From NCBI RefSeq assembly GCF_001182045.1, contig NZ_CVTY01000006.1, forward strand, positions 420,086 to 484,085: a DNA stretch of 64,000 nucleotides, read 5' to 3'. This DNA is from Dakarella massiliensis (lineage in GTDB: Bacteria; Pseudomonadota; Gammaproteobacteria; Burkholderiales; Burkholderiaceae_F). The notes below the pieces were generated by a model that was given only the letters and a program-made list of their open reading frames with translations, was not told the DNA's origin and searched no databases. Below, piece after piece: positions 1 through 64,000 of the stretch (position 1 is the stretch's first letter; every line of letters starts with the position of its first letter). The translations under genes were made by a program, and so were the position numbers.

Positions 1-836
1 ACGGCGACCCCTGGGATCTCGTGATTCACCGCGACCGGATCGGGAAGAAGCTCCCGGTGTTTGACGTGATGACGATGTCGGCGACGGGGTCTGAGTACGA
101 CGGCGCGGGCGTGATCACGAACGACGAAACGAAGGAGAAACTCTCAGTCGGCGGCTGCTTCCCCGTGGCCTCCATTCTGGATCCCACGTACACGATGACC
201 GTTCCCGCGAAGCAGACCGCGGCCGGGGTGTCGGACATCATCTCCCACACGTTTGAACAGTATTTCGTGGCGGAAGGCTCAATGCTGTCGGATGGCATCT
301 GTGAGTCGATGCTGAAGACCGTGATGCACTACGGTCCCATCGCGCTTCGGGAGCCGGATAACTTTGAGGCGCGGGGAGAAATCTTCGCGGCGTCGTCGTT
401 CGGCTGCTGCGGGCTTCTCGCGCTTGGCCGCACGAAGTCCGCCTGGCCCTGCCACGGGATCGAGCATGAGCTTTCCGCCTGGTACGACATCACCCACGGC
501 GTCGGTCTCGCGATCATCACGCCGCACTGGATGCGCTACTGCCTCGAGCACAACCCCGCGGTCGTCGCCCCGAAGTTCGCACAGTATGGCGTGAATGTCC
601 TCGGGTTCAACCCGGCGGATGGCGTGGACGTGAACGCCCGTAAAGCGATTGAGCGGACCGCGGACTTCTTCCGGTCACTCGGCATCACGCAGACGCTTCG
701 TGATTTCGGGATCGATGACACGCATTTCGGCGAAATGGCGGATCACGTCCTCACCGCGTGGTTTGGGGACTACTCGAAGTCCTTCGCCCCGATTGACCGC
801 GCCGGGATTATCGAGATTCTGACAGCGAGCCTCTGA
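1..836 (+). CDS. Iron-containing alcohol dehydrogenase, YqhD/BDH type (5' end cut by window)
   Basis: This is the C-terminal two thirds of a butanol-dehydrogenase-type alcohol dehydrogenase, expected to reduce aldehydes with NAD(P)H in the cytoplasm. The reading frame is open from the first base: codons from position 3 match residues 116 onward of the three complete copies downstream. The metal site is visible as the Asp and His of SDIISHTFEQY and the two His of HGIEHELSAWYDITHG. It is the first of four tandem paralogues on the same strand. Family assignment is firm; the physiological substrate is not shown by the sequence. Confidence 0.93.
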   Translation, partial: GDPWDLVIHRDRIGKKLPVFDVMTMSATGSEYDGAGVITNDETKEKLSVGGCFPVASILDPTYTMTVPAKQTAAGVSDIISHTFEQYFVAEGSMLSDGICESMLKTVMHYGPIALREPDNFEARGEIFAASSFGCCGLLALGRTKSAWPCHGIEHELSAWYDITHGVGLAIITPHWMRYCLEHNPAVVAPKFAQYGVNVLGFNPADGVDVNARKAIERTADFFRSLGITQTLRDFGIDDTHFGEMADHVLTAWFGDYSKSFAPIDRAGIIEILTASL

Positions 837-919
837 ATAACAAAAACACTTTCTTAATTCTCTCCTTTGCGTTCATTGCGGCTCATCATTCTGAACTTGA
901 TTCAGACGCCGCATTCTCA

Positions 920-957
920 GCCCTGGTGCGCGCTTTCAGCCCGCCCAGGGCGTTTTT
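920..957 (+). terminator. Rho-independent terminator after first alcohol dehydrogenase
   Basis: The stem GCCCTGG (920-926) pairs with CCAGGGC (945-951) and is followed by a run of seven T. It lies 84 bp after the stop codon. The rest of the 837-1260 gap shows no gene. Confidence 0.7.
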
Positions 958-1260
958 TTACTCTCCGGTTCTCGGCCTCCGACATCGGTTTTTCTCGCCC
1001 GGATCTCCTCCCCCGTGATCCAAAGAGGCAAGAAGAATAGAGAAATAAGAAACTTTCTCTTCCTATCCTTCGTAAAATTTCAGTCGTGCGGGAACACGGA
1101 GTTCCACGCTTTGCCTCTGAAGATTCGATGGCTTCCTGGGGTTCCCGTGTTCCTTCGGGCGAATTCTCTGTCTGACGGAGAGGAGAAATCAGGTTTCAGC
1201 GCCTCGGGCGTGAAACCTTCTTTTCCTTCACCGCTTCAGACTTCTATTGGAGACAGTCTC

Positions 1261-2442
1261 ATGATTCAGTCGTATGACCTCTACATGCCGGTACACCTCG
1301 TGTTTGAGAAGGGCCGCGTTGCCGAGCTTCCGAAACTGATCAAAGGGTACGGAAAGAAAGTGCTTCTTACCTACGGCGGCGGCTCGGTTAAGCGAATCGG
1401 TCTCTATGACAAGGTGAAGGCGCTCCTCGCGGCTGAGGGCTGCACGGTGTTTGAGCTCTCCGGGATCGAGCCGAATCCGAAGATTGAGTCTGTGCGGGCC
1501 GGGGTCGAGATCTGCAAGAAAGAGGGGATCGACTTCATCCTCGCGATCGGCGGCGGCTCGACCCTTGACTGCTCCAAGGCGATCGCGCTCGGCGCGAAGT
1601 ATGACGGTGATCCCTGGGATCTCGTGATCCACCGGGACCGCGTGAAGGGTCACCTCCCGGTGTTTGACGTGCTGACGCTTGCGGCAACGGGCTCGGACTA
1701 CGATGGCGGCGGCGTGATCACGAACGACGCCACAAACGAAAAGCGCGCGGTCGGGGTCTGCTTCCCGGTGGCCTCGATCCTCGACCCCGAGTACACGTTC
1801 ACGGTTCCCGCGAGCCAGACCGCAGCCGGGTCCGCGGACATCATCTCGCACACCTTTGAGCAGTACTTTGTATCCGAGGGCTCGATGCTCTCAGACGGCT
1901 TTTGCGAATCGATGCTGCGCACCGTGATGAAGTACGCCCCCGTGGCGATCAAGGATCCCACGAACTTTGAGGCCCGCGGTGAGCTGCTCGCGGCGAGTTC
2001 CTTCGGGTGCTGCAGGCTCCTTGCCGTGGGGCGCGAAGCCGGTGCCTGGCCCTGCCACGGAATCGAGCACGAGCTCTCCGCCTGGTACGACATCACGCAC
2101 GGCGTCGGTCTCGCGATCATTACGCCGGCCTGGATGCGGTATTGCCTGAAGAACAACCCGGCGGTCGTCGCTCCGAAGTTCGCCCAGTACGGCGTGAATG
2201 TCCTCGGGCTCAACCCCGCGGACGGCGTGGAAACCAATGCCAAGAAATCGATCGAGAAGACCGCGGAATTCTTCCGTTCGATCGGGATCACGCAGACGCT
2301 TAAGGACTTCGGGATCGATGAGACGCATTTCGATGAAATGGCGGATCACGCGATGACCACCTGGTTCGCGGGGCGTCCCCCTTACACCTTCGCGCCGCTC
2401 GGCCGCGAGGGAATCCTTGAGATTCTGAAGGCCTCGCTCTGA
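1261..2442 (+). CDS. Iron-containing alcohol dehydrogenase, YqhD/BDH type (copy 2)
   Basis: A complete 393-residue enzyme of the group III iron/zinc alcohol dehydrogenases, close to the usual length of about 390. The GGGS nucleotide-binding loops near residues 39 and 97 and the Asp/His metal ligands around 193, 197, 270 and 280 are all present. The start was chosen at 1261 because MIQSYDLY begins all three complete copies and GGAGAC precedes it; an upstream in-frame extension to 1015 has no counterpart in the others. It differs from the sisters at several positions (for example SDYDGG in place of SEYDGG, and a two-residue longer C-terminal region), so it may have a different substrate range. 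Reduction of aldehydes is inferred from the family. Confidence 0.93.
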   Translation: MIQSYDLYMPVHLVFEKGRVAELPKLIKGYGKKVLLTYGGGSVKRIGLYDKVKALLAAEGCTVFELSGIEPNPKIESVRAGVEICKKEGIDFILAIGGGSTLDCSKAIALGAKYDGDPWDLVIHRDRVKGHLPVFDVLTLAATGSDYDGGGVITNDATNEKRAVGVCFPVASILDPEYTFTVPASQTAAGSADIISHTFEQYFVSEGSMLSDGFCESMLRTVMKYAPVAIKDPTNFEARGELLAASSFGCCRLLAVGREAGAWPCHGIEHELSAWYDITHGVGLAIITPAWMRYCLKNNPAVVAPKFAQYGVNVLGLNPADGVETNAKKSIEKTAEFFRSIGITQTLKDFGIDETHFDEMADHAMTTWFAGRPPYTFAPLGREGILEILKASL

Positions 2443-2653
2443 GGGATCGATTTCCGGGAGGGGATGGTTCCGAATCAGCATGTCCGCCCCTCCGGGAGAT
2501 GAATAGAAGCTCCGTCTCGCGTTATTTTTTTAATCGTTCTACAGTGACGCTGGGTTCAGAGAGGGGATGGAACCCAATCATTTTTTGTTTTACCGCCGGC
2601 TCTCTTCCGTTTGTGGTCTGACGGAACACGGCCGGCATTTGAGAGGAATAGTC

Positions 2654-3832
2654 ATGATTCAGTCTTACGATTTGTATCTTCCGACTCATCTCGTTTTCGG
2701 GAAGGGCCGTGTTTCGGAACTCGGTAACCTCATCAAGGGCTACGGGAAGAAGGTGCTCCTCACCTACGGCGGCGGATTCGTCAAGCGTATCGGGCTCTAC
2801 GACACCGTGAAGCAGATTCTGACGGATGCCGGCTGCGACATCTTTGAGCTTTCCGGCATTGCCCCGAACCCGAAGATCGAGTCGGTTCGCGCGGGTGTTG
2901 AGATCTGCAAGAAGGAAGGGATTGAGTTCATCGTTTCGATCGGCGGCGGTTCCACCCTCGACTGCTCGAAAGCGATCTCCTGCGGCGCGTTGTACGACGG
3001 CGACCCCTGGGATCTCGTGATCCATAACGACCGTATCGGCCGTCACCTCCCGATCTTTGACGTGATTACGCTTGCGGCGACGGGGTCTGAGTACGACGGC
3101 GGCGGTGTGATCACGAATGAGGAAACGAAGGAGAAGCTCTCTGTCGGCGGCTGCTACCCGGTGGCCTCGATCCTCGACCCCGAATACACGTTCACGGTCC
3201 CCGCGAACCAGACCGCGGCCGGAATTTCGGACATCCTTTCGCACACCTTTGAGCAGTACATCGTGGCGGAAGGCTCGATGATTTCGGATGGCTTCTGTGA
3301 GTCGATGCTGAAGACCGTGATGCATTTCGGTCCGATTGCGCTCAAGGATCCCACGAACTTTGAGGCCCGCGGTGAAGTGCTCGCCGCCTCGTCCTTTGGC
3401 TGCTGCGGGCTCCTTGGGCTCGGCCGCACCCCGTCCCCCTGGCCCTGCCACGGGATTGAGCATGAGGTGTCCGCCTGGTACGACATCACGCACGGCGTCG
3501 GTCTCGCGATCATCACCCCGCACTGGATGGCGTATTCGCTCAAAGCGAACCCCGCGGTTGTCGCGCCTCGCCTCGCGCAGTACGGCGTGAATGTCCTCGG
3601 TCTCAACCCGGCGGACGGGGTGGAAGTGAACGCGAAGAAAGCGATCGAAAAGACCGCGGAATTCTTCCGCTCGATCGGGATCACGCAGACCCTTAAGGAC
3701 TTCGGGATCGATGACACCCACTTCGACGAAATGGCGGATCACGTCGCGAAGGCCTGGTTCGGTGACTTCAGCACCGCGATCGCGCCGCTTGATCACAAAG
3801 CGGTCGTTGAGATCCTGAAGGCGAGCCTCTGA
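2654..3832 (+). CDS. Iron-containing alcohol dehydrogenase, YqhD/BDH type (copy 3)
   Basis: A 392-residue alcohol dehydrogenase, near-identical in sequence and length to its neighbours. It starts at MIQSYDLY with an AGAGGA ribosome site 6-11 bases upstream. The nucleotide-binding YGGG and GGGST loops and the metal-binding D-x3-H plus two His are present. It shares most residues with the window-edge copy (matching ATGSEYDG, TNDE/TNEE and SVGGC stretches), so these two are probably the most recent duplicates. It has its own 5' and 3' untranslated regions and a strong downstream terminator, suggesting separate rather than operonic transcription. Probable role: NAD(P)H-dependent reduction of short aldehydes. 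Confidence 0.93.
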   Translation: MIQSYDLYLPTHLVFGKGRVSELGNLIKGYGKKVLLTYGGGFVKRIGLYDTVKQILTDAGCDIFELSGIAPNPKIESVRAGVEICKKEGIEFIVSIGGGSTLDCSKAISCGALYDGDPWDLVIHNDRIGRHLPIFDVITLAATGSEYDGGGVITNEETKEKLSVGGCYPVASILDPEYTFTVPANQTAAGISDILSHTFEQYIVAEGSMISDGFCESMLKTVMHFGPIALKDPTNFEARGEVLAASSFGCCGLLGLGRTPSPWPCHGIEHEVSAWYDITHGVGLAIITPHWMAYSLKANPAVVAPRLAQYGVNVLGLNPADGVEVNAKKAIEKTAEFFRSIGITQTLKDFGIDDTHFDEMADHVAKAWFGDFSTAIAPLDHKAVVEILKASL

Positions 3833-3946
3833 TTTCGGGCTCCACTCCGCGCGGTTTTTTGTCTTTTCCCTTCTGCCTTATTGAGAGTTGGGGAGAGGGG
3901 AGAGCTGAGGAACCGGCGCGGAGAAAAACCCTCTTCTGAAGAGAAA

Positions 3947-3986
3947 CGGGCAATCTTTATCGATTGCCCGTTTTTCTCTTTTTTTG
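3947..3986 (+). terminator. Strong terminator after third alcohol dehydrogenase
   Basis: A perfect 9-bp stem, CGGGCAATC (3947-3955) with GATTGCCCG (3962-3970), has a 6-base loop and is followed by TTTTTCTCTTTTTTT. It sits 114 bp after the stop. The remainder of 3833-4190 has no gene; the ribosome site of the next gene is at its end. Confidence 0.85.
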
Positions 3987-4190
3987 AGGTTTCGGGCGAA
4001 TAGATGAGAAAATCAGGCAAGTAAGACCAAAATCCCACTTCAGAGCCTCACACCGTTCTGCTATTGCCTATAGAGTGACCGCTGTCCGCCGCGTGATCTA
4101 TCCGTTTTGGATCGGCCGGTGACATTTTTTGATGTGTGACGCCGGGGTCTGAAAAGTAACCGGTGTCGGAATAAGAGAGAGGAAAAGAAC

Positions 4191-5369
4191 ATGATTCAGT
4201 CTTATGACCTTTACCATCCGACTCACCTCGTGTTCGGCAAGGGCCGGATCGCGGAACTCGGGAACCTCATTAAGGGTTACGGGAAGAAGGTGCTGCTCGC
4301 CTACGGCGGCGGCTCTGTGAAGCGGATCGGTCTTTACGACGAAGCGAAGAAGATCCTCGCGGACGCTGGCTGCGAGATCGTGGAACTCGGTGGCATCGCC
4401 CCGAACCCGAAGATTGAGTCGGTGCGGGAAGGTGTGGCGCTCTGTAAGAAAGAGGGCGTTGAATTCATCCTCTCGATCGGCGGCGGCTCGGTGCTCGACT
4501 GCGCGAAGGCGATCGCGCTCGGCGCGAATTATGACGGCGACCCCTGGGATCTCGTGAAGCACCCGGAGCGTGTCGGGAAGCCCCTTCCGGTGTTTGACGT
4601 CATCACGCTCGCGGCGACGGGCTCCGAGTACGACTTCGGCGGCGTGATCACGAATGAGGAAACGAAGGAGAAGCTCCCCGTGAACGGCTGCTTCCCGGTC
4701 GCGTCCATCATGGATCCGGAGTACACGTTCACCGTTCCCGCGAACCAGACCGCGGCCGGTGTCGCGGATATCGTGTCGCACACGTTTGAGCAGTATTTCG
4801 TGCGTGAGGCCTCGATGCTTTCGGATGGCTTCTGCGAATCCATGCTGAAGACCGTGATGCATTTCGGTCCGATCGCGATCAAGGAACCGACGAACTTTGA
4901 GGCGCGCGGCGAGATCTTCGCGGCGTCCTCGTTTGGCTGCTGCGGGCTGCTGAGTCTCGGCCGCTCCCCGTCCCCCTGGCCCTGCCATGGGATTGAGCAC
5001 GAAGTCTCCGCCTGGTACGACATTACGCACGGCGTCGGCCTCGCGATCATCACCCCGCACTGGATGCAGTGGTGCCTGGATACGGACCCTGCGCTCGTCG
5101 CTCCGAAGTTCGCGCAGTACGGCGTGAATGTCTTCGGCCTCAATCCGGCGGATGGCGTTGATGTGAACGCCGCGAAGGCGATCGAAAAGACCGCGGAATT
5201 CTTCCGCTCGATCGGAATCACGCAGACGCTCTCGGACTTCGGGATCGACGATTCGCACTTTGAAGCGATGGCGGAACACGTCACCACGGCCTGGGTCGGG
5301 GACTACAAGTACGCTTTCGTCCCGATGGATAAGGAAGCGGTGCTCGCCGTTCTCCGCGCGAGCCTCTGA
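4191..5369 (+). CDS. Iron-containing alcohol dehydrogenase, YqhD/BDH type (copy 4)
   Basis: A complete 392-residue alcohol dehydrogenase. GGGS loops lie at residues 39-42 and 97-100; metal ligands D193, H197, H270 and H280 are all visible. The start ATG follows AGAGAGGAAAAGAAC. This copy diverges more than copies 1 and 3 (SEYDFG, KHPERVG, a distinct C-terminus AVLRASL), so it is probably the older or functionally specialised paralogue. It ends the tandem set and converges with the dipeptidase gene on the other strand. Cytoplasmic NAD(P)H-dependent aldehyde reduction is expected from family membership; nothing here fixes the substrate. Confidence 0.93.
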   Translation: MIQSYDLYHPTHLVFGKGRIAELGNLIKGYGKKVLLAYGGGSVKRIGLYDEAKKILADAGCEIVELGGIAPNPKIESVREGVALCKKEGVEFILSIGGGSVLDCAKAIALGANYDGDPWDLVKHPERVGKPLPVFDVITLAATGSEYDFGGVITNEETKEKLPVNGCFPVASIMDPEYTFTVPANQTAAGVADIVSHTFEQYFVREASMLSDGFCESMLKTVMHFGPIAIKEPTNFEARGEIFAASSFGCCGLLSLGRSPSPWPCHGIEHEVSAWYDITHGVGLAIITPHWMQWCLDTDPALVAPKFAQYGVNVFGLNPADGVDVNAAKAIEKTAEFFRSIGITQTLSDFGIDDSHFEAMAEHVTTAWVGDYKYAFVPMDKEAVLAVLRASL

Positions 5370-5435
5370 GTGCCGGGCGAGTGACGGTGTCTTCTTCAGG
5401 CGTCCGGTAACATGCCGGGCGGACTGAACTAAGAC

Positions 5436-5478
5436 CAAAAAAGGGCGGAGCACCTTACCCGGGTGCCCCGCCTTTATA
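5436..5478. terminator. Bidirectional terminator between converging genes
   Basis: An 11-bp stem with one mismatch (5444-5454 with 5462-5472) has CCTTTATATT on the plus side and, read on the minus strand, a run of six T. It can end both the alcohol dehydrogenase (+) and the dipeptidase (-). Nothing else is visible in 5370-5693. Confidence 0.75.
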
Positions 5479-5693
5479 TTGCCTATATTCCCTTCACCTG
5501 TTTCTTCACCTGTGACTCAGGTCCTGCTGATAGCCGCCACGGAAGACGCTTCCGCCTTCTTTTGAGACACCGATCTGCCTCCGGAAGGCCCCCGTGACGG
5601 GTCCTGCGTATCCAGCCTCCTCCCCCGGAGATACTCTGTGTGCCGATGGATCGGATGGGTTTTATGGGAGAAAGCCGGAATTCTGAACTACTC

Positions 5694-7199
5694 TCAGTCC
5701 TTCTTCTTGTTATTCGAGAAGAAGATGCTCTTCTGGATATCCGTGGTCCGGATCGTGTAGAGCTCGTTCTCGAGCGATTCAGTTGCCGCTTCCGCGCTCC
5801 GGATCACCTTGAGGTTAAAGTCCTGCAGCATCTGATCCGCTTTCTTCGGGTTCGTCTTCACGGTCTTCAGGTACTGCGCCTCAAAGGCCTTCATCTTCTT
5901 CGCGGTGTCCGCTTCCCAGGCGGCGTAGCGTTCATGCACCACGGGCGCGAGTTTCGGGTAGTCCGTCATCGCGAGCGTCTGCACTTTGCGGAACTTCCAA
6001 TAGGCCGAGTTGCTATCCGCCTTATCGGTGCCGATTGAATACTCTTTCGGGAACGCTTTGAGGCCCTGATAGAACGGCACATAGACCCCGAGGTCCCCCA
6101 TGCCCATCGCGAGGTACGTCACCTCGCCGATCGCGCGCGGGAGATTCGGGCGCACTTGCATCACGTGAGACTCGTACGTGCGGAAGACCGAAATCGGGCG
6201 GTAAGGTTCGTCCCCGCGGAGGCCCTTCGTATACGGGTCATGCGACTCAAGCCCCGCGATCTCGAAGTGGCTTCTGAGGAGCTTCTTCACTTCATCCACT
6301 GAAACCTTTTCCGCGGGCTTCGCGAACACCGGGAACGCGCGGCCGGCTTCGGGTTCGATCGAAAGCGTCGGAGTCAGGGTCTTCATGATTGAGAAGACGC
6401 GGGGGTCGTTATAAAGCCGATCCCGGCCATCGTCCCGGGTGTAGGCCTTCGCGAAATTAAACGCGCCGTCCTTCGGGTTGTAGAACCCATGCTGCTCGGC
6501 CCAGGAGACTACGGTCGGGCTTCCCATGAAGTTCGGGTCGCCCGCCTTGTACTGCTGCAGCCGCCCCTGATTTCCCGACGCGAAATACTCGTCCTTCGGA
6601 ATCCGGACCGCGATCCACTGATGGCCCGTCCCGGTTTCGAGATACCAGAGTTCCTTCGCGTCGACGAACGCGACACCAAAGCCTTCACCCGCGCCCTTTG
6701 TCTCAACGACATGGCCGAGGATCGCTGCGCCTTCGCGCGCGGACCGTGCCCGCGGGAGGATCACCTCCATGATGTCGTCTTCCGTGATCCCGGTCTTTTC
6801 GACATAGGGATCAAGCTTCAGCGCGTCATCCCGCGCGAAGATCGATTCCGTCCCTGATACACCGACCCCGGCGGAATTGAACCCCGTCGCCCCGTGCACC
6901 CCGGTCTTCCAGTTCGGGACCGTGGTGTAGCGAAGAGAGTTCTTGGGGAGCGGATACTCGAAGTTATTCGCGCCGTGATGGTCCGCGGTCCGGTACATCC
7001 CCTTCTGGTTTGTCTTCGCGGGATGCACCACCATGTGCTGCGCCTTGAGAGCGTTGGAGTCCGCGTTCCGGCCGATGATGAGTGAGCCATCCGCCGAGGC
7101 CCCCGACCCCACGAGGAGCGTCGTGCACGCGTACGCGGTGCCTGAGAGAAGGAGAGAAACCGCGGCCGCTGCCGCCGCGAGCCTGAATCCATGCATCAT
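5694..7199 (-). CDS. Secreted C69-family dipeptidase (PepD-like, Ntn hydrolase)
   Basis: Encodes 501 residues. A signal peptide (charged start, then poly-Ala/Leu core) ends AYA and is followed at once by C25-TTLLVGSGASADGS, the N-terminal nucleophile of C69 peptidases, which becomes catalytic after processing. The GRNADSN segment and the C-terminal body match the family in length (about 470-510). It should cleave dipeptides in the periplasm and feed the amino-acid uptake that this genome favours. The start at 7199 was chosen because AAGGA lies 10 bases upstream; the longer frame to 7244 has no ribosome site. A LysR gene lies upstream on the same strand, and a 16-bp palindrome lies between them. 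Confidence 0.92.
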   Translation of the reverse strand: MMHGFRLAAAAAAVSLLLSGTAYACTTLLVGSGASADGSLIIGRNADSNALKAQHMVVHPAKTNQKGMYRTADHHGANNFEYPLPKNSLRYTTVPNWKTGVHGATGFNSAGVGVSGTESIFARDDALKLDPYVEKTGITEDDIMEVILPRARSAREGAAILGHVVETKGAGEGFGVAFVDAKELWYLETGTGHQWIAVRIPKDEYFASGNQGRLQQYKAGDPNFMGSPTVVSWAEQHGFYNPKDGAFNFAKAYTRDDGRDRLYNDPRVFSIMKTLTPTLSIEPEAGRAFPVFAKPAEKVSVDEVKKLLRSHFEIAGLESHDPYTKGLRGDEPYRPISVFRTYESHVMQVRPNLPRAIGEVTYLAMGMGDLGVYVPFYQGLKAFPKEYSIGTDKADSNSAYWKFRKVQTLAMTDYPKLAPVVHERYAAWEADTAKKMKAFEAQYLKTVKTNPKKADQMLQDFNLKVIRSAEAATESLENELYTIRTTDIQKSIFFSNNKKKD

Positions 7200-7357
7200 G
7201 ATGAGAAGATCCTTAAACGTGTGTTTTTTAAGTTCTGACTTCATCCATGGCTGGTTCGGTATCGCGGGTCAGTATCCTTCGCCTCTCGTTCTTTCGGACT
7301 AGCCATATCGGAGACCATTCTCTGCCCGGATCTGCAAAATCGATACGGTAATAACCC

Positions 7358-7373
7358 TAGGTAAATTTACCTA
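7358..7373. promoter_or_regulatory. 16-bp perfect palindrome, probable operator of the dipeptidase gene
   Basis: TAGGTAAATTTACCTA reads identically on both strands. It lies about 160 bp upstream of the dipeptidase start in an otherwise non-coding 305-bp gap. The binding protein is unknown. Confidence 0.45.
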
Positions 7374-7504
7374 TATTTCAAATAGAGATTATGAAAGAAA
7401 GGTTTAAGTGAAGGTTTTCAATACGGGGTGTGTAAGCGACTGGGGACGGCGGTGCTCACCGCATCCCGGCTGTACCCTTTACGCTGCCCAAAGGCGTGAG
7501 GCGA

Positions 7505-8416
7505 TCAAAACCGGATCCGCTGCCTCACGGCTTCCGTCCGGATCGCGTCGATCACGGGGAGAAGGGCGGGTCTGGGGTGGATTTCCGTGATGAGGCCGTA
7601 CGGCACCGCGTCACTCCATTCCCCCGGGATCGTCACGAGAAACGGGTGGATCGACTTCCAGCAGGAGAGCGTGATGAGGACGGTTTTTCCATCGGTCACG
7701 CGGTTAAAGGTTTCGAGATCGTAAAAGGGGGAGTTTCCGATCACCCGGATCCCGCGCTTTATAAATTCATTTCTCAGGCGGTCATTCCGAGGCGAGTCCC
7801 CGTGAAGCGGCATGAGGATCGTTTCCCCCGCGAGATCCTCAAACGTCACGCGCGTTTTCTTCGCGAGGCGGTGGGTGCGCGCCACCGCGACTTCAAGCCT
7901 GACAGACGTCACCGGGATCAGGTTCACACGGTTAAGCCAGATCAGCGAATCGCACGGCCCATAGATAAAGTCAAACTTTTCCCCGAGTTCCCGGATCTTT
8001 CGGAGGATCCCGTTTCGGTCATCCTCAAACGGCACGATCCGGAGTTTCCACCCGGGGAAGCGGTCCGACACCGCGTCCCAGAGGGGAAGGAAGGGTTCGC
8101 AGGAATTGAGGATTGAGTTTCCGAGCCGGATGGTTTGTGTTTCGGCATCCGCGGCGTTCCGGACTTTTTCCAGAGCCTTGAGGGAGTCCGCTTCCATCGC
8201 TTCGCACGACTTGAAAAAGAGCTCCCCGGCGTCCGTGAGCTCCACCCCGGTTTTGAAGCGGCGGAAGAGCTCCGCCCCGATTCCTTTCTCCAGCTTATCG
8301 ATTCGCTTCATCACCGCGGTCGGCGTGATAAAAAGCGCGTCCGCGGCCTTCGTGAAGCTTCCGGCGCGGGCCGCGGCGAGAAACGTTTCGACTTCAGGGC
8401 TGAGGATCGGGAACAT
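7505..8416 (-). CDS. LysR-family transcriptional regulator
   Basis: A 303-residue LysR-type regulator. The N-terminal winged helix-turn-helix (residues about 6-65: AARAGSFTKAADALFITPTA then VMKRIDKLEKGIGAELF) is followed by the linker helix and a substrate-binding domain (about 95-300). It is transcribed divergently from the aldo/keto reductase at 8669, the usual layout for a LysR protein controlling its neighbour, so it probably regulates the two reductases in response to a small carbonyl or acid ligand. The start at 8416 gives the normal family N-terminus; a 22-residue extension to 8482 is AT-rich and unlikely. No good ribosome site is seen. Confidence 0.9.
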   Translation of the reverse strand: MFPILSPEVETFLAAARAGSFTKAADALFITPTAVMKRIDKLEKGIGAELFRRFKTGVELTDAGELFFKSCEAMEADSLKALEKVRNAADAETQTIRLGNSILNSCEPFLPLWDAVSDRFPGWKLRIVPFEDDRNGILRKIRELGEKFDFIYGPCDSLIWLNRVNLIPVTSVRLEVAVARTHRLAKKTRVTFEDLAGETILMPLHGDSPRNDRLRNEFIKRGIRVIGNSPFYDLETFNRVTDGKTVLITLSCWKSIHPFLVTIPGEWSDAVPYGLITEIHPRPALLPVIDAIRTEAVRQRIRF

Positions 8417-8668
8417 GATTGAAACTGAATACTTTCTGAGAATTTTAATATGAACTAAGAGTTCACACTCCATTAATCTCATGTTATCTCAAAGCGGCAC
8501 CCATTGCCCTAGGATGAAGTCACTCTTAAACGAGACCGACACCCGGTTCCCTTTCCTATTCCGTCTCCGGTCTCCCCGACGCTTTTATTCGTGGTGCGGC
8601 GGGGAGACCGCGGGAGAGATCGGAGGCGAGGGGCGGTGACTGAATGTTCTTGAACCGAGGAGCAAGAG

Positions 8669-9520
8669 ATGAAGACGATCAAGTTAAATAACGGCGTTGA
8701 GATGCCGATGGTGGGGTTTGGCGTATTCCAGGTGCCGGACCTCGCGGTGTGCCAGAAAGCGGTGGAGGACGCCATTTCAGTCGGCTACCGGCTGATTGAT
8801 ACGGCGGCGGCCTATAAGAACGAAGAAGCGGTCGGGGCCGCGATCCGCGCGTCCGGGATCCCGAGAAGCGAATTCTTCGTGACGACGAAACTTTGGACGC
8901 AGGACCACGGCTACGACAATACGCTGCGGGCGTTTGACACCTCGATGAAGAAGCTGGGGCTTGATCAATTGGATCTCTGGCTGATTCATAAGCCCTACGG
9001 CGATGTGTACGGCGCATGGCGCGCGATGGAGCGTCTTTATAAAGAAGGCCGCATCCGCGCGATCGGCGTTACGAGTTTCCCGGATGACCGGCTTCTTGAC
9101 CTCTTCCTTCATAACGAAGTGAAACCCGCCGTTAATCAGGTAGAGACGAATCCCTGGTGCCAGATGAAGGAAACCGGGGCGTTCCTCGCGAAAGAAGGCA
9201 TCGCGCACGAGGCGTGGGCTCCGTTCGCGGAGGGGCATGACGGGCTCTTCACGAACCCTGTTCTCGTGAAAATCGCGGAGAAGCATGACCGTACGGTGGG
9301 CCAGGTCGTGCTCCGGTGGCTGCACCAGAGAAACGTCATCGTCATTCCGAAGTCCGTTCATAAGAGCCGGATGATTGAGAACATCTCGATCTTTGATTTC
9401 GAGCTTGACGCGTCTGACATGAAGGCGATCGCGGAGCTTGATACCGGGCGCAGCAGCTTCTACGACGACCGGGCGCTCGAGAACGTCCGCTACATCGGCA
9501 CGATGAAGATTCACGATTAA
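8669..9520 (+). CDS. Aldo/keto reductase (AKR5-like)
   Basis: A 283-residue NAD(P)H-dependent aldo/keto reductase with the complete catalytic tetrad D44, Y49, K74 and H107, and the C-terminal IPKSVHKSRMIEN cofactor loop. Length matches the 2,5-diketogluconate-reductase-like branch (about 275-285). AGGAG lies 8 bases before the ATG. It is divergent from a LysR gene and 21 bp ahead of a second, frameshifted reductase, with which it likely forms an operon. Cytoplasmic reduction of an aldehyde or ketone is expected; the substrate is unknown. Confidence 0.93.
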   Translation: MKTIKLNNGVEMPMVGFGVFQVPDLAVCQKAVEDAISVGYRLIDTAAAYKNEEAVGAAIRASGIPRSEFFVTTKLWTQDHGYDNTLRAFDTSMKKLGLDQLDLWLIHKPYGDVYGAWRAMERLYKEGRIRAIGVTSFPDDRLLDLFLHNEVKPAVNQVETNPWCQMKETGAFLAKEGIAHEAWAPFAEGHDGLFTNPVLVKIAEKHDRTVGQVVLRWLHQRNVIVIPKSVHKSRMIENISIFDFELDASDMKAIAELDTGRSSFYDDRALENVRYIGTMKIHD

Positions 9521-9541
9521 CGGTTTGGAGGAGTTACGGAT

Positions 9542-10385
9542 ATGGACTATCTGACACTTGAGGGCGGCGTGAAGATGCCGATGGTGGGGTACGGCGTTTT
9601 CCAGATCGGAGCGGAAGAAACGGAGCGGTGCGTGTCTGACGCCCTTGCCGTTGGCTACCGCGCGATCGACACGGCGCAGGCCTACTACAACGAAGAGGAC
9701 GTAGGGGCCGCGGTCGCGAAGTCCGGGATTCCGAGGGATGAGATCTTCCTCACGACGAAAGTCTGGATCTCGAACGCCGGCGACAAAAAATGCCGCGGCG
9801 TCGATTGATGAGAGCCTCCGGAAACTCGGCACCGACTACATTGACCTCCTTCTCATTCACCAGCACTACGGCGACTACTACGGCACGTGGCGCGCGATGG
9901 AGACCGCCTTGACGGCCGGGAAGGTCCGTGCGATCGGGCTCTCGAACTTTGATCCGGCGCGGATCACCGACCTCATGCTCTCGAACACCGTGAAACCCGC
10001 GATGCTGCAGGTCCAGGCAAACGTCTTCACGCAGCAGAACGCACTCCAGACGTTCTGCGACTCGGTCTCGATCCCGATCACCGCGTGGAGCCCGCTCGCG
10101 CAGTCCGCGGACGGTTTCTTCACGAACCCGACACTCGCCTCGATCGCTGAAGCCCACGGGAAAACGGTCGCGCAGGTCGCGCTCCGGTGGCTCCTGCAGC
10201 GCGGGATTGCCGTGATCCCGAAGTCAACGCACCGCGCCCGGATGGAAGAGAATTTCCAGCTTTTCGACTTCACGCTTTCAGAAGACGACATGAAAGCGAT
10301 CGCGGGGCTCAACCGAACGGATGCCGGCACCGTTCCATTTGATGATCCGAAATTCATCAAGTGGCTGATCGAGACCTACAGTTAA
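9542..10385 (+). pseudogene. Second aldo/keto reductase, frameshifted in an A6 tract
   Basis: Homologous to the preceding gene: D43, Y48 and K73 are in the first frame, and LLLIHQHYGDYYGTW with the IPKSTHRARMEEN cofactor loop is in the second. The frame changes at the six A of 9785-9790. With five A the text reads through GDKNAAASIDESLRKLG to give a normal 280-residue enzyme. As written, the first frame stops at 9808. The cause may be a real one-base insertion, homopolymer phase variation or a sequencing error; the rest of the gene is intact, which argues for a recent or artefactual event. A ribosome site (GGAGG) precedes the start at 9542. Confidence 0.85.
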
Positions 10386-10417
10386 GCTTCACTTAGGGTT
10401 CGGTCGGTATAGTGACA

Positions 10418-10452
10418 GCCTCGCCTCGGATACGCTCCCGGCGGGGCTTTTT
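10418..10452 (+). terminator. Terminator of the aldo/keto reductase operon
   Basis: GCCTCGCC (10418-10425) pairs with GGCGGGGC (10440-10447, one G-T pair), followed by five T. It lies 33 bp after the stop. Confidence 0.8.
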
Positions 10453-10525
10453 GTTAAGCGCGATACAAAACCAACCTATTAAGATTGATTTAAGATAGCG
10501 TTCAGGTAAAAGATGTATTTTGAAT

Positions 10526-10549
10526 GCATTTTAAAGCTACTTAAAATGC
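10526..10549. promoter_or_regulatory. Inverted repeat upstream of the ferric-reductase-like gene
   Basis: Nine-base arms GCATTTTAA and TTAAAATGC are separated by AGCTAC. The AT-rich symmetry suits a repressor site over the promoter of the gene at 10617. It does not match a standard Fur box. Confidence 0.4.
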
Positions 10550-10565
10550 CTTAGGGCTCTCAAAA

Positions 10566-10596
10566 AGACCTGAAGCGATGATTTCAGGTCTCTTTT
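10566..10596 (+). terminator. Terminator-like hairpin in the 5' leader of the ferric-reductase-like gene
   Basis: AGACCTGAA (10566-10574) and TTCAGGTCT (10583-10591) form a perfect 9-bp stem, followed by CTTTT. An in-frame ATG at 10578 lies in the loop, which is one reason to prefer the start at 10617. It may be an attenuator. Confidence 0.5.
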
Positions 10597-10616
10597 CCCC
10601 GGAGACGAATAACAAC

Positions 10617-11927
10617 ATGCTGCGCATCAATCTCTTTGTTTTTATTCTCACGGCAATCGCCTACCTGATCGGGATTTATTTCTTCCCCTTCATGCTGACG
10701 AGCCGCGACGTCCTGCACCAGGTCTGGGTGATTTCAGGCGTCGTGACATGGATCCTGATGACGGAAGCGATCGTGATCGCGGCGCGCCCGTCCTGGATCG
10801 AGCGCGTGGCAGGGGAGCCCCTTGGGAAACTGATGCAGGCGCATAAGACGCTTGGCTGGTGGATGGTCGGATTCGCGTTCATTCACTTCTTCGCTCCGTT
10901 TGTCCGCGACATCATTACCGCGTTCTATCCGGTCGTTGAAGTGCCGATGATGGAAGAGCACGCGATTCACGGGTTCTGGAGCGGGGTCTGGGTGTATTCG
11001 CACCCGATCGCGGGTCTCACGGGCATTCTCGTCTCGCTCTATATGCTTTCCGTCATCTGGCGCGATATCAAGCACGCGAAGAAGAAGATTTCGTGGCCGA
11101 AGTGGGAAAAGGTGCATCTGATGTGGGCCTGGATGTATATCTTCCTTGCGTTCCACGCGCTGCGGACGCTTAAGGAAACCGAACTCATGATGCCGCTTGG
11201 CTGGGTCACGACGATCGCCGCGATCCTCGGCGTCTGGGCCTCGGTCAACATCATCCGCGGCCGCAAGGGCTCCGCGATGCGTTACGATGGCGCGCTCGAC
11301 TCCATTAAGGCGGACGGCGGCGTTCTGCAGCTTGACGTGAAGACGGAGCTCGCGGACACGATCGGACCGGGTCGTTTTGTTTACCTCTCCCGCCCGGGTG
11401 ACAAGGAAGACTCTCACCCGTTCGCGGTCGCGGGAGCGGATAAGAAGACCGGCCTCCTCACTTTCTGGATCAAGGAAGCGGGTGAGTGGACGAAGAACCT
11501 CGCGTTGATGAAGGCTGGTGACACGATTTATGTCGAAGGCCCGTGGGGCGCGTTCTTCCCGAAGTTCATTCCGGGGAAGACCGCCGCGTGGGTCGCAGGC
11601 GGCGCTGGTATCGCTCCGTTCCTTGGCTGGATGGAAGAGCTGAAGCGGGATAAAGAGGCTGGGAAACCCGTTCCCTCGATCACGCTCTGGTGGTCCGTGA
11701 AGAACCGGTCTGAGGGCGGGTTTGAACGCGTTGAGACGCTTTGCCGCGAGCTCGGTATTGATCTCCGGGTTCACGAGACGGGCGAGAATCACGATCACCT
11801 GGAACCCGAAACGGTTCTTGCTGAGCACCCCGCGACCCTCGCGGTCTGCGGCCGCCCGGGTCTCACGAAGGCCTTCAAGGCAGCGTGGAAGGGAGCCCCC
11901 GAGAATCTCACAAGCGAAGTCTATTAA
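10617..11927 (+). CDS. Ferric-reductase-like flavocytochrome (FRD/NOX family)
   Basis: A 436-residue membrane oxidoreductase. The N-terminal half has about six membrane segments. Histidines at 76 and 90 in one helix and 167 and 180 in another are the spaced pairs expected to hold two b hemes. The C-terminal half (about 215-436) is a ferredoxin-reductase module: HPFAVAG for FAD, VAGGAGIAPFLGWMEEL for NAD(P)H, and a terminal AVCGRPGL. It should move electrons from cytoplasmic NAD(P)H across the membrane to ferric iron or another acceptor. The start at 10617 has GGAGA upstream; an ATG at 10578 lies within a hairpin loop. Transcribed alone, with its own terminator. Confidence 0.85.
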   Translation: MLRINLFVFILTAIAYLIGIYFFPFMLTSRDVLHQVWVISGVVTWILMTEAIVIAARPSWIERVAGEPLGKLMQAHKTLGWWMVGFAFIHFFAPFVRDIITAFYPVVEVPMMEEHAIHGFWSGVWVYSHPIAGLTGILVSLYMLSVIWRDIKHAKKKISWPKWEKVHLMWAWMYIFLAFHALRTLKETELMMPLGWVTTIAAILGVWASVNIIRGRKGSAMRYDGALDSIKADGGVLQLDVKTELADTIGPGRFVYLSRPGDKEDSHPFAVAGADKKTGLLTFWIKEAGEWTKNLALMKAGDTIYVEGPWGAFFPKFIPGKTAAWVAGGAGIAPFLGWMEELKRDKEAGKPVPSITLWWSVKNRSEGGFERVETLCRELGIDLRVHETGENHDHLEPETVLAEHPATLAVCGRPGLTKAFKAAWKGAPENLTSEVY

Positions 11928-11955
11928 TCCGGTTCCGTTTTTATAAACGGTACTC

Positions 11956-11996
11956 AGCCGCCTGAAGGAATCACGCTTCCCCGGGCGGTTTTTTTA
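11956..11996 (+). terminator. Terminator after the ferric-reductase-like gene
   Basis: The CCGCC...GGGCGG stem, with an inner GAAG/CTTC pairing, is followed by seven T. It lies about 30 bp after the stop. Confidence 0.75.
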
Positions 11997-12091
11997 TGCC
12001 TGCGGTTCGTCGGAAGCGGCGGTTTGCCGGGCGTTTTCTCCTATAAAATGATCAATTAGCCTTGCTCTGCCGCCAAAGGAGAAAGTTGGAA

Positions 12092-13105
12092 ATGACTGAA
12101 AAAGAGACCCCGGACGCGGTGTCACCCGAAAACGCCGCGAATCTCCTGAAGCTCGAAGAAGAGCTGAAACGTTCGCGCGATCACTGGGGTGTCACCTATC
12201 AGATCCTGAAACGGATCCGCGAGGGAGAATTCTGGCGGAACGGCGGGTTTCAGAACTACACGCTTTGGCTCGCGGAAGCGGCGAAAAAAAGCGGCATGCA
12301 CGCGAGCGAGCTCTGGAAGCGGTTCGGGGCCGGGCGTCACTATGAGGAATATCTGAAGCGCGAGGCGCAGGTCGGCCGCAGCCACCCGAGTATTGAGACC
12401 GTGGAGGCGAGCCCGAACACGATCGCGCTCGCCTACCGCCTGGCGGGTGACGGGAACTGGGTGTTCGCGGACAGCCTGATGACGGATATCCTCGACGGGA
12501 AAATCCGGCGCGCCGATCTCAACGACGCCTGGAAAGCCGTGAAAGAGGCGAAGAGCGAGGCGGCGCGCGAGAAAAAACGCCCCGAGGAAAAGAAGAAGGG
12601 GATTCCGCCCGCGTTCTACCGGAAGAACAGTTTCAAGCTTGAGGCGGTGCTCACGCTCTCCGCGGACTCAGGCGGCTTTCTTGTCGGAGCGAGCCGCCCG
12701 AAGCGGTCGCGGTTCCGCGTGATTTCGAGCACCGAGCCAGTGTCGACCGAGACCGCCGGATCGGTGGACTGCGTGATTATCGAGAACCGGAGCACAAAGA
12801 CCGGAGCCCTGAGGCTCCACGGAATCTCCGTTGAGCCGAAGCGCCCGGATGGGCTTTACCTCGCGAAGGAACCGGAGAAAGCGACGCCGTACGACTACCG
12901 GTGGCTCGCGGTGCCGACCGGGTTTGAGGACGCCTATAGGAACTTTGTGCGGGAGTCGCTGCCCGGCTGGGGGCTTCTCGTGATCAAGAGTTCGACGCAT
13001 TCAGTGCGGAACGCCCTCCAGGCATCGGAGCAGACGCCGGATCCGGAGCTGCGGCTATCGGAGCTTGAGAACCTCATTATTGAGACGCTTGAGCCGGCAC
13101 CGTAG
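12092..13105 (+). CDS. Hypothetical protein, charged, possibly nucleic-acid-associated
   Basis: I do not recognise this 337-residue protein. The first 150 residues look mostly helical (EELKRSRDHWGVTYQIL, then LWLAEAAKKSGMHASELWKRFG, which could be a helix-turn-helix). A very charged lysine/glutamate linker at about 150-180 follows, then a beta-rich C-terminal domain. No signal peptide or membrane segment is seen. The ATG at 12092 has AAGGAG ten bases upstream and is preferred over the frame start at 12062. It stands alone between a terminator and the remnant gene that ends at the CRISPR array. Base composition resembles the chromosomal genes, not the CRISPR locus. Confidence 0.75.
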   Translation: MTEKETPDAVSPENAANLLKLEEELKRSRDHWGVTYQILKRIREGEFWRNGGFQNYTLWLAEAAKKSGMHASELWKRFGAGRHYEEYLKREAQVGRSHPSIETVEASPNTIALAYRLAGDGNWVFADSLMTDILDGKIRRADLNDAWKAVKEAKSEAAREKKRPEEKKKGIPPAFYRKNSFKLEAVLTLSADSGGFLVGASRPKRSRFRVISSTEPVSTETAGSVDCVIIENRSTKTGALRLHGISVEPKRPDGLYLAKEPEKATPYDYRWLAVPTGFEDAYRNFVRESLPGWGLLVIKSSTHSVRNALQASEQTPDPELRLSELENLIIETLEPAP

Positions 13106-13185
13106 AAATTTCGCGTGTCAACGGTTCCCAACATAAAGCTCTAGAAACCCGTCCGACCATTTTTTACCAGTTCCGATAGAACAGG

Positions 13186-13548
13186 ATGTCAGCCCCGGTG
13201 ATCCATAACTTTAATGAACTGAAGAAAGACCTGTTTTTAAAAGACTGCCGGTTTTCTGAGAGGAGTGGAAAGTTTTGTTTTGACGATGCGAACTTCGATG
13301 GGTTTGCAAATCGGAATCCAACTCCTATCTACGTTCATTCGAAACAAGAGATAGGAAGGTACATTCAAGAAATCCAGGAAGCTTTCAGCAGCCATCCCCA
13401 TACTGAAATCTTTTATGCCGCCAAGGTCTGTTCCGACACGGCGATCCTCAGGATTGTGAAGGATCTTGGCTTAGGGGTCGGTTCATTTACTTGGTCAAAT
13501 TTTATCGCTCTTGATAACACTTCCCGTCCGTTGACATCCGGAGACCAC
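13186..13548 (+). pseudogene. Truncated lysA-like fold-III PLP decarboxylase, cut at the CRISPR array
   Basis: About the first 110 codons resemble the N-terminus of diaminopimelate/ornithine decarboxylases. TPIYVHSKQEIGRYIQEIQ is followed by IFYAAKVCSDTAILRIVKDL, where the lysine of YAAK would bind pyridoxal phosphate. After GLGVGS the family pattern is lost, and 13549 is the first base of the terminal CRISPR repeat; the open frame runs on into the array to 13626 without meaning. Normal length is about 400 residues, so three quarters are missing and no 3' part is seen on the other side of the cas genes. It is AT-richer than the upstream genes. Most likely a relic left when the CRISPR locus arrived or the flank was deleted. 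Confidence 0.7.
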
Positions 13549-16500
13549 GAAACACCTCTGCGTAGGCAGAGAAAAGAAAAACTCGCGTCGGTACCACGTA
13601 GCCCGGCAGGAAACACCTCTGCGTAGGCAGAGAAAAGCATCGCGTGAGGACGCATGGTCCCCCAGAGCGAGAAACACCTCTGCGTAGGCAGAGAAAAGTG
13701 AGCTGAGCGAGGCCGGGGCGCCAATGGTGGAGAAACACCTCTGCGTAGGCAGAGAAAAGTGGGTGCTGTTGTAACTGAGCGGTTGCACTCAGGAAACACC
13801 TCTGCGTAGGCAGAGAAAAGTGAGCTGAGCGAGGCCGGGGCGCCAATGGTGGAGAAACACCTCTGCGTAGGCAGAGAAAAGTGGATGGAAGCCGAGCTGG
13901 ACTGCGGGAGGGCAAGAAACACCTCTGCGTAGGCAGAGAAAAGCATTACGACAGACTCCTCCCCCATCTCCTGGCAGAAACACCTCTGCGTAGGCAGAGA
14001 AAAGATGGAATGGCGTGAAGTTCCTGCTGAACGCACGGAAACACCTCTGCGTAGGCAGAGAAAAGCTTCCACGCACGCTCCCGCTCGGCCTTGGGAAGGA
14101 AACACCTCTGCGTAGGCAGAGAAAAGTTTCAGAATGGAGAGCGCTTTTTTACAGACCTAGAAACACCTCTGCGTAGGCAGAGAAAAGGCCAGACCTCAAT
14201 CCGCGACTCGTCATATCAGGGAAACACCTCTGCGTAGGCAGAGAAAAGCTGACAGAGGCTATATGGCGGGGAACCTGATTAGAAACACCTCTGCGTAGGC
14301 AGAGAAAAGCGCGCGAGCCTAGTCACAACGCGGCATAGTGAAGAAACACCTCTGCGTAGGCAGAGAAAAGCCGCCGCCGTGACCGTCCCAGAGAAAGTGA
14401 GGGGAAACACCTCTGCGTAGGCAGAGAAAAGAAAGCAATGAGCTACGCCTTTAAGAATGCCATGGAAACACCTCTGCGTAGGCAGAGAAAAGCCCCTGGA
14501 CGCCCCTTGGTTGGCGTCATATGCAGAAACACCTCTGCGTAGGCAGAGAAAAGACATCAGTGCCGCAAAGAAGTGGCAGGGATCGAGAAACACCTCTGCG
14601 TAGGCAGAGAAAAGGCACTGAACGGACAAAACCGTCTTTCCCAAGAAGAAACACCTCTGCGTAGGCAGAGAAAAGCGGGCAGCTCAGGATATTACTCAGG
14701 CTAACAAGGAAACACCTCTGCGTAGGCAGAGAAAAGCACTCTTCACAAAATGAAGTTGCCGGGGCATAAGAAACACCTCTGCGTAGGCAGAGAAAAGATG
14801 ACACCGTTCTTATCCAGACCGTAGTACTGGGAAACACCTCTGCGTAGGCAGAGAAAAGCCCAACTTTATAGGCTTTATAAAGAGTCAGGAAGAAACACCT
14901 CTGCGTAGGCAGAGAAAAGTCATGGTGGGTTTCAGAAAAGATGTCTCCAATGAGAAACACCTCTGCGTAGGCAGAGAAAAGGAATCTTGTAGAAGTCCAC
15001 GGCGTTCGAGCCTAGAAACACCTCTGCGTAGGCAGAGAAAAGATCGGAACGATGATCCCGAAGCTGGAGGCGGTGAGAAACACCTCTGCGTAGGCAGAGA
15101 AAAGCTGAACAGAACAAAGCCATCAACTCTGCCGATAGAAACACCTCTGCGTAGGCAGAGAAAAGTCTATGCCGGCGGCAAGAAACTCCCCGGTCTGGGA
15201 AACACCTCTGCGTAGGCAGAGAAAAGAAAATACAGCCGCCGGGGCGTCCACAGCCAAAGGAAACACCTCTGCGTAGGCAGAGAAAAGCTCCGGATGGCTA
15301 ACCAGATAGCTCCAGGGATGGAAACACCTCTGCGTAGGCAGAGAAAAGATGGTTTGAATTCACTAAACGCTAGCATTTTTGGAAACACCTCTGCGTAGGC
15401 AGAGAAAAGCGGACATCTTTCCCGAGTAGGCAGACCTTTCCAAGAAACACCTCTGCGTAGGCAGAGAAAAGGGCGAAAGGTTTATCTATCTCGCTCTGGG
15501 ATCAGAAACACCTCTGCGTAGGCAGAGAAAAGAACCAAAGTAAGAATCAAAGAGCCTTTAGACATAGAAACACCTCTGCGTAGGCAGAGAAAAGCCTGGT
15601 GGGGTGATCGGCTGATCGAATGCCTGAGAAACACCTCTGCGTAGGCAGAGAAAAGCGACGAGCTCCACAACCGTGAGGTCGCGAGGGGGAAACACCTCTG
15701 CGTAGGCAGAGAAAAGCTTCTTTGACCTTAGCTTTAAGATCTGTATACGGAAACACCTCTGCGTAGGCAGAGAAAAGAGTCTTTGCACCTCTTGCACTGC
15801 GGGTAGAGGAGAAACACCTCTGCGTAGGCAGAGAAAAGTCACCAAAGGAGTCGTTCTTCCGGTACATCGTGGAAACACCTCTGCGTAGGCAGAGAAAAGC
15901 ACTTCGTCGCCCGGCTGAGGCTCTATAGATGGGAAACACCTCTGCGTAGGCAGAGAAAAGGTATGACATCGGCTTGCCTGCTTTTAATCGCGAGAAACAC
16001 CTCTGCGTAGGCAGAGAAAAGTGGGTGCTGTTGTAACTGAGCGGTTGCACTCAGGAAACACCTCTGCGTAGGCAGAGAAAAGGAAGCGGTGTCGGCGTCG
16101 CCTGCACGCTTAAGGGAAACACCTCTGCGTAGGCAGAGAAAAGTCAGCAAGCCCCTGAGCCTTCAAGAGACCTTTAGAAACACCTCTGCGTAGGCAGAGA
16201 AAAGCGTATGACCTCAGGCCGGACAGACCCCCCCCAGGAAACACCTCTGCGTAGGCAGAGAAAAGAGAGGATCCGCCGGGCTTCTTCTCGGGAAATGGGA
16301 AACACCTCTGCGTAGGCAGAGAAAAGTGGTGGATCTGATCCCTGATTTTTCATCCCGCGGAAACACCTCTGCGTAGGCAGAGAAAAGATTCGCGGTTGCC
16401 CGATCCATGTGGCTCAGGCGGAAACACCTCTGCGTAGGCAGAGAAAAGCGTATCAAAAGACACGGAAGCGCCGTCCACGGAGAAACACCTCTGCGTAGGC

Positions 16501-17365
16501 AGAGAAAAGTTCTGGAGATCTGAGGAATCCGTGTCGTCCGCAAGAAACACCTCTGCGTAGGCAGAGAAAAGGGGATAGCCATAAGCAAAAAAGTCGATAT
16601 TTTTGGAAACACCTCTGCGTAGGCAGAGAAAAGTTGGTGGAAAAATTTATACAGGATGGAAAGAGGGAAACACCTCTGCGTAGGCAGAGAAAAGATTTTC
16701 TCTCTTGATCTTGTAAATTCTTTCCGGGAAACACCTCTGCGTAGGCAGAGAAAAGCGGCTCTCTGGCTGGCTATGAACCCGGACGGAGGAAACACCTCTG
16801 CGTAGGCAGAGAAAAGTCCGGGAGCTTTCTCGCATACCGGGAGAAATAGGAAACACCTCTGCGTAGGCAGAGAAAAGCGGCCACATTAACAACTGTCTTC
16901 GGGTAACTCGGAAACACCTCTGCGTAGGCAGAGAAAAGAGTAGAAAAATAATTTGAGCTTGAACGCGACTAGAAACACCTCTGCGTAGGCAGAGAAAAGA
17001 AGGTAAAACGGCCCTGAACCCTGTCTCTCACGGAAACACCTCTGCGTAGGCAGAGAAAAGCGGGGATTGCCCCGTGGGAAATACGCCCCGATAGAAACAC
17101 CTCTGCGTAGGCAGAGAAAAGTACCCGATAGTCCCTTGAGCGTTTTTCCCCGTAGAAACACCTCTGCGTAGGCAGAGAAAAGCACACCGTTCTTCGTCGA
17201 AAGCCAGCGTACCGGGAAACACCTCTGCGTAGGCAGAGAAAAGAGCTGGATGTGTTCCTTGCTGAGCGTCCAACGAGAAACACCTCTGCGTAGGCAGAGA
17301 AAAGTCCGGAATAATTTTGTCACGCAGGATATCCAGAGAAACACCTCTGCGTAGGCAGAGAAAAG
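13549..17365 (-). CRISPR. Type I-E CRISPR array, 63 repeats and 62 spacers
   Basis: Sixty-three copies of a 28-base unit start at 13549, 13610, 13671 and so on to 17338. The spacing is 61 bp in 55 intervals and 62 bp in seven. All repeats read the same to my eye, including the terminal one. On the transcribed (minus) strand the repeat contains CTCTGC-CTAC-GCAGAG, a 6-bp stem for Cas6e, and ends GTGTTTC. A 29th position is always C or T, so the effective layout is 29-base repeat plus 32-base spacer, the type I-E standard. The leader lies at the right end next to cas2, so the newest spacers are near 17300 and the oldest near 13600. Two spacer pairs are identical: 13699/13821 and 13760/16022. 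Confidence 0.98.
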
Positions 17366-17454
17366 TCCGACATTTGGTATATTTTTTGATGATTAAATCA
17401 ATATTTTGTATATCAAAAAAAGACCATATGATTCCAGATTGTTAAAGAACGTAC
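17366..17454 (-). promoter_or_regulatory. CRISPR leader
   Basis: An AT-rich 89-bp stretch lies between cas2 and the first repeat, on the same strand as both. It should hold the array promoter and the integration signals. It contains a perfect IHF consensus site. Confidence 0.8.
17396..17408. promoter_or_regulatory. IHF-binding site in the CRISPR leader
   Basis: AATCAATATTTTG matches WATCAANNNNTTR at every defined position. It begins 31 bp from the first repeat. In E. coli type I-E, IHF bends the leader at a similar distance to direct Cas1-Cas2 to the first repeat. Confidence 0.65.
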
Positions 17455-17739
17455 TCAAGAGATTTTCTTTTCAATAACAAGCTGAATTCCAGATATTGTA
17501 ATAAGTTCTTTGGAGGTGGAACCCAGATTGAAAATCTTGTAATAGGGTGTTTTGCCCACGCTTTTAAAAACCAGCAGTCCGGACTCTAACGGGCAATTAT
17601 CGAGAAGATAAGACACAACCTTGTCGGCTACATGGTCAGTGACGCCTGAAACAAAGACATTGGGTTTCGGCTCAATAAACCACAATTTCATTCTTCCACG
17701 TATTCGGTCAGGAAGACTATTTGCAATCACTACGATCAT
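17455..17739 (-). CDS. cas2: Cas2e, CRISPR adaptation protein
   Basis: A 94-residue Cas2 of the type I-E kind, opening MIVVIANSLPDRIRGRMKLW as in the E. coli ygbF family. It forms the centre of the Cas1-Cas2 integrase that inserts new spacers at the leader end. The start overlaps the cas1 stop by ATGA, so the two are translationally coupled. It is the last gene of the cas operon, directly before the leader and array. Length matches the family (about 94-100). No missing residues are evident. Confidence 0.95.
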   Translation of the reverse strand: MIVVIANSLPDRIRGRMKLWFIEPKPNVFVSGVTDHVADKVVSYLLDNCPLESGLLVFKSVGKTPYYKIFNLGSTSKELITISGIQLVIEKKIS

Positions 17740-18593
17740 TCGTTCTTCCCCAATAATCGCGGTATATCGAGCGTCATCCGTTTAAGGAGATCCAGATCAA
17801 TCACCCTTTGTCTGAAAGCATCAGAAACTTTTTCTCTTTCATATATTCCGTTTAGTTGCCGTGTCAGAGCAAAAGCTAGATCAATCGATACCTCAGCTTT
17901 ATATAGGTCGGATATGTCGTAGACAAATGGTAATGGTGAACCGGTATGCACAAAACCAATGTGAGGGGAGTATCCCAATGCATGTATGACAGATGCTGTA
18001 ACCCCATATAGAGCTGCATTGCATACGGTAAGAATCTGATTCGTTGTACTGGATAGTTGAAAGTGATTTGGGACAAAAGACCGACCGCTCCATCCCACCC
18101 GGTAGTATATGGCTTTTTCAAGGTATAAGGCTTTGACTCGTCTGCCTTCCATACCCCTCAGATCACTGAGGTTTCTGTTTGTCAGATCCTCTCCTGGAAA
18201 GCGATCCTGAAACATTCTCTTTGCCACACACAAACGAGTTGTTGGATTAGCAGCCGCTTTCATTTGAAAGCGGAAATTTTTTGTATCTGCAGTCGGCGAA
18301 TCACCGAATGCATAAAAAAGAAGACTATCTTCTCCCATCCAGCTCACTGAACAGTTGGCAGCCGAGAGAACCTTAATAGCCTCATGAGTTACAGTGGTGC
18401 CTGGCCCCAGAAACAGCGAACAGATTGTAGCAATAGGTATCCTCACGACGTTTCCATCGGAATCGATCCACTTCACGCTGCTGTCGTCAATAGCGAGTCT
18501 TCCATGTTCCAGGTATAGGAATGGATACTTATCCTTTACCCTTGGAAGCGTGTCTCTCGTTATCTTGACATAGAGTCTGGGGCCAGTTCCCAT
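17736..18593 (-). CDS. cas1: Cas1, CRISPR integrase
   Basis: A 285-residue type I-E Cas1, slightly shorter than the E. coli 305. An N-terminal beta domain (LYLEHGRLAIDDSSVKWID) is followed by the helical catalytic domain. Candidate metal residues are the Glu of LYLEKAIYYRVGW, the His of YSPHIGFVHTGS and the Asp of PFVYDISDLYK. It carries out spacer capture and integration with Cas2e. The start lies 4 bp after the cas5e stop and the end overlaps cas2, so it is fully within the operon. Lower GC than the flanking chromosome, as across the whole cas cluster. Confidence 0.96.
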   Translation of the reverse strand: MGTGPRLYVKITRDTLPRVKDKYPFLYLEHGRLAIDDSSVKWIDSDGNVVRIPIATICSLFLGPGTTVTHEAIKVLSAANCSVSWMGEDSLLFYAFGDSPTADTKNFRFQMKAAANPTTRLCVAKRMFQDRFPGEDLTNRNLSDLRGMEGRRVKALYLEKAIYYRVGWSGRSFVPNHFQLSSTTNQILTVCNAALYGVTASVIHALGYSPHIGFVHTGSPLPFVYDISDLYKAEVSIDLAFALTRQLNGIYEREKVSDAFRQRVIDLDLLKRMTLDIPRLLGKNE

Positions 18594-18597
18594 AGCA

Positions 18598-19308
18598 CTA
18601 ACCTTCGGGAGCTGCAGGAATCACAGTAACCACTCTGTCACGATACTTCTTCATAACACCGAAGGAGACTGGTACATCGTTGAGGAGCATGACAGTTCCT
18701 TTTTCCGGAGCTTCCTCCTCAGTAACGGTGAATTGAGGTTTTCTATTTTTCCTTTCAGCTAGCGATACCGCTTCTTTCTTTGCTTCTTCCGCCGTGTCAA
18801 ATAAACCCTGAGGAATAATCTCGGAAGGAACACAGTTTTTCCGTCCCAGGGAAAGCGCCCATACAGGAGACTTTAAAGCATTGAAAAGAGTATTCGCGAG
18901 TTCTTCATCGTCAAACGACAGATAAACAGAAAACGCGGCCGACTGCAGGTAAAACCGATAAGTCAGTTTGGAACCCGTCACCATCGCGGGCTTTTTCCCT
19001 TCGTCCGTCTTTGGGATGAAAAGATTCTCCCACGGGTCCTTACCGTCATATCCATTTCCGACTCCCTGAAAATCGACGAGCATAGGCGAAGGCGTTTTCT
19101 TATCCAGTATGAACGACTGGCATTCCCATTTTGCTTTGGAAAGACGGGAGAGCAGTTCCGTTTGGGGTCCGCCAGCCCCTAGGGCTGCGCAAAGCATTCC
19201 GCAGATGCCGGATAAGGTCGGAAACGGAAGCGTGTCTCTCCGATCAAACTGGGAGTCGTGCCCCCAGCTTTGCAATGGGCCTTCCAGCCAGAGCAAGAGA
19301 GTTTTCAT
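18598..19308 (-). CDS. cas5e: Cas5e, Cascade subunit
   Basis: A 236-residue Cas5 of type I-E (CasD). The N-terminus KTLLLWLEGPLQSWG is the characteristic Cas5 opening, followed by a ferredoxin-like RAMP fold with DTLPFPTLSGICGMLCAALG. It caps the 5' handle of the crRNA and joins the large subunit to the Cas7 backbone. It starts 10 bp after cas7e with GGAGAG upstream, and cas1 follows after 4 bp. Length is close to the usual 220-240. It sits after cas7e as in E. coli, but cas6e does not follow it here. Confidence 0.95.
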   Translation of the reverse strand: MKTLLLWLEGPLQSWGHDSQFDRRDTLPFPTLSGICGMLCAALGAGGPQTELLSRLSKAKWECQSFILDKKTPSPMLVDFQGVGNGYDGKDPWENLFIPKTDEGKKPAMVTGSKLTYRFYLQSAAFSVYLSFDDEELANTLFNALKSPVWALSLGRKNCVPSEIIPQGLFDTAEEAKKEAVSLAERKNRKPQFTVTEEEAPEKGTVMLLNDVPVSFGVMKKYRDRVVTVIPAAPEG

Positions 19309-19318
19309 AACCGCTCTC

Positions 19319-20428
19319 CTAGATGGCCGCCTGAATTCCGTGGATCAGATCGTCAATGGAATAATCCTCGTTTTTTCCCCACTCGAAACCAGCGATTTTG
19401 CCAAACAGCGATCCGCACATTTTTTCCTTCTTATCAAGATAGGAGTCCAATGCCTTGATGCTCGGATTCAAATAGCCGTTATCGCAGCGTACAGGGGTCT
19501 CAAAGGGCACCTGCAAGCGCTGCCCTTTGCGGACATAGACTCTGGCATAGTCCCAGGGACTGGCACCGGAACAGGAGTGCTGACGTGCTGTGGGAACGGC
19601 AACGAAGAGAGCTTTCGTGAAAATTTCAACGGCTTTCTTCATTTCTTCGTCAGATTCCTCTTCAATGCCGAATGTGTCCGCGAGCTGTCCCAGGTCCAGG
19701 CTGATATAGCGGTAGTACGTGGCTGAGTTGTATTCAATCGGTCCAAGATGAGCGCTGCCCTGTTCCTCAGGTTTTCTCATGTCATCAAGAGCCGTGAAGT
19801 AATCAATTTCGGGAACAGATTTATGCGTGGAAATAGCGTGGGAGAAAGAGGCTGCTGCCTGTACCTCCATCTCAGGTGCCTGGGCTACCATGCGGCCAAA
19901 GAGCGCAATATCAAGCACATTGAAGTTTTTGTCGAGAATCTTTTTCGACAGCTTGACAAGCTCCTGGGTAATACTCTTCAGTTTTTTAGCCCCTTCTTTC
20001 CCTGCCGGAATCTGGAGGTCAAACCCTTTCTCTTTGGCATATTCGGCAAATGAGTTGCACTCTGCAGGGCTGATGAACACAAGCGTGTCTTTGGCCAGAG
20101 CCTGAGAAATGGTGTCGCCGCTGACGGCAGCCTGTTCATCAGTCGCACCCAGTTTCTTGCAGGCTTCAGAGACAAGATCCGAAATATGTTTCGTACGAAT
20201 ACCGAGCTGGAATTGGGGTTCGGCATCGTTGTTGTTATTGTCAAGAAGAGAGTGAAGATCCATTCTCACGCGGCGCTTCCAGCACTGAGAGCTGACTCGG
20301 GAACGGGGGACACCCCCAATCAGGGCTGTTTTCGGGGAACCAACGTCATCACGGTTCAGACACGTAACAGGAAAGCTCTGAAGAATATGGTATTCAACGA
20401 TCTTGCCAGTGTAGGGATTCTTTTTCAT
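19319..20428 (-). CDS. cas7e: Cas7e, Cascade backbone subunit
   Basis: A 369-residue Cas7 of type I-E (CasC/Cse4), which polymerises along the crRNA. YHILQSFPVTCLNRDDVGSP at residues 13-32 and SRVSSQCWKRRVR at 43-55 are hallmark family segments; FSHAISTHKSVPEIDYFTAL is the later conserved region. The start at 20428 has AGAGG seven bases upstream and lies 10 bp after the cas6e stop. An open frame continues upstream to 20557 inside cas6e, but the extra residues have no family match. Length is typical (about 350-390). Confidence 0.96.
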   Translation of the reverse strand: MKKNPYTGKIVEYHILQSFPVTCLNRDDVGSPKTALIGGVPRSRVSSQCWKRRVRMDLHSLLDNNNNDAEPQFQLGIRTKHISDLVSEACKKLGATDEQAAVSGDTISQALAKDTLVFISPAECNSFAEYAKEKGFDLQIPAGKEGAKKLKSITQELVKLSKKILDKNFNVLDIALFGRMVAQAPEMEVQAAASFSHAISTHKSVPEIDYFTALDDMRKPEEQGSAHLGPIEYNSATYYRYISLDLGQLADTFGIEEESDEEMKKAVEIFTKALFVAVPTARQHSCSGASPWDYARVYVRKGQRLQVPFETPVRCDNGYLNPSIKALDSYLDKKEKMCGSLFGKIAGFEWGKNEDYSIDDLIHGIQAAI

Positions 20429-20438
20429 AGTTTGCCTC

Positions 20439-21068
20439 TTAAGCCTCAGAAGAGAGAGAAACGGGAATAATCTGTAATAGGCCGCAGCCGAAAGCTCTCC
20501 CGCGGCCAATTCCATTTGCAAAAGATTCAGAAAAAATGTCTTTGTCGGTGACCTCAAGCGTGCCGCGAAGATCGGCTTGTGAGAGCGTGACCTTGCTGTT
20601 ATCTTTTCTGAAAGTCACGACCTTTTTTGAAGTAACTTCCACAGCGCCCGGATCGACTGAGAAACCCCAGCGAGGTGCACGGTCCGCGAACCACTGAATG
20701 ATGTTTTCATCTCCGCGTACAGGCTCCACATTTCTGGAAACGTGGTGGAAGATGCTCGGATTGACTCTCACATAGAATCGGTAATACCGACTGTCAAGAA
20801 ATCCATCAGGCAGTTCTTTGGTTTCGAGACTCCCAAACATGGGGGTCGATGGGGGCACCTTAGAGAGAATCAGAACACGTGTCTGATCTCGATGTCCTTC
20901 TGCGAGTCGCCATTGAATGCCTGAGGGAGCAGATCCTTTTTTCTCGATACCGCCCAATCCAAAAAGCCCACAGATAATACGGTGCAGGCTGTAAGGGTCT
21001 GTTACTCGATTCCATGCGAGATCGATAGGACTCAGCGTAAGAAGGCTGAGATAAAACTTTGTCGTCAT
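20439..21068 (-). CDS. cas6e: Cas6e, crRNA-processing endoribonuclease
   Basis: A 209-residue Cas6e (CasE/Cse3). DPYSLHRIICGLFG at 24-37 supplies the catalytic pair Y26 and H29, as in the Thermus enzyme. The glycine-rich loop GIGRGRAFGCGLL lies near the C-terminus. It should cut each repeat transcript at the base of the CTCTGC/GCAGAG stem, leaving a handle of GUGUUUC plus the variable pyrimidine. It starts 3 bases after the stop of the cse1-cse2 fusion. Its position ahead of cas7e departs from the E. coli order, where cas6e follows cas5e. Confidence 0.93.
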   Translation of the reverse strand: MTTKFYLSLLTLSPIDLAWNRVTDPYSLHRIICGLFGLGGIEKKGSAPSGIQWRLAEGHRDQTRVLILSKVPPSTPMFGSLETKELPDGFLDSRYYRFYVRVNPSIFHHVSRNVEPVRGDENIIQWFADRAPRWGFSVDPGAVEVTSKKVVTFRKDNSKVTLSQADLRGTLEVTDKDIFSESFANGIGRGRAFGCGLLQIIPVSLSSEA

Positions 21069-21071
21069 TTC

Positions 21072-21602
21072 TTATACAGCCTCTTCGTTGGAGGAATCGG
21101 CCGATCTCCCATAGAAAGAAATCGCCCATTGCATCTTGACCCGTTCTCTTCCAGTATCAAAACGGAAATCCCGCAGATCCTCAAGGAGCTGAGAGTAGGA
21201 AAGGTGTGCGTTTCCTTGACTCTGGATCAGATGAAGCATCGGCCGAAGCACCCGGCAGGCCTCACTCAGGGAGTCACAGGAGAGAAGCCTCTGAAGGCGC
21301 TGCGCTCCAGGAGAATGAGATGATTCCCCGCCGTTTCCTGAATTAGCGAAACAGACAGCAAGCGCTTTGCCCAGATCCTGATTTCCATCGGTTTCCACCT
21401 TACTTTGAGCAAGCGCGGCGGCGACCAGGAAATAAGCGTCTTTTTCGTCGCTCTTTAGATCCACTTTCTCCTGAGTGAGGATAGGAATAAGAATCGGCCA
21501 GGCTTCATACTGCGTCGCGGGGTTGAACGCGCGTCTCAAAGCGGCGGCGTCTCCCTTGCTTTGCTTGATGATCTGAAGAATACGGGAAATAAAAACTTCC
21601 AT
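21072..21602 (-). CDS. cse2: Predicted free Cse2/Cas11e from an internal start
   Basis: Within the fusion, AGGAG lies seven bases before an in-frame ATG at 21602 (residue 497 of the long frame). Translation from it would give a 176-residue protein beginning MEVFISRILQIIKQ, essentially a complete Cse2 (E. coli 160 residues). The site falls exactly at the domain boundary, as expected if cse1 lost its stop codon but cse2 kept its ribosome site. Internal small-subunit production is known for type I-B, I-C and I-D large subunits, but type I-E systems usually have a separate cse2. The product is a prediction; the motif and frame are seen directly. Confidence 0.65.
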   Translation of the reverse strand: MEVFISRILQIIKQSKGDAAALRRAFNPATQYEAWPILIPILTQEKVDLKSDEKDAYFLVAAALAQSKVETDGNQDLGKALAVCFANSGNGGESSHSPGAQRLQRLLSCDSLSEACRVLRPMLHLIQSQGNAHLSYSQLLEDLRDFRFDTGRERVKMQWAISFYGRSADSSNEEAV

Positions 21603-23090
21603 TTTCGGACTCCTGGACCGCGCCCAGCGGGCACGGCCGACAGATGGATACGCTCTTGCCCAATCCAGTAGTTGACGGCTGGACGTTTTGGGGCAGACGA
21701 TATTGAAAATATCCAGAACAATGTCATCTATTCTGGAGCGCAGTTTTGGAGATTCATTGTTTCTGCAGAGGTTGATGATTCTTTGCTTCAGAGGATCACA
21801 ACGTTCCCAGAAAAGAAGCGAGGCCCGCCCGGCGAGTTTTGACGCGTCAGCTAAATTTCCGGCTCCTGAGCTGCTTCCATAAGGCATGACGTACTCGCGG
21901 ACGCTTCTCTGAAGTGTCCTATCCATTTCTTCCAGATATGCGAATTCAGTTTTATAGGTTCTGAACCAGCGCTCATGCGGATAAATCTCTACAGCGGATT
22001 CCACGTAATCGTTGGTAGAAGAAACTTTCTGAGTTCCCATACTGAAAGTGACCTGCAGCCCCCCGGACCAGATGCCAACGCTCTCACGGGCGTACGCCAG
22101 CTTAGAAAGCGCGAGATTCAGACGCCAGCAGATACTGTTGTTGTCACTTTGAGAATCCAGGCATGAAGTCAGAGCAACCAGATCCCGCCACGGTCTCTTC
22201 TCTGGATGAACCTCTTCACAGCGGAAGACATTTTTCTTGTTCTTTTTCAGGAGGGTTGACGGATCAACGCTGCCATCATTAAGGACAATACCTTCGGTGA
22301 TATAGATGCCGTTTTTATCGAGCAGGCAGAATCGGTTCATTGAGAGGAGCTGCCCCTCAAGAGATTCCTTTAAATCCTGAGCGATTTCATCATCCTCTCC
22401 CTTTGGCATGGCATCCCAGGGAGGCGTACCGACGCCTGAAGGAAAAAGATTCGAATCTTCGATTTCCTCTTCGGTAAAGGTATTCATCCAAATTGTTTCA
22501 AGAATGGATTTTCCGAAGCAATAGGTGTGAAGAAAACCGTTATAACCGACCCCCGACCCTGGTTTTGCAGAAGTTTTTTTCAGGCTGTAGCCGGCTGACA
22601 GAGAAAAAGAGTTATCAGTCCGCTTTCCTCCTAAGGAGAAGTTCATCTGCACTAGCAGTGCCACAGCTTTTTCAGCATCGGTAAACGAATGATCCAACTG
22701 TCTTTGGGTAAGAACAGTCGTATTACCTGTCGCTATATGAGGGTATAAACCGCCGATTTTCTGCGGCTCCGAAATTTTCAGTTTAATTGCGGGAAACTGA
22801 AGAAAAGGTTTATCCCCATATAATTCGAAAAGATCCCGGCGTGATCTGAGGTAAGAGAGACATCGTTCTCCAAATTTTTTCAGATCGGCTCCCAGTTGTC
22901 TCCACTCCTCCTCATTATCCGGAGTGCACGCGGCCTGGGAAATCGCCAGCAGGAGATTCATTACGGAAATTTTCTCAACGGGATTTCCTCCTAAATGGCG
23001 GAGCGATTCGTCAGAAAAAATCGCCTGCAGAGAGACTGGTTCATGACCGGCAACTGGAATCCAAGGCTCGTCAAGCAAGTTGTAACTCAT
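21072..23090 (-). CDS. Cse1-Cse2 fusion (Cas8e large subunit joined to Cas11e small subunit)
   Basis: One 672-residue frame holds two Cascade subunits. Residues 1 to about 496 are Cse1 (CasA/Cas8e): it begins NLLDEPWIPV and has Cse1-like length (E. coli 502), with no zinc-finger cysteines. Residues 497 to 672 are Cse2 (CasB/Cas11e): AAALRRAFNP, AYFLVAAALAQ, QRLQRLLSCDSLSEACRVLR, LLEDLRDF and the closing KMQWAISFYG follow the Cse2 pattern in order. No stop separates them and no other cse2 exists in the locus. Normally these are two genes at 1:2 stoichiometry. The start at 23090 has AAGGAG upstream, overlapping the cas3 stop. A second initiation site lies at the junction (21602). Confidence 0.9.
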   Translation of the reverse strand: MSYNLLDEPWIPVAGHEPVSLQAIFSDESLRHLGGNPVEKISVMNLLLAISQAACTPDNEEEWRQLGADLKKFGERCLSYLRSRRDLFELYGDKPFLQFPAIKLKISEPQKIGGLYPHIATGNTTVLTQRQLDHSFTDAEKAVALLVQMNFSLGGKRTDNSFSLSAGYSLKKTSAKPGSGVGYNGFLHTYCFGKSILETIWMNTFTEEEIEDSNLFPSGVGTPPWDAMPKGEDDEIAQDLKESLEGQLLSMNRFCLLDKNGIYITEGIVLNDGSVDPSTLLKKNKKNVFRCEEVHPEKRPWRDLVALTSCLDSQSDNNSICWRLNLALSKLAYARESVGIWSGGLQVTFSMGTQKVSSTNDYVESAVEIYPHERWFRTYKTEFAYLEEMDRTLQRSVREYVMPYGSSSGAGNLADASKLAGRASLLFWERCDPLKQRIINLCRNNESPKLRSRIDDIVLDIFNIVCPKTSSRQLLDWARAYPSVGRARWARSRSPKMEVFISRILQIIKQSKGDAAALRRAFNPATQYEAWPILIPILTQEKVDLKSDEKDAYFLVAAALAQSKVETDGNQDLGKALAVCFANSGNGGESSHSPGAQRLQRLLSCDSLSEACRVLRPMLHLIQSQGNAHLSYSQLLEDLRDFRFDTGRERVKMQWAISFYGRSADSSNEEAV

Positions 23091-23095
23091 TGGCG

Positions 23096-25744
23096 CTACT
23101 CCTTTTCCAGGCACCATCCAATCGTCGAGTCGTAGTACTGCGTGCAGTCGCGTGACAGGTTGAAAGCGGTGCCGGATTGATCAATTAAAGCTATAAAAAG
23201 ATTCTCGGAATTCGGTGAGCCTAAGTAGATGAAGTTTCCGAAACCGAATGCTTTGGCTTTTTCAAAACTGATAGAAAAACCTTTCGCACGGGTAACTGAG
23301 AGGTGAATAAAACTGCTTCTCAAAGAAGAGGCGATTTTTTTCCACTGGGATTTGGAAAAGTCCTTCTGCTCATGGGGGAATGTTACTTTTTCTCCATTCA
23401 GGAGAGTCAGTACCGTTCTGCCATTCTCGGTAGCTATGTTTTGGATAAGAAGCATATCCACAGTGGGAATTTCTGAGTGCCGGGTCTGCGCAGTTGAGTC
23501 ATCCTCCGTTGAGGTGCAAGGATTATTGAGATTTTTCCTAGCGTCCTCAATCAGGCGATAAATACCCGGGCATTTGGGAGTCCCATACAGAAGGTCATTC
23601 TTCAGATTCCCAAACAGGCCTGTTTCGGGTCTGTCACCCAAAGCGGCTTCCATCAGCCGGGGAATGTCGGAGGGGACTGCTAATTCAGAAACAGGTTCCA
23701 GAGTTTCCAGTGTCCGGCAAAGCGTATAAGGACTATAGACAGCCGCGGAAGATCCTAGGTTCTGCCGAGGATTCTCCAGGGCTTCCTGAAGTGTGGGAGA
23801 AAGTATCCACATTTCACGCACAGCGGCATCAGAACGAGGAGTCTTTTGATGACGCCAGAGTCTGCCTGATCGCTGAAAAATCAGATCGATAGGCGCAATC
23901 CGGGATACCATGAAATCAGCATCGATATCCAGGCTTTGTTCAAGAATCTGGGTGCCAACCAGGATACGGCCGCAATCAAGACGGTGAGCCCATCCTGATT
24001 TCCCTAAGCGGGGAACCCATGCGGATTCAATGTTTTGTCGATCGCCCCGTGTAAATCGGGAGTGAAGCAACCCGCAGTCCACACCAATTTCCTTCGCTCG
24101 TGCTGCCAGCAACCGGTAAATTCTTTGACTGGTCGCGACATCGTTTTCTATCCAGAGTACCTGCTGATGGTTTTCAGCCCTTTTTAGTGCTTCCTCAATA
24201 GCGTCCCGTTCACCTTGTTCTTCGTGATGCAATGAAACAAAAACAGTTGAATCGGGCTGAGGAGGAAACGAGATGTGCCCCACAGTGCCATTTTTTCGAT
24301 AAGAAATGACCGGATACCCGAAGTCTTGCCGTTCATCCTCTGACAGTTCTCTTCTCCCCCTTGATGATTTTGCTTTTTCAGGGAAAAGAAGCTGATGGCG
24401 GCTTGATCGTGTCAGAGTTGCGGAGAGAAGGATAACCGTACACTTCAAGGCAGCTAGTTCATTTATAAGTTCCTTCAGAAGGAATCCAGTGTAGGCGTCA
24501 TAACTATGAACCTCATCGATTACGACGACTTTGCCTGCAAGACCGAACAGCCGTACAAAACTGTGACGCACAGCCATCACAGAAAGGAGTGCCTGATCAA
24601 CAGTACCGACCGCAAAAGGTGCGAGAAGTCCCCGCTTTTTTGCAGAGAACCAGCTGTTTCCCGGAGTAAACTCCCCACCCCCCATATCAAGGTGCTCAAA
24701 AAAATCCTCAGCATTAGCGTGAAGAAGTCCGGGGAGATCCGAGTCCGGAGCAGCGGCGCTTAGAAAATTGGCGAAGCGTTCGTAGATCTTGTTCGCGGTG
24801 AGTTGCGTTGGCAGCGCAAAGTAAATGCCACGGGCATGACCAGAAGAGAGAGCTAGGTAAGCCGCGAAGAGTGCGGCTTCAGTCTTTCCTAATCCCATTG
24901 GCGCTTCAAGGATATAAACACCTGGTTCACTGGCGACTTTGCCTAAAGCCTCCTGAAATTTATTAGGAGAATAAGGAGTGCCGTCGTTATCTTTGAAAAT
25001 TTCTCCAAAGGTTAGTGATCCCTTTATGCTTACCGGACTCATTCCTGCGTCTGCGGTAGCTTGTGATATCAGAGGCTGCCATGGAGATTCTGGATTATCG
25101 AAAATTGAGCCCGAACCAATCCAATCTGCCGCGGTAGTGAGGCCAGACACAAGTTGCCTTTGCACAGTAGTCATGGAGGCGGGAAAGGATTCTTTAAGTT
25201 CGTTCACGCATTCATTGATAAATTTTTCGCGGGATTTTTCCCAAAGAGGGCCCCCAAAATCTTCATCATCGGCACGCTGCCATTGCAGATCTTTCTTGGG
25301 TAGAGACCCGTGATGCTGTCCGACCACAGTCGCAATGTTATGATCGTGAGTCAGTTCCATCATCGTCACAAAGCTGACCCCCGGGTGTCCTCCCCAGCGC
25401 TCGGATTCATACTGTCTTATAGCTTCAGGATTATCGGTGAAAGAGGTTTCCTGCAGCAATTCCTTTACAGTGCCGTCTGATATTCCCGCCATCAGTTCAA
25501 GGCGAAGGAAAAAGGTCGGGGAGATTTTTCCCACGTCGTGGCATGCGGCGATAAGGGCAGAACCGGATGGAAAGATTGAAGATATCGTTTCCGGGAATAG
25601 TTTTTGCAGCTCTTTGGCGATCGTACCAACTATCAGACAATGATCTGCAACCGATCTGCCAAGTCGGTTGATCCCTGACTCATCTATCCAGGTTTTAGCC
25701 GGACATTGTTCGGCAGGTGGTGCAACTCGAATAAAAGAAGTCAT
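23096..25744 (-). CDS. cas3: Cas3, HD nuclease-helicase
   Basis: An 882-residue Cas3, close to the E. coli 888. The HD nuclease domain shows H35, H69-D70, H120 and H144-H145. The superfamily 2 helicase shows APMGLGKT (281-288), DEVH (410-413), SAT (441-443) and a late QRSGRLWRH motif. It is recruited by Cascade to unwind and degrade target DNA. The start at 25744 has AGAAGG nine bases upstream; a TTG start at 25768 is less likely. It is the first gene of the cas operon, and its stop codon overlaps the ribosome site of the cse1-cse2 fusion. All catalytic residues needed for interference appear intact. Confidence 0.96.
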   Translation of the reverse strand: MTSFIRVAPPAEQCPAKTWIDESGINRLGRSVADHCLIVGTIAKELQKLFPETISSIFPSGSALIAACHDVGKISPTFFLRLELMAGISDGTVKELLQETSFTDNPEAIRQYESERWGGHPGVSFVTMMELTHDHNIATVVGQHHGSLPKKDLQWQRADDEDFGGPLWEKSREKFINECVNELKESFPASMTTVQRQLVSGLTTAADWIGSGSIFDNPESPWQPLISQATADAGMSPVSIKGSLTFGEIFKDNDGTPYSPNKFQEALGKVASEPGVYILEAPMGLGKTEAALFAAYLALSSGHARGIYFALPTQLTANKIYERFANFLSAAAPDSDLPGLLHANAEDFFEHLDMGGGEFTPGNSWFSAKKRGLLAPFAVGTVDQALLSVMAVRHSFVRLFGLAGKVVVIDEVHSYDAYTGFLLKELINELAALKCTVILLSATLTRSSRHQLLFPEKAKSSRGRRELSEDERQDFGYPVISYRKNGTVGHISFPPQPDSTVFVSLHHEEQGERDAIEEALKRAENHQQVLWIENDVATSQRIYRLLAARAKEIGVDCGLLHSRFTRGDRQNIESAWVPRLGKSGWAHRLDCGRILVGTQILEQSLDIDADFMVSRIAPIDLIFQRSGRLWRHQKTPRSDAAVREMWILSPTLQEALENPRQNLGSSAAVYSPYTLCRTLETLEPVSELAVPSDIPRLMEAALGDRPETGLFGNLKNDLLYGTPKCPGIYRLIEDARKNLNNPCTSTEDDSTAQTRHSEIPTVDMLLIQNIATENGRTVLTLLNGEKVTFPHEQKDFSKSQWKKIASSLRSSFIHLSVTRAKGFSISFEKAKAFGFGNFIYLGSPNSENLFIALIDQSGTAFNLSRDCTQYYDSTIGWCLEKE

Positions 25745-25792
25745 GAAGATATACCTTCTAGTGTTCAATTTAAATTTCCCAACGCTCTTAAA

Positions 25793-25820
25793 ATTATCAT
25801 ATCAGTAATTAAAATGCAAA
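25793..25820 (-). promoter_or_regulatory. Probable promoter of the cas operon
   Basis: On the minus strand TTTGCA and GATAAT are separated by 16 bases, about 50 bp before the cas3 start. The surrounding DNA is strongly AT-rich. The -35 is a weak match. Confidence 0.4.
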
Positions 25821-26147
25821 CGACCGGCTGTAAGGAGTGATGGTTTAGGTCGTTGGTTTCTGTTATCGAATTCGCCGTGTGGAAATCGATTGAGCTAGCG
25901 TTTATAAATTAGAGAGCAACATACACTGTCCGCAAAAAGATACAACGGCTCGGGAATGAAACTGTGGCAAAGGAATACGGAAATTTTTAGAGGTCATGGA
26001 AACTAAGATCGCATCATTCAAGCGTGGATACACGCAAAAACTATTAATACGATATTTGTACGGTATTTATTTTTGTATTTTAAAAACAGAACAAAATTAT
26101 AAATGATTGATTAAAAGTAATTAAAAAATTCTACCAATCGTTAAAAA

Positions 26148-26161
26148 TTGATTAAAGTCAA
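26148..26161. promoter_or_regulatory. FNR/ANR-like box upstream of the lyase gene
   Basis: TTGATTAAAGTCAA matches TTGAT-N4-ATCAA in nine of ten positions and lies 130 bp before the start codon. A weaker relative (TTGATTAAAAGTAA) lies at 26107. This fits anaerobic induction of dicarboxylate metabolism. No gene is visible in 25745-26291. Confidence 0.45.
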
Positions 26162-26238
26162 TTCAAATATCTGATTTCATGGTCTGAAACCAGACAAAGC
26201 GGAACAATGTCCTCATCCAAATAACCGGGTAAGGGATC

Positions 26239-26260
26239 AGCTGAAAGGATCAGCTTTTCT
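26239..26260 (+). terminator. Attenuator-like hairpin in the lyase leader
   Basis: AGCTGA (26239-26244) and TCAGCT (26250-26255) form a 6-bp stem with TTTTCT after it, about 30 bp before the lyase start. The stem is short. Confidence 0.3.
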
Positions 26261-26291
26261 CCCCTAAACTTTGTAAGACAGAGGACAAAAA

Positions 26292-27650
26292 ATGCCGTCT
26301 ACCGCAATTGATAGCCAGATCCATGGTTCGATGTTCAGCACGGACGAAATGCGCAAGATTTGGAGCGATGAGTCCTGGGCCCAGAAGTGGCTCGACACGG
26401 AAGCCGCTCTTGCCAAGGCTCAGGGTGAGCTCGGCGTTATCCCGAAGGATAAGGCTGACGTGATCAATGAATACGCAAAGGCTGAACTCCTTGATATCCC
26501 TTCGATCGGCGAATTCTATAAGTCCTCGATCACGATCGTGCCGCTGCTCTGCGCTTTCAAGGCGGTCCTTCCCGATCATGCCGGTGAATTCGTTCACTGG
26601 GGCGCCACGAGCCAGGACATTGTCGACACCGGCATGGTCCTTCTCGAACGCGACGCCTATCAGGTCATCCTCCGCGACATGAAGGCCTGCCTGAAGGCCT
26701 GTCTCGCTCTCGCGAAGAAGTATCGCACCACCCCGATGGCCGGCCGTACGCACGTTGTCCACGCCGTGCCGATCACCTTCGGCTACAAGGCTGCTGTCTG
26801 GGCTGACGAACTCGGCCGCGACATCACCCGTCTTGAAGAGATGGCTCCGCGAGTCTTTGTCGGTGAAATGGCCGGCGCTGTCGGCACGCTCGCCTCTCAG
26901 CCTGAGAAGGGACTGGAAACCCAGAAGCGCATGTTTGAGATCCTCGGTCTCCGCTGCCCCACGATCGCCTGGCACGTCCAGCGTGATAATCAGGCTGAAT
27001 TTGTCAGCACGCTGGCAATCTGCGCAGGCACCATCGGCCGCATCATTCACGAAGTGCTGACTGAGCAGCGTACTGAAGTCCTGGAACTCGAAGAACCGTT
27101 CTTCATGGGTAAGGTCGGTTCCTCCACGATGCCGCATAAGCGCAACCCCGCTGTCTGCGAAAACGTTCTCGCCCTCTGCCGCAACGTCCGTTCGATCGCC
27201 CCGTCGATCGTCGAGTCGATGGTGAGCGAAGCTGAGCGCGACTGGGGCTGCTTCCTCTCCGAGTGGGAAGGCATCCCGCGCGCCTGCCACCTCCTTGGCT
27301 GCGCTCTCGCGAAATCGAAGTACATCCTTGAGAACCTGATCGTCTATCCGGAGCACATGGAGAAGAACCTCTTCCTGCAGAAGGGTCTGATGATGAGCGA
27401 ATGCGTGATGATGCACCTCGCGACGAAGCTTGGCCGCCTGACCTCTCACTCCATCGTCTACAAGGCCTGTATGGAAGCCTATCAGAAGGAAATCCCGCTG
27501 AAGGACGTCCTGATGCGTACGCCTGAAGTGGAAGCCGCGTTCACCGAGGATGAGCTCGACCACATGCTGAACCCGCTCACCTACATCGGCCTCGCCCCCG
27601 AATTCGTGGACCGCGTCGAAGCCGAGTTCGGTGCGAAGGCGAACTCCTAA
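26292..27650 (+). CDS. Fumarase/adenylosuccinate lyase superfamily enzyme
   Basis: A 452-residue lyase. It has HWGATSQDIVDTG (about residues 102-114) and the signature loop GSSTMPHKRNP, whose serine is the catalytic base in this superfamily. It is closer to the 3-carboxymuconate cycloisomerase and adenylosuccinate-lyase-like branch than to purine-pathway PurB, and the adjacent dicarboxylate transporter and GntR regulator argue for a catabolic role: elimination from a succinyl-type substrate, perhaps releasing fumarate. The substrate is not determinable from sequence. GAGGA lies six bases before the ATG. Codon use is strongly biased, suggesting high expression. Confidence 0.88.
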   Translation: MPSTAIDSQIHGSMFSTDEMRKIWSDESWAQKWLDTEAALAKAQGELGVIPKDKADVINEYAKAELLDIPSIGEFYKSSITIVPLLCAFKAVLPDHAGEFVHWGATSQDIVDTGMVLLERDAYQVILRDMKACLKACLALAKKYRTTPMAGRTHVVHAVPITFGYKAAVWADELGRDITRLEEMAPRVFVGEMAGAVGTLASQPEKGLETQKRMFEILGLRCPTIAWHVQRDNQAEFVSTLAICAGTIGRIIHEVLTEQRTEVLELEEPFFMGKVGSSTMPHKRNPAVCENVLALCRNVRSIAPSIVESMVSEAERDWGCFLSEWEGIPRACHLLGCALAKSKYILENLIVYPEHMEKNLFLQKGLMMSECVMMHLATKLGRLTSHSIVYKACMEAYQKEIPLKDVLMRTPEVEAAFTEDELDHMLNPLTYIGLAPEFVDRVEAEFGAKANS

Positions 27651-27660
27651 CTCCTTCTCC

Positions 27661-27715
27661 GCCCCGGATTCTTCCGGGGCCGCGCCTCAGGCGGGATCCT
27701 CTTCCGCCTGGGGCG
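27661..27715 (+). repeat. Two tandem hairpins between lyase and transporter genes
   Basis: GCCCCGGA pairs with TCCGGGGC (27661-27680), then CGCCTCAGGCGG with CCGCCTGGGGCG (27683-27715, one G-T pair). No T run follows, so these look like mRNA processing or stability elements rather than terminators. Confidence 0.5.
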
Positions 27716-27779
27716 AAGCAGCACCTCAGCAGCCTATCACTGCATTACAAAGATCACCGTTCAAAGCGGGGACACAATC

Positions 27780-29204
27780 ATGCCAAAAGCTTCTGCAACC
27801 TCTGGAGTCCAGCTCTGGCGCTGGATCGTACCGATCGCGGTCGGTATCATCATCTGGTTCCTCCCGGTGCCTGCGGGTCTTAACCCGAAGGCGATCCATA
27901 TGCTCGGAATCTTCCTCGGCACCATCGCCGCGATTCTGACTAACCCGATGCCATCCGGCGCTGTGATGATGACGGCGCTCGCGGTCTCTTATTTCTCAGG
28001 CACGCTGACTCTCAGCCAGTCACTCTCCGGCCTCGCGTCCGGCACGGTGTGGATGATTTTCTCGGCGTACGTTCTGTCGCTCGGCTTCGTCCAGTCCGGT
28101 CTTGGCCGCCGTATCGCGTACCTGATGCTCTCGAAGTTCGGCGGTTCTTCCACCGGTATCGCGTATTCGCTGGGCTGCGCTGACCTCGTGATGGCTCCGG
28201 CTATGCCTTCCGTGACGGCTCGTTCCGGCGGCATCATTCTCCCGATCGCGAAGTCCATTAACGATGTGATGGGTTCCACCCCGGGTGAGTCCGGTAAAAA
28301 GATCGGTGATTACCTCATCATGACGTGCTTCCAGTTCACGCCGATCACGGGCGCTCTGTTCCTCACCGGTATGGCCGCGAACCCGCTCTGCGCGCACCTC
28401 GCGAAGGAAGGCCTCGGTGTGGATATCAGCTGGGGCACCTGGCTCTGGGCCGCTCTGCTCCCCGCCGCCATCTGCTTTGTGATTCTCCCGCACGTGACGA
28501 AGTTCCTCGTGAAGCCCACGATGACGAAGACTCCGGAAGCGAAGGCTCTCGGCAAGAAGATGCTCGGTGAGCTTGGCGCTCTGACGCACCAGGAGAAGCT
28601 TGTCGGTGTCGGTTTCATCCTCGCCCTCGTCGGCTGGGCAACCACGATGCTCACGGGTTACGACGCTAACGCGATCGGCCTTGGCGTGGTGGCTTACCTC
28701 CTGATTTCGGGCGCTGTGAAGTGGAAGGACGTCCTTTCTGAAAAGGCTGCCTGGGACACCGTGATCTGGTTCGGCGTCATCATCTCTCTCGCTGGCGGTC
28801 TCACGAAGCTTGGCTTCATCAAGTGGATGTCCGCGACGGTCGCGGCGCAGCTTGTCGGCACGGACTGGCTCATCGCCTTCATCGTTCTCGGCTTCGCTTA
28901 CATCTACCTTCATTACATCTTCGCTACCGCTTCCGGCCACGTGGCTGCCATGTATGTCCCGTTCTGCGCGGTGGCTATTGGCTGCGGCGCTCCGGCTCTG
29001 ATGGTCGCGGTCTGCTTCGGTATCTTCTCGAACTTTATGTGGGGCATCACGGAATACGCAGGCGGCCCGGGCCCGATCTACTTCGGTCAGGGTTACTTCG
29101 AGCGCCCGCGCTTCTACAAGATCAACTTCTGCGTGGTGACGCTTAACGTCCTCCTCGTCTTCATCACCGGCATGGCCTGGTGGAAGCTGATCGGCCTCTA
29201 CTAA
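27780..29204 (+). CDS. DASS-family dicarboxylate transporter (CitT/TtdT-like)
   Basis: A 474-residue polytopic membrane protein of the divalent anion:sodium symporter family, with about 12 hydrophobic segments. Family features include the LTNPMPSGAVMM region, AMPSVTARSGGIILPIAKS (an SNT-like substrate loop in the first half) and MWGITEYAGGPGPIYFGQGY near the end. It should carry a di- or tricarboxylate across the inner membrane, by antiport with succinate or sodium symport. It is co-directional with the lyase 130 bp upstream and ends in a strong terminator, so the pair forms an uptake-and-cleavage operon. Confidence 0.9.
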   Translation: MPKASATSGVQLWRWIVPIAVGIIIWFLPVPAGLNPKAIHMLGIFLGTIAAILTNPMPSGAVMMTALAVSYFSGTLTLSQSLSGLASGTVWMIFSAYVLSLGFVQSGLGRRIAYLMLSKFGGSSTGIAYSLGCADLVMAPAMPSVTARSGGIILPIAKSINDVMGSTPGESGKKIGDYLIMTCFQFTPITGALFLTGMAANPLCAHLAKEGLGVDISWGTWLWAALLPAAICFVILPHVTKFLVKPTMTKTPEAKALGKKMLGELGALTHQEKLVGVGFILALVGWATTMLTGYDANAIGLGVVAYLLISGAVKWKDVLSEKAAWDTVIWFGVIISLAGGLTKLGFIKWMSATVAAQLVGTDWLIAFIVLGFAYIYLHYIFATASGHVAAMYVPFCAVAIGCGAPALMVAVCFGIFSNFMWGITEYAGGPGPIYFGQGYFERPRFYKINFCVVTLNVLLVFITGMAWWKLIGLY

Positions 29205-29253
29205 GAAGACCTGACAGAAATCCAAACTAACTCTCTACTGTTTCTCTCTGTTC

Positions 29254-29290
29254 CCGGAGGGAGTCCGCAAAGGCTCCTTCCGGTTTTTTT
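29254..29290 (+). terminator. Terminator of the lyase-transporter operon
   Basis: CCGGAGGGAG (29254-29263) pairs with CTCCTTCCGG (29274-29283, one G-T pair) and is followed by seven T. Confidence 0.88.
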
Positions 29291-29362
29291 CACAAACCCG
29301 TACTTCTCCGCGACTACAATAGAGGCCGGTTTCCTATGCACACTAGAAAAGAGGATGGGACG

Positions 29363-30091
29363 ATGACTCGCGTACAGCTGAAGGACAGACTGGCTCATAA
29401 ACTGACCCGCGCGATCGCGAGCGGTCTCTATCCGGTGGGTACTCTCCTTCCAGGCGAAATGGAACTGATGAAGCGGGAAGGGGTCTCTAGGTTCACGGTG
29501 CGGGCGGCGCTCGCGCAACTTGAGCGCCACGGTCTCATCCGCCGGACGCCGCATGTCGGGACACGTGTGATCAGCCGCGGATCCACCCAGGGCTTCGGGC
29601 AGCGGCTCTCAACGCTCTCGGATCTCGGCCGCCTCGCGTCGAATAACAAGCGCCGGATCCTCAAGATCGAGGAAGTGGTGATCAGCAAAGAGCGCGCTGA
29701 TTGGATTCACGCGGTGCCGGGTGAAAAGATGATCCGCTTCACGATGGTGCGCGTAGGGGAAAGGGCAGGGGAACCGCCGGTCGCGTGGACGAGCGAATAT
29801 GTGAGCCGCGATCGGCAGGAACTCGTCACCGAGGCCCCGGCTCACCCCGATATCCTGATGATTGAACTCATTCAGTCGGTTTACGGGGACACGTGCGCTG
29901 AGGTGCGCCAGACAATTGAGGCGACAAAGCTCCCCGCGGAACCCGCGGAAGCCCTTCACGCGAAAGAAGGAGAGCCCGCGCTTCGGATTCTCCGGCGCTA
30001 CTTTGATCCGAAGGGGAAGGTGACCCTCATCACCGTGAGCTATCACCCGGGCGAGCGCTACGCCTTCAATCTCACGATTGAGTTGAAGTAG
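29363..30091 (+). CDS. GntR-family regulator (HutC/UTRA type)
   Basis: A 242-residue GntR regulator. The N-terminal winged helix (residues about 5-70: GTLLPGEMELMKREGVSRFT and VRAALAQLERHGLIRRTPHVG) is followed by a UTRA ligand-binding domain ending in SYHPGERYAFNLTIEL. The start at 29363 has GAGG nine bases upstream; an earlier frame start at 29336 lacks one. It follows the lyase-transporter operon after a terminator and probably represses it, releasing on the transported acid. That link is inferred from position only. Confidence 0.9.
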   Translation: MTRVQLKDRLAHKLTRAIASGLYPVGTLLPGEMELMKREGVSRFTVRAALAQLERHGLIRRTPHVGTRVISRGSTQGFGQRLSTLSDLGRLASNNKRRILKIEEVVISKERADWIHAVPGEKMIRFTMVRVGERAGEPPVAWTSEYVSRDRQELVTEAPAHPDILMIELIQSVYGDTCAEVRQTIEATKLPAEPAEALHAKEGEPALRILRRYFDPKGKVTLITVSYHPGERYAFNLTIELK

Positions 30092-30145
30092 CGGACAGAT
30101 TCAAGCAATCCCCAGCTGATTGATCCCCTTCATGCGAAGGGAGGG

Positions 30146-31354
30146 TCAGAGCGACATCCGATGATATTTGGCGGTCAGGGAATCGAGCCATGCGGGCACC
30201 CCGCTTGCCGTGATCCCCCTATCCCGGAGAATCCGCGCGATATCAGTGGCGGTGAGAATCAGAATTTTATGCTTCCCGTCGATCGCTTCCCGATAGGCGG
30301 GTTCTGAAATGTAGCCTGTCGTCACCATGACCCCGAGGTCACGCCGCTGCGTTCGGGAAATCAGGCGTGTCATCTCAGACACTTCAACCCCTTTTTCCGC
30401 CCCATAGCACCGGGCTTCAAGCGCGGCGCTCAGTCTGACATCCGGGTGAACCGTGCCGCCCGTCGTGATCCGATAGCGGCCCGCGGTGTCCCGGCCGCCG
30501 TCCTGCCACTCGCGGCTGAAGGTGAAGCCTTCAAAGTGAGGATCGAGTTTCGAGACGAGGTCCGCCGCGCACTGCTCGAACCCCAGAGGATCATCTTTGA
30601 AGCGTTCCCGGATGAGGCTGAGACACTGCAGCCCCTCCATGTCACTCTGCAGCTGATCAAAGGGAGAGGGGAATTCGGAAAGCCTTGGGGCCTTCAGCGG
30701 GTGAAGCCCCGGGCGGCCTTCCCGAACGAAATCCCGCCAGGCGCGCGGGGCGAGCCTGAGGCTATCCGGATCCCCGTGCCAGAGAGCCCGAAGCCACGCC
30801 TTGGAAACAGGCTGACTCCCGGTATCAAGAATCGTGAAGTACGCCTCGTAATTCTGGAACCGCTCACCGTCCACGGTTCTCCAGTGAGCGGTGAGATCCC
30901 GGTCCGGCGGCCGCCCGGCAGCCCCTGGAGCGGCGAGGCCGAGGAAACGCATATCGCGCCCCGTGCCATGGCGCTTGAAGATAAGAAAAGGCGGAATCTC
31001 AGACCGGTCACCCGCGTGGAGCTTCCCGAACACTTCCTGAAGGAGGAGGTTCCCCTTCCCCCTGGTATCGAGAAGCGATCTCCCGGCCTTTCGGTTGTCG
31101 CCGTAGTAGCGGAGGACACCGGTTTCGGTATCGAGATAGTCGGGCCAGGCGAGCTCACACATCGAGGTGTAAAGGACGATATAAGCGATCCGCTTCGTCC
31201 GCTGGTTATAGACCTTACGGAAGCCTCCAAGATTTGGGCACCCCGGAACTAGCTTCGTGATCACCTCTCCCGCGAGATTCGGGTAAGGACCGGCCTTATA
31301 GACGCAGTCAACAAAAAGATCGCTCTCTTCAAGCGCTTGATAGGGAACTTCCAT
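30146..31354 (-). CDS. AspBHI-like modification-dependent restriction endonuclease, catalytic Lys replaced
   Basis: A 402-residue protein. The N-terminal half matches the AspBHI N-terminal domain that reads modified cytosine (LVPGCPNLGGFRKVY, YGDNRKAGRSLLDT, GKGNLLLQEVF, WRTVDGERFQNYEAYFT). The C-terminal half is an Mrr-like PD-(D/E)XK nuclease with WQDGGRDTAGRYRI, SRTQRRDLGVMVTTGYI and a final ILRDRGI. No methyltransferase is adjacent, as expected for a modification-dependent enzyme. The catalytic motif reads HPDVRLSAALEARCY, so the lysine of the expected E-x-K is arginine (codon CGG); the enzyme may be weakened or inactive. GAGAGG precedes the ATG. It lies 4.4 kb from the CRISPR locus. Confidence 0.85.
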   Translation of the reverse strand: MEVPYQALEESDLFVDCVYKAGPYPNLAGEVITKLVPGCPNLGGFRKVYNQRTKRIAYIVLYTSMCELAWPDYLDTETGVLRYYGDNRKAGRSLLDTRGKGNLLLQEVFGKLHAGDRSEIPPFLIFKRHGTGRDMRFLGLAAPGAAGRPPDRDLTAHWRTVDGERFQNYEAYFTILDTGSQPVSKAWLRALWHGDPDSLRLAPRAWRDFVREGRPGLHPLKAPRLSEFPSPFDQLQSDMEGLQCLSLIRERFKDDPLGFEQCAADLVSKLDPHFEGFTFSREWQDGGRDTAGRYRITTGGTVHPDVRLSAALEARCYGAEKGVEVSEMTRLISRTQRRDLGVMVTTGYISEPAYREAIDGKHKILILTATDIARILRDRGITASGVPAWLDSLTAKYHRMSL

Positions 31355-31532
31355 GCCGGACCTCTCAGGACGTCAGGCCCTTACTCCCTCGTAAAGCAGG
31401 CGGCGCGGGCCGCGCCGCGGGGGTAAGGGCGGATGAGAGAAAGAATAGCAGCGTTTTTAGCTGCGAATCCACAGAAGCCCGGAAGAACACCAGGAACGAT
31501 GTCCTTCTATATAGAAGAACAACCGAACTGAG

Positions 31533-31570
31533 AAAAAAGGGGACCGACGTCATGCCTGACGCCGATCCCC
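31533..31570 (-). terminator. Terminator of the 12-TM membrane protein gene
   Basis: On the minus strand GGGGATCGGCGTCA pairs with TGACGTCGGTCCCC (two mismatches) and is followed by TTTTTT, 30 bp past the stop. Confidence 0.82.
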
Positions 31571-31599
31571 TTCCCCCTGTCAATGCGGAAACTGAAGCG

Positions 31600-33018
31600 T
31601 TACTTCACGGATTCCTTCCGGAACGACTCTTCGAGCTGAGCGCCGCTTTTCTTAAAGAACATCACCATGGCGGCGATCACGAAGACGAATCCTGCCGCGA
31701 TCACCCAGTAGCCGGGGCCCAGCAGCGAGGGGTTCACCACCATGTAGACGAAGCAGCCGATGGAGCAGAGGATCACAGAGACGAGAAGGAGCGTCTGCAC
31801 CGTTTTATTCACGGCGTCTTTCAGGAAGTGCTGCGACAGAATCATCACGAGCATCAGGGCGGGGAGCATCATGAGGCTCACGTCAACATGCAGCATCTTG
31901 AAGGCGAAGCCGAAGTTCCCAAGCACCACGTCTTTCGCGGAGTTATAGAGATCAGCCCGGTATTCCTCGAGGAATCCCATGCCGCCCACTGTCACGAGAA
32001 TGCTGCACCAGGTGATGAAGAGCCCGGCAAGGGTCCGCTTCGACGCGGCGCTGAGGCTGAAGCCCGCGGCCTTCTTGCCGAAAAGAATGGCCCCGAGCAC
32101 GAGGATGCCGCCCGGGAAGAAGAGCGAGCCGATCGTGAAGTCACCGAGATCGATGCCGGCGACGCTCGTCCCGCGGGGCGCGTAGAAGCCCTTTTCCGTG
32201 AAGATATGCGGAATCTGGCAATTGACGCCCCCGAAGGCGTTCACCACCATGATTACCGTGAGGATCGCGAGACCCGCGATCGCGAGCCACTCGCCGAAAG
32301 CCTGAACCCGCGCGGCCGTCCCTTCAAGGTGACGCCCGTATTTCCAGTCGATCACGGAGAGGAGAAGCCCGATCACCGCGACCACGATGAGGTCAGAGTG
32401 GGAGCGAAGGAGGTTATCCTGCCAGTCCTGAAGCGAATAGCCGATGAGGTTCGCGTACCAGACCTGGATGCCGGGCCACTTCCCAAAGTCAAGAATGAAG
32501 CCCGCGAGGTCGCCGATCAGGGCTCCGATGAGTCCTGTGATGACAGCGGCGAGCACAAGGTACCACGCGCGGGTGCCGCGAAGCGCGGTGTCCTTTGTCG
32601 TGAGAAGGCCGTAAGTCAGCGTGATCAGAATGGCGTCAAGCGCGAAAAAGGAAAAGATCTGATACCAGATAAAAAGCTTTGTCTCTTCCATCGAGCGGTT
32701 GACAGCGCCCCCTGTGACGCCGATGAGAACCGCGGCGACCGTGCAGAAGAGAATCACTTTGCGGCAGGTTTTGGTAAGCGTGAAAACTTCCGCGAGAATG
32801 AGTGACGTGATGCCGGCAAGCCCCACCGCCATGCCGTGGAAATACATGGCGCGGGAGTAATCGATCGGCGTTGTCCGGTCGACGAAAAGCGAGAAGGGAT
32901 TCGAAATAAAAACGCTTCCGATCGTGTAAAGGACGAGAAGCGCGAGAAGCCACCGGACCACCTGAGGCCAGGGATGGCCTCCTATCGTCATGAGATCTTC
33001 CTGATTGTCAGTCGTCAT
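31600..33018 (-). CDS. Twelve-TM membrane protein with conserved-looking membrane histidines
   Basis: A 472-residue integral membrane protein with twelve hydrophobic segments by inspection and a charged C-terminus. I do not recognise the family with confidence. Histidines lie in or next to segments 2 (H61, MYFHGMAVG), 6 (H207, RSHSDLIVV) and 10 (H377, MLHVDVSLMM), the helices that hold heme and copper in heme-copper oxidase subunit I. The paired histidines of oxidase helix 7 are missing, so a full oxidase site is absent. It could be a divergent heme protein or an unrelated transporter. It stands alone, downstream of an XRE-cupin regulator, with a 19-bp palindrome in its upstream region. Confidence 0.7.
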   Translation of the reverse strand: MTTDNQEDLMTIGGHPWPQVVRWLLALLVLYTIGSVFISNPFSLFVDRTTPIDYSRAMYFHGMAVGLAGITSLILAEVFTLTKTCRKVILFCTVAAVLIGVTGGAVNRSMEETKLFIWYQIFSFFALDAILITLTYGLLTTKDTALRGTRAWYLVLAAVITGLIGALIGDLAGFILDFGKWPGIQVWYANLIGYSLQDWQDNLLRSHSDLIVVAVIGLLLSVIDWKYGRHLEGTAARVQAFGEWLAIAGLAILTVIMVVNAFGGVNCQIPHIFTEKGFYAPRGTSVAGIDLGDFTIGSLFFPGGILVLGAILFGKKAAGFSLSAASKRTLAGLFITWCSILVTVGGMGFLEEYRADLYNSAKDVVLGNFGFAFKMLHVDVSLMMLPALMLVMILSQHFLKDAVNKTVQTLLLVSVILCSIGCFVYMVVNPSLLGPGYWVIAAGFVFVIAAMVMFFKKSGAQLEESFRKESVK

Positions 33019-33175
33019 AGCGGGACTCTCCTTTTACGCCGGAAGCATCCGGCTGTAGAATTTCGGTCATTATGTTGTTCTCCTTCCGGTTCCCGGGGCC
33101 GGCTCAGCCTCGCTGAAAAAACGGCCTCCCGGAGCGGAATATGAATTGAGCGCGGATAACCTTGAGTGTTATCGA

Positions 33176-33194
33176 AGGTCAATTATATTGACCT
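33176..33194. promoter_or_regulatory. 19-bp inverted repeat, operator candidate
   Basis: AGGTCAAT-TAT-ATTGACCT is perfectly symmetric and lies 158 bp before the membrane-protein start, between it and the XRE-cupin regulator gene. The regulator is a plausible ligand. Nothing else is seen in 33019-33385. Confidence 0.5.
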
Positions 33195-33386
33195 AATCAG
33201 AACAAAATATTAACTTTCATCAAAGGAATCTGCCCTTTTCAGGCAGAAGAAAGAGCGGACTCCGCCTTAAAACCCGCAAAGAGACGGAGAGGAAAGAGGG
33301 GGAAAACCGGAAGAGAACCCCGGTCTTGCCGTGTTCTGAATGGCTTTATCCGGTCGTTTTGATGACCGTCAATCTGAGTTCAGATC

Positions 33387-33415
33387 AAAAAAAGACCTGA
33401 CAGAAGCGTCAGGTC
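33387..33415 (-). terminator. Terminator of the XRE-cupin gene
   Basis: On the minus strand GACCTGAC and GTCAGGTC form a perfect 8-bp stem followed by seven T, 26 bp after the stop. Confidence 0.85.
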
Positions 33416-33440
33416 GGATTGGAGGAAGCGGAGCGGGGTC

Positions 33441-34052
33441 TCAGGCGGCTTTCTCATGCACCGCCATTTTGAAGGTGACGGGGGAGTCCCCGCGGTTCTC
33501 ATAAAAGTGGGGGACATCCGTTCGGGCGGAGGCGGAATTGCCGGCTTTGACCTCAAAGACCCCGCTTCCGACCCCAAGCGTAAGCGTCCCGGATTCCACG
33601 TAAAGCAGCTCCAGCGTCCCGGCTGAATGCGCGTCCGCCTGAAATTTTTCCCCGGGCTTCATTTCCCAGGCCCAGAGTTCTGTCATCTCGGGACCCGCGG
33701 ACCCGGCGAGAAGCCTCGAGGTGCCGCCCTTTTCTCCGGTCCAGAGCACCGGGATATCTTTTCCCTCGATCACGCGGACCTCGGGTCCCGTGTCGACATT
33801 CACGAAATCCGCGACCGCGACTCCCATGGCCGCCGCGAGTCTGCAGAGGAGCGCGATGCTCGGGTTCGCGCGGCAGCGCTCAATTTCAACGAGCATTCCC
33901 TTGCTCACGTCCGCCCGGCGCGAAAGCTCATCAAGCGACAGCTTCTTCTCCTTCCGGTACGCTTTGATCCGGCGGGCGACCGCTTCATTCACCCGGGCGG
34001 CATCCGCCTCGGCCTGGGTCGGCATAGTGACTGAGGATTTTGCTGAAGTCAT
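33441..34052 (-). CDS. XRE-family regulator with C-terminal cupin
   Basis: About 203 residues. The helix-turn-helix LSLDELSRRADVSKGMLVEIE and the following ERCRANPSIALLCRLAAAMG (about residues 30-75) are typical of the XRE/SinR-cupin family (PuuR-like). The C-terminal cupin (about 110-200) includes LELLYVESGTLTLGVGSG and VPHFYENRGDSP. Such proteins sense a small metabolite and repress uptake or amine catabolism genes. No clear ribosome site is present, so the start could be 34052 or 34025; the long open frame to 34298 overlaps a terminator and is rejected. The likely target is the downstream membrane-protein gene. Confidence 0.87.
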   Translation of the reverse strand: MTSAKSSVTMPTQAEADAARVNEAVARRIKAYRKEKKLSLDELSRRADVSKGMLVEIERCRANPSIALLCRLAAAMGVAVADFVNVDTGPEVRVIEGKDIPVLWTGEKGGTSRLLAGSAGPEMTELWAWEMKPGEKFQADAHSAGTLELLYVESGTLTLGVGSGVFEVKAGNSASARTDVPHFYENRGDSPVTFKMAVHEKAA

Positions 34053-34185
34053 AGACGTTTGGAGAAAGTGAGGAGTTTTTCCGATTATCAGGATCCGCCC
34101 CGCTTCCGTCAATCCGGGGGGCGAGAAGAGCGGTGAGGGAAGCGCGGCGGATCCTTCCGCGGGCGAGTGAAGTGACCGGAGGCAT

Positions 34186-34212
34186 AAAAAAACCGGAGCC
34201 GTCTGGCCCCGG
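34186..34212 (-). terminator. Terminator of the MarR-family gene
   Basis: On the minus strand CCGGGGCC and GGCTCCGG (one G-T pair) are followed by seven T, 38 bp after the stop. Confidence 0.82.
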
Positions 34213-34249
34213 GTATTCAGATCGTCACTCTCTATATATAAGAGGCGTC

Positions 34250-34747
34250 TCAGAGCGAATCCGGATCGTTGCAGCCGCAGTCGCAGCCGCAGTTGCATTT
34301 GGGCTTCGGGGTGCTGAGCGTGATGTAGGACTTGTTGAGAAGGGTCTCAAGCGTCCTGATTTCCTCAGGCGACAGCCCGCAGCGCGTCCGGCAGTTCAGT
34401 TTCCGGCGAATCTTCTCAAAGGTCGGCTGGAGCGCGAGCCCTTTTTCCGTGAGATAGAACATGCAGCAGCGGGAATCTTCTTCCGACTTCCGCTTCTCAA
34501 TATAGCCGCGGCCCACGAGCGCCTTCATCGTGAGAGAGGCGGTCGGCTTCGCGCGCGACGTCTGCTCCGCGATTTCGGTGAGCGTGCAGCTCCCGTGCTC
34601 ATAGAGGTAGAAAAAAATGTCCCCGGTGCACGGCGCGATATCGGTCACGCCTTTCCGTGTGAGCTCGCCCTCGATCAGATCATTCACGAAGCGGATCAGC
34701 TGCTCCGCCTGCGCGAGAATCTTCATAAAGGAAATGTCGTCGTCCAT
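34250..34747 (-). CDS. MarR-family regulator with cysteine-rich tail
   Basis: A 165-residue MarR protein: winged helix at about 55-110 (CTLTEIAEQTSRAKPTASLT, then MKALVGRGYIEKRKSEEDSR), flanked by the dimer helices. The tail KCNCGCDCGCNDPDSL carries five cysteines in alternating positions, and four more occur in the body (two in SRCCMF, two in LNCRTRCG). That pattern is unusual for MarR and suggests metal binding or thiol-redox sensing. It is divergent from brnQ but about 590 bp away, so a link to that gene is uncertain. The ribosome site is weak. Confidence 0.88.
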   Translation of the reverse strand: MDDDISFMKILAQAEQLIRFVNDLIEGELTRKGVTDIAPCTGDIFFYLYEHGSCTLTEIAEQTSRAKPTASLTMKALVGRGYIEKRKSEEDSRCCMFYLTEKGLALQPTFEKIRRKLNCRTRCGLSPEEIRTLETLLNKSYITLSTPKPKCNCGCDCGCNDPDSL

Positions 34748-35339
34748 CGGGATCTGTCCAGAGAAGCCCGGAGACCGGAGGGCACTGCCGCCGGCCGCCA
34801 GGGGGGCAATAAATGTATACAGCTATGGTACAGCGGGACGCCGTTTTCTGAGAGGCTTTTGGAGTCTGAGCGCCTATCCTCTCCTTTACTTAGGGGATTA
34901 CGCCCGACGCAGTGGCGTTTTCCGCGTGTTACTATTGATTACAAGGATGCAAATTGCACTCGATCCCGACTTCAGTTTGGAACCCGGGGGCTACCCGCCT
35001 TCAGTTTCCAGCTCTATCAAATAACCGCGGCTCACCCGCCGCGCGTTCGGCAGCCGCCCGATCGGCGCTGCCGGTTCATGCCGACAAACAGGACGCATGA
35101 GAGCGAAAACCAGGAAGGTGAGAGACATAAATCCTCTCTGATGAATGGCTTCGCCTACCCCGTGAAGCCAGTGGCTTTTCTGGTGCCTCATCGGCCTGTG
35201 CCTCAATCCATCCCGTCCGGGCGGCGAGAAAAACCTTCTCACCGCATGGCAACTTTTTATTTCTTTCGATAAAGAAAGGAACTGTTTCTGCGTTCTCCTG
35301 ACCAAAGGGGAACGGATGAACGGTTTCGGACTGTGAACC
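34748..35339. other. 592-bp gap with no supported gene
   Basis: This divergent region lies between marR (-) and brnQ (+). A 25-codon ORF at 34947 has no usable ribosome site. No tRNA, terminator or clear promoter was found. Confidence 0.5.
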
Positions 35340-36671
35340 ATGGAAAACAGCAATAACAGATATATCGCGATCGGCCTCATGCTTTTCGCGCTCCTCTTCG
35401 GTGCCGGTAACCTCATCTTCCCGGCTGCTATGGGTCAGAACGCCGGCGTCAACGTCTGGTACGCCGTGCTCGGTTTCTGCGTGACGGGTGTGGGTCTGCC
35501 CCTCATCTCGATCGCCGCGCTCGGTTACTCCGGGTGTCTGGACCTTGAAGAGGCCGCGGGCCGCGTTCACCCCTGGTACGGCGTCTTTTACTCCGTCGTC
35601 TCCTACCTCGCGATCGGACCTTGCTTTGCAGCTCCCCGTACCGGCACGGTGTCGTTCGAGATCGCCGTGAAGCCTTTCCTCGGGTCGATTTCGCCTGATA
35701 TCGCGCTTCCGATCTTCCTCCTCGTCTTCTTCCTCCTCACGTACTGGCTCGCGGCGACGCCCTCGAAGCTTGTTGACCGTGTGGGCAAGATCCTGACCCC
35801 CGCGCTTCTCGCTGTTATTCTGCTTCTCATCGTGCAGTCCTTTATCAGCCCGCTTGGTGTTCCCCAGGCCCCGACGAAGAACTACGCGACGCCTGTTACC
35901 GCTGTGATGCAGGGTATTCTCGATGGCTACAACACCCTTGACGCCATCGCGTCCTTCATCTTCGCGACGCTCGTGATCAGCTTTGTGAAGGAGGGCGGCG
36001 TGACGCAGCCGAAAGCCATCATGAAGCAGGTGCTGCTTTCCGGCTCGATCGCGGTCGCGCTCCTCGCCTTCATCTACATCTTCATCGCGAAGATCGGCGC
36101 GGATTCCGTCACGCAGCTCGGTATTCTCGAAACCGGCGCTCCGGTGCTCGCGGGTTCCGCGAAGATCCTCTTCGGTAACCTCGGTGCCGCGATTCTCGCT
36201 GTGATCGTGCTCCTCGCGTGCCTTTCGACCTCGGTCGGCCTCGTGACCTGCTGCGCCGCGTACTTCATGCGGCTCCTCGGCCACTTCTCCTACAAGACCT
36301 ACGCCGTGATCTTCTGCGTGATCTCGTACCTCGTCGGCCTCTTCGGTCTTAAGACCATCATCGTGTCCACGATTCCGGTCCTGATGTTCATCTACCCGCT
36401 GCTCGTCGCGCTGATCTGCCTTATCTTCCTCGATAAGTTCTTCGGCGGCCGTCAGTGCGTGTACGCCTGGACCATCGCTTTCACCTTCGTGATGGCGACG
36501 ATCAACCTGCTTGAGACCGCCGGTGTGAACCTCGGCTCCTTTGAGACGATGCTTCAGACCTACGTTCCGCTCCACACCTTCGGTATGGGCTGGATCCCGT
36601 TCGCCGCTGTCGGTTTCGTGATCGGCCTCATCTGGAAGGCCGCGGTGCCGGAGAAGAAGGCTGCCGCGTAA
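35340..36671 (+). CDS. brnQ: Branched-chain amino acid transporter BrnQ
   Basis: A 443-residue LIVCS-family symporter with about 12 membrane segments. The N-terminal IAIGLMLFALLFGAGNLIFP is the family hallmark; GPCFAAPRTGTVSFEI and the later LETGAPVLAGSAKILFG also fit. It takes up leucine, isoleucine and valine with sodium or protons at the inner membrane. The codon use is regular and strongly biased, similar to the other transporters here, pointing to high expression. It stands alone; a CAGGCGG/CCGCCTG hairpin without a T run and a 16-bp palindrome follow the stop. Length is typical (about 430-450). Confidence 0.95.
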   Translation: MENSNNRYIAIGLMLFALLFGAGNLIFPAAMGQNAGVNVWYAVLGFCVTGVGLPLISIAALGYSGCLDLEEAAGRVHPWYGVFYSVVSYLAIGPCFAAPRTGTVSFEIAVKPFLGSISPDIALPIFLLVFFLLTYWLAATPSKLVDRVGKILTPALLAVILLLIVQSFISPLGVPQAPTKNYATPVTAVMQGILDGYNTLDAIASFIFATLVISFVKEGGVTQPKAIMKQVLLSGSIAVALLAFIYIFIAKIGADSVTQLGILETGAPVLAGSAKILFGNLGAAILAVIVLLACLSTSVGLVTCCAAYFMRLLGHFSYKTYAVIFCVISYLVGLFGLKTIIVSTIPVLMFIYPLLVALICLIFLDKFFGGRQCVYAWTIAFTFVMATINLLETAGVNLGSFETMLQTYVPLHTFGMGWIPFAAVGFVIGLIWKAAVPEKKAAA

Positions 36672-36724
36672 GAGAGAGGCTTTCAGGCGGTAAATGTCGG
36701 TGCCGCCTGACTCCTGAATAACGA

Positions 36725-36740
36725 TTCGCCCCGGGGCGAA
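36725..36740. repeat. 16-bp perfect palindrome after brnQ
   Basis: TTCGCCCCGGGGCGAA lies 54 bp past the brnQ stop and 42 bp before the end of the opposing small gene. It is GC-rich with no loop or T run; its role is unclear. Confidence 0.35.
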
Positions 36741-36781
36741 CTGTTTATGGGGAAAGAATAAGGGAGAGCCCCCGTTCTTTT

Positions 36782-37054
36782 TCATGCGGCCCGGATGCGG
36801 GGTGTGACGCGGGGAAGCGGCTGCTGGAATCCCAAAACGGATTCGAGGGCGTCCGAAAAAACGGCGTCGAGCTCTTTCCCGAGTCCCTCCCAGGTGGGAG
36901 ACTCAGCGACGCAGGCGAACGCCGGAAGGAAATCCTCGCTCTCAGCGACAAAGACACCGGCTTCCGGATCCCAGCGCGCGGAGACCTCACAGATGAGGGG
37001 GAGCCCCGCTTTCGCGGCCGCGGTCCAGCCTTCAGATCCAACCCGATATTCCAT
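36782..37054 (-). CDS. Small HicB-like/DUF1902-type protein
   Basis: A 90-residue protein whose core CEVSARWDPEAGVFVAESED and following E-rich helix (WEGLGKELDAVFSDAL) resemble the HicB-like antitoxin fold. There is no HicA partner: no small RNA-binding toxin gene is adjacent, so this is a solitary member and may be a stand-alone regulator. AAGGAA lies nine bases before the ATG. It lies downstream of the amidotransferase gene on the same strand but is separated from it by a terminator. Function is not assigned beyond the fold. Confidence 0.72.
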   Translation of the reverse strand: MEYRVGSEGWTAAAKAGLPLICEVSARWDPEAGVFVAESEDFLPAFACVAESPTWEGLGKELDAVFSDALESVLGFQQPLPRVTPRIRAA

Positions 37055-37079
37055 AAAAATCGTTCCTTAATCAAACGAA

Positions 37080-37108
37080 ACGCCTTCGATTTTAAGGATC
37101 GAAGGCGT
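37080..37108 (-). terminator. Terminator of the amidotransferase gene
   Basis: CGCCTTCGAT and ATCGAAGGCG form a perfect 10-bp stem with a 7-base loop. On the minus strand TTTCGTTTG follows. Confidence 0.75.
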
Positions 37109-37175
37109 GTCTGGGGACAGAACGAAAGCGGTCTTAAACGTTACGCTTTCACCGAATCCACCATCATGCGGGCGA

Positions 37176-37847
37176 TCATTTCACCCGCGGTTTCCCGAGC
37201 TTCAAGCTCTCGCGGACCTTTTCCACGAATTCCGGGGATTGTCCCTTCACACCCACTGTGAGGAAGAATTCGAGGTACGCGATCGTGAATTCCGGGTGTC
37301 CCTGGAACGCGAGGATTTTGTCGCCGATCGCGAAGGCGTCGTTCGCGCAGAAGTCGCTTGTCGAGAGGAGCTCAGCGTCAGGCGGCAGTTCCACCACCTG
37401 ATCGCCATGGTTAACGGCGAGGAGCAGGGTGTCGGACGGGAGGTATTTCCGGAGGCGGTCAGAGACCACGCGGCTCTTGCGGAGCCCGAGGCCCCAGCCG
37501 TTCGGGTGCTTGATCACGCGGCCGCCAAGCGCCTGACCGATCGCCTGAGCGCCGAAGCAGACGCCCGAAAGCGCGATGCCGGCCGTCTTCGCGTCACGGA
37601 TCCACTGCAGCAGCGTTCCGATCCAGGCGTCTGTCTCATAGGCTCCGGCCTGGCTTCCGGTGATCACATAGAGCCCGGGTTCCGGGTTCGTGAGATCGGG
37701 AAGCTCCCCTTCCATCGCGGCGTACACCTTGTACTCGGCGTCCGGCACCACGGGGGCGAAGAGGTTCTTATAGAGATCCGCGTGGGTCGGGGTATCCGCG
37801 GGGAGCAGACCCTTAAACCAGTCCGTAATCAGAAGATGAATGATCAT
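37176..37847 (-). CDS. Class I glutamine amidotransferase-like protein
   Basis: A 223-residue stand-alone class I glutamine amidotransferase domain. SGVCFGAQAIGQALGG carries the nucleophilic cysteine elbow, and FQGHPEF holds the catalytic His and Glu, so the triad is complete. It resembles GMP-synthase-like and gamma-glutamyl-hydrolysing proteins of this group, which release ammonia from glutamine or gamma-glutamyl compounds. No synthetase partner is adjacent. It opens MIIHLLITDW with a weak ribosome site. A terminator follows, so it is monocistronic. Confidence 0.9.
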   Translation of the reverse strand: MIIHLLITDWFKGLLPADTPTHADLYKNLFAPVVPDAEYKVYAAMEGELPDLTNPEPGLYVITGSQAGAYETDAWIGTLLQWIRDAKTAGIALSGVCFGAQAIGQALGGRVIKHPNGWGLGLRKSRVVSDRLRKYLPSDTLLLAVNHGDQVVELPPDAELLSTSDFCANDAFAIGDKILAFQGHPEFTIAYLEFFLTVGVKGQSPEFVEKVRESLKLGKPRVK

Positions 37848-37934
37848 GATCGATTTCTTTTTATCGGGGGGAGAAAAGAAAAGCGTTTCGCCTCATCTTA
37901 ACCGCGGGGAGCGGCGTGAGTGAGGACACGGCGC

Positions 37935-37960
37935 GCCTCTCACGGAAAGACGTGAGAGGC
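37935..37960. repeat. Perfect 10-bp hairpin without T run
   Basis: GCCTCTCACG and CGTGAGAGGC have a 6-base loop. It lies between the genes ending at 38037 and starting at 37847 and may terminate or protect the upstream transcript. Confidence 0.5.
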
Positions 37961-38036
37961 GGTCTGAAAGGGAGAATTGAGGGTAGGGGGAGAGCGAAAG
38001 ACTGCCCCTTCAGGATCCCTCAGGCCTTTCGAGGAA

Positions 38037-38546
38037 TCAGGCTTCTTCCGGAACGGAGTCGTAGGGGCGGGCCCTGAAGTCAAGCGAGAACCAGTTCGAT
38101 TCCGCTTCCCGCGGGCGGGCAGTCATCTGCTGCGCCTCGCGCGTGTCACCGCCCTCCTGCTCAGACTTCCAGGCCTTCCTGCACTTCAGCATGTAGTCCG
38201 CGTCGAAAATCCATTCGCCCTTCTTATTGATGCCGACCGGGCGGCAGAATTCGTACTTATGGAGTTTCTCGATCTCTTCACGCGGCATGTCGAGCCAGTT
38301 CTCGAGATCGCTCGCGGCGACGAGCGGTTCCTTCCAGAGGAGGACTTTGAGGGCCTCCACCGGGTAGTACTTCTTCTCGACCCACGTGCCGTTATAGTCG
38401 AGGAACTTATCCACGCGCACCGGCACCGGGGCGTTTTCATCCCCCAGCCGATCGGTGAGATTCGGGAGGTCGACACCGTCGACATCCGCGTAGTACTCCA
38501 TAACTTCTTCCACTGTTGCAATATCCCAGTCGTAGGGAAGTGCCAT
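38037..38546 (-). CDS. Hypothetical acidic protein
   Basis: A 169-residue protein that I do not recognise. It begins MALPYDWDIATVEEVMEYY and is rich in Asp, Glu, Trp and Tyr. A lysine-rich middle (WVEKKYYPVEALKVLLWKEP) follows, then EFCRPVGINKKGEWIFDADY. No signal peptide or membrane segment is seen. The start at 38546 is set by GGAG eight bases upstream; an open frame to 38741 is mostly basic and proline-rich and not protein-like. It could be a small cytoplasmic adaptor; no neighbour suggests a job. Confidence 0.72.
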   Translation of the reverse strand: MALPYDWDIATVEEVMEYYADVDGVDLPNLTDRLGDENAPVPVRVDKFLDYNGTWVEKKYYPVEALKVLLWKEPLVAASDLENWLDMPREEIEKLHKYEFCRPVGINKKGEWIFDADYMLKCRKAWKSEQEGGDTREAQQMTARPREAESNWFSLDFRARPYDSVPEEA

Positions 38547-38966
38547 TTCAATAGCTCCAGCAAAAAGTGAACTGCAAAAGGTTTTCAGGCGGGCCGCGGT
38601 TTGATGAGCGGCCTGCTTAAATTCTCTAGGTATCAAAAGAGGGGGCTGCCATAGACTGGCCGCTTTTCTTCTTCTTTTCCTCTGCGGGTGAGGCGGATAT
38701 ATGAGGGGGATCGGGGAATTGTGAGGTCCCGCCTTATCCAATGGACCGCCTGCTAAACATTATTATCTGCCGGGGGATTCACGGGAAATGCGTGTTTCTT
38801 AAGAAAAACCACAGCGCTTGGGCTTTCCCCCGCGGTCTTCCGGAGAGAGGTGTCTTTTGTTCGCAATAAGACCCGCGTCCGGAACCTTCGAAATAGTACC
38901 GCAAGGCGAGCCGTTTTGGCGTCACCCGTTCGGGTATTTTTGGGGGTCGGACGGGATACCGGGACG
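38547..38966. other. Non-coding gap with no clear feature
   Basis: This stretch lies between the hypothetical gene start and the terminator of the acetyltransferase gene. Short frames here lack ribosome sites. The AT-rich patch near 38750 could hold the promoter of the hypothetical gene. Confidence 0.4.
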
Positions 38967-39004
38967 AAAAAAACCGGATCACGGAAAAAATTCCCATGAT
39001 CCGG
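38967..39004 (-). terminator. Terminator of the GNAT gene
   Basis: CCGGATC (38974-38980) and GATCCGG (38998-39004) bracket a further partial pairing. On the minus strand seven T follow, 87 bp after the stop. Confidence 0.75.
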
Positions 39005-39090
39005 CGGCTTTAGTCTGCCCCCGCTTTTTGATTCACAGAAGGGGAGATCGGCTTTTAAGCCTTTGGTTTTGGAATTGGGCTACGCGAGCT

Positions 39091-39585
39091 TCACTTCTCC
39101 CAGAAGGCGTCATGCTCTTCCTTTGTGATCAGGCCGCCCGCGGACCAGATCTGATAGCGACCGCCGTTCCACTCGGAGACAAAGCCGCAGGAGGTGAAGC
39201 CGTTTCTCTTATAGAACCCGAGCCGCCGCACGCGGATATCGTCCGCGGGAGCGCCCGGCTCCGGATCTTCGGCGTCGATAAAGAGACGGCGGCCTTCGCG
39301 TTTCGATAGCAACCAGCGGAGGAGTTCAGACCCCGCCCCGTGATTCCGGGCTTCCGGCACCACCGCGAAGTAGACAAGCGACATGATGGTCTTACCAACG
39401 GCGAGCGCCGCCATCGCCTTCACTTCTTTCCCTTCCGTAAAGACATAGAAGCGCCCGTCCATCGTGCAGCTTCGGATGAGAGCCTCAAACGGTACACGCT
39501 CCGACTCCGGGAACGATTCTTCATAAAGCGTACGCGCCGCTCCGACGTATTCGGGATGCGACGAGAGCAGAACCGGTGTCAGCAT
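39091..39585 (-). CDS. GNAT-family N-acetyltransferase
   Basis: A 164-residue GCN5-related acetyltransferase. The acetyl-CoA-binding motif is seen in VVPEARNHGAGSELLRWLL, with the preceding beta strand IMSLVYFAV and a C-terminal LGFYKRNGFTSCGF. The acceptor is unknown; related stand-alone GNATs act on small amines or protein N-termini. The start at 39585 (MLTPVLL) has GGAGG ten bases upstream; the eight residues before it are arginine-rich and unlikely. Monocistronic, with its own terminator. Confidence 0.9.
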   Translation of the reverse strand: MLTPVLLSSHPEYVGAARTLYEESFPESERVPFEALIRSCTMDGRFYVFTEGKEVKAMAALAVGKTIMSLVYFAVVPEARNHGAGSELLRWLLSKREGRRLFIDAEDPEPGAPADDIRVRRLGFYKRNGFTSCGFVSEWNGGRYQIWSAGGLITKEEHDAFWEK

Positions 39586-39783
39586 GGGTGACTCCCTCCT
39601 TCTCTTCAAAAACCTTCAATCCTTCAATAATAGACTTCGAGAATCAGATAGTTGCGTTAATTTGTTAATTCTTCGGGTAAAGTCTGTCACGCATTCGGGC
39701 GACCCCTGAGAGTCTGTATAAAAATGAGGGGATGCTCTTTTAACCATAACGCCGCGACATAAAAGAGTTATTTGGAACAGCGC

Positions 39784-40729
39784 TTATTTCCGGATATCCG
39801 CGACGAGGAAGTCGATAAAGGCGCGGACCGCCGGAAGCTGGTAGCGGCGGGACGCGTAGAGGGCATAAATGCCGACGGATTCCGTTTTCCAATCGGGGAG
39901 GAGAGTCGTCAATTCCCCTTTTTCCACCGGGTCCGAAATCGTGAGATCCGGAAGCAGCGCGATCCCGAGACCGTCGAGCGCCGCCCGCAGAATCACCTGC
40001 GTGTCGTTTGTTCGGATCCGGCCCTTCACTTCCACTTCAGAACTTTCGCCCTCCCGCTCAAACTTCCACCGGCTCCCGAACCGGGTGCTGACGAGCGTCG
40101 GGAAGCGCTCGAGCTCCGCCGGGGCGGTGACGGGCGGCCGGTCCGCGAGAAACGCCGGGGCGGCGCAGAGGAGCGACCCGCAGGACGTGAGCCGTGACGG
40201 GCGGCCGGTCCGCGAGAAACGCCGGGGCGGCGCAGAGGAGCGACCCGCAGGACGTGAGCCGGCGCGCGATGAGTCCTGGCTCCGGGGTGTTCGTGACTTC
40301 AAGCGCGAGGTCGATGTTGTCAGTGAGGAGATGCGCCGGGCGGTCGAGAAGCGTGAGTTCCATATTGATTGAGGGGAACTCGGCGAGGAACCGCTTGAGC
40401 GCCCCCGCGAGATACGTCTGGCCAAAGGACACGCTGCAGGCGACGCGGATCGTGCCCGTTGGGGCGGAGGACTGATGAAGCGCTTCCGCTTTCAATTGGT
40501 CGGCGAGCCCCACGAGTTCTTTGCACGTATCGAGCACCTGGGAACCAAACGCCGTGAGCGCGACATGCCGCGTGGTACGCGTGAAAAGCGCGGCTCCGAG
40601 CTCAGACTCCAGACTCATCAGCGCGCGGCTCGCCGCGGCCCGCGTGAGCCCAAGCGACTCGGCGGCCTTCGTGATGCTTGAAAGCTCCGCGGTGCGGATA
40701 AATACACGGTGTCCGGTCAGTTCTTCCAT
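39784..40729 (-). pseudogene. LysR-family regulator broken by a 67-bp tandem duplication
   Basis: The N-terminal half (MEELTGHRVFIRTAELSS, helix-turn-helix with ITKAAESLGLTRAAASRALM) reads from 40729 and the C-terminal half reads to 39784, but in different frames. Between them the segment 40127-40193 is repeated exactly at 40194-40260, adding 67 bases and shifting the frame by one. Removing one copy restores a normal 292-residue LysR protein running through SCGSLLCAAPAFLADRPPVTA into the PAELERFPTL region. The gene is divergent from the metallo-hydrolase at 40846, which it would have controlled. As written the regulator is off; slipped-strand loss of one copy would repair it. Assembly error is the alternative. 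Confidence 0.88.
40127..40260. repeat. Perfect 67-bp tandem duplication inside the LysR gene
   Basis: Two exact copies, 40127-40193 and 40194-40260, begin GTGACGGGCGGCCGG and end GACGTGAGCC. The length of 67 is not a multiple of three. Confidence 0.95.
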
Positions 40730-40845
40730 AGGGATTCGCTCAAAAATTGAAACAATGATGGCGGTTTTTAAGTCTTTATCGCTCGATATTTTGGGTAAAT
40801 AATACACCCATGAACGTAACGAAAAACGATAAGGAGCAAAACATA

Positions 40846-41829
40846 ATGGATCGCCGTTCTCTTCTTAAAGCCCTCGCGCTTACCCCCGTCGCGTCGGTCG
40901 CTTTCCCCGCTTTCGCATCCGACGCCCTGAAGCCCGCGTCGGATCCCGTCTGGAATTCGGAACGCGTGAACGCGCTCTTTTCGCAATTCGGGTCGACCGG
41001 GAAGATGCCTCCCGAACTCGGGCGGTGGCTCTCGGACCCGAAGGCTCAGAAAATCGACCCTTATGAGGCGTTTGACGGCGTCTATAACGTGGGCGTGAAC
41101 TGGGTGTCCGCCTGGCTCATCAAGACCCCCGCGGGTCCGGTGCTGATTGATACCGTGCATGAACCGTTTGTGGATCAGCTGCTCGCGAACATCAAAGCCT
41201 GCGGCGTGAACCCCGCGGATCTCAAAATGGTCTTTGTGACGCACGGCCACTTTGACCACTGCGGCGGAATGAAGCGTCTGAAGGAAATCGCCCCGAAGGC
41301 GCGCTTCGTGATGACAAAGCGCGGGTGGGATGAGGCGAACGTCGACGCGAAGCGGACGCACCAGGGCGGCCGGAACTCGTTCACGATGATCCCGCAGGAT
41401 TTGTTGGCGAAGGACGGCGACACGTTTACCTTCGGCTCTTTCGTGATGACCGTGCTCGAGACCCCGGGGCACACCTGGGGGACGGCGTCCTATGCCTACC
41501 CGGTGCGGGATGGCAATAAGGCGTATCACGCGATCACGGTGGGAGGCCTGGGCTTGAACGCCATCACCGGCCCCGATCAGGTGGGGGCCTATATCGACAC
41601 CGTGAAGCGGATCCGGAGAATGGTCGAGGATCCGGTGAACCCGATCTCGGTCCATCTCTCGGCGCATCCTTTCAGCAACGGCCTCATGGAAAAGCGTTTC
41701 CTCCTCCCGCACACCGATCGGTCGACCCCGCATCCGCTCGTCGCCCCTCAGGCGTTCGTGAAGGAACTCGACGTCATGGAAGCAAACGCCATGAAGCGTC
41801 TCGCAATCGAGAAGGCGAGAAAGGCGTAA
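40846..41829 (+). CDS. Exported metallo-beta-lactamase-fold hydrolase (B3-like), Tat signal
   Basis: A 327-residue MBL-fold protein. The N-terminus MDRRSLLKALALTPVASVAF carries a twin-arginine motif and hydrophobic core ending PAFA, so periplasmic export by Tat is likely. The zinc motif H133-G-H135-F-D137-H138 is complete, with a further His in TPGHTWGT and one near SAHPF. The overall shape matches subclass B3-like hydrolases and glyoxalase-type enzymes; lactamase activity is not implied. AAGGAG precedes the start at 40846. It is divergent from the disrupted LysR gene, which was probably its regulator. Confidence 0.9.
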   Translation: MDRRSLLKALALTPVASVAFPAFASDALKPASDPVWNSERVNALFSQFGSTGKMPPELGRWLSDPKAQKIDPYEAFDGVYNVGVNWVSAWLIKTPAGPVLIDTVHEPFVDQLLANIKACGVNPADLKMVFVTHGHFDHCGGMKRLKEIAPKARFVMTKRGWDEANVDAKRTHQGGRNSFTMIPQDLLAKDGDTFTFGSFVMTVLETPGHTWGTASYAYPVRDGNKAYHAITVGGLGLNAITGPDQVGAYIDTVKRIRRMVEDPVNPISVHLSAHPFSNGLMEKRFLLPHTDRSTPHPLVAPQAFVKELDVMEANAMKRLAIEKARKA

Positions 41830-42009
41830 GGGAAGGTGTCATGCCCCGCGCCCCATCCCCTGGGGCGCGAGGAGCGGTGTCAAACGGCGGGGACCGGAGT
41901 CTTAACTCTCCGGCTTCGGTCTCCGGCCGTGTTTTTGATTTTTACCTGTGTCTCTATGAACGATCCCGGGGAGGTGTTTGAGTCTTCTTCCTTCCCGGGG
42001 AATTTGAAT

Positions 42010-42044
42010 GGGATCCGGCATCCAAAGCCGGGTCCCGTTTTTTT
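42010..42044 (+). terminator. Terminator upstream of the MarR operon
   Basis: GGGATCCGGC pairs with GCCGGGTCCC (one G-T pair), followed by CG and seven T. It lies 180 bp after the metallo-hydrolase stop. Confidence 0.82.
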
Positions 42045-42125
42045 ATGGGGCGGAGGAAGTCTTCACTTATCACACGGTGCGTCAATTGATGGCGCAGAAA
42101 AAAGGCGTGATGGCGGCCGCCCGGT

Positions 42126-42143
42126 CAATACGGATCCGTATTG
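42126..42143. promoter_or_regulatory. 18-bp perfect palindrome, probable MarR operator
   Basis: CAATACGGATCCGTATTG lies 28 bp before the MarR start. A second partial copy (TACGGATTCGG) follows at 42150. The position over the promoter suits autorepression. Confidence 0.6.
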
Positions 42144-42170
42144 TAAAATTACGGATTCGGATTGATAGAT

Positions 42171-42668
42171 ATGAATGAGAGAGTGATGACGAACGACCGG
42201 GAGCGATTTATCCGCTTTATGCGGGCGATGAACACGATTGACGGCGAATACGCCGCGCTGATGCACGGGCTCCGCGTGAAGGAGAGCCTCTTTGTGCTCC
42301 TTTACGCCTGTCTCGATGAAGCGCCGCGCTCTCAAAAAGAGATCTGTGACGAGTGGCGGATGCCGAGGTCAACACTCAACACCGCGGTGCTTGAGGAAAT
42401 CAAAGCGGGGAATGTGACCCTCGTCCCCTGCGGGCATAAAGAGAAGCTCGTGACGTTGACAACGAAAGCCCGCGCGTACGCGGAATCGCTGCTCCGCCCG
42501 ATTCTCGACGCGGAAGCCCGGATCGCGCGGACCGCGCTAACGGATGCCTTCATCGCGGAACTGGAAAGCGTGGGGCGGGAAGCGAAAACCGCGTTTTCAG
42601 CGGTTGGGAAGGCTCCGGCTCCGGCGGAGGCTGACGTCGGCTCTCTTAACCTGGAGTCCGCCCGATGA
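42171..42668 (+). CDS. MarR-family regulator
   Basis: A 165-residue MarR-type regulator. The winged helix includes APRSQKEICDEWRMPRSTLN and the wing NVTLVPCGHKEKLVTLT. The ATG at 42171 is used; an in-frame TTG at 42162 is possible. It overlaps the next gene by ATGA, so the pair is translationally coupled. An 18-bp palindrome directly upstream is the likely autoregulatory site. The ligand is unknown. Its partner is a membrane-anchored acetyltransferase, so the operon may respond to a toxic amine or an envelope signal; that is conjecture. Confidence 0.88.
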   Translation: MNERVMTNDRERFIRFMRAMNTIDGEYAALMHGLRVKESLFVLLYACLDEAPRSQKEICDEWRMPRSTLNTAVLEEIKAGNVTLVPCGHKEKLVTLTTKARAYAESLLRPILDAEARIARTALTDAFIAELESVGREAKTAFSAVGKAPAPAEADVGSLNLESAR

Positions 42669-43999
42669 AGCACCCGAGCACTTTATATAAGAAACTCGTG
42701 CGGGGAGTGCTTCTTCTCGCCTTGATCGCGGTCGCTCTGATCCTCGGGAACCGGCTTGGGATCCTGAGCCACTCGGTTAAAAACGCCGGCCTCGTGATCC
42801 TTCTCTTTGTCTGTAACATGTCGCTCGCTCTCGGTGCCCGCCACGCGATTGAGCGCGCGGTGTGGCCGGAATCGTGGAAGCGGGGCGGGGGGGCCGGGCT
42901 TCTGGTCCTCTGTTTCGCGGCGCTTCTCTTCGCGGACTCCGACATCACGGATCTCATCATCGGGGAGAAGGGGGACCCGGTGGATGAGGCGACGGCGCAG
43001 CTCGCCGCGGCCGCGACCTGGGTCGGGGCGTACGTGGTCGCCTGGAAACCGTTTCTCCGCCGGAAAGAAAACCGCTATATCTCAGCCTGTGTGTCGCTGA
43101 CACTTGGCTGCATCGCGTTCGCGCTCTTCTTCGTGAGTCTCTACTCAAACGCGCTCCTCGGTGTCGTCGGGTGGAAGGTGGAATTTGTGCGCTTCGCGCT
43201 TGCCTCTGTGGCGTTTGCGTCCTCGATCTCCGCCTTCATCGTGCAGTGGGATACGCGGGAAGTGCGGCGGCGGAAAGAGGAAGTGGAGCGGCTCGTCGCG
43301 GACCGGGTGGAGATCCGGTACTTTGACCCCGCGGATGATCTCGATGAGGCGGAACGCTTCGCTCCGGTTGGGGTGAGGCTGGAGCCGGGGAACGAGAACG
43401 CGTTCCAGGCCTGGACCGCGGGCCGCGACGCGATGTGCGAGGCGCTCGTCCGCGCGACGCATTTCTACGGCGCGTATTACCAGGGGCGGCTCGCGGGGTT
43501 CCTGCTCGCCGAGCGAAAGGGCGAGCGGCGGCCGTATCAGATTTCCCGCTATACGCTCTTCCACTGGCTTTACACCCGGATCCATCGGGAGCTTCATGGA
43601 AGCGAAGCGGTGTGGTTTGAGGCGGCGAAGTCGGAGGTGGTCTCCTCTGTCACCCCGGTCCCGACCTCGGAAATTCTCCTCTTCGCGACGGACCCCGAAC
43701 TCATGGGCCGGGGAATCGGGACGAAGCTCCTCCAGACCTTTGAGTCGGACTATAAGGGGGAACGCGTTGTCGCCGCGGTGGACGGGGCGACGGATACCGC
43801 GTTTTTTGATCGCCATGGGTATGTGGAAGCGGGATCGAAAACCGTGTCTGAGGCGCTTAGGCCAGGCGACACAGAGATCCGCTGCCGCGTGTTTATGAAG
43901 GCGATCCCGGCACCGGATGAGACCGGGGAGTCCCCCGAAAAGAAAGCGAAAGACGCGGAGCGGCTGCTAGGCGAAATGCGGCTCCGGTTCCGGCACTGA
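42665..43999 (+). CDS. Membrane protein fused to a GNAT acetyltransferase domain
   Basis: A 444-residue two-part protein. The first 200 residues hold about six hydrophobic segments (LLLALIAVALILGNRLGIL, then LVILLFVCNMSLALGA and others). A charged linker (REVRRRKEEVERLVADR) leads to a cytoplasmic GNAT domain with LLFATDPELMGRGIGTKLLQ, the acetyl-CoA motif, and the AFFDRHGYVEAGS strand. I do not know a named family with this layout. Its overlap with the MarR gene shows joint control. It may acetylate a membrane-proximal small molecule or lipid head group. Confidence 0.8.
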   Translation: MKHPSTLYKKLVRGVLLLALIAVALILGNRLGILSHSVKNAGLVILLFVCNMSLALGARHAIERAVWPESWKRGGGAGLLVLCFAALLFADSDITDLIIGEKGDPVDEATAQLAAAATWVGAYVVAWKPFLRRKENRYISACVSLTLGCIAFALFFVSLYSNALLGVVGWKVEFVRFALASVAFASSISAFIVQWDTREVRRRKEEVERLVADRVEIRYFDPADDLDEAERFAPVGVRLEPGNENAFQAWTAGRDAMCEALVRATHFYGAYYQGRLAGFLLAERKGERRPYQISRYTLFHWLYTRIHRELHGSEAVWFEAAKSEVVSSVTPVPTSEILLFATDPELMGRGIGTKLLQTFESDYKGERVVAAVDGATDTAFFDRHGYVEAGSKTVSEALRPGDTEIRCRVFMKAIPAPDETGESPEKKAKDAERLLGEMRLRFRH

Positions 44000-44035
44000 G
44001 GCCCCCATCAAACAAAAAATCAATAGCGAGTAACA

Positions 44036-44070
44036 CACCGTGCGTCAGTCTCTGGCGCACGGTATTTTTG
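44036..44070 (+). terminator. Terminator of the MarR/GNAT operon
   Basis: ACCGTGCG (44038-44045) and CGCACGGT (44056-44063) form a perfect 8-bp stem, followed by ATTTTTG. The rest of 44000-44389 shows no supported gene. Confidence 0.8.
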
Positions 44071-44389
44071 TGTTTGATAAACATCACAATACACTTTTCC
44101 GTGCCCCAGATCGCAATACCCATGATTCCCGTGTGTCAGCCGAATAAGTATTAACTAAAATAACAGTGGAGGGAAGGGAGGGGAGAGAAAGAGAATCCCT
44201 TTGGAAGCAGATAGTTTCAGGGTTTTACGGTGTCGGGAAACAGAATCCGGTGCCTGAGGAATTTCGGTTAACCAGGAGTGAGGCTGAACTGGGTTTGCGG
44301 AACGGCAGGGAAAGCGGCGTGAGGAAACAGATTTCGGAATTTTGTGATTATTAAATCATAAAAAACCGGGGTCCTTGGGGGGAAGAGAA

Positions 44390-44590
44390 ATGAGAGAAGG
44401 GAAGGAGGACGCGAGCGGAAAGACCGCCCGGACAACCCGCGGCGTGAGTCGGAGTGCCGAGAACGGCCGAATTTTTTTCGGACGTCCGCTCACGATGGAG
44501 CTGCTGAATGCGCTCGAGGGGGTGGAGGAGAGCGGTAAGGAATCCGACTCAGAACTCCGGGCAGTCAAAACCATTCCAAAGAAGGACTGA
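44390..44590 (+). CDS. Small protein 1 of a three-member tandem family
   Basis: A 66-residue hydrophilic protein beginning MREGKEDASGKTARTTRG. GGGGGGAAGAGAA lies just before the ATG. Its centre ENGRIFFGRPLT aligns with DTGGWFISMPLR and NSGGWFIGRTFT in the two following small ORFs; outside that motif the three share only high charge. No signal peptide or membrane segment is seen. The repeated motif and good ribosome sites argue that it is real. It matches no family that I recognise. Confidence 0.55.
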   Translation: MREGKEDASGKTARTTRGVSRSAENGRIFFGRPLTMELLNALEGVEESGKESDSELRAVKTIPKKD

Positions 44591-44649
44591 ACCAGGAACC
44601 CGGAGAGAAACCGGATCGGGGAACAGTAACGAATTAAGGAAGGTGCGTT

Positions 44650-44859
44650 ATGACGAGAAAGAAAAGTGACGGGGTCAGATCCAATTCAAACCCGGGCTCG
44701 GAAAAGAGTAAGCCCGCGTCTTCGGACGTCATTGAGGAATTGCTGAAAGACACGGGCGGCTGGTTTATATCCATGCCGCTGCGGCCGCCCCGTGCGAGCC
44801 GTCCCTCATCGGAAGACCCGAAAGAAGGGACGGGGGACGAGAAAGGAGAAACGAAATGA
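44650..44859 (+). CDS. Small protein 2 of a three-member tandem family
   Basis: A 69-residue protein, very polar (MTRKKSDGVRSNSNPG at the start, a Lys/Glu-rich end), with one conserved centre, ELLKDTGGWFISMPLRPP. AAGGAAGG lies upstream of the ATG at a good distance. The stop overlaps the next start by ATGA, so it is coupled to small protein 3. It shares with its neighbours the pattern x-x-G-[GR]-[WI]-F-[FI]-[GS]-[RM]. It could be a short adaptor, a peptide precursor or an inhibitor; none of these is proven. Confidence 0.6.
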   Translation: MTRKKSDGVRSNSNPGSEKSKPASSDVIEELLKDTGGWFISMPLRPPRASRPSSEDPKEGTGDEKGETK

Positions 44860-45038
44860 CTGAAGAGAAGGAAGTGAAAAAGGGCGAAAGCAAAGTGGCG
44901 GACGCGGCCTGGCTCCGCGACACGGCTGAGCGTCACAGGGCGTTCGCCGGGAACAGCGGCGGCTGGTTTATCGGCCGGACTTTTACGATCGATGACTTCA
45001 GGGATGATGAAAAGGAGAAGAAAGAAAAGAAGGAATGA
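44856..45038 (+). CDS. Small protein 3 of a three-member tandem family
   Basis: A 60-residue charged protein with the centre GNSGGWFIGRTFTIDDF between a Glu/Lys-rich N-terminus and a Lys/Glu tail. AGGAG lies seven bases before the ATG, inside the end of small protein 2. A strong terminator 58 bp downstream closes the operon. The set of three with a conserved aromatic-glycine core is the main reason to call these genes real despite their size. No function can be named from the sequence. Confidence 0.6.
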   Translation: MTEEKEVKKGESKVADAAWLRDTAERHRAFAGNSGGWFIGRTFTIDDFRDDEKEKKEKKE

Positions 45039-45095
45039 GGCGGAAAGACAGTTCGAAGTGTGTGTTTCATGATGTGGTTCCTGGTGTTTCAGATG

Positions 45096-45124
45096 GGCCG
45101 GTGATTTTCACCGGCCTCTTTTTT
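45096..45124 (+). terminator. Terminator of the small-protein operon
   Basis: GGCCGGTG (45096-45103) and CACCGGCC (45109-45116) form a perfect 8-bp stem, followed by TCTTTTTT. The rest of 45039-45438 holds only the untranslated region of the porin gene. Confidence 0.88.
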
Positions 45125-45438
45125 GGTCGGAAAAGAGTCCGATCGGGGGGCAGATTCCTGGTCCAGGACAGGGGTGTGAAGGGGCTTATTTTCGGATTCG
45201 ATCGATTTCTGAGACAAAGTTTCTGTATTTCTGCTGTTTATCGCTCAGGAATAACTAGAAATAATTGACGCCGGTCGTAATGAAAAAGAACTAGAAGCGG
45301 TTTCCGGAAGTACTCCTCAGGGAGAGAAAGAACGGAATGAGGAGATTTCCTGGGACACCGCCGGAAGAGAGAAACGGCCAATGGCAGTCAAAAAACGGCT
45401 GCCGCACCTAACAACACAACCATTGGATAGAGAAAGAA

Positions 45439-46596
45439 ATGAAGAAGAGTCTTATTGCCGCGGCACTGCTCGGCGCGCTCGCTTTTCAGGCCCAGGCTGA
45501 AGTGACGATCTATGGCGTAGCGGACGCCTCGATCACGTACCAGTATCTCAAGACCCCGGGTCACGGTTCCACGAACACCGTTTCCATGGATTCCGGCACG
45601 GACCGCGGGTCCCGCGTCGGCATCCACGCGACGGAGAAGCTGACGGACCGCACTCAGGTTGAAGTGATTCTGGAAGACCAGTTCGCGCTCGACAGCGGTG
45701 TGCAGCAGCAGGATGACAAGCATCTCTTCCACCGTGAAGCGACGCTGAACCTCAACACTGACTACGGGCGCTTTGGTTTCGGCCGTATGGGCACCTCGAT
45801 GAGCCAGATCTCCTCCTGGTGCGTCGTGGGTCCGCAGATCAGCGCGATCGGACCGGGGTACGGCCCGTATTCCGGCACGTCCGTGTGGTTCACGTCCGGT
45901 CAGTCCCAGATGGATAACACGATCGCCTGGCGTTCGCCCCGATTCGCGGGCTTCGCGCTCACCGCTCAGTATTCCGGGAACGTCGACCAGACGGTGGCGG
46001 GGTCGGTTGAGAATAAGGCGAGCGCTGAACGCTACGCCTCTCTCACCGGCGAATTTAAGCGCGGCGCGCTGACCCTTCTCGCGGCCGTTGACTCTCACCT
46101 TTGGGCGTCGTCCGCTGCCGGGAACCCCGATAACAGCCTGCAGTTCACGGTGGGCGGGAATTACGACTTCGGCCCCGCGCGGCTCTTCCTCGCAGGCAAC
46201 TACTTTGACCATATGAAGCTCGCGCTCGCGGCCGGCAACCCCAGCTGGTATATCGCGTCAGGCTTCGATGACTTTGGTCTCGATAAGGCGATGAACTACT
46301 ACGCGAAGGGCTACGGCGTGTCTGCCGGCGTCTCTGTTCCGCTCTCCTACGGGAAGATCGGTTTCAACGCGACCTACAACAAGGTGAAGGATGTTGAGAC
46401 CGCGAACGGCACGGCGGTCAGCGGGAACCCCGAGTTTGAGCGCGCCGCCGGCACGGTGACGTACGAATACCCGTTCTCGAAGCGCACGACCTTCTATGTC
46501 TCCGCCGGCTACGGTGAGCAGAAGATGGATCGCGCGACCAACGGCGGCACGGTGAAGTTTGCCCGCGCGCTCTTCGGTATCGACCACAACTTCTAA
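45439..46596 (+). CDS. Gram-negative trimeric porin (Burkholderiales type)
   Basis: A 385-residue outer-membrane porin. The signal peptide MKKSLIAAALLGALAFQAQA is followed by EVTIYGVADASITYQY, the opening strand of betaproteobacterial porins. GSRVGIHATEKL and YGRFGFGRMGTSMSQ (start of the constriction loop) follow, and the protein ends in phenylalanine (FGIDHNF), the signal for outer-membrane assembly. It should form a 16-stranded trimeric pore for small polar or anionic solutes. It has a good ribosome region (GAGAAAGAA) and its own terminator. This gene is the best taxonomic marker in the window. Confidence 0.95.
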   Translation: MKKSLIAAALLGALAFQAQAEVTIYGVADASITYQYLKTPGHGSTNTVSMDSGTDRGSRVGIHATEKLTDRTQVEVILEDQFALDSGVQQQDDKHLFHREATLNLNTDYGRFGFGRMGTSMSQISSWCVVGPQISAIGPGYGPYSGTSVWFTSGQSQMDNTIAWRSPRFAGFALTAQYSGNVDQTVAGSVENKASAERYASLTGEFKRGALTLLAAVDSHLWASSAAGNPDNSLQFTVGGNYDFGPARLFLAGNYFDHMKLALAAGNPSWYIASGFDDFGLDKAMNYYAKGYGVSAGVSVPLSYGKIGFNATYNKVKDVETANGTAVSGNPEFERAAGTVTYEYPFSKRTTFYVSAGYGEQKMDRATNGGTVKFARALFGIDHNF

Positions 46597-46691
46597 TCAG
46601 GTAACGAAATACCGGTACTGCCGTTATGAACCGGCGGCGGTACCGGGCAGTCAGCGGACTGATACAAACTGACCCGCTAAAGAGAGTTTTT

Positions 46692-46726
46692 CCGGGACTC
46701 GCGTGATAGCGAGCCCCGGTTTTTAT
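46692..46726 (+). terminator. Terminator of the porin gene
   Basis: CCGGGACTCGC (46692-46702) and GCGAGCCCCGG (46709-46719), with one mismatch, are followed by five T. Confidence 0.85.
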
Positions 46727-47232
46727 TTGGGGCCAGGAAAAGAAAGCTCGCTGGGTATTCAGCCGACAGGATTTTTGGATCATCTTTTTCTGACTGCGAC
46801 TGTCTGCGACTTAGGTTTAAACATTTGCACAGGGTCAGGGATTTATCTGCACAAAGATGGGGATCGATTCGTTTATCGAAGTATTAAAAAATGTCTAAAA
46901 AGCTGAGTTATGAATGAATATTTTAAATAGCGAAAGAAATTTTAAAACGTGAACGTAGCCTATTTTTAAAAATAAAATTAATTAACGCAACCTTTGATTT
47001 TTCGGCTATTAAAACATTTTTATTTATAAATAGTGTTTTGTCTTTTTCTGGGGATAACTATTTTAGTAATGTAAAGCATTTTTTATGTCGATTTTTATTG
47101 AATTATGTGATCCTGTTTGTTCTTTATACAACCGGTTTTAAAAGGGTTTTTCTAACAATAAAGAGATACATTATTTACTTTTGATAGCAACATTACTATA
47201 CTTTTTTAAGCCGCCTATAGGAATTTAATAAT
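46727..47232. other. AT-rich non-coding region upstream of the sigma-54-type promoter
   Basis: About 500 bp of very AT-rich DNA, unlike the GC-rich genes around it. It probably holds activator sites for the promoter at 47233. No ORF with a ribosome site was found. Confidence 0.5.
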
Positions 47233-47248
47233 TGGCACGCTTTATGCA
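47233..47248 (+). promoter_or_regulatory. Sigma-54 (RpoN) promoter
   Basis: TGGCACGCTTTATGCA fits TGGCAC-N5-TTGCW with one mismatch. The invariant GG (47234-47235) and GC (47246-47247) are exactly ten bases apart. It drives the leader ORF, transporter and asparaginase; sigma-54 control suits nitrogen or amino-acid use. Confidence 0.65.
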
Positions 47249-47315
47249 TTCAATTCATTGAGAGTAATTTCGTTTCTGGTTTCACGTAGTGCTTTGTCCC
47301 TTGAAGGAGAGGCAT

Positions 47316-47441
47316 ATGAGAAATAACAGTGGTATTGAAAGGCATATTCCCTATATTGGTTTAGGGAATGGTTTGTTTGCGGGTGTTTTATATATTGACA
47401 GGGGCAGTCTTGAAACTGTTTCCCAGGGGATGGTCAAATGA
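47316..47441 (+). CDS. 41-residue leader ORF coupled to the transporter gene
   Basis: This short ORF begins MRNNSGIERHIPYIGLGNG and ends VSQGMVK. GAAGGAGAGG stands eight bases before its ATG, a stronger site than that of the transporter. Its stop overlaps the transporter start by ATGA, so transporter translation probably depends on ribosomes finishing this frame. Inside it a perfect 8-bp stem, ATTCCCTA with TAGGGAAT (47346-47369), would be melted by those ribosomes. It may be a regulatory leader or a small membrane-associated peptide. Confidence 0.55.
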   Translation: MRNNSGIERHIPYIGLGNGLFAGVLYIDRGSLETVSQGMVK

Positions 47442-48724
47442 CAACGCAAATGATTATTGCGCAGTGCCTCATGGTGTTGACTCTCATCATCATGATTACG
47501 GGCAAAACTCCGCTCTATCTGACGGCAATTGTCGGTGCGGCAGTTTCTGCCATCGTCGCCGGATACCCGATCGCGGGATCCGCTCCTATGACAGTCGGGA
47601 AGATGATCAATATGGGGTTGAACCCCGTGATCGCGGATATGACCGGCATTCTGCTTTTTATCGGCATTATGCAGGCAACCGGATTCCTCGATGTCATCGT
47701 GCGTGACATTGTCCTTGTCGGTAACAAAATCGGCGGAGGCCCTGGTGTCTGCACCGCTGGCGGTATTGCCGCTGGTCTGATCGGAGCGCTGACGGGTTTC
47801 ACCCAGCCAGTGATTACCGCTGTCATTACCGGACCTGCAGCCGTGCGTCTCGGTGTTGATCCGAATAAAGCCGCCGGTATTCAGGCACACGCCGGCCATA
47901 TCGGCAACCTCGCAGGCTTCACCCATCCGACCCAGGTCGCCATTCTCGCGACTGCCGGCATCGGTTATGGCCTCTTCAATGTGCTTGGTCTCATTGCCGC
48001 TCTCTCCATTTTTGCCATGTCCTACGTCCGTGTGGTTCATGACATGAAGAAGCGCGGTGTCTCTGTGACTCCGGAAGAACGCGCGAAGATCATTGAGGAA
48101 ATCAAGGCGAAGAAATACACCACGACTTCTCTCCGTGCTTTCACTCCGTTCCTGATCCTCTTCATCGGGTTCATCATCGGTCTTCCGATTTTCCTCGTCG
48201 GTGTGGTTGCCGCTATTACGGCTGCCATCATGGCCTCCTCCAAGCCGAAAGAGGCTGAGAAGCACATGATTGAAGGTGTCGGGCTGATCTCCACTCCGCT
48301 CGTCGCGACGATTGGCTTCCTCTTCATGAGCGCTGTTATTAAGCAGATCGGTCTTGTCGGCACCATCTCGGGTTTCGCGGCTCCGCTGCTTAACTCGGTT
48401 TCTCCGGTTCTCGTGATGTTTGGCGTCGCCTTCTGCACGGCTTTCATCACGCAGTCTTACGCGGCTTCAGTCGCAGTTCTCGTCCCGTTCCTTCAGGTGG
48501 TGCTTGCTACTGGCGCGGATCCTTTCGCTTCCGCTTTCGCGGCGGCGTCCGGTGCTGCTCTGATTCAGTACTTCCTGACTGGCGGTCCGGTGGCTGCTCT
48601 CAGCACGGTGATCCCTGTGATTCCGGGCTCTGACCTGAAAACCGCGAACGCTTTCCAGCGTCCTTCGATTCTCTTTGGCTCGTTTGTGGCACTGCTGATC
48701 ACGATCGGCCTCACGATCATCTGA
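47438..48724 (+). CDS. Polytopic transporter, probably amino acid or dicarboxylate
   Basis: A 428-residue membrane protein of the ion-transporter superfamily type, with about 11-12 segments in two halves. TGFTQPVITAVITGP and GHIGNLAGFTHPTQVA in the first half, and TAFITQSYAASVAVLVPFLQ in the second, look like re-entrant substrate loops. I cannot fix the family (DcuC-, GntP- and CitM-like are possible). The asparaginase 72 bp downstream suggests asparagine or aspartate as the cargo. It is coupled to a 41-codon leader ORF and transcribed from a sigma-54-type promoter. Confidence 0.82.
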   Translation: MTTQMIIAQCLMVLTLIIMITGKTPLYLTAIVGAAVSAIVAGYPIAGSAPMTVGKMINMGLNPVIADMTGILLFIGIMQATGFLDVIVRDIVLVGNKIGGGPGVCTAGGIAAGLIGALTGFTQPVITAVITGPAAVRLGVDPNKAAGIQAHAGHIGNLAGFTHPTQVAILATAGIGYGLFNVLGLIAALSIFAMSYVRVVHDMKKRGVSVTPEERAKIIEEIKAKKYTTTSLRAFTPFLILFIGFIIGLPIFLVGVVAAITAAIMASSKPKEAEKHMIEGVGLISTPLVATIGFLFMSAVIKQIGLVGTISGFAAPLLNSVSPVLVMFGVAFCTAFITQSYAASVAVLVPFLQVVLATGADPFASAFAAASGAALIQYFLTGGPVAALSTVIPVIPGSDLKTANAFQRPSILFGSFVALLITIGLTII

Positions 48725-48796
48725 TCAGGACATTCATTTCACAGGAATTCAGATGAACTTTGCGGTTCGCTGAATTCCTAATTTGGAGATTGGAAA

Positions 48797-49783
48797 TTGA
48801 AAAAAGTCATTGTGTTTACGACTGGCGGCACGATCGCGATGAAGTATGACGCCGAGAAGGGCGGTCTGGTTCCTGCTGTGAGCGGGGCTGACCTTGCGGC
48901 AGCGGTGCCAGGGCTCGATAAAGTGGCAGATGTTGAAGTCCGCGAGTTCTCGAACGTCGCATCCTGCAATATGAGTCCTGAACGGATGTTCGCTCTGTCG
49001 CACGCCATTGAAGAAGCTCTGAAGGCGGATGATGTCGCGGGTGCTGTTGTGACCCACGGTACCGACACGCTTGAAGAAACCTCTTACTTCCTTGATCTGC
49101 TGCATCCGTCTGAAAAGCCGATCTGCGTTGTGGGAGCCATGCGCGGGGCGTCTGATACGTCGCCTGACGGTCCGATGAATATTTACTGCGCGGTGAAGAC
49201 CGCGGCGTCTGACGAAGCCCGCGGCAAAGGTGTCCTCGTGGTTCTGAATAACACGATTCACGCGGCGGGTCAGGTTCGGAAGACCCACTCAGCGAATCCG
49301 GCGACCTTCGAATCTCCCTGGTGGGGTCCGATTGGCTACTGTGATGAAGACCGTGTCGTGTTCCGCCGGACTCCGGTGGGGCGTCAGTGCTTCGCTCCGA
49401 AGGCTCTGACCGCCAAGGTGGATCTCATCCCGGCTCAGACGGGTCTTGGGTCCGAATATATCGATTTCGCGATCAGCCGCGGCTGCAATGGCATCGTGAT
49501 TGAAGGCTTCGGCCGCGGGAATATTCCTCCCGCGATGGAAGAAGGAATCGATCGCGCCGTCGCGAAGGGAATCGCGGTGGTGATCGCGACCCGCGCTTTC
49601 GCGGGCCGTCCCTATCAGTCTTACGCCTATCCGGGGTCTGTCGGTGACTCGCGCGCTCACGGAGCCGCAAAGGGCGGTGAAGCGTCCGGCGCGAAGACCC
49701 GTCTGAAGCTCATGATTCTGCTTTCGGAGAAGCCTGAGCTCGCCAGCAATCGGGATGAGCTGGAACGGATTCTCGATAACTAA
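48797..49783 (+). CDS. L-asparaginase (type I/II fold)
   Basis: A 328-residue asparaginase. Both family signatures are present: VFTTGGTIAMKYD near residue 10, with the first catalytic threonine, and VVTHGTDTLEETSYF near 90, with the second Thr-Asp pair. No signal peptide is seen, so it is cytoplasmic. It converts asparagine to aspartate and ammonia; aspartate can then yield fumarate for anaerobic respiration. The start is TTG at 48797 with GGAG ten bases upstream. It follows the transporter closely and ends with a strong terminator, so uptake and hydrolysis are one operon. Length is normal. Confidence 0.93.
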   Translation: MKKVIVFTTGGTIAMKYDAEKGGLVPAVSGADLAAAVPGLDKVADVEVREFSNVASCNMSPERMFALSHAIEEALKADDVAGAVVTHGTDTLEETSYFLDLLHPSEKPICVVGAMRGASDTSPDGPMNIYCAVKTAASDEARGKGVLVVLNNTIHAAGQVRKTHSANPATFESPWWGPIGYCDEDRVVFRRTPVGRQCFAPKALTAKVDLIPAQTGLGSEYIDFAISRGCNGIVIEGFGRGNIPPAMEEGIDRAVAKGIAVVIATRAFAGRPYQSYAYPGSVGDSRAHGAAKGGEASGAKTRLKLMILLSEKPELASNRDELERILDN

Positions 49784-49827
49784 TCTGCTTGTGTTTTCTC
49801 TGTACTCCAGACCATAGGTCTCTTTAA

Positions 49828-49860
49828 CCCCTGCACCGATCCCGTGCAGGGGCTTTTTTT
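49828..49860 (+). terminator. Terminator of the asparaginase operon
   Basis: CCCCTGCAC (49828-49836) and GTGCAGGGG (49844-49852) form a perfect 9-bp stem, followed by C and seven T. Confidence 0.9.
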
Positions 49861-49918
49861 GAGAAATCAGAATCCTATCGAGGCTTTGTCTACGAACGCC
49901 CAGCGGAACTGAGGTTCT

Positions 49919-50713
49919 TTATTTCCTCGACTCGAGTTTCTTCTGGAACGCGGTGAACACCGCCCGGATATCCGGTGTGAGACGACGGTCGACTTCAGCC
50001 CGAATAAATTCAGGTACTCCATATGCGGCTTCCGCGACTGACCCCGCGATCGCGGCGATCGTGTCGCTGTCGCCTCCGATCGAGATGGCGTTCCGGATGG
50101 CGTCCTCAAACCCGTCTGACTCAAAAAACGCGACAAGCGCCTGGGGGACGGACCGGCTGCAGGCCGCCTCAAACTCGTAATCCTTCGGGATCGAGGCGAG
50201 AGGAAACATCACGGGGTAAAAGTTGCGGTCGATATAGCGCCGGATCTCATCCTTCGGCGTCCCGGTCTTCGCGAGGAAGATGGCGCTCGATACGGCCGCA
50301 GCGCCCCGGATTCCGTCCGGGTGATTGTGGGTGACAGCGGTTACGCGTTCCGCGAGCTGCAAGGCCTCTTCAAGCGTCTTCGCGTAAAACCCCGCCCCCG
50401 AAATCCGCATGGCGGAACCGTTTCCGAAGCTCCCGTAGGGCTTCTGTTCCGCACCCCGCGCCCACGTGATAAATCGCCCGCCGTACGCGGCGTCCGGATG
50501 CGCGTTAAAGAAGTGAAGGAGCTCTTCAACCGCGAGGGTTTCCAGTTTTCCATCCCCCGCGTCCCAGCGGAGAATCGCTTCTTCGATCGCCGCGGTAAGA
50601 ACTGTGTCATCCGTAAAGTGGGAGCCGGCAGAGAACAGCGGAAAATCTTTTGAGCGAAGGTTCTCGATCTCGTAGATCGACCCCACAATATCGCCAGCCG
50701 CGGCTCCGTACAT
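49919..50713 (-). CDS. ADP-ribosylglycohydrolase family protein
   Basis: A 264-residue ARH/DraG-type hydrolase. MYGAAAGDIVGSIYE opens the fold; the dinuclear metal site is visible as FTDDTVLTAA near residue 35 and GGDSDTIAAIAG near 220, with GNGSAMRISGAGFYA between. It removes ADP-ribose from proteins or small acceptors in the cytoplasm. The start at 50713 has AAGGA ten bases upstream; the longer frame to 50782 adds residues outside the fold. Monocistronic. No ADP-ribosyltransferase partner is nearby, so the target is unknown. Confidence 0.92.
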   Translation of the reverse strand: MYGAAAGDIVGSIYEIENLRSKDFPLFSAGSHFTDDTVLTAAIEEAILRWDAGDGKLETLAVEELLHFFNAHPDAAYGGRFITWARGAEQKPYGSFGNGSAMRISGAGFYAKTLEEALQLAERVTAVTHNHPDGIRGAAAVSSAIFLAKTGTPKDEIRRYIDRNFYPVMFPLASIPKDYEFEAACSRSVPQALVAFFESDGFEDAIRNAISIGGDSDTIAAIAGSVAEAAYGVPEFIRAEVDRRLTPDIRAVFTAFQKKLESRK

Positions 50714-51159
50714 TTGATTAGCGTCCTTTAAAAGAAAAGTCTGCAATGACCCTATTATGCGGAGGAACCGCTCCTCTCTCAATGGGAGCTCATTTGAAGC
50801 CTGAGATGGCGGCGGTCCGCTCCGGATATGCCCCGCCTCGCCTTGACAGATCTTGTTTATTTATTGCGCTTATTTCTCAATATGACGCCCGGAGGGCTCC
50901 CGAAAATAAGGAAAACCTTGTAGATCAGAATTCACTGGATGGCCGGAAAGTATTCCTGCGTATTTTTAATAATTGACATATAAACAGATAGTTAATTATT
51001 CATTGAATCAGCCCGTGAATCGGTTTTCTGTGTTCTTTTGAAGCAGAAAAGCAAGAACCCCGTCTGCCTTTTTCTCTCAGACCTTCGGCGTATATTGGGG
51101 GTTATACATGTATGTGGGCTGAAGCCGCGGTGAATCTTTTGACAGTCTGAGGCAAAAGC
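50714..51159. other. 446-bp gap with nothing clear
   Basis: This divergent gap holds scattered AT-rich patches, for example near 50970-51005, that could be promoters. No gene, repeat or RNA was identified. Confidence 0.4.
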
Positions 51160-51325
51160 ATGTCTGAACGAATGATTCTGAAGATGATGGCGGATCTGAA
51201 TAACCAGGAGGTCACGGAGGAAATGGTCCGCTGGATGCATTCGAAGGGGCTGGACCGCTGAGAGGCTCGCCCGGATCCTGGAGAAGCGTGGGGTAAGCTG
51301 TGAGGAGGTCACGCTCGGTGAATAA
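51160..51325 (+). pseudogene. Small helical protein gene, frameshifted in a G4 tract
   Basis: From the ATG at 51160 (GAGG seven bases upstream) the frame reads MSERMILKMMADLNNQEVTE and stops at 51261. If the GGGG at 51246-51249 were GGG it would continue as GWTAERLARILEKRGVSCEE to 51325, a coherent 54-residue helical protein that could hold a helix-turn-helix. Either a real one-base insertion or a sequencing error. It lies just ahead of the bicupin gene. Confidence 0.4.
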
Positions 51326-51341
51326 AGAGGACAGACGGAAG

Positions 51342-52265
51342 ATGAAAGACTTGAAACCATGGGTCGCGGCTCTCGGGCTCGCGGCGATGATCGGAAACGC
51401 GGGGGCCGAAGGTAAGGAGCCGCTGCCGTTCCCCGAAGGACACGATATCTCGGCTTACTTTACCGGCACCGTTCACCGGCGGGATCTGATTGAGCCTGAA
51501 AAAATGGGCGGTGTCCCGCAGACCAACGTGATCACGTTTGAACCGGGGAGCCGGAGCGCCTGGCACACGCACGGCGCGATGACCGTGATCGGAATTGCGG
51601 GACTTGGGATCTATCAGGAGTGGGGGAAGCCCGCGGTGTGGATCCGGCCGGGTGACGTGATCGAGATTCCGGCGGGTGTCAGCCACTGGCACGGCGCGGC
51701 GAAGAATTCCCGCTTCCAGCAGTTCGTGGTCTATGACAAAAACTGGAAAGCGCCCGAGGGGCTGAAAGTTCACACCGGGAAAGTCACGGACGCGGAATAT
51801 GACGCCCTGAAGCCGGTGGACGCCGCGAACCGCGCCGGGGAGCCGAAGGGAACATTCCTATTCGCGTATCCGGCAAAGGCGACCGAGTCGCCGAACTTCA
51901 CAAAGCCGGTCTACATCTCAAAGCTTCTCGGAAAACCGAACGCCGCGCAGTCGCCTGACTGGTACTACGTGGTGTTTCCGCGGGCGGCGTTCAACCGGTG
52001 GCACGTGCATAAAACCGGGCAGATCCTGATCGCGACTGACGGTGTCGGGCTTCATCAGATCGAGGGCGGAAAGATTGAAGTGATGCTGCCAGGCGATGTC
52101 GCCTGGTGCCCGCCCGGCGTCGCGCACTGGCATGGGGCCGCTCCCTGGAGCAGCTTCGGGCACATCGCGATCAACCCCGGTGACAGCCACACGGTGACGT
52201 GGAAAGAGTTCCCGGAGTCGGAGTACGGATCACTCGCCCGCGCGAAATCGGATCCGGAAGAGTAA
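51342..52265 (+). CDS. Exported bicupin protein
   Basis: A 307-residue protein with a signal peptide (MKDLKPWVAALGLAAMIGNA, cut near AGA) and two cupin domains. The first has GSRSAWHTHG, then WIRPGDVIEIPAGVSHWHG; the second has FNRWHVHKTGQ and VMLPGDVAWCPPGVAHWHG. Each supplies the His ligands for a metal. This arrangement is typical of periplasmic cupins resembling hydroxynitrile lyases and quercetinase-like enzymes; the reaction is unknown. It is followed after 170 bp by an aldo/keto reductase on the same strand. The start at 51342 sits after GAGG and gives a good signal peptide. Confidence 0.87.
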   Translation: MKDLKPWVAALGLAAMIGNAGAEGKEPLPFPEGHDISAYFTGTVHRRDLIEPEKMGGVPQTNVITFEPGSRSAWHTHGAMTVIGIAGLGIYQEWGKPAVWIRPGDVIEIPAGVSHWHGAAKNSRFQQFVVYDKNWKAPEGLKVHTGKVTDAEYDALKPVDAANRAGEPKGTFLFAYPAKATESPNFTKPVYISKLLGKPNAAQSPDWYYVVFPRAAFNRWHVHKTGQILIATDGVGLHQIEGGKIEVMLPGDVAWCPPGVAHWHGAAPWSSFGHIAINPGDSHTVTWKEFPESEYGSLARAKSDPEE

Positions 52266-52437
52266 CCGATCCTTTTCTCCCGCTTGAGAATCAGCGCCAA
52301 GTATTTAAGAAAATCGGGTAGCTGATTTGAGGCCGGCGGATTAACTTATTCTCTATCGATAAAGGGGATTTCGGTGCCGGAGGTCCGATAGTTTTCCGGA
52401 TTTCCGCCCCGTCCCTTCAGCATGAGGATTGAGAAAA

Positions 52438-53448
52438 ATGGAATATACGCATCTCGGTCAAACCGATATCCGCGTCTCGAAGATGTGTGTCGGCTGCATG
52501 AGTTTCGGAAAAGCTGGCTCAATGCACCAGTGGACGCTTGATGAAGACGCGAGCGCCGCGATCGTGAAGCACGCGCTCGACCTCGGGATCAACTTCTTCG
52601 ATACCGCGAACGGCTACTCCGCGGGGACGAGCGAAGAGTATCTCGGGAAGGCGCTGAAGCGCTACGCGAAGCGTGAGGACGTGGTGATTTCGTCCAAGGT
52701 TTATTTCAACGAGGGACGGCTTTCACGCGAAGCGATCCACCGCGAGATAGATGGGACGCTGAAGCGCCTCGGCACCGATTACCTCGACCTCTACATCATT
52801 CATCGGTTTGACTACGAGCATCCGATCGAGGAAACGATGGAGGCTCTCAACGACCTCGTGAAAGCCGGAAAGGTCCGGGCGCTCGGGGCCTCCGCGATGT
52901 ATGGCTATCAGTTCCACAACATGCAGATCGTCGCGCGCGATCACGGCTGGACGCCGTTCTCCGTGATGCAGAACCATTACAACCTGCTTTACCGCGAGGA
53001 TGAGCGGGAGCTGATCCCGGTCTGCCGGCAGTTCGGGGTGTCGCTCATGCCGTATAGCCCGCTCGCGGCCGGCCACCTCTGCCGCCCGACCTGGGACAGT
53101 GACTCGATCCGGAGCCGCACGGATGTCGCGGCGAAGAATAAGTATGATCGCGCGGAAAAGGACGATATGAAGATCATCGCCCGAGTTCACGAGCTCTCCG
53201 AAAAGTACGGCGTTGCGATGAGCGAAATCGCGCTCGCGTGGCTCTGGGCGAAGGGCGTGGAGACCCCGATTATCGGCGCGACGAAGGCGAGCCACTTTGA
53301 TTCCGCCGTGAAGGCGCTCGGGATCAAGCTGACAGCAGATGACGTCGCGTACCTTGAGGAACCCTACACGCCGCACACAATTGTCGGCGCGATTGATCAG
53401 AATCCGCCTCAGGGCACGACGATCATTCTCGATAAGAATCCGAAGTAA
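52438..53448 (+). CDS. Aldo/keto reductase
   Basis: A 336-residue aldo/keto reductase of the large-loop type (YajO/tas-like). The catalytic tetrad is D55, Y60, K87 and H122, and the C-terminal TPIIGATKASHF segment binds the phosphate of NADPH. It should reduce an aldehyde or ketone in the cytoplasm. The ATG at 52438 is preferred over an in-frame TTG at 52429, with GAGG upstream. It ends at a hairpin terminator. It is the third of four reductases of this superfamily in the window. Confidence 0.93.
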   Translation: MEYTHLGQTDIRVSKMCVGCMSFGKAGSMHQWTLDEDASAAIVKHALDLGINFFDTANGYSAGTSEEYLGKALKRYAKREDVVISSKVYFNEGRLSREAIHREIDGTLKRLGTDYLDLYIIHRFDYEHPIEETMEALNDLVKAGKVRALGASAMYGYQFHNMQIVARDHGWTPFSVMQNHYNLLYREDERELIPVCRQFGVSLMPYSPLAAGHLCRPTWDSDSIRSRTDVAAKNKYDRAEKDDMKIIARVHELSEKYGVAMSEIALAWLWAKGVETPIIGATKASHFDSAVKALGIKLTADDVAYLEEPYTPHTIVGAIDQNPPQGTTIILDKNPK

Positions 53449-53478
53449 TCGGAATCGGATCCATCCCAACAACAAAGA

Positions 53479-53506
53479 ACCCCGGGGCGATCGCCTCGGG
53501 GCTTTT
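53479..53506 (+). terminator. Terminator after the aldo/keto reductase
   Basis: An imperfect CCCCGGGGCG...CGCCTCGGGG stem is followed by CTTTTC, about 30 bp after the stop. It is weak on T content. Confidence 0.6.
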
Positions 53507-53551
53507 CGTGTCTGGGGGAAGGGCGGGAACTCAGTGCCCTAAGTTTCTTGC

Positions 53552-54313
53552 TCAGGATCCTTCGGGAATCCGGATCTGGGGGTAGAGCTCTTCCGCGATC
53601 GGAAGCGCCCAGCTCATATCGGCGATGAGGGGCTCGTCCCACGCGCTGATCACGGATTTATTCACGAGCTGGAGGTAAAGGTCGAGCGGGAAATTGACGA
53701 CCCGGGTGCGCTTTCCGGTTTCGCTTGTGAACACGACGTAGAAGTTTTTGAGGTGACCGTAGTCCCCGAAGACCTCGGGGTTGGAAACGGAAAAGCGGGC
53801 GTTCGCGTACGTAAACTTGTCGTCCGTCTCTTCCTGCATCCGGAGGAGACAGAGAGCGACGGTGATCGCGGCGTAGTGGTCATAGAGATGGACGGAAAGC
53901 ATCCGACCGTGCTCGATGAAGTCCTCGATCGTGAAGCAGACGCGCCGCGTGCGGCCCATGAACATCGCGCGCGACATCCGGCTCCACACGGTGGGTTTCC
54001 CGGCCACGCGGATCGCGGCTTCTTCCCGCGTTTCATCCGGCTTCGGGTGCGCAAGGAAGAGCTCGGTGTCAAAGCCGCGGTACGGGAAATAGACGCGGAG
54101 CTCGGGCCAAACCGAGTTTTCCGCGTGCCCGCAGCGGGGACACATGAAGGTGAACGGATTTTCTTTTTTGAACCCCGACTCAGCGCTTTCGAACAACTTC
54201 ACGAGCGCCGGGAGGTCTTCTTCTTTCCCCGCGTTCATCACGGTCGGGGCCTCGAAGCGGTACGGATCGCCGCACTTCGGACACCGGAGGGTGATTGTCT
54301 GATTCTCTGCCAT
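53552..54313 (-). CDS. CpXC-domain zinc-ribbon protein (copy 1)
   Basis: A 253-residue cytoplasmic protein. Two CPxCG knuckles, CPKCGDPYRF near residue 11 and CPRCGHAENS near 58, form a zinc ribbon typical of the CpXC family. The remaining 190 residues have no recognised domain. Two longer-related paralogues lie at 55735 and 56478 on the same strand, separated by an opposing reductase gene. This copy is the most divergent. Function is unknown for the family; a role in binding nucleic acid or a partner protein is only a guess. Confidence 0.82.
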   Translation of the reverse strand: MAENQTITLRCPKCGDPYRFEAPTVMNAGKEEDLPALVKLFESAESGFKKENPFTFMCPRCGHAENSVWPELRVYFPYRGFDTELFLAHPKPDETREEAAIRVAGKPTVWSRMSRAMFMGRTRRVCFTIEDFIEHGRMLSVHLYDHYAAITVALCLLRMQEETDDKFTYANARFSVSNPEVFGDYGHLKNFYVVFTSETGKRTRVVNFPLDLYLQLVNKSVISAWDEPLIADMSWALPIAEELYPQIRIPEGS

Positions 54314-54643
54314 GATGAAGCTCCTGGGGCTGCGGGGGGAAAACGAGGTGACAATGTCACAGGAAAAATCTTACTTTCAAACCCCGTGAAACTAAAGACT
54401 GCTGAAGACTTAACCGCAACACGAAAAAAACCCTGAAAGGAGAACCTTTAAGGGGCGTAGAGGTACCGTTCATATGGTCTACGACGGATGGTGTTATCAG
54501 CCGATTGGGCTCGGCGCGAGGGCGGCGGATTACTTCCGGCGGGTGCCCCGGCGGCAGGATTTCTGAGCGCGATGAAACCGGTCCGATTTAACACGTAAAA
54601 TGACGGAAGTAAGAGGGCGGAACGCCCGGACAAAGGAAAACCA

Positions 54644-55648
54644 ATGAAAAACCGATTCCTCGGAAAAATTGAAGTGTCGCCGATTGGCATGGGCTGCATG
54701 GCGTTTTCGCACGGCTTCGGAAGGATTCCGGATGAGTCGTACGCGGTGAGCGCGATCCGGGCGGCATTTGATTTCGGATGCACGTTTTTTGACACGGCGG
54801 AAGCGTACGGCGAACAGCTTTACTACCGGGGCCACAACGAGCAGATCCTCGGGAAGGCGCTCGAGGGTGTCCGGGATAAAGTGGTTCTCGCGACGAAGAT
54901 CCACTTCCGGGGAACCGCCTATAAACCCGGTGACCCGATCTACCCGATTCTGAAGGAGCACCTCACGCAGTCGCTCAAGAACCTGAGGACGGATTACGTG
55001 GATCTCTATTACCTGCACCGCGTGAATCTCGAGATGCTGGTGGATGAGGTGGCGCTCGCGTTTGGGAAACTGATTGAGGAAGGGCTGATCCGCGGATGGG
55101 GGCTCTCGCAGGTGTCCGCGGCGCAGCTCGACGCCTTCCACCGGGTGACCCCGGTTTCCGCCGTTCAGAATCTCTACAACATGCTGGAGCGGGACTGCGA
55201 AAAGGACATCTTCCCGTACTGCCTCGAATACAACATCGGCGTCGTGCCGTTCTCCCCGATCGCGAGCGGCTTCCTTTCGGGGAAAATCACCGCGGACACG
55301 TCGTTCGAGAAGGTCGACGACGTCCGGGTCTTCGTTCCGCAGCTCTCAAAAGAAAACATCGTCGCGAATCAGCCGATCCTCGATATCCTGAACCGGTTCG
55401 CGGCGGAAAAGTCCGCTACGCCGGCGCAGATTTCGCTTGCCTGGATGCTCCACAAGTACCCGAACGTTGTTCCGATCCCGGGCTCGAAACGGAAGGAGCG
55501 GATTCTTGAGAACCTCGGGGCGTGGAACGTGACGCTCACGGACGCCGAGTTCGCGGATCTCGAAACGGCGCTCGACTCGGTTGAAGTCCACGGCCATCGC
55601 GGGAATGTGGAGAACGAGTCTTCCACGATGAAGGAGTGGAAGCGGTAA
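54644..55648 (+). CDS. Aldo/keto reductase
   Basis: A 334-residue aldo/keto reductase with a complete tetrad, D50, Y55, K85 and H125, and the NADPH loop PNVVPIPGSKRKERILENLG. It is of the YhdN/AKR11-12-like size. AAAGGAAAA precedes the start. It lies alone between CpXC genes on the other strand, with a shared bidirectional terminator after it. Probable NADPH-dependent carbonyl reduction; the substrate is not known. It differs clearly from the reductases at 8669 and 52438, so it is not a recent duplicate. Confidence 0.93.
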   Translation: MKNRFLGKIEVSPIGMGCMAFSHGFGRIPDESYAVSAIRAAFDFGCTFFDTAEAYGEQLYYRGHNEQILGKALEGVRDKVVLATKIHFRGTAYKPGDPIYPILKEHLTQSLKNLRTDYVDLYYLHRVNLEMLVDEVALAFGKLIEEGLIRGWGLSQVSAAQLDAFHRVTPVSAVQNLYNMLERDCEKDIFPYCLEYNIGVVPFSPIASGFLSGKITADTSFEKVDDVRVFVPQLSKENIVANQPILDILNRFAAEKSATPAQISLAWMLHKYPNVVPIPGSKRKERILENLGAWNVTLTDAEFADLETALDSVEVHGHRGNVENESSTMKEWKR

Positions 55649-55674
55649 CCTCGGGAATCCGATAGGCAAAGAAA

Positions 55675-55708
55675 AGCCCCTGAAGGACAGTCCCTCAGGG
55701 GCTTCATT
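55675..55708. terminator. Bidirectional terminator between reductase and CpXC genes
   Basis: GCCCCTGA (55677-55684) and TCAGGGGC (55695-55702) form a perfect 8-bp stem with TTCATT on one side and TTTTCTTT on the other strand. Confidence 0.78.
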
Positions 55709-55734
55709 ATTCCTTGTCCGTCAGACGGGCTTCA

Positions 55735-56430
55735 TCAATCAGTCGGCAGCCGCTCGAGGAGCTTCGCGGCATAGGACTCGGCCCAGGCGGCGTCCACCAC
55801 CGGCGGCTCATCGACAAGCTTCATATCGTCCACGATCGCGTCGTAGAACTCTTTCGGGAAGGTGTCCTCACCGATCGGCTCGCCGTTCTCATCGAAATAA
55901 ACGATGAAGTTCTTATTCTCGTCATCGATCATGAAGCGGTTTGAGGCGACATCTGTCGTCTCCCCATCCTGCTTCTGGATCGAGAGCGTCATCGACTTGA
56001 TGATTTCCACATAGCGGTCATCAAGCCCCGCCTTCAGGATCATCGCCTTCTCGCGGAGGTCGTCGGGCGTCGTGACCACGCGGAAGTGTTCCCCGAAATC
56101 CGCGTCCGCTTCAGGGAGCTTCGCGCGGAGTTCCGCCATCGTGGTCTCGCGCTCCGCGATCGCGTCTTTCACGGAGTCCTCAAGCGTGAGGCCAGATTTC
56201 GCCGTGACGAGCTGCAGCGTCGTGCGGCGCACGAGATCCTGGTAGAGGAGCGGGAACGTGAGCACCACGTCGGTGCCGCATCCCGGGCACTGGTAACTGA
56301 AGAGGTCACCCGAGATGACGCGTTCCGCGGCCTCGGGCTCCGTCACCGTGTTCACGGAGCGCTGGATCTCAGGCTCCGACTCTTTGCCGCACTTCTGGCA
56401 CTTGAAAGGAATGCGTTCAGCTTCAGACAT
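55735..56430 (-). CDS. CpXC-domain zinc-ribbon protein (copy 2)
   Basis: A 231-residue relative of the other CpXC proteins. Its two knuckles are CQKCG near residue 10 and CPGCG near 48, so the first has Gln in place of Pro but all four cysteines remain. The middle is acidic and helical; VVTTPDDLREKAMILKAGLD matches FVTSLNDLREKALILRAGLD in copy 3, showing a common origin. The gene starts 47 bp after copy 3 ends, so they are probably one operon. Function unknown. Confidence 0.85.
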   Translation of the reverse strand: MSEAERIPFKCQKCGKESEPEIQRSVNTVTEPEAAERVISGDLFSYQCPGCGTDVVLTFPLLYQDLVRRTTLQLVTAKSGLTLEDSVKDAIAERETTMAELRAKLPEADADFGEHFRVVTTPDDLREKAMILKAGLDDRYVEIIKSMTLSIQKQDGETTDVASNRFMIDDENKNFIVYFDENGEPIGEDTFPKEFYDAIVDDMKLVDEPPVVDAAWAESYAAKLLERLPTD

Positions 56431-56477
56431 CGTGGGGTTCTCCGGGGGATGGGGAAATATTGTTATCGGCGGCCGTC

Positions 56478-57182
56478 TTAACCCTGGAACGTGTCCTGAG
56501 ACTCGATCTCAGCAATCACTTCGCGGGCCCAGCCGGTGTCAATGATATCGGTGTCCGCCTCAACGAGTGAGAGTCCGTTCTGGAAGGCGTTGTAGGACTC
56601 CATATCGAAGTCGCAGGAGCCGGCTTCCTTCCCGTCTTTGTCGAAGAAGTAGAGGTACTGCTTCCCGTCCTTATCGAGGAAGAAGCGCACGGACTCGATC
56701 CCGAGGTCCGGCTTCATGTTGGCGGCCTGCGGCATGATGTAGGCCTTCACGAGTTCCACATAGCGGTCGTCAAGCCCGGCGCGCAGAATGAGCGCCTTTT
56801 CCCGAAGGTCGTTCAGGCTCGTCACAAAGCGGAACACGGAACCGTAGAGCTGCTTCTCGAGCGCCGGATCCTGGGCTTTCGCCGCTTCAATGGATTCCTT
56901 GCGGGCCTTGCGGTACTCGGCCATCTCCTTCGCGCGTTCCTCGCGGTCCGGCGTCGCGATGTACTGAATCATCATCCCGTGCTCCACGTCGTGGTAGAGG
57001 AGGGAGTAATTCGCCATCGTCTGATAGCCGCACTTCGGGCACTGGATATAGAAGAGATCACCGTAGGCAAGCGCCTCCGCTTCTTTCGGGTTTTCAGCGG
57101 TGTTCACCGACTGCCAGAGCGTGAGCGGAATTTCTTCCCCGCATTCCGGGCACTTGAAGGTGATGTCTTTCGTAAGCGGCAT
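56478..57182 (-). CDS. CpXC-domain zinc-ribbon protein (copy 3)
   Basis: A 234-residue protein beginning MPLTKDITFKCPECGEEIPL, with the second knuckle CPKCG near residue 50. The helical middle and the segment LREKALILRAGLDDRYVELV are shared with copy 2. The start at 57182 has AAGGAAC close upstream; an extension to 57236 adds a charged stretch without a family match. It is the first gene of the pair with copy 2. No membrane segment. The tandem paralogues suggest a duplicated, possibly diverging function. Confidence 0.86.
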   Translation of the reverse strand: MPLTKDITFKCPECGEEIPLTLWQSVNTAENPKEAEALAYGDLFYIQCPKCGYQTMANYSLLYHDVEHGMMIQYIATPDREERAKEMAEYRKARKESIEAAKAQDPALEKQLYGSVFRFVTSLNDLREKALILRAGLDDRYVELVKAYIMPQAANMKPDLGIESVRFFLDKDGKQYLYFFDKDGKEAGSCDFDMESYNAFQNGLSLVEADTDIIDTGWAREVIAEIESQDTFQG

Positions 57183-57258
57183 TTCAGTTCCTTTGGTTCC
57201 TTTTTGGGATCTATCTATCTGTTTTACAGAGGGCAATTCTTTAATACTAGCTTTTCTT

Positions 57259-58932
57259 CTAGAGATATGCCCAGAGCATCACAAGAACAATCTGACCCGA
57301 AATGATACGGAGAAACATCGCCGAGGGGTAGATGTTCGAGTACGCGATCACGGCAGTGCTCTTTTCGGAGAGCGTCCCCGCGAACGCGAGCACCGCGGTG
57401 TTGGTCGACGTGCCGGCCATCAGGCCGCAGACCGAGTGGAAGTTGAGATGCATGAATTTCCGCCCGATCACGGCGATCGTGAGCATCGGGATGAGCGTGA
57501 TGAGAAGCCCGAACCCCATATACATGAAGCCGGTGCCTTCCGCGAACGCGTGGAAGAACGGGACACCCGCTGAGAGCCCGATCGACGCGAGATAGAACGA
57601 AATCCCCCACTGGCGCAGCATCAGGTTCGCGGAATTCGTCATATAGGTGACGAGGTGGATCCGGGGACCGTAGTAGCTGAGAAGAATCGCGGCGATGAGC
57701 GGCCCGCCCGCGAGCCCGAGCTTCACCGGGGCCGGCATCCCGGGGATCGCGATCGGGAGGTTCCCGAGGATGACACCGAAGAGAATCCCGATAAAGAGCG
57801 CGATCACGTTCGGACGATCCAGCGACTTCGTCTGATTCCCCATGAGGTCCGCGAGGCGCGCGAGCGAATTCTTCGGCCCCACGCAGTAGAGGCTGTCCCC
57901 CATCTGAAGCTGGAGGCTGTTATACGGGAAGAACTGGACGCCGGAGCGCGTGACGCGCGTGATGTTGACGCCGTCCAAATGCGAGAGATGCAGCTGCTCA
58001 ATCCGGATTCCGTTCATCGCGGACCGGGTCACGCGGATCGACTGCGCCATGAGGGGCGAATGCTCCGTCGCGAGGTCGATCGTTTTGTCTTCCTCACCGA
58101 AGAACGAGACCACCGAGAGTTTCGCGTCTTTATTTGACACAATGCGGAGCTTATCCCCGAGATGCACCTGGCAGTTCGCGGTGGGGGAGGTGATGATGGC
58201 GTCATGCAGAATGCGGCTGCAGATAAACGGGCGGTCGATGATGTCGCGGAGTTCTTTGAGTGTCCGGCCGTCGAGCGCCTTATTCGTCACCGTCACGTGG
58301 TAGTAGATCGGAGCCGGAGAGAACTTCATCTGATGCTCGGCCCAGGCCTGGTCCTCCGCCGCGATATCGACGTGGAAGGCTTTTTTAAGGAACAGGATCG
58401 CGAGAATCATCGCAATGATCGCGACCGGATAGGCGCAGGCGTAGCCGACTGTGATATCCGTGTGGTTCCCCATGGCGTGCAGCGCTTCCTGCGTCGCGCC
58501 TAAACCAGGTGTGCTCGTCACCGCGCCGAAGTGAACGCCCATCATCTGCGCGAGACTGATGTCGTTTTTAAAAATAAAGAAGAGCCCGATCGTGATCGCG
58601 AGACTGAGGAGGACGCCGAAAAGCGTGAGCCCGTTGAGACCCCAGCCGCCGTTTCGGAAGGTGGCGAAAAACGACGGCCCCACCTGCAGGCCGATAAAGA
58701 ATACGAAGAGGATGAGGCCGAAATTCTTGAAGAACGCGATGAGGTCCGGGTTCACCTGAAGCCCCAGCCAGCTGAGGATGAGCCCGAGGAACAGCACCCA
58801 GGTCGACCCAAGCGACACACCGAAAATCTTGATCCGGCCGAGCGTGAGCCCGAGCGCGATCACAAACGAATACACCACCATCCCGTGGCTGAAACCCGAT
58901 GGATTGAAAAGCAAGTCACTAAGCCACGTCAT
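57259..58932 (-). CDS. AspT/YidE-type exchanger with two TrkA-C domains
   Basis: A 557-residue inner-membrane transporter of the aspartate-alanine exchanger family. Two membrane halves of about five segments each flank a cytoplasmic region (about residues 200-370) with two RCK-C-like domains, seen in LKELRDIIDRPFICSRILHD and the later DSLYCVGPKNSL. Conserved GAVTSTPGLGATQEAL and AGTSTNTAVLAFAGT loops occur in each half, as expected from internal duplication. It probably exchanges dicarboxylate-type amino acids; the substrate is not proven. GAAGGAG lies upstream of the ATG. Monocistronic. Confidence 0.9.
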   Translation of the reverse strand: MTWLSDLLFNPSGFSHGMVVYSFVIALGLTLGRIKIFGVSLGSTWVLFLGLILSWLGLQVNPDLIAFFKNFGLILFVFFIGLQVGPSFFATFRNGGWGLNGLTLFGVLLSLAITIGLFFIFKNDISLAQMMGVHFGAVTSTPGLGATQEALHAMGNHTDITVGYACAYPVAIIAMILAILFLKKAFHVDIAAEDQAWAEHQMKFSPAPIYYHVTVTNKALDGRTLKELRDIIDRPFICSRILHDAIITSPTANCQVHLGDKLRIVSNKDAKLSVVSFFGEEDKTIDLATEHSPLMAQSIRVTRSAMNGIRIEQLHLSHLDGVNITRVTRSGVQFFPYNSLQLQMGDSLYCVGPKNSLARLADLMGNQTKSLDRPNVIALFIGILFGVILGNLPIAIPGMPAPVKLGLAGGPLIAAILLSYYGPRIHLVTYMTNSANLMLRQWGISFYLASIGLSAGVPFFHAFAEGTGFMYMGFGLLITLIPMLTIAVIGRKFMHLNFHSVCGLMAGTSTNTAVLAFAGTLSEKSTAVIAYSNIYPSAMFLRIISGQIVLVMLWAYL

Positions 58933-59226
58933 AACCGATACTTCACTCCTTCAAAATCTGACGATCTGTTTTTTCCGTAAAACCGTGTATTGTAGGCGCT
59001 CTGAATTTCCGTGAACCGCGGAAAACACCCGGATTCCGCGGGTTTTATCCCAGATCGGCGGCCTATCGGCGCTCCCTTTGATCAGGGGACAGGGAACGCC
59101 CGGTCTTTACATTTCGGGGCGGCGGAAGCGACGTCGATCACCAGGGCGAAATGGCAGACCTCAGTTTGCCGGATCCCGGCCGGTTTGAAAAGCGGCGGGG
59201 GAAGAAAATCGGACTCTGAAACGGAC

Positions 59227-60447
59227 TTACGCGTGATCGAGCGTGAAGAAGTCGTCCTTCAGGAGGCGGGCGTTCTCAAACGACACCGATTCCACCGTGA
59301 TCCCGTGCTTCCAGAGGATGAAGCTGAGCGCCAATTGATCGCGCTTCGAATACTTCTCGATCATCGCCCACCACTCGTCCATCACGCGGATGATTTCGGG
59401 GTTCTTGTGGCGGCGGTAGACGATGTTCGTTTCATTCAGCCCGTAGCTCGCGGGGAAGCCGGCCGCCTTTTCAAGCGCGACTTCGGCATCCACGAGCGCG
59501 GGGTCATCGATCCCCGCGGCCTTTACGGCTGCCGCTTCCTGATAAATACAGGTTCTCGCGAAGTGGCGGGGGATCAGGAGGTTGCGGTGCTCGGTCCGGA
59601 TTTTCTTGAAAAGGAAGTCCGTGAGGATATTGACGTTTCCGTCCGCCCAGATGCTCTGATCGTAGTTTTGCAGCAGCACATGCGGGTGCGTCTTATGCCA
59701 GCGGCGGTTCCGGACAGGGTCGAGCGCTGAAAATTCAAGCGGCCGCACGTCCCACGCCCCGTAGGCCGCGTTTTTGAGAAGGGCGTCGTTATCGGTGTAG
59801 AGAATGTAGTCCCAGGCCGGGTCGAGGTATTCGTGGAACTTCAGGTGCGCCATGCTGTCATACTGCCCGGTGACGCAGGTGTAGACCGCCCCTTCGCACT
59901 TTGTCCGCTTTTCTTTCGCCTCCCGGTAGCGGGCGACATGGTCGTCAATCCGGTCTTCGTACGGGTTCGCGGTGAGGTGCGTCACCCAGTCGGTGTTTGA
60001 CCCCAGAAGGAAGATCACGGGGTTGATATTGCCAGACACTGACCGGATCGCGCCGACATCAATGAAGGGGCACGGGTTCTCGTTCAGTTTCCACCCCGTG
60101 CGGTACCAGTAGTCGAGCGCCTGGGCCCGGGTGAAATCGTGGTGATACGTCTTGATGTACCACATATAGTCCCAGTAGCGGGACGAGCCGATTTTCTCTT
60201 TCTCCATAAACTCGAGCCGCGCGATCGCGTCGGACTGTGCAGCCTCAAGCGCCGCTTTTTCCGTTTCGAGCGTCTCGATCCTCACCCGGAGGGTATCGAC
60301 GACGGCGGCGAGCGACTGTTTTTCAGACGAGAGGGTTTCAAACCCCCGGGTGAGTGCGGTTTCACGGTCATCGAGCGCCATTTTTTCGGTTTCAAGCTTC
60401 GAGAGCTGCTTCACCATGGCTTTCTGGATTTTGAGGAACTTGAACAC
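59227..60447 (-). CDS. Glycosyltransferase, DUF616/TOD1-like, with N-terminal coiled coil
   Basis: A 406-residue protein. Residues 10-85 form a coiled coil rich in Leu, Glu and Lys. The rest resembles the DUF616 (TOD1) glycosyltransferases: VYTCVTGQYDSM, then DYILYTDNDALLKN with the likely metal-binding D-x-D, NRRWHKTHPHVLL, YDQSIWADGNV and the late KRDQLALSF. It should transfer a sugar to a surface glycan or lipid. No other glycan genes lie nearby, so its pathway is unclear. It has no signal peptide. Next upstream is recC on the other strand. Confidence 0.8.
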   Translation of the reverse strand: MFKFLKIQKAMVKQLSKLETEKMALDDRETALTRGFETLSSEKQSLAAVVDTLRVRIETLETEKAALEAAQSDAIARLEFMEKEKIGSSRYWDYMWYIKTYHHDFTRAQALDYWYRTGWKLNENPCPFIDVGAIRSVSGNINPVIFLLGSNTDWVTHLTANPYEDRIDDHVARYREAKEKRTKCEGAVYTCVTGQYDSMAHLKFHEYLDPAWDYILYTDNDALLKNAAYGAWDVRPLEFSALDPVRNRRWHKTHPHVLLQNYDQSIWADGNVNILTDFLFKKIRTEHRNLLIPRHFARTCIYQEAAAVKAAGIDDPALVDAEVALEKAAGFPASYGLNETNIVYRRHKNPEIIRVMDEWWAMIEKYSKRDQLALSFILWKHGITVESVSFENARLLKDDFFTLDHA

Positions 60448-60785
60448 GGCGTCGGTCCTTATTAACTAACTAGCGAAAGAGAAAGCAGGGGGAGGGCGGA
60501 AACCCACGTTCCCTCTGTTTTCCTGCCAGAGTTTAAAACGGTCAAGGAAATGGGGACCTTCGAGAAGATTACGGATAGGGGGCAGGCGGGAAATCGAAAC
60601 ACCGTGTGAGATTCTGAGAAACCCAGCGCTCCCGGATCCCTATGAATCCGCGGGTGTTTCTGATTGACATTACAAAATAAGTAACGTTTTGTTCTGCCTC
60701 GTACCTCTCACTCCTCGTGTAAGATAGACCGGCAAAGGATTGGCGCGGAAAGCGGGGAAAAGCTTTTCGCCGCGAGAGGAGCGAG
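60448..60785. other. 338-bp divergent gap with nothing clear
   Basis: This region lies between the glycosyltransferase (-) and recC (+). AT-rich patches near 60660-60690 may be promoters. No gene or strong hairpin was found. Confidence 0.4.
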
Positions 60786-63700
60786 ATGGAAAACGAAAAC
60801 CAGCGGGGACCCCGGTTCCACACGTTTTACAGCAACAGCTTTGAAGTGCTGGAGAAGATCTTTTTCCAGATGGCGGAGCGGGACCGGAAGAGCCTCGCGA
60901 AGGCCCGGAATGGCTCCGCGTTTCCCGGGCTCTTCACGCCGATCACGGTGATTGTGCCGAGCCGCGCGGTAGGAAACCGGCTCTCCCGGGGTTACGCCTC
61001 CGGGGCCGGAGAGGGGATCTCGGCTGGGTTTAACTTTGTGCTCCCCGGCGAGTGGCTGACGCCTTTCCTCGGGGCCCAGGTCGGCAGCCTCGCGCAGACG
61101 CCGGAACTGGAGTGGCTCCTCTGGAACCGGCTGCTCGAGGACGACTTCTTAAATGATCCTCGGTCTGAGAGCGTCCGCCACTACCTCACGGACCCGGTCA
61201 CGGGGAAGGCGAGGGCCGTAGACGACACCGCCCGCATGGAACTCGCGGTCCGGGTGTCAGCGGCGTTCGCGAAATACGCGACGTACCGCTTTGACTGGAT
61301 TTACCGCTGGATGACAGGGGAGGGGATTGAGCATCACCGGGTCCCCAACTTGAGAGAAGAGCGGGAACGCGTGGTGTTTCATGAGCACCCCGAGAACGCC
61401 GGGTGGGAAGAAGGCCTCTGGCGGTGGCTCGCGGATGAGGCGGGGAAGGATGACCGCCGCTGGCACGGGAGCTGCTGCGGCTCGCGCACCGGCTCGCCGC
61501 TCCGACGCTGGTGGCGGACGACTCAGCCCCCTTACATATCTTTGGGCTCTCCGCATTGCCGCCCCTCATGCTCCCCTTCCTCTATCAGCAGAGTTACCAC
61601 CGGAGTGTGTCGCTCTACCTCATGAATCCGTCCCCCGAATACTGGTTTGACGCGACGGGGGCGGAGGAGTCAGGGTGCCCGTGGCTGAGGCGGAACGCCG
61701 GCCAAAGCCGCGCGATCGTCGACCGCCTCTGGAAATTCACGCAGGCGTCCAGCGCCCCGGTCGTCGAGGATGATGTCGGCTCCCCCAAAGAAACGGAACC
61801 GCAAACGCACGCGATGCCCTTCAACCCCGCGACCCCGATCCAGGACGCGGAGCTGCTGAGCTCCCCCGAGCCCCCCTTTATTAAGGCGGACCTCGCCCGG
61901 ATTTCAGGGCGGCCGATTGATCAGCGGGGAACGATGCTGGATCGCGTGCATGAAGCCGTGCTCCGGAACAACACGGCGTTCCTCGAGGATCTCGATCCCG
62001 AGGAGCTCGAATCCTGGACGCGGCCTGAGATCGGGATGCCATCGGTCCGGATCGCCTCCGCCCCCACGCTCGCGCGCGAAGTGGAAGCCGCGGCGGACTG
62101 GATTTACGCCTTGAAAGCCGAGCACCCGGAATTGACGTCCTCTGACTTCCTGATCGCCACGCCGGACCTTCAGACCGCGGCTCCGGTGTTTGACGCGGTG
62201 TTCTCTTCGCTCCCGAAACCGATCGCGTACGGGATTGTCGGGCGCTCGCTCTTCGATTCGTCAGGAGCCGCACAGGCCTATATCGCGCTCGGGAACTTCC
62301 TCTGCGGGACCGCGGATATCAACGCGTTTTCGTCCCTCATCAGCCTCCCCGCGATTGCGGAAAACTGGGGCTTTGGTGTCGAAGACCTCGGCACGATCCG
62401 CTCGTGGCTTGATGACGCGGGGTTCAGGCTTGGGATCTCGGAAACCCACATCGCGAACCTCGCGAAGATGCCCGGGAACCGCTATATCGATGACGGGACG
62501 GGGTGCGAGGGGACCTTGATGCGGGCGCTTGAGCGCCTGACGCTCGCCGCGATGGCAGGGGATGAGGAGTCCGAGCAGGACGCGTGGCTTGATGTCCGCC
62601 CGAAGTCGGGCGGCGGGTTCTCGACCCGGGTGACGAGCCGCCCCGAGCTTTTCCAGGCCCTCGTCCGGTTCGCGGATGGGCTCGATGCCGCGGAGCGCCT
62701 CATTTTTGAGCTCGAAGCCCAGGGGACGGATGACTGGAAGCCGATCCTTCAGATGCTGCTGGACCAATTCTTCCCGAAGGGAAAGAGCTGGTGGGCCGCG
62801 CCGGATCTCGAGAGTCTCCGCACGATTGTCGTGCGCGAAGCCGAAACCGCGCGCGACGCGGCACTCCGTTCCGGCCGCGCTCAGCCGATCCGGATTCCGT
62901 TCCCCGTGATGTGGAGCTCGGTCACCCGGCGCTTCAAGAGCGGGTCGGTTCCAGCGCGACCCACCGGAGCGATCGCGATTTCGTCGATGGACGCGCTGCG
63001 GGGCATTCCTTTTAAAGCGATCTGCGTGGTGGGGCTCGATGCCGCGAGCGGCTTCCCGGGCACGGTGCAGCTCGACGAATTTGACCTCATGGGACTCCCT
63101 GGGCTGAAGCGCCGCGGGGACCGTGACAGCCGGCGCGATAACCGGAACATTTTCTTTGACCTCATTATGTCGGCCCGGAGCTGGTTCTCGGTCTTTTACG
63201 CCGAGGGACCGGAGAAGGAGCGGCCGCTTCCGCCCTCTGAAGTCGTGACGGACTTCCGGGGGTTCCTCGCGGATTTGGAGGCAAGCCGCGCGATCGCGAC
63301 CGGCACCGAGGCGAAGAACACCTGGGACGCCGAGGTGCCGCTCGCGCGGTACTCGCGCCGGAACTTCACGAAAGACGCTGAGGCGAAACACCTCCTCGGG
63401 TCGAGCGTCGACGCCTTCGACGCGATCCGGGAGGGCGGAGGAAACGCGGCCTCGGTGTCCTTTGTCGGGATCGGCGCGGCGCTCCCCGGATACACGGATT
63501 TCAGGCTTCCCGTCTCGGATCTCGGGGACTTCCTCTCGGCCCCGGAAAATTTCGCGATGAAACTCGTGGGGCTCAGGCGGGATGATGATTCCGGGACGAC
63601 GGCCGCGGCACTCGGGTTCCCGGATGATCCTCTCCGTAAGTGGGCCATGCGGAAAGACGTGAGTGACGCCGTGGCGCGGGGCGAGACGCTCGAAAACTTC

Positions 63701-64000
63701 GTTGCCGTCCGGGAACTCGATCCGGCGTATGGGACGAAAGCGGTCCGGAAAACCGTGCTGCCGCAGGTGTCGGGTCAGCACTACCGGGCGGCACGGCTGG
63801 CGTCGGATCTTGCTTCCGGTGAAACCGTCACGCTTCGCCCGTACGCGATGCGGATTGATGACCCGAGAGCCCCAAGCCCTCACTGGACCGTGGAGTTTCC
63901 CGAGGAAAGGCTTTATCGGACGCCTTCCGGCCGGTGGACCGCGATTGAAAGCTTTCTGTCAGCAGGCGAAAAGGTGAAAGCGCTCCTCAGAGCCGCGGTG
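60786..64000 (+). pseudogene. recC: Exodeoxyribonuclease V gamma subunit RecC, frameshifted and running off the window
   Basis: The first frame gives FYSNSFEVLEKIFFQMAE, ITVIVPSRAVGNRLSRGY and LPGEWLTPFLG, the RecC N-terminus. At 61467-61469 a G is missing: with GGGG instead of GGG the text continues as GELLRLAHRL and APLHIFGLSALPPLMLPFLY, and then stays open to the end of the window (IAISSMDALRGIPFKAICVV and more). RecC is about 1100 residues, so nearly all is present. With RecB and RecD, not in the window, it repairs double-strand breaks and degrades linear DNA; it also helps generate CRISPR prespacers in E. coli. The frameshift may be real or a sequencing error. Confidence 0.88.

Follow-up and report, generated by a model that had tools for sequence, protein, structure and literature searches.

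A fused cse1-cse2 gene in a type I-E CRISPR locus of Dakarella massiliensis with a candidate internal start for free Cse2

Can one gene supply two subunits that Cascade needs in unequal numbers? The type I-E complex is reported to have normally one Cas8 and two Cas11, made from separate genes (PMC11899642). The locus of D. massiliensis, a gut bacterium, carries both subunits in one frame. The window is the whole stretch of DNA analyzed, 64,000 nucleotides of contig NZ_CVTY01000006.1. Its ORF at 21072..23117 (minus strand) is an uninterrupted open frame. Translation from ATG 23090, with AAGGAG 8 nt ahead of it, gives a 672-aa product. The gene and its parts are as follows.

21072..23090, minus strand: fused cse1-cse2 gene, 672 codons, 672 aa.
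21750..23081, minus strand: Cse1 (Cas8e) domain, residues 4-447 by Pfam (PF09481, 2.8e-47), extended to residue 473 by TIGR02547, also seen in the predicted structure and structure matches.
21603..21650, minus strand: putative junction or linker, residues 481-496, placed from the alignment.
21111..21548, minus strand: Cse2 (Cas11e) domain, residues 515-660 by Pfam (PF09485, 4.4e-20), with Cse2 chains among the structure matches.

The NCBIfam models TIGR02547 and TIGR02548 both score over their own cut-offs on the fusion protein. Only Cse1 and Cse2 models matched it, and none for a large subunit of the Cas8b/c or Cas10d families did (Pfam/NCBIfam). The AF2 model of the fusion has a pLDDT of 89.8 and a pTM of 0.87, and both domains fold well. 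Structure matches with E up to 0.001 numbered 18, all of them Cse1 chains. Among the PDB matches listed, Cse1 chains rank first and Cse2 chains follow, and none spans both domains. The E. coli Cse2 chain was absent from the profile matches. The window's genome (2.48 Mb, 7 contigs) contained one match to the fusion protein and one PF09485 match, and no second cse2 was found in it. Separate cse1 and cse2 genes, usual in type I-E, are replaced in the window by one frame, a variant feature. The initial annotation had described a single 672-codon frame covering both subunits and no separate cse2. The ORF with its Pfam and NCBIfam domains bears out the first statement, and the single matches in the genome bear out the second.

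The fused gene is flanked by the following features.

23096..25744, minus strand: cas3, HD nuclease-helicase (Pfam/NCBIfam).
20439..21068, minus strand: cas6e (Pfam/NCBIfam).
19319..20434, minus strand: cas7e (Pfam/NCBIfam).
18598..19308, minus strand: cas5e (Pfam/NCBIfam).
17736..18593, minus strand: cas1e (Pfam/NCBIfam).
17455..17739, minus strand: cas2e (Pfam/NCBIfam).
13547..17370, no strand: 63-copy CRISPR array, repeat spacing about 61 nt, approximate end.

The window locus is a complete type I-E cas operon. Models run on seven window proteins identified the type I-E signature genes cse1 and cse2 with cas3, cas5e, cas6e, and cas7e. It also contains the type I-E feature of cas1e and cas2e (TIGR03638, TIGR01873) with a CRISPR array. 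For every one of the seven proteins, one or more NCBIfam models exceed the cut-off. For the Cas3 HD domain, the NCBIfam model scores slightly below its cut-off (39.4 vs 43.45) and Pfam Cas3_HD passes. The repeats are near-identical among the 30 of 63 copies listed. The array also contains a duplicated repeat-spacer unit at window 13671-13887, with units at 13671 and 13793 that are 99% identical over 95 nt. Its spacers gave no match to a phage collection by megablast, the one search used.

The Cse1/Cse2 boundary of the fused gene contains two further elements.

21610..21614, minus strand: AGGAG, a Shine-Dalgarno-like (SD) core for the putative internal start.
21072..21602, minus strand: in-frame ORF that opens within the gene at ATG 21602 (residue 497) and would encode a free Cse2 (Cas11e) of 176 aa, its start at the homologous position in relatives.

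The spacer between AGGAG (21614-21610) and ATG 21602 is 7 nt. In the AlphaFold model the last short Cse1 helix is 486-489 and the first Cse2 helix is 495-510, and these limits place the ATG at the domain boundary. In the two-gene relatives that were read, free cse2 starts at the corresponding place. The sequence, the helix limits, and the starts in relatives thus agree with the initial annotation, which had put AGGAG seven bases before an in-frame ATG at the domain boundary and a 176-residue Cse2 after it. The window shares with internally translated Cas11 an in-frame start and ribosome-binding site where the small-subunit domain begins, and no other small-subunit gene was found in its genome.

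The background frequency of such sites was taken from a 464-kb sample of the window's genome (400 kb of contig plus the window, fusion left out). ORFs of at least 200 aa were picked mechanically, without gene calling, and SD cores were counted at 4-11 nt. A core of at least 5 preceded 29 of 1522 internal in-frame ATGs, versus 26% of 156 ORF-start ATGs. Anti-SD pairing as good as that at ATG 21602 was found at 2.5% of the internal ATGs in this sample. The fusion gene has 11 internal in-frame ATGs, and ATG 21602 alone has an SD core of 5. The RNA in the 50 nt around it folds at -12.9 kcal/mol, versus a gene median of -9.1, which is stronger than at 85% of tested codon positions in the gene. The internal start in the window is a candidate. 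The site was seen in one genome, and it could be the leftover of a young fusion.

Relatives of the window gene were searched at the genus and family levels. Two of five genomes in the genus match, the window's own and G001. G001 has two genes with a 16-nt gap, and its Cse1 is 49% identical to that of the window. In the family, matches came from 10 of 67 genomes, of which the window's is the sole match that spans both domains without stops. The junction was read in eight of the nine other matching genomes, and each has two genes. In the ninth (G056), the parts are split over two contigs, and the contig that spans the junction has one TAA. In G020, cse1 and cse2 share a frame with one TAG between them, which overlaps the cse2 SD (TAGGAG...ATG). 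G006 has two stops at the junction. Where a relative's last Cse1 motif has its conserved Gln, cse1 ends 16-20 residues counted from this Gln, which is Gln473 in the window. The window codon for Trp489 (21626-21624, TGG) sits where cse1 stops in relatives and is one substitution from a stop. Given this position, the loss of one stop from an arrangement like that of G020 could yield the fusion with the cse2 start kept. By comparison with these loci, the window fusion is a derived state, from two genes. Two genes in close relatives had been named beforehand as a result that would refute the idea. They do occur, in G001, but they mark the fusion as derived and do not make it false.

Three other two-gene loci (L086, L105, and L130) have TAAGGA at the cse1 stop and an in-frame cse2 ATG 12 nt from the first base of the stop. 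These arrangements are one substitution short of a fusion.

Genome contigs were scanned with a Cse1 alignment, which gave 264 relatives, and the best 80 were kept. Of these best 80, 78 have cse2 in a frame of its own that follows the cse1 stop, many with an overlapping ATGA. One is fused (L137), and one is cut by a contig end (L117). In five of the 78 (L096, L119, L123, L126, and L139), the cse2 domain starts more than 100 nt past the cse1 stop. The samples overlap: L072 is G020, L134 is G1168, and L131 is G1169.

L137 is from an uncultured Desulfovibrionaceae bacterium. It encodes a 672-aa fusion with cas6e directly after it. A search of its family matched 33 of 288 genomes and added three more fusions (G1354, G1355, and G1358), each a single open frame with 64-67% identity to L137. 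The search of related genomes suggested in the initial annotation turned up another fusion lineage, shared by four genomes within one Desulfovibrionaceae family group. The four fusions are from four species, share 64-73% protein identity, and are 668-672 aa long. All four match Cse1 and Cse2 (Pfam). The search of the L137 family also gave two-gene relatives with the genes in the same frame and one TAA between them. The neighbors of the G1355 fusion are cas3, cas6e, cas7e, cas5e, cas1e, and cas2e. All four tested neighbors of G1354 are cas genes (cas3, cas7e, cas5e, and cas1e), as are both of those tested for L137 (cas6e and cas7e). For G1358 three of four are (cas3, cas7e, and cas5e), and the fourth, an ORF over the array, had no match. 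Arrays with a 61-nt period are present in the three larger stretches that carry these fusions. Each of the four genomes gave one match and no separate Cse2, with the fusion protein as a query that a distant Cse2 could escape.

The four junctions read CGGGAGGAAACAGCC-GTG, CGGGAGGCAGTC-GTG, CGGGAGGAAAAACAT-ATG, and CGGGAGGAATATCGT-ATG. GGGAGG precedes an in-frame GTG, GTG, ATG, or ATG in all four, at the same junction column and within a variable linker. The codons between the SD and the start, and those after the start, mostly differ among the four, and the start codons alternate between GTG and ATG. The free Cse2 predicted from the junction start is 178 aa in all four, though the fusion lengths vary. 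Over 667 gap-free codon columns, and with the gene start set aside, the junction alone has a start codon and an SD of at least 5 in all four. With an SD of at least 4 plus a start codon, 12 columns have a site in any of the four: nine in one species, two in two, none in three, and one, the junction, in four. The proteins diverge by 27-36%, and third bases are identical in 58-64% of same-residue codons. In the three larger stretches, internal ATG or GTG codons with an SD of at least 5 number 6 of 328 outside the fusion genes. Inside the three fusion genes they number 3 of 87, and each is the junction. RNA folding around the four junction starts is weak, within the lowest 4-22% of positions in the gene. 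The peptide SRE is common to the four fusions, so part of GGGAGG is also coding. The presence of the junction site in all four species, alone of the 12, is a pattern as expected of a selected internal start.

Did the two groups of fusions share an origin? In Cse1-domain trees (INDEPENDENCE), the window pairs with the two-gene G001 (SH-aLRT 99 with 96 rows and 100/99 with 28 rows). The window Cse1 is divergent and on a long branch. The four Desulfovibrionaceae fusions form one clade (100; 100/100) that adjoins two-gene members of their own family. Forcing all five fusions together in the 28-row tree, its rows hand-picked from the 96 and covering the Cse1 domain only with no Cse2 data, cost 43.7 log units (AU p=0.0003). 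Since the AU test rejects a common origin, the fusion arose at least twice under this model. The window and the Desulfovibrionaceae fusions would then be convergent cases, and they show that such a route is passable. The initial annotation had also suggested that the gene could be an evolutionary intermediate on the way to internally translated Cas11. As ancestry this is not supported; within type I-E the fusions fall on two separate branches.

The fusion is rare in wider samples. PF09485 matched 34 of 399 genomes from the order, 32 of 369 from the class, and 26 of 398 from the phylum. It matched 20 of 296 from the phylum of G1455 and 13 of 159 from the phylum of G1456. The five draws merge to 122 genomes, with G000 (in three lists) and G814 (in two) counted once, out of 1987 genomes searched in all. 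Three of the 122 matches are weak or spurious (G516, G773, and G1652). No Cse1-Cse2 fusion beyond the two lineages was found in the 121 further genomes with a Cse2 match, in searches that used frame length as the criterion and in which a fusion with a Cse2 unseen by the model would go undetected.

Ten genomes with frames of 280-851 aa around the PF09485 match were read closely. G753, G622, G690, and G541 were rejected as fusions; the Cse1 profile match is in a different frame from Cse2. G516 is spurious and showed neither Cse1 nor Cse2 by profiles. In G709, G804, G712, G965, and G513, the Cse2 frames span 280-416 aa, not long enough to hold both proteins. These five had no Cse1 profile match at E 0.01 and were judged by eye from the ORF list. 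Frames of 300-437 aa in the phylum of G1455 were set aside as too short for both proteins. G622 contains a 357-aa ORF (L030:3227-4300) with two tandem Cse2 domains and cse1 in another frame. No start codon preceded by an SD of at least 5 was found in codons 121-230 of this ORF.

Plasmid searches gave 8 records with the window query and 5 with the L148 query. The four plasmid records that were read have two genes each. One plasmid of Vibrio campbellii (L038, NZ_CP026317.1) has effector genes of type I-E flanked by IS elements, and the 14 kb that was read lists no cas3, cas1, or cas2. Its cse2 is present in another frame and is missing from the incomplete gene table. Viral contigs gave no match, and neither did genome contigs searched with the single window protein. 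Text searches of the literature found no Cse1-Cse2 fusion within a coverage that left out the first internal-Cas11 survey (McBride 2020).

We propose the following mechanism. Loss of the cse1 stop would join cse1 and cse2 in one frame of the type I-E operon, and full-length translation would give the Cse1-Cse2 fusion. Ribosomes would also initiate at the former cse2 start (AGGAG-7-ATG 21602), with a free Cse2 of 176 aa as the product. The fusion may occupy the Cse1 place, and the Cse2 tethered to it would be the neighboring Cse2.2. The free Cse2 may fill the other place, Cse2.1, and the ratio of one Cse1 to two Cse2 would be kept. This combination of stop loss, a fusion with internally started free Cse2, and a 1:2 Cascade is the best explanation and a probable one. 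The window RNA, more structured at ATG 21602 than at most codon positions of the gene, counts against it. Two products, fusion and free Cse2, are most likely made from these genes, and a 1:2 stoichiometry with one tethered Cse2 is plausible. The dual-product reading of the initial annotation has strong comparative support in the SD and start conserved in four species, and its free product stays a prediction.

Alternatively, only the fusion is made and the internal start is a relic. Cascade would then have one Cse2, or two fusions of which one gives only Cse2. A young fusion would be expected to retain such a relic, and the window fusion does derive from two genes with a cse2 start at this place; the rather structured local RNA also fits. 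Free Cse2 may be dispensable, because the type I-E system of E. coli reportedly silences genes and acts on plasmids even when Cas11 is missing (PMC12235044). The Desulfovibrionaceae site argues the other way. It has outlasted the protein divergence and the third-base change at shared residues given above, and 0 of the 11 other SD-plus-start sites are present in three or more species. We consider the relic unlikely.

It is improbable that a sequence or assembly error hides a stop codon in the window fusion. The fusion is known there from a single genome, Trp489 is one substitution from a stop at the very place where relatives stop, and the genus relative has two genes. Set against this, the frame is otherwise intact over 672 codons, and four other assemblies carry the same kind of fusion, real and lasting. 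Cutting of the fusion after translation into Cse1 and Cse2, with no internal initiation, would likewise give both subunits. It has nothing direct in its favor, would yield 1:1 rather than 1:2, and leaves the conserved SD and the exchange of ATG and GTG at the junction unexplained, and we regard it as very improbable. A decaying, inactive locus is the least probable reading: the divergent Cse1 on its long branch, the spacers with no megablast match to phage, and the Cas3 HD score just under the NCBIfam cut-off would fit it, and against it stand seven proteins that each pass an NCBIfam cut-off, the Pfam Cas3_HD match, the 63-copy array with its near-identical listed repeats, and the confident predicted fold of both domains.

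The preferred reading, a fusion plus an internally started free Cse2, can be compared with known systems. The window shares its gene families and the array period of about 61 nt with E. coli-type I-E, in which cse1/cas8e and cse2/cas11e are separate, but it has the large and small subunits in one gene. An internal Cas11 start was demonstrated in Haloferax I-B via a Met-to-Ala change (PMC11899642), and internal starts are reported for I-C and I-D (PMC7684278, PMC9123187). One gene with an in-frame internal start for the small subunit is what the window has in common with the Cas8 or Cas10d genes described in these three sources. Unlike those, the fusion consists of true type I-E Cse1 and Cse2, and related loci show the two-gene source state. 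Some type I-E systems are reported to have Cas3-Cse1 fusions (PMC3727216), which also join neighboring gene products but with a different partner; cas3 is separate in the window. The 2025 classification lists the variants I-E2 (HNH-Cas5) and I-E3 (nuclease-Cas11) (PMC12669027). In I-E3 the small subunit is likewise fused, but to a PD-(D/E)xK nuclease and not to Cse1 (PMC12669027). The tandem of G622 also joins type I-E small subunits covalently, but there two Cse2 are joined to each other and Cse1 is in another frame.

A type I-E fusion with two predicted products most likely converges on the I-B/I-C/I-D arrangement, reached from two genes. The fuller claim, that a single gene supplies each Cascade with one tethered Cse2 and one free Cse2 and so re-creates the I-B/I-C/I-D architecture from two genes, is evenly poised in our judgment. 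If it is true, joining two genes can create an internal Cas11 start, and such starts do not always have to represent the ancestral state that preceded separate cas11. The fusion step is visible twice, with two-gene relatives at hand. The control of Cascade stoichiometry would become testable through one start codon, and the arrangement suggests compact fused large and small subunits for tools.
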